DNA of 7,668 bases. It comes from Thermoplasmata archaeon (GTDB lineage Archaea; Thermoplasmatota; Thermoplasmata; Thermoplasmatales; Thermoplasmataceae). Shown piece by piece: positions 1 to 7,668 of this stretch. The stretch's first letter is position 1. Every line of letters starts with the position of its first letter. The stretch covers positions 1 to 7,668 of the forward strand of contig JAKBGP010000096.1 of assembly GCA_021833045.1 (NCBI GenBank), given 5' to 3'. Position numbers and translations under genes: made by a program. Below the pieces are notes generated by a model, which saw only the letters and a list, made by a program, of their open reading frames with translations, was not told the origin of the DNA and searched no databases.

Positions 1-353
1 TCCCTTTATATACGATGATTCCTCTCCTTGAAAGATCAATGGTTGTGTCATGATCCTTTGCTGTTTTTGATAATCTTTCTCTGAATAACCATATGGTTCT
101 TGCATCCGGAAGAAGATCAGGATAATCTAAAAAGTTCATGAATGATATTTTATCATGGATCTCTTTCTCAGCCTGATCATCCACTAAGTTGTACATGGAC
201 TGAAGGTAGAGTACCTTCACCATTGATATGATTAGAATATTGGGTCTCCCTCCCTATCAGTATCATTATGATACAGATCCTTAAGGAGTGGATCATTTAC
301 GAAATAATGTCTGAATGTTTCTCCCTAAGAGCTGTATCGAAGAGATCACTCAT
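1..353 (-). pseudogene. IS5-family transposase, frameshifted N-terminal remnant, cut by the left window edge
   Basis: Read on the minus strand from an ATG at 353-351, the sequence encodes a transposase N-terminus spread over three frames. The first frame gives MSDLFDTALREKHSDII and stops at about 299. The second gives ETFRHYF, then NDPLLKDLYHNDTDREG, to about 250. The third, from about 253 to the edge, gives GGRPNILIISMVKVLYLQ, then VDDQAEKEIHDKISFMNF and PDARTIWLFRERLSKT. The GGRPN, LVDDQAE and TIWLFRERL blocks are hallmarks of the N-terminal domain (DUF772-like) of IS5-family transposases; the DDE catalytic domain would lie left of the window. The breaks at about 300-320 and 245-255, the second in a G-rich run (AGGGAGGGAGA), should abolish a functional product. 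An A/T box, ATTTATTC, lies 22-29 bases before the ATG (375-382) and could be the original promoter. Family assignment is firm; whether the remainder is intact cannot be seen. Confidence 0.8.
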
Positions 354-743
354 GCAGTAACAAGTGTGTTTCTTGAATAAATGTTATGTTTGCACAGACT
401 GTTCAGAATGGGACTTTTTTAGAAATCCCCATAAATAATATCGAATAAAAGAAATGTATAGTTGGCTCTAACAATATGTAGGAAACTTTAAATCCATAAA
501 CATCGATGATCCATAACTTTTTTAATCTTCTCACTTTGCCGTGAACTCAAAAAAATTTATGCCTCCCACACATAATATCTTGCACCTTGTCACGGAGAAA
601 TAACCGCCAACGGCGTTAAGGATGAAGTTGTCATCAGCATTCACTTGGATAAGTGCTTTAAAGCTGGACTATGTAATTTGAAACTTGTATTCACGCCTAT
701 GATTCGCATTTAGAATTAGGGTATTTTTATTTTACTCCATGTT
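354..743. other. Gene-poor stretch between the transposase remnant and the esterase
   Basis: No convincing gene is visible. The left part (354 to about 415) probably belongs to the end of the insertion element. The rest is A/T-rich and broken by stops in all frames. One stop-free plus-strand run of 45 codons ends at the TAG at 711-713 and starts just after a stop at 573-575. It has no start codon and resembles no family I recognise, so it is at best a decayed gene fragment. A TTTATG box at about 556-561 resembles an archaeal TATA element but has no credible gene behind it. The pattern fits an insertion-element graveyard. Confidence 0.5.
395..414 (-). repeat. Possible outer end (terminal inverted repeat) of the IS5-like element
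   Basis: On the minus strand this stretch reads GTCCCATTCTGAACAGTCTG. It begins about 60 bases before the transposase ATG, where the left terminal inverted repeat of an IS5-family element would be expected, and it follows a T-rich run in plus orientation (415-420). The partner repeat would lie beyond the left edge, so the repeat cannot be confirmed here. The assignment rests on position only. Confidence 0.22.
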
Positions 744-1754
744 TTATAATTTTGAGTGAATCATTCTTTTCATCTTTAGGTACCGATGTTCAAGAATTAT
801 TTGAGTTATATCAGCTTCAGGGATTGCATATTCGAATCCGTGGAAAATGCCATCATATACGTGAAGGTCTACTCTTCCGTTGGAATTTATAAGTTTTCTA
901 GCAAAGTCAACTGATTCATCTCTAAAAACCTCGTCGAATCCTACCTCAATATAAGTTTCTGGAAAACCTTCTAAATCGGTTGCTATGGATGGAGAGGCAA
1001 ATTCAGATATCTCTTTTTCTGAGCCAAGATATCCTCTCCATCCCATTCTGTTATAGTACGTTGGCCAGAAAGGCCAGCTACCATCATACTGAGCACTGGA
1101 AAGAGTTGTATTCCTGTGATCTAGCATTGGTGCCATAAGGAATAGGTTCCTTATTTGTGGGCCATTTTCTCTAATTGAGCGCAAAACAACTGAAGCAGCA
1201 AGGCCACCGCCAGCACTTTCTCCCATTATGCTTAACATTTCCGAATTAATTCCAAGACTTTCGGCAAGAGCTGAACAGTACTGGAACCCGTAATAACAGT
1301 CATTCAATGGGATTGGAAATTTAAATTCTGGTGCAAGTCTATATTCTATGTCAAAAATTTTACATCCCAATTTAAGCGATATGGAAGCCAGCCTATTTAT
1401 TTCCTCATCTATTCCTCCTACAAGTAAACCTCCTCCATGGATATGAAAAATACATGGGAGTAAATCTTTCGATCCTGACGGTGAGTAGAGCTTCGCTCTT
1501 ATGTGCGTTCCATGAAATGATTCGTTAATTTCTGCAACTTCAATTCCTGGGATATCAAGCGAATCTGATGTGACACCGGCGGATTTTCTTGCATTAAGTA
1601 GATTTTGCTTAAATTGAATAACCCTATCTTCTACATTGGAAATTCTATTCAACTTCTCAATGTTGTTTCGAACAAGCAAAGACCTTCTAGCTGCCTCTTC
1701 TCTTACTTCCATCACAAGATTACTAACACGTGAATGGATTGCACTTGCTCCCAT
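744..1754 (-). CDS. HSL-type alpha/beta-hydrolase (esterase/lipase family)
   Basis: Predicted carboxylic-ester hydrolase of the hormone-sensitive-lipase (type IV) group, cytoplasmic (no signal peptide or membrane segment). With the ATG at 1754 the protein has 336 residues. The oxyanion-hole motif HGGG is at residues 106-109, YRLAPE at 138-143 and the nucleophile elbow GESAGG at 178-183 (Ser180). The probable catalytic Asp is in VGFDEVFRDE (Asp274) and His in IFHGFE (His305), so the triad and fold look complete. The first 75 or so residues form a helical cap typical of the group. The frame stays open to a TTG at 1796 (350 residues). I prefer the ATG at 1754 because an ATTATTTA box sits 23-30 bases before it, as expected for a leaderless archaeal transcript, and family members rarely need the extra 14 residues. 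An internal ATG at 1712 is a third option. The natural substrate cannot be read from the sequence; such enzymes usually favour short acyl esters. It is divergent from the NamZ gene. Confidence 0.88.
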   Translation of the reverse strand: MGASAIHSRVSNLVMEVREEAARRSLLVRNNIEKLNRISNVEDRVIQFKQNLLNARKSAGVTSDSLDIPGIEVAEINESFHGTHIRAKLYSPSGSKDLLPCIFHIHGGGLLVGGIDEEINRLASISLKLGCKIFDIEYRLAPEFKFPIPLNDCYYGFQYCSALAESLGINSEMLSIMGESAGGGLAASVVLRSIRENGPQIRNLFLMAPMLDHRNTTLSSAQYDGSWPFWPTYYNRMGWRGYLGSEKEISEFASPSIATDLEGFPETYIEVGFDEVFRDESVDFARKLINSNGRVDLHVYDGIFHGFEYAIPEADITQIILEHRYLKMKRMIHSKL

Positions 1755-1776
1755 CAGGGGTCTAATACATGTTGTG

Positions 1777-1784
1777 TAAATAAT
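1777..1784 (-). promoter_or_regulatory. TATA-like box before the esterase ATG
   Basis: On the minus strand ATTATTTA lies 23-30 bases upstream of the ATG at 1754, the spacing expected for an archaeal TATA box driving a leaderless transcript. It falls inside the longer TTG-started reading frame, so a functional promoter here would argue for the shorter protein. Assigned by spacing and composition only. Confidence 0.4.
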
Positions 1785-1796
1785 TGTTTTTATCAA

Positions 1797-2123
1797 TACC
1801 TTATGATCAGTTTTCAGATCTGTTTACATTTTAGTAAATCAAATCTCCTGAAATATTTATTTTCTAAATTCATAAACAGTCACAAATTCTTCTATGAGAT
1901 ATAAAAATGGATTAATATTGCCGATTTCCTTTGATACGAATAGAACATAACTTTTTGGCCTGAATTTAATAAATATTAAGTCGAAAATTGCCGTAAAACC
2001 TGGAAAAGTCGTTTGAAGGATCTCAGTTCGATGACCTTACTTTATTATTAATGTTAATATGGCAGAAATGGCTGCAGTATTCTATGATAAATAATATTAT
2101 TATGTTATTCCAGATACAAACCA
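1797..2123. other. Divergent intergenic region between esterase and NamZ genes
   Basis: No coding frame of credible length or similarity is seen on either strand. The region is very A/T-rich and separates two divergently transcribed genes, so it should hold at least the namZ promoter and perhaps shared operators. The clearest symmetric element is TTAATA-AA-TATTAA at 1966-1979, a perfect 6-base inverted repeat with a 2-base centre. In DNA this rich in A and T such a palindrome may be chance. A short ATG-started frame at 2060 stops after 11 codons and is not considered a gene. Confidence 0.5.
2087..2100 (+). promoter_or_regulatory. TATA-like promoter element of the NamZ-family gene
   Basis: The A/T-only run ATAAATAATATTAT-like segment lies 24-37 bases before the ATG at 2124, and no Shine-Dalgarno-like sequence precedes that ATG (CAGATACAAACCA). 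This is the arrangement expected for a leaderless archaeal mRNA. Evidence is spacing and composition only. Confidence 0.45.
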
Positions 2124-3224
2124 ATGTCCTTTAACCTCGGGATTGAAAATCTTGGAAAAAATAGAATAAATGAGAATGTGGCCTTATTAACTAATGCCAG
2201 TGGAGTAACTCAGAATTTAGAGCAAAACGTTGAATTTCTAATAAGAAAAGGGTTCAGAATTAGAAGGATTTTTACAGCGGAACATGGTTTTTATGGAACA
2301 CTAAACGATGGGGATGATGTTAAAAATGAGACATATAACGGGATAGATGTTGTATCCATTTATTCTGCAGATAGAAAGTCCATAAAACCGGAAGAGCTGG
2401 AAGATGTTGATACAGTGATATATGATTTACAGGATGCTGGCACAAGACCATATACATTTATCTCTTCGCTAAAAAACCTATTAATCACAGCCTCGGAGCT
2501 TGGAAAAAAGGTTGTTGTGTGCGATAGACCCAATCCCCTTTCCAACATTGTAGATGGACCTGTGTTAAAGAAGGAGTTTGTTTCATTTGTTGGAGCGGAC
2601 GAATTTCCACTAAGATACGGAATGACCATAGGTGAATTAGCTCAATTCATGAATAGAAATATTGGTGCAGATCTGAATATTTCAAAGATGACAGATTACG
2701 ATCCGTCAAGATATTATGACAATTACATGAAATATTACGTCCCACCATCACTGAACCTAAATTCTCTAGACTCAATGTTTAACTTTTCAGGAATGGTATT
2801 AATGGAGGCAGCTAATGTTAGCGTTGGTAGAGGCACTCCATACCCATTTATGCAGTTTGGATTGGAAGATCCAGTAGATCTTAGATCTGATGAGTTCGAG
2901 GGTGTTATTCTTAGAAAAACCTCCTTTATCTCATTGCTTAATCCGCTTAAAGAAAAGAAACTAATAGGATATTTCATTCATATAAAGGATAAAAAGAGTT
3001 ACAGTAGCATAAGGATGGTAGCCACTATCATGAAAAAACTCTATAACATGGATAAAAATCTAATTAATTTAAAAAAGCTGAATCTTAATTACGGATCTGA
3101 TGAGATGTCAAAATGGCTTGAGAAAAATGAGATAGTCACAGATCTTTATGAAAAAATTAATTCAGAAATCTCCGAATTCATGAAAATCAGGAAAGATTAC
3201 TCACTTTACAGGTTTCCTAATTAA
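2124..3224 (+). CDS. namZ: NamZ/DUF1343 (GH171) family protein, exo-beta-N-acetylmuramidase-like
   Basis: A 366-residue member of the DUF1343 family, now glycoside hydrolase family 171. Its founding member, Bacillus subtilis NamZ, releases MurNAc from the non-reducing end of peptidoglycan fragments. Conserved blocks appear in order: LLTNASGV (21-28), TAEHGFYG (51-58), YDLQDAGTRPYTF (100-112), DRPNPL (134-139), GPV (145-147), SFVG (154-157), RYGMTIGELA (164-173), NVSVGRGTPYPF (231-242) and the C-terminal RKDYSLY (356-362). The EHG glutamate (Glu53) is a candidate active-site residue. The protein spans the family from end to end but is shorter than the usual 400 or so residues, the loss lying mainly after residue 245. 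Bacterial members usually carry a signal peptide; here the domain begins at residue 4, so a cytoplasmic enzyme acting on imported fragments is inferred. It is divergent from the esterase and convergent with the LdcA-like gene, 49 bases away. Family membership is clear; that the substrate is MurNAc-containing is inferred from homology and the neighbouring LdcA. The symbol follows the bacterial family. Confidence 0.88.
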   Translation: MSFNLGIENLGKNRINENVALLTNASGVTQNLEQNVEFLIRKGFRIRRIFTAEHGFYGTLNDGDDVKNETYNGIDVVSIYSADRKSIKPEELEDVDTVIYDLQDAGTRPYTFISSLKNLLITASELGKKVVVCDRPNPLSNIVDGPVLKKEFVSFVGADEFPLRYGMTIGELAQFMNRNIGADLNISKMTDYDPSRYYDNYMKYYVPPSLNLNSLDSMFNFSGMVLMEAANVSVGRGTPYPFMQFGLEDPVDLRSDEFEGVILRKTSFISLLNPLKEKKLIGYFIHIKDKKSYSSIRMVATIMKKLYNMDKNLINLKKLNLNYGSDEMSKWLEKNEIVTDLYEKINSEISEFMKIRKDYSLYRFPN

Positions 3225-3255
3225 TGAACCATAATCTTTATTTTACATTCTTACA

Positions 3256-3269
3256 TAGTTTTTTGTTTT
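3256..3269 (+). terminator. U-rich terminator of the NamZ-family gene
   Basis: Thirty-odd bases after the namZ stop codon the plus strand holds a T-rich run (TAGTTTTTTGTTTT), preceded by a second T-rich patch at about 3234-3250. Archaeal transcription ends at such U-tracts without needing a hairpin. The run also ends just before the stop codon of the oncoming LdcA-like gene, as expected between convergent genes. No matching T-run is seen for the minus-strand gene, whose transcript may extend antisense into the namZ end. Confidence 0.5.
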
Positions 3270-3273
3270 GATC

Positions 3274-4236
3274 TCAATCAACCATAGATTCCATCAGTTC
3301 AATATAAGGTTCTGATTCGCTTATTCTTACCTTCAGGTTAAGAGGTATTAGCATCTGTTCATTTCCATGCCCAAAAGGTGCCATGGCTAGAGATGGTTTT
3401 GAATATTTTACCATGTATTCCCTTATTACATCTTCTATTGATGGTTTTCCTTCTCCTGAGGTTGACCTATTCTTAAATTCCCCAAATACAAATCCTGCAA
3501 GTTGATTAATCGTGCCATTGAGTATCATTATGTCCAGATATCTTTCTATGTCTACTGATCTTTCATTTGTATCCTCACAGAATAACACTTTATCAGTAAA
3601 CTCCGGCATATAGGGTGTTCCAGTTAGAGATGAAAAGACTGACATGTTGGTTCCCATGGACCTCCCCTGGGCACTTCCTCCAACCACATACTTTACCAGT
3701 CTTTTTATATATGGCCTTAGGTCTGACAGTTCTCCTCTAAATATCTTAAACATTGTTTCCAGTTTTTCCCCTCGAAATTCTTCAGTGTCTGTGTCTGGCA
3801 TAGGACCGTGAAATGTGACTAACCCAGAAATCTTATTTATGGCCATATGAAGATTTGTAATATCACTGTACCCCATGAATATCTTTGGATTATCCCTTAT
3901 CACATCAAAATCTAGAAATGGTAAAATCTGCCTTGCTCCATGGCCACCTCTTGCACAGAATATTGCCTTTACCTTATCATCTCTAAAAGCATCCATCAAT
4001 TCTTTAGCACGCAACTCTGGATTTGCTGAATGATAAGTTTCCTGATTGAGCTTTTTCACGTTGATACCATATGTTACCTTATACCCAATTCTGGTTATTT
4101 CTTCAACTGATTGGCTTAGGGATATAATTTCAGGGTAACTTGACGGGGCTATTATTCTTATTTCATCCCCTATGTTCAGTCTAGCAGGCTTTATTACCTC
4201 TTTCCGTTCTCTGTAATTTTCAGAACTTCCTGTCAT
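3274..4236 (-). CDS. LdcA-like LD-carboxypeptidase, peptidase family S66
   Basis: A 320-residue S66 serine peptidase, close in length to bacterial LdcA (about 300), which removes the terminal D-alanine from muropeptide tetrapeptides in the cytoplasm. Visible blocks: GDEIRIIAPSS (23-33), the N-terminal nucleotide-like fold start; ARGGHGA (95-101); MGYSDIT (121-127) with nucleophile Ser124; FHGPM (142-146); SLTGTPYMPE (203-212); LFCEDTNE (218-225) with Glu221; and APFGHGNEQ (286-294) with His290. The Ser-Glu-His triad is therefore complete. GTN (195-197) stands where many relatives have GGN. No signal peptide is visible, and about 16 polar residues precede the family core. S66 also includes MccF, which cleaves microcin-C-type peptidyl-nucleotides; the LFCEDTNE and TPYMPE blocks look more LdcA-like, but an MccF-like detoxifying role cannot be excluded. 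The ATG is supported by a TATA-like box 27-36 bases upstream. The transporter-binding protein lies 239 bases upstream on the same strand. Confidence 0.88.
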   Translation of the reverse strand: MTGSSENYRERKEVIKPARLNIGDEIRIIAPSSYPEIISLSQSVEEITRIGYKVTYGINVKKLNQETYHSANPELRAKELMDAFRDDKVKAIFCARGGHGARQILPFLDFDVIRDNPKIFMGYSDITNLHMAINKISGLVTFHGPMPDTDTEEFRGEKLETMFKIFRGELSDLRPYIKRLVKYVVGGSAQGRSMGTNMSVFSSLTGTPYMPEFTDKVLFCEDTNERSVDIERYLDIMILNGTINQLAGFVFGEFKNRSTSGEGKPSIEDVIREYMVKYSKPSLAMAPFGHGNEQMLIPLNLKVRISESEPYIELMESMVD

Positions 4237-4262
4237 TTCATTCAGTTTGTAATATGGACTCC

Positions 4263-4272
4263 ATATAATAAA
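4263..4272 (-). promoter_or_regulatory. TATA-like promoter of the LdcA-like gene
   Basis: On the minus strand TTTATTATAT lies 27-36 bases before the ATG at 4236 and is preceded by an A-rich stretch (TTAAAAA) that could serve as the BRE. Together with the absence of a Shine-Dalgarno site, this suggests the LdcA-like gene has its own promoter instead of depending on read-through from the binding-protein gene upstream. Confidence 0.5.
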
Positions 4273-4413
4273 TTTTTAAGTATCAAATATAAATTTTAGA
4301 CTAATAGCTGGTGGAAATGGTTGGGATAATTTCAGAAACAGACACAGGTATCCAAGGAATCTTAACCAATAAAATTAATGTGAAAACTGAAAATAAATAT
4401 TTGGGTAAATGTT

Positions 4414-4434
4414 GAAATATAAAAGAAAAGATTT
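4414..4434 (-). terminator. Pyrimidine-rich probable terminator of the binding-protein gene
   Basis: About 45-60 bases after the stop codon of the solute-binding protein, the minus strand reads through a T-rich tract (AAATCTTTTCTTTTATATTTC), with an earlier short T-run (ATTTTT) directly after the stop. Such U-tracts act as archaeal terminators. This would separate the binding-protein transcript from the LdcA-like gene downstream. Assigned from composition only. Confidence 0.38.
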
Positions 4435-4475
4435 GTGATGCCAGAGATCTTTATCTGACATATTCATTTTAAAAA

Positions 4476-7400
4476 TTAGTTTTTAGGTATTTTCGGTTTT
4501 CTTATGAGATAAACACCTGCAACCGCAACAATAACTATCACAACTGCTATTATGGCAATTATCTCATAGAGGAAGTTGCTGCTTGATGGTTTTACAACTT
4601 TTTCAGTTACGGTGTAATTGACGAAGGAGTATGCAGGTACGACAGAGCTATTTGATGTGCTTGCCTTGGCAACAATGCTTTCATTTGCCGTGACATAAGA
4701 CCCGCTTCCTGAACTTGCATCCCCTACCGTAAATGTGAATACCGCAACACCAGCGCTATTTGTTGTCAGGTTATATCCACTGATTCCAACATTTACACCG
4801 GAAAGACTATATGATGTGATGTTAACATATGCTCCAGATACCGCGGTTCCATTTTCGGTCACTGTGATTGTTATTTTACCTGTTTGACCTGACGTGTAAC
4901 TGGTACTTCCCAAGTTATATGACATAACCAGAGATGGATTTATTACGAATACATTGTTGTATGCGTATCCCGCGCCTGTTTGGTTCTGGTTTCCCACAGA
5001 TGCGACTGCAGTTATGTTAATCTCCTGATAATAAAGAGACATGGGATTTCCAGATGAACCATATGTTGTCATTAAGTTTGAAAGTGTCTTAGGAATTGTG
5101 AATGTGAAATTTGCACTGTTTCCAGTAGATGTGTTAAAAGTGAATGCACTGCTTGTAACACTTCCGGGTATTCCCGACATTACCACGGTTATGTTTGCAT
5201 CTTTTACCTTTGTTCCAGTGCTATTAGTTACAGTGTACATGTATTTACCGCTGCTTCCTGCATATAGATGGGTTTTGCCTGAATAAGTAGATGTAACTCT
5301 TAGATTATTCTTTTCGTTTGTGTTTATCAACTCTATGTTAAGATATGTTGATGTTGTAATTGTATGAATATCCTTAGTGGGTGGATTTACTGTTGCAGAA
5401 ATGTTAACCTCTTCATCTGGCAGGTTTATTATGTTTCCGCTGCTTGATGTTGTTTGCAACAAAAGGTTGAGATTTTTGAATACTTCATACTTCCAAGTTG
5501 CTTGACCAGCTGAGTTTGTAGTAAGCTGGTTGGATGTTGTGTTGATCAACCCTTTTGCTATGGATGATACAGATACTCCAACTGTGGCACCCTGAACCGG
5601 TAAACCAGTTGTCTTATTAAGAACTGTGTATGTTATACTTCCACTATCTCCCTGCTTTTCTACGAGAGCTCCTGTTAATTTCTCTTGTACCTGCATGTTA
5701 TACTTATAGCTTACAGAAGTTGTTGTCTTGGCCTTGTTTACCTCCATAAGTGTGAAATAAAGGCTGAATAGAGAATTCGAGTTCTCTGTGGTAAAGTTAG
5801 AGAACTGGTTTGTTTGGAATGCATCTATCGTTGTTGTATATCCTAGGTTGATTAGAGTTGCTTCTTCTATGATTAATGTCTGAATCTCCTTTGAAATATG
5901 GATTGCCTGCTGATATGAGTCCGACTGCAACAATTCATTTGATAGGTTGGTTAGAAGAGTGGTCACCTGTTGACCGGAAAGATGTTTCCCATTAAAGTTC
6001 AACGATGTATATGGTCCTAGAGTACAACCTACACTGAAATAAGCTGGGGCATCATTTATGAATAATGCGCATAGGTCTGCTGGATCTCCAGATTCTGTTC
6101 CCTGTCCATATTCTGCCATCTGATAGAAATTTCCTTTACCAGTGATGGTTTCGTATATGTTGTTAAACATTGTTGTGTAGGCTTCTTCTTTTATCACCGT
6201 CGTTATACCAAGGGCTGCGAATGAGGTTGACATTTCATCTGCAATTTCAGCAGCGCAAGGTGTCTCACTTCCTGGAGCTATCTGTATTTGAATTGTTACC
6301 TTCTTACCGTTATATGTCAGCGTTCCAGAATTGTTAGCCATTCCAGGTATGGCACTAATCATTGATTTGGCTTTCTGCATATTATAAGTATACTGCGGGC
6401 TTGATGAATTGTACCAGAGCACATTGCATGGTGGTACGGTATTTGAAGATGGTGTTAAGAGTCCATCATATACTGTTCCATCTATTGTTTGGTATGGAGT
6501 TGCATAGCTCAATGCCTGTCTGAAGGTAGTAATGTTAAGAGGCGTTTCGTTTTCATTTATTCTAACTGCACAGAAAACCTGAGATGGCTTAATATAAATA
6601 TATGCTCCTGGAGTTCCCTTAACCAGTGACAGGAAAGAAGGTGATACTGGTAGAAGATCCAGTTGTCCTTTGGTGAAGGCTGCTACCATCGAAGACTGAG
6701 AAGAATAATATGGTTGATAGAATTCATATATCTTTGGAGAGTACTGTCTCAGGCCACTGCTCGCGTTTGCGTACTGTGCAAAGAAATGTGGATTTACATA
6801 AAACTTATCATATTGGTTTGGTACAATGCCACCCTGAGGCATACCGTATCCATTAACGACCATAAATGGTCCGTCTCCGACCAATCCTGGAGCAGAACCA
6901 GTTGCGGTGTTCCATCCTAGATCCCAGCCATAATAACCGTTTCCAGAAGAAATTCCTGGAGTGTAATTGAATAATCCTTTAACACTCGTAAAGTCGTGAT
7001 GTACCCAGATATTATATGGAAGAATATATGATTGCAGGGAGCTTGATTGAATTAACAGTGTTGGTTTTGGTACAAATACCTTTACTGAAAGATTTCCATT
7101 AGGAATTACATTAACTACTCCTGGCCATCCACCAAGGGCAGCCTCAAGCCTCCAGCTCAGAACTACATCCCCAGACTGCAGATAATATTTCTTCATTACA
7201 GTCGGTGCATAGCTCGTGTATGTGTGAGTAAATGACACTCCAGTTGAATTTCTATAATCAACTTTGTTTGAAAAAGTATATGTTTGCGAAGCATTTGCCT
7301 TTGACCAGTCTGTCCACTGAACATATGGTCTCAGATATATTGTATACACATATGAATAATTTGTCATTTTGCCAGTTTCAATGTCGAAGGTTTTATTGTT

Positions 7401-7668
7401 TGACGTAACGTGTGTCAATGTGTAGTTTGTAGCGAGCCATGGTTCTATTTGCCCATCAGGCATTGTTTTGTAAAGACTACCATATACCAATTTTGCAATG
7501 AACAAATCGCCAAAAGTAATTCCTGTAAATGTGTTCAGATCACCTATGGTACAGTCGATACCACAAGTAAATGTTCCATTGGTGTAACCGGGCTCTTCCA
7601 TTGTAGTTGTTGGCATTTGCCATGCTGTTGGTGATGAACTATCAGGCTGTACGTTCAAATAACTACTC
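4476..7668 (-). CDS. Membrane-anchored family-5 ABC transporter solute-binding protein with Ig-like modules (5' end outside window)
   Basis: The extracellular substrate receptor of a peptide/oligosaccharide-type ABC importer. The frame is still open at the right edge (SSYLNVQP precedes the TTG at 7658), so the start and any signal peptide lie outside; 1063 residues are visible. Counting from the 7658 codon, residues 40-640 form an SBP_bac_5 domain: GDLNTFTG...VYGSLY, ILPYNIW (212-218), GDGPFMVVNGYG (261-272), AAFTKGQLDLLP (326-337), FRQALSYA (379-386) and MQKAKSMI (427-434). Three beta-rich Ig-like modules follow, at about 650-765, 785-895 and 905-1018; the first and third share the turn LTTNSAG. 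A hydrophobic helix (about 1029-1052) and the basic tail RKPKIPKN anchor the protein by its C-terminus. More than 20 N-X-S/T sequons suggest heavy glycosylation, fitting an acidophile surface. Archaeal oligopeptide-class binding proteins often carry a C-terminal anchor; the Ig-like stack here is unusually long. Permease and ATPase genes are absent and would lie to the right. The ligand is unknown: peptides by default, muropeptides by context. Confidence 0.88.
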   Translation of the reverse strand, partial: SSYLNVQPDSSSPTAWQMPTTTMEEPGYTNGTFTCGIDCTIGDLNTFTGITFGDLFIAKLVYGSLYKTMPDGQIEPWLATNYTLTHVTSNNKTFDIETGKMTNYSYVYTIYLRPYVQWTDWSKANASQTYTFSNKVDYRNSTGVSFTHTYTSYAPTVMKKYYLQSGDVVLSWRLEAALGGWPGVVNVIPNGNLSVKVFVPKPTLLIQSSSLQSYILPYNIWVHHDFTSVKGLFNYTPGISSGNGYYGWDLGWNTATGSAPGLVGDGPFMVVNGYGMPQGGIVPNQYDKFYVNPHFFAQYANASSGLRQYSPKIYEFYQPYYSSQSSMVAAFTKGQLDLLPVSPSFLSLVKGTPGAYIYIKPSQVFCAVRINENETPLNITTFRQALSYATPYQTIDGTVYDGLLTPSSNTVPPCNVLWYNSSSPQYTYNMQKAKSMISAIPGMANNSGTLTYNGKKVTIQIQIAPGSETPCAAEIADEMSTSFAALGITTVIKEEAYTTMFNNIYETITGKGNFYQMAEYGQGTESGDPADLCALFINDAPAYFSVGCTLGPYTSLNFNGKHLSGQQVTTLLTNLSNELLQSDSYQQAIHISKEIQTLIIEEATLINLGYTTTIDAFQTNQFSNFTTENSNSLFSLYFTLMEVNKAKTTTSVSYKYNMQVQEKLTGALVEKQGDSGSITYTVLNKTTGLPVQGATVGVSVSSIAKGLINTTSNQLTTNSAGQATWKYEVFKNLNLLLQTTSSSGNIINLPDEEVNISATVNPPTKDIHTITTSTYLNIELINTNEKNNLRVTSTYSGKTHLYAGSSGKYMYTVTNSTGTKVKDANITVVMSGIPGSVTSSAFTFNTSTGNSANFTFTIPKTLSNLMTTYGSSGNPMSLYYQEINITAVASVGNQNQTGAGYAYNNVFVINPSLVMSYNLGSTSYTSGQTGKITITVTENGTAVSGAYVNITSYSLSGVNVGISGYNLTTNSAGVAVFTFTVGDASSGSGSYVTANESIVAKASTSNSSVVPAYSFVNYTVTEKVVKPSSSNFLYEIIAIIAVVIVIVAVAGVYLIRKPKIPKN

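Follow-up and report, generated by a model that had tools for sequence, protein, structure and literature searches.

A gene island for the probable import and catabolism of bacterial murein fragments in Thermoplasmatales

The NamZ-type glycosidase and the S66 peptidase encoded in the DNA analysed here very probably belong to a gene island whose products take up fragments of bacterial murein and break them down in the cytosol. This reading is based on the gene content of the island, the co-occurrence and clustering of its genes, conserved motifs, enzymes without signal-like N-termini, the absence of DapF and a Mur-ligase family that is represented by FolC alone in the closest compared genome, G001. 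Every enzymatic step, transport substrate and mode of regulation that we assign to the pathway is predicted from sequence. An initial annotation had viewed the two genes as a catabolic or defensive module directed against wall fragments in a wall-less host. The catabolism of wall fragments and the wall-less host are retained in the following, but the defensive role and the restriction to two genes are not; the scope of that interpretation was too small.

The window genes and the surrounding island

The window, i.e. the whole stretch of 7,668 nucleotides that was analysed, matches G001 with 99.0% identity over positions 737-7668, and its counterpart there is part of a gene island of about 37 kb (Table 1). 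Window positions 1-736 have no match within G001:1566000-1674000. On the codon level, the two genomes differ by 6 synonymous and 0 non-synonymous substitutions in the NamZ gene (367 codons), by 7 and 3 in the S66 gene (321 codons), by 34 and 11 in the gene for the solute-binding protein SBP5 (1061 codons), and by 0 and 2 in the alpha/beta hydrolase gene (351 codons), an island neighbour to which we assign no pathway role. The SBP5 protein has a hydrophobic anchor at the C-terminus. Its gene starts outside the window and encodes 1093 residues in G001, where a paralog elsewhere in the genome adjoins genes for a Dpp-type permease and ATPase. Searches for Rfam families, tRNA genes and PHROG matches gave either nothing or no useful information.

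Table 1. Features of the window and further gene content of the G001 island
Feature	Position	Strand	Basis and remarks
IS5/IS1182-type transposase fragment	2..223	-	DUF772 52.1 bits; outside the pathway
Alpha/beta hydrolase, hormone-sensitive-lipase type	744..1796	-	Abhydrolase_3 148 bits; same position in G001
NamZ-B, GH171/DUF1343 exo-beta-N-acetylmuramidase family	2124..3224	+	366 aa; Pfam, fold, invariant residues
S66 serine peptidase, LdcA/MccF family	3274..4236	-	320 aa; Pfam, triad S124/E221/H290, fold
Family-5 extracellular solute-binding protein (SBP5, Dpp/Opp type)	4476..7667	-	SBP_bac_5 108.7 bits
Island, glycan side: second NamZ (NamZ-A), NagZ-like GH3, AmiE-like hydrolase			Pfam/NCBIfam
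Island, sugar side: two BadF kinases, MurQ, NagA, NagB-II-like SIS deaminase			Pfam/NCBIfam
Island, peptide side: YkfC-like NlpC/P60, dipeptide epimerase, S13, LysA			Pfam/NCBIfam
Island, transport, regulation and other: sugar ABC transporter, TrmB regulator, GH31-like gene, M20			

Open reading frames, Pfam matches and alignments confirm the initial description: the NamZ and S66 genes are both of full length, the S66 protein retains its complete Ser-Glu-His triad, and the two genes are convergent and separated by 49 bases (3225-3273). Both domains of the window NamZ exceed their Pfam cut-offs (NamZ_N, 199.9 bits versus 26.9; NamZ_C, 86.2 bits versus 25), and its predicted fold (mean pLDDT 94.3) yields TM-scores of 0.87 and 0.82 to the solved DUF1343 structures 4k05 and 4jja. 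The residues E53, D101, D104, R108, E171 and E228 are invariant in 39 of 39 aligned sequences, and we take the acidic ones among them to form the active site and to have a catalytic role. Judged by its domains, predicted fold and acidic residues, the protein is a member of GH171, with putative exo-cleavage of terminal MurNAc. In a tree obtained with a quick method from 60 sequences (17 from this genome set and 43 hand-picked from 80 loci, 9 of which lie on Thermoplasmatales contigs, several of them already among the 17), Thermoplasmatales NamZ proteins form two groups, A and B, and the AU test does not reject a single origin for both (p = 0.106).

The S66 protein exceeds its Pfam cut-offs as well (Peptidase_S66, 128.8 bits versus 25; Peptidase_S66C, 93.8 bits versus 23.7), and Ser124, Glu221 and His290 are invariant in all 28 aligned relatives. 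Its original designation as LdcA-like is valid on the level of the S66 family, but does not extend to LdcA identity, given its low score with the LdcA equivalog PRK11253 (106.7 bits, under the cut-off of 378) and a predicted fold that is nearer to MccF (TM 0.84, E 5e-29) than to LdcA (TM 0.78, E 2e-22). This proximity to MccF is one argument for regarding the protein as a separate, MccF-like hydrolase, which would inactivate peptidyl-nucleotide antibiotics and lie beside NamZ by chance; another is its weak association with the island, as S66 is present in 14 of the 21 genomes with NamZ and missing from 7 (Fisher p = 0.049), and is found within 30 kb of NamZ in just 3 of them. The latter count also rules out the two-gene module that had been proposed, and the NamZ-S66 pairing is incidental. 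Nonetheless, we consider a function of S66 apart from the island unlikely. The window and G012 proteins form a branch of their own, distinct from the widespread S66 that is also present in G001, in a tree of the window, G012 and G006 proteins and 30 loci among 58 genomes over the cut-off, which carries a long-branch warning. Furthermore, the S66 gene adjoins NamZ in G001, G012 and G006, although this argument is weakened by G006, where S66 falls outside the window/G012 group and the NamZ neighbour is of type A, not B.

Co-occurrence and assignment of the island genes

NamZ is found in 21 of 121 related genomes; a match in G355 is located on a bacterial-looking contig and was left out of this archaeal count. 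In 20 of the 121 genomes, and thus in 20 of the 21 with NamZ, it occurs together with GH3, MurQ, NlpC/P60 and S13, usually nearby: with a distance limit of 30 kb, NamZ has GH3 as a neighbour in 19 of the 21 genomes, and MurQ in 17 of the 20 genomes with a MurQ gene. All four families are strongly associated with NamZ in Fisher tests, which ignore shared ancestry. MurQ was counted as present at 200 bits in TIGR00274, a threshold set after seeing a gap between 224 and 37 bits (matches at E <= 0.001 occur in 96 of 121 genomes). For LysA, the limit was more than 200 bits, which 52 of 56 matching genomes pass, and for DapB more than 60 bits, passed by 16 of 104. LysA is present in all 21 NamZ genomes and also in genomes without the island. 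In relatives, genes for AmiE, NagA, the epimerase, a kinase and a Dpp-type ABC system are syntenic with NamZ, and some of these other islands include AnmK. Bacterial contamination is rejected as the source: G001 and G020, both of which consist of one contig, carry the island, as does G030, which shares an identical MurQ with Picrophilus oshimae.

The initial annotation had named murQ, nagZ, kinase and amidase homologs as genes to look for, and indeed MurQ, the NagZ-like GH3, BadF-family kinases of putative substrate and the AmiE-like protein are encoded within about 25 kb of the window NamZ in G001. Seven families, namely MurQ, GH3, NlpC, S13, AmiE, LysA and NagA, are present there as single copies, all within the island (89% of G001 searched). 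MurQ of G001 passes the subfamily model NF003915 (305.9 bits versus 168), but not the strictest equivalog model, TIGR00274 (252.8 bits versus 302), which is passed in only 3 of 121 genomes; its two glutamate motifs, presumably catalytic, are intact in every sequence that covers them (16 of 16 and 17 of 17). NagA passes its cut-off (284.8 bits versus 225.65). GH3, the G001 LysA piece, S13, the epimerase (228 bits versus 500) and the kinases score under their NCBIfam equivalog cut-offs, with NagK scores of 87.9 and 90 bits versus 370 for the two BadF-family proteins. The AmiE-like protein is of the beta-lactamase/AmiE type (116.7 bits versus 385 for PBP4B), and its solved relatives are weak by sequence (57 bits). 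The nearest solved relatives by sequence are the MurNAc-6-P etherase 4lzj for MurQ, the dipeptide epimerase 3jva for the epimerase, beta-N-acetylglucosaminidases including YbbD for GH3, and the NLP/P60 protein 3h41 for NlpC/P60. A ykf-like set of NlpC/P60 with SH3, dipeptide epimerase and Dpp-type binding protein is present at the family level, with SH3_16 exactly at its cut-off. The remaining motifs were searched with self-written patterns, of which wider versions were adopted after narrow ones had failed: K.K[VIL] in 13 and D.N[QGE] in 16 of 17 epimerases, hence not universal (narrower K.KVG-type, 3/17; D.NQ[AG], 7/17), CE..D in 14 of 14 LysA proteins (CE.[SGA]D, 0/14), [ST]D.[MLI] in 17 of 20 GH3 proteins (SD[SAG][MLI], 7/20), and the NlpC histidine in 11 of 17 (GH[VI]G, 9/17).

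Part of this inventory would also serve a general scavenging of amino sugars and glycoproteins such as chitin and N-glycans, with murein not being the specific target: GH3, NagA, the deaminase and the BadF kinases are usable for any GlcNAc source, and the GH31-like and sugar ABC genes lie inside the island. Yet MurQ, NamZ, AnmK, NlpC/P60, the dipeptide epimerase, S13 and LysA play no part in GlcNAc-only catabolism, and the distribution of MurQ, NamZ, NlpC/P60 and S13 closely follows that of GH3, which makes this explanation very unlikely.

Predicted route, enzyme location and host

In the murein pathway that we propose, membrane-anchored binding proteins would capture muropeptides and amino-sugar disaccharides of dead or lysed bacteria outside the cell, and ABC transporters of the Dpp and sugar types would carry them into the cytosol. 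There, the AmiE-like hydrolase would separate MurNAc from the peptide, the NagZ-like GH3 and NamZ would dismantle the glycan from its ends, and the sugars would be phosphorylated by BadF-type kinases, joined by AnmK in other islands. MurQ could then remove D-lactate, and NagA and the NagB-II-like deaminase could channel the remainder into glycolysis. As for the peptides, D-Ala may be trimmed off by the carboxypeptidases S13 and S66, the YkfC-like NlpC/P60 protein may cut between D-Glu and meso-DAP, the epimerase may convert L-Ala-D-Glu to L-Ala-L-Glu, and LysA may convert meso-DAP to lysine, with the TrmB regulator probably in control of the island. As DapB is present in G001, imported DAP is one option among others, which weakens the claim that DAP comes from outside only.

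In none of 17 enzyme families is the N-terminus hydrophobic enough for a signal peptide or a membrane anchor, as judged by hydropathy only and not by a dedicated predictor. Over 19-residue stretches within their first 60 residues, hydropathy peaks at 1.53, whereas SBP1 reaches 2.86 and three of four SBP5 proteins reach 1.85 to 2.71 (the fourth, with a contig-edge start, has 0.86). The defensive function envisaged initially finds no support on these grounds, and an antibacterial weapon, with enzymes exported to lyse competing bacteria, appears highly improbable, all the more as MurQ, NagA, the epimerase and the kinases are sensible only inside the cell. This holds even though bacteria-killing archaeal murein hydrolases are described in the main text of PMC12352652 and a membrane-anchored Cys-hydrolase-like protein is linked to the island in 9 of 20 genomes with examined island loci. 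The latter family (381-439 residues) has an Ig/PKD-like tail and a Cys113/His226 pair that is invariant in 8 aligned members. More tentatively, and with slightly more doubt than confidence, we suggest that several murein-free archaeal lineages, either wall-less or, as in Picrophilus, with only an S-layer, partly live on bacterial murein and gain or lose the island as a whole, with its genes for import, for the breakdown of glycan, lactyl ether and peptide, and for converting DAP to lysine, and that in many of them the anchored cysteine hydrolases (9 islands) open the sacculus from outside.

The host falls among the Thermoplasmatales and yielded no murein synthesis in the searches made, in agreement with its original placement in the murein-free Thermoplasmata, and the genes fit the proposed catabolism of bacterial wall fragments in place of recycling. 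Mur ligases MurC-F were not found in G001, where the sole PF08245 (Mur-ligase-family) protein is FolC, and DapF was found in 0 of 21 NamZ genomes; the recycling of an own murein or murein-like wall, despite the similarity of the enzyme set to bacterial recycling, is therefore rejected as almost certainly wrong. The C. divulgatum strains S5 and PM4, whose cells have the cytoplasmic membrane as their only envelope according to the main text of PMC5155288, likewise count against it.

Comparison with known systems

The bacteria-killing archaeal hydrolases (PLoS Biol 2025, PMC12352652) resemble the island in that they are murein-active enzymes of murein-free archaea, with Thermoplasmatota being prominent in the main text of that survey. 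However, the survey sought weapons and required both a catalytic and a wall-binding domain, whereas the island points to intracellular catabolism; the terms NamZ, NlpC, carboxypeptidase, recycling and catabolism are absent from its main text. The Aciduliprofundum GH25 muramidase cited there is also an archaeal murein glycosidase of bacterial origin, but is presented as a lone antibacterial enzyme without a pathway. Intracellular murein metabolism of archaea would escape surveys that are limited to modular hydrolases, and we found no description of MurQ/NamZ catabolism in archaea in the CC-licensed open-access literature without preprints, covered mostly by titles and the starts of abstracts. 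Cuniculiplasma, in the main text of PMC5155288, is a scavenger of proteinaceous matter with incomplete lysine synthesis; it shares the proposed lifestyle and probably the species group discussed here, and neither 'murein' nor 'glucosamine' occurs in that text. If our interpretation is true, it accounts for part of this scavenger lifestyle and for the incomplete lysine synthesis.

Murein ranks among the major microbial polymers, and the organisms regarded as its consumers are bacteria and some eukaryotes. Archaea would join them via a near-complete pathway in cultured acidophiles (Picrophilus and probably Cuniculiplasma), archaeal growth in acid mine drainage would be tied to bacterial death, and the island would be a source of enzymes from very acidophilic hosts.

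In Bacillus subtilis, the corresponding murein turnover genes are ybb (namZ-nagZ-amiE-murP-murQ) and dpp-ykf, which encodes the S66 protein YkfA, the epimerase YkfB, the endopeptidase YkfC and the Dpp transporter. Taken together, these two systems share NamZ, a GH3 NagZ, an AmiE-type protein, MurQ, NlpC/P60 with SH3, an Ala-Glu epimerase, S66 and a Dpp-type binding protein with the archaeal island. Unlike in B. subtilis, no murein synthesis was found in the archaeal host, and the archaeal GH3 has no signal-like N-terminus, whereas YbbD is a lipoprotein according to its PDB name. Lastly, the archaeal island features BadF kinases and sugar transport genes of the ABC type, includes LysA, S13, NagA and TrmB within the cluster, and unites both halves, ybb and dpp-ykf, in one place.

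NamZ, S66 and the surrounding island

The window genes are part of what is very probably a near-complete island for the catabolism of murein fragments, as predicted from sequence, in archaea that apparently make no murein themselves. The initial annotation had described a NamZ-like protein next to an LdcA-like S66 peptidase, and gene calls and Pfam searches bear out their coordinates, completeness, orientation and 49-base spacing (see table). Their predicted structures are confident (mean pLDDT 94.3 for NamZ and 92.4 for S66), the NamZ fold matches two DUF1343 crystal structures, and the S66 triad Ser124/Glu221/His290 is kept in 28/28 aligned relatives. Of the genomes compared, G001 (a single contig of 1,938,699 bases) is the closest: it has 90% of sampled 31-mers in common with the window and aligns ungapped to positions 737-7668 with 99.0% identity. 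Positions 1-736 have no counterpart in G001:1566000-1674000; this stretch, which includes the IS5/IS1182-type fragment, takes the place that lysA has in G001 next to the alpha/beta hydrolase, and is probably a strain-specific insertion.

Coordinates of window genes, related loci and compared clusters
Feature	Location	Strand	Remark
IS5/IS1182-type transposase fragment	window 2-223	-	
Alpha/beta hydrolase	window 744-1796	-	
NamZ (GH171/DUF1343)	window 2124-3224	+	Pfam score far above cut-off
S66 peptidase	window 3274-4236	-	Pfam score far above cut-off
Family-5 solute-binding protein (SBP5)	window 4476-7667	-	open at window end
Island	G001 ~1,596,773-1,634,304		includes window genes
TrmB-GH31-MalKGF-SBP sugar cluster (L062)	G001:C1:1573979-1583700		island paralog, ~15 kb upstream
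Paralog of window SBP5 (805 bits)	G001:C1:317556-326023		immediately precedes DppB-, DppC- and fused ATPase-like genes
Membrane-anchored family member	L128:16414-17640		relatives in alignment A5
MurQ cluster without NamZ (L139)	G121:C14:1-20000		class-level relative
NamZ amid bacterial-type genes, by eye (L249)	G355:C1:28000-47999		archaeal MAG listed at 8% contamination
Smaller cluster (L161)	L161 1-7496		Thermoprotei MAG contig
NamZ-GH3 plus AnmK-like start, by eye (L212)	L212 1-5024		Culexarchaeota MAG contig

In G001, the island starts with a BadF kinase, a beta-lactamase/AmiE-type hydrolase, a SIS (NagB-II-like) deaminase, NagA and MurQ, followed by an L-Ala-D/L-Glu epimerase, a second BadF kinase, a TrmB regulator, GH31, a MalK/MalG/MalF/SBP sugar transporter, a NagZ-type GH3 (KHFPGHG...DSH), a CocE/S15 hydrolase, a second NamZ (NamZ-A), NlpC/P60 with SH3, DUF218 and LysA. 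Next come the alpha/beta hydrolase and the window's NamZ (NamZ-B), S66 and SBP5, and then S13/PBP4, a GNAT protein, a class-II glutamine amidotransferase, an amidase, another GNAT, an M20 peptidase and a MenC/NSAR-type enzyme. These genes were named by profile, except for GH31, MalG, MalF, the GNATs and the amidotransferase, which were named by inspection of their translations. Of the functions that the initial annotation had proposed to seek in the same genome, MurQ, a NagZ-type GH3 and an AmiE-like hydrolase are found here, with the BadF-family proteins as candidate amino-sugar kinases. MurQ, GH3, NlpC, S13, AmiE, LysA and NagA are each single-copy and island-located within the 1.734 Mb (89%) of G001 searched.

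Motif counts over the inspected island loci are as follows: S[LMIV]TK in AmiE-like proteins (17/17), DCSG in NlpC/P60 (17/17), KTG in S13 (13/13), KH[FI]PGHG in GH3 (19/20), CE..D in LysA (14/14) and K.K[VIL] in the epimerases (13/17). Among the MurQ rows covering each motif, the glutamate motifs E-x-x-P-T (16/16) and E-x-[AS]-E-D (17/17), which we take to be catalytic, are invariant.

The amidotransferase recurs in the islands of G020, G043, G082, G088 and G107, and a GNAT protein in those of G013, G047, G050, G075, G082 and G107; neither has an obvious role in murein breakdown.

Proposed import, intracellular breakdown and lysine supply

By 19-residue hydropathy, SBP1 (2.86) and three of four SBP5 proteins (1.85-2.71) start with a signal-like segment, whereas the maximum over the 17 enzyme families tested is 1.53 and no such segment is seen in any of them. 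Fragments are therefore probably imported and cut inside the cell, which speaks against the defensive role initially considered. The other original proposal, catabolism of bacterial wall fragments by an apparently murein-less host, was right in spirit. The only Mur-ligase-family protein in G001 is FolC. The Dpp-type genes beside the SBP5 paralog likely indicate the type of transporter partner for SBP5. Other islands include genes for a Dpp-type transporter made up of a binding protein and two each of permeases and ATPases, every gene cluster being represented in 10 or 11 genomes. These were identified by inspection; the one binding protein that was profile-scanned falls below its equivalog cut-offs.

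Further island genes vary: AnmK is found in 8 genomes, an M19 dipeptidase in 5 and a DppA-type D-aminopeptidase in 3, each profile-checked in a single member (266 bits in PF03702 for AnmK). Four genomes have a GlcD/GlcF-type 2-hydroxyacid dehydrogenase pair (one of each scanned), which would be well matched to the D-lactate freed by MurQ. A membrane-anchored family of 381-439 aa occurs in 9 of the 20 genomes for which island loci were inspected and was not found in the 89% of G001 searched. It has Ig/PKD-like tails, invariant Cys113 and His226 (8/8 aligned members) and weak similarity to Amidase_6 (7/8, best E 0.0016) and NlpC/P60 (6/8, best E 0.012), under Pfam cut-offs where shown. It is a candidate for the otherwise missing surface murein hydrolase.

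None of the 21 NamZ genomes has DapF, which was found in 2/121 overall; the same search was positive in 9/14 well-known genomes. All of these NamZ genomes have LysA, which fits lysine synthesis from imported meso-DAP. This step is only likely, because the DapB of G001 is genuine (166.6 vs cut-off 122) and LysA is also present in genomes without the island. DapB matches (>60 bits) are found in 5/21 NamZ genomes. Cuniculiplasma divulgatum is reported to be a scavenger whose lysine pathway is incomplete (PMC5155288).

Distribution and origin

Among 121 related genomes, we found NamZ in 21, GH3 in 26, NlpC/P60 in 29, S13 in 27, LysA in 56 (52 of these >200 bits) and S66 in 59 (58 above cut-off). 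MurQ exceeds 200 bits in 23; 96 match at E <= 0.001, with nearly all of the remainder <38 bits, and 3 pass the strict cut-off. GH3, NlpC/P60, S13 and LysA accompany NamZ in 21/21 genomes and MurQ in 20/21, so that 20 genomes combine all of NamZ, GH3, MurQ, NlpC/P60 and S13. At a distance of up to 30 kb from NamZ we find GH3 in 19/21, MurQ in 17 of the 20 having it, NlpC in 15/21, S13 in 13/21 and LysA in 12/21; these are lower bounds, because most of the missing genes sit on separate and often short contigs. S66 is only weakly associated, being present in 14/21 and within 30 kb of NamZ in only 3 of these 14; a two-gene NamZ-S66 module is not upheld.

S66 is the least secure island member. In the tree, the window and G012 proteins branch together and separately from a second S66, which occurs widely across the order and is also present in G001; the NamZ-linked S66 of G006 falls outside the window-G012 branch. 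Of the label 'LdcA-like', family and intact triad stand, but the fold is nearer MccF than LdcA, and the protein scores well short of the equivalog cut-off for LdcA. In the 7 NamZ genomes without S66, D-Ala trimming would have to depend on other enzymes, perhaps S13.

The gene set is present in some members of a genus and missing from others (genus g1, 3/12 genomes examined). In a phylum sample of 384 genomes, MurQ (NF003915, all above cut-off) and NamZ each occur in 12 and together in 11; the exceptions are the MurQ cluster of G121 and the NamZ on a bacterial-looking contig of G355. The former brings together, in 20 kb, two MurQ genes, AmiE, NagA, GH3, a kinase, NlpC/P60, an epimerase and a member of the AnmK cluster. 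In G139, MurQ and NamZ are on separate contigs and the MurQ surroundings are unlike the island.

Thermoplasmatales NamZ fall into two groups that are distinct from the sampled bacterial sequences (SH-aLRT 98 and 100), and a tree-topology test did not reject a single origin of both. Smaller clusters on L161 (MurQ, kinase, NamZ, AmiE) and in G332 (AmiE, NamZ, NagA, kinase, MurQ) mean that the MurNAc trait may also occur here and there in other archaea; these short contigs are possibly misbinned. L161 and L212 may be further archaeal MurNAc clusters or misbinned bacterial DNA.

Relation to known systems

In the openly licensed literature searched, we found no description of such a pathway in archaea. 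Single genes of it are already annotated, since NCBI labels a Picrophilus oshimae protein, identical to the MurQ of G030, as N-acetylmuramic acid 6-phosphate etherase. A 2025 report, in whose main text NamZ, NlpC, carboxypeptidase, recycling and catabolism do not occur, describes archaeal murein hydrolases that kill bacteria; these are modular enzymes, 32% of them with signal peptides (PMC12352652).
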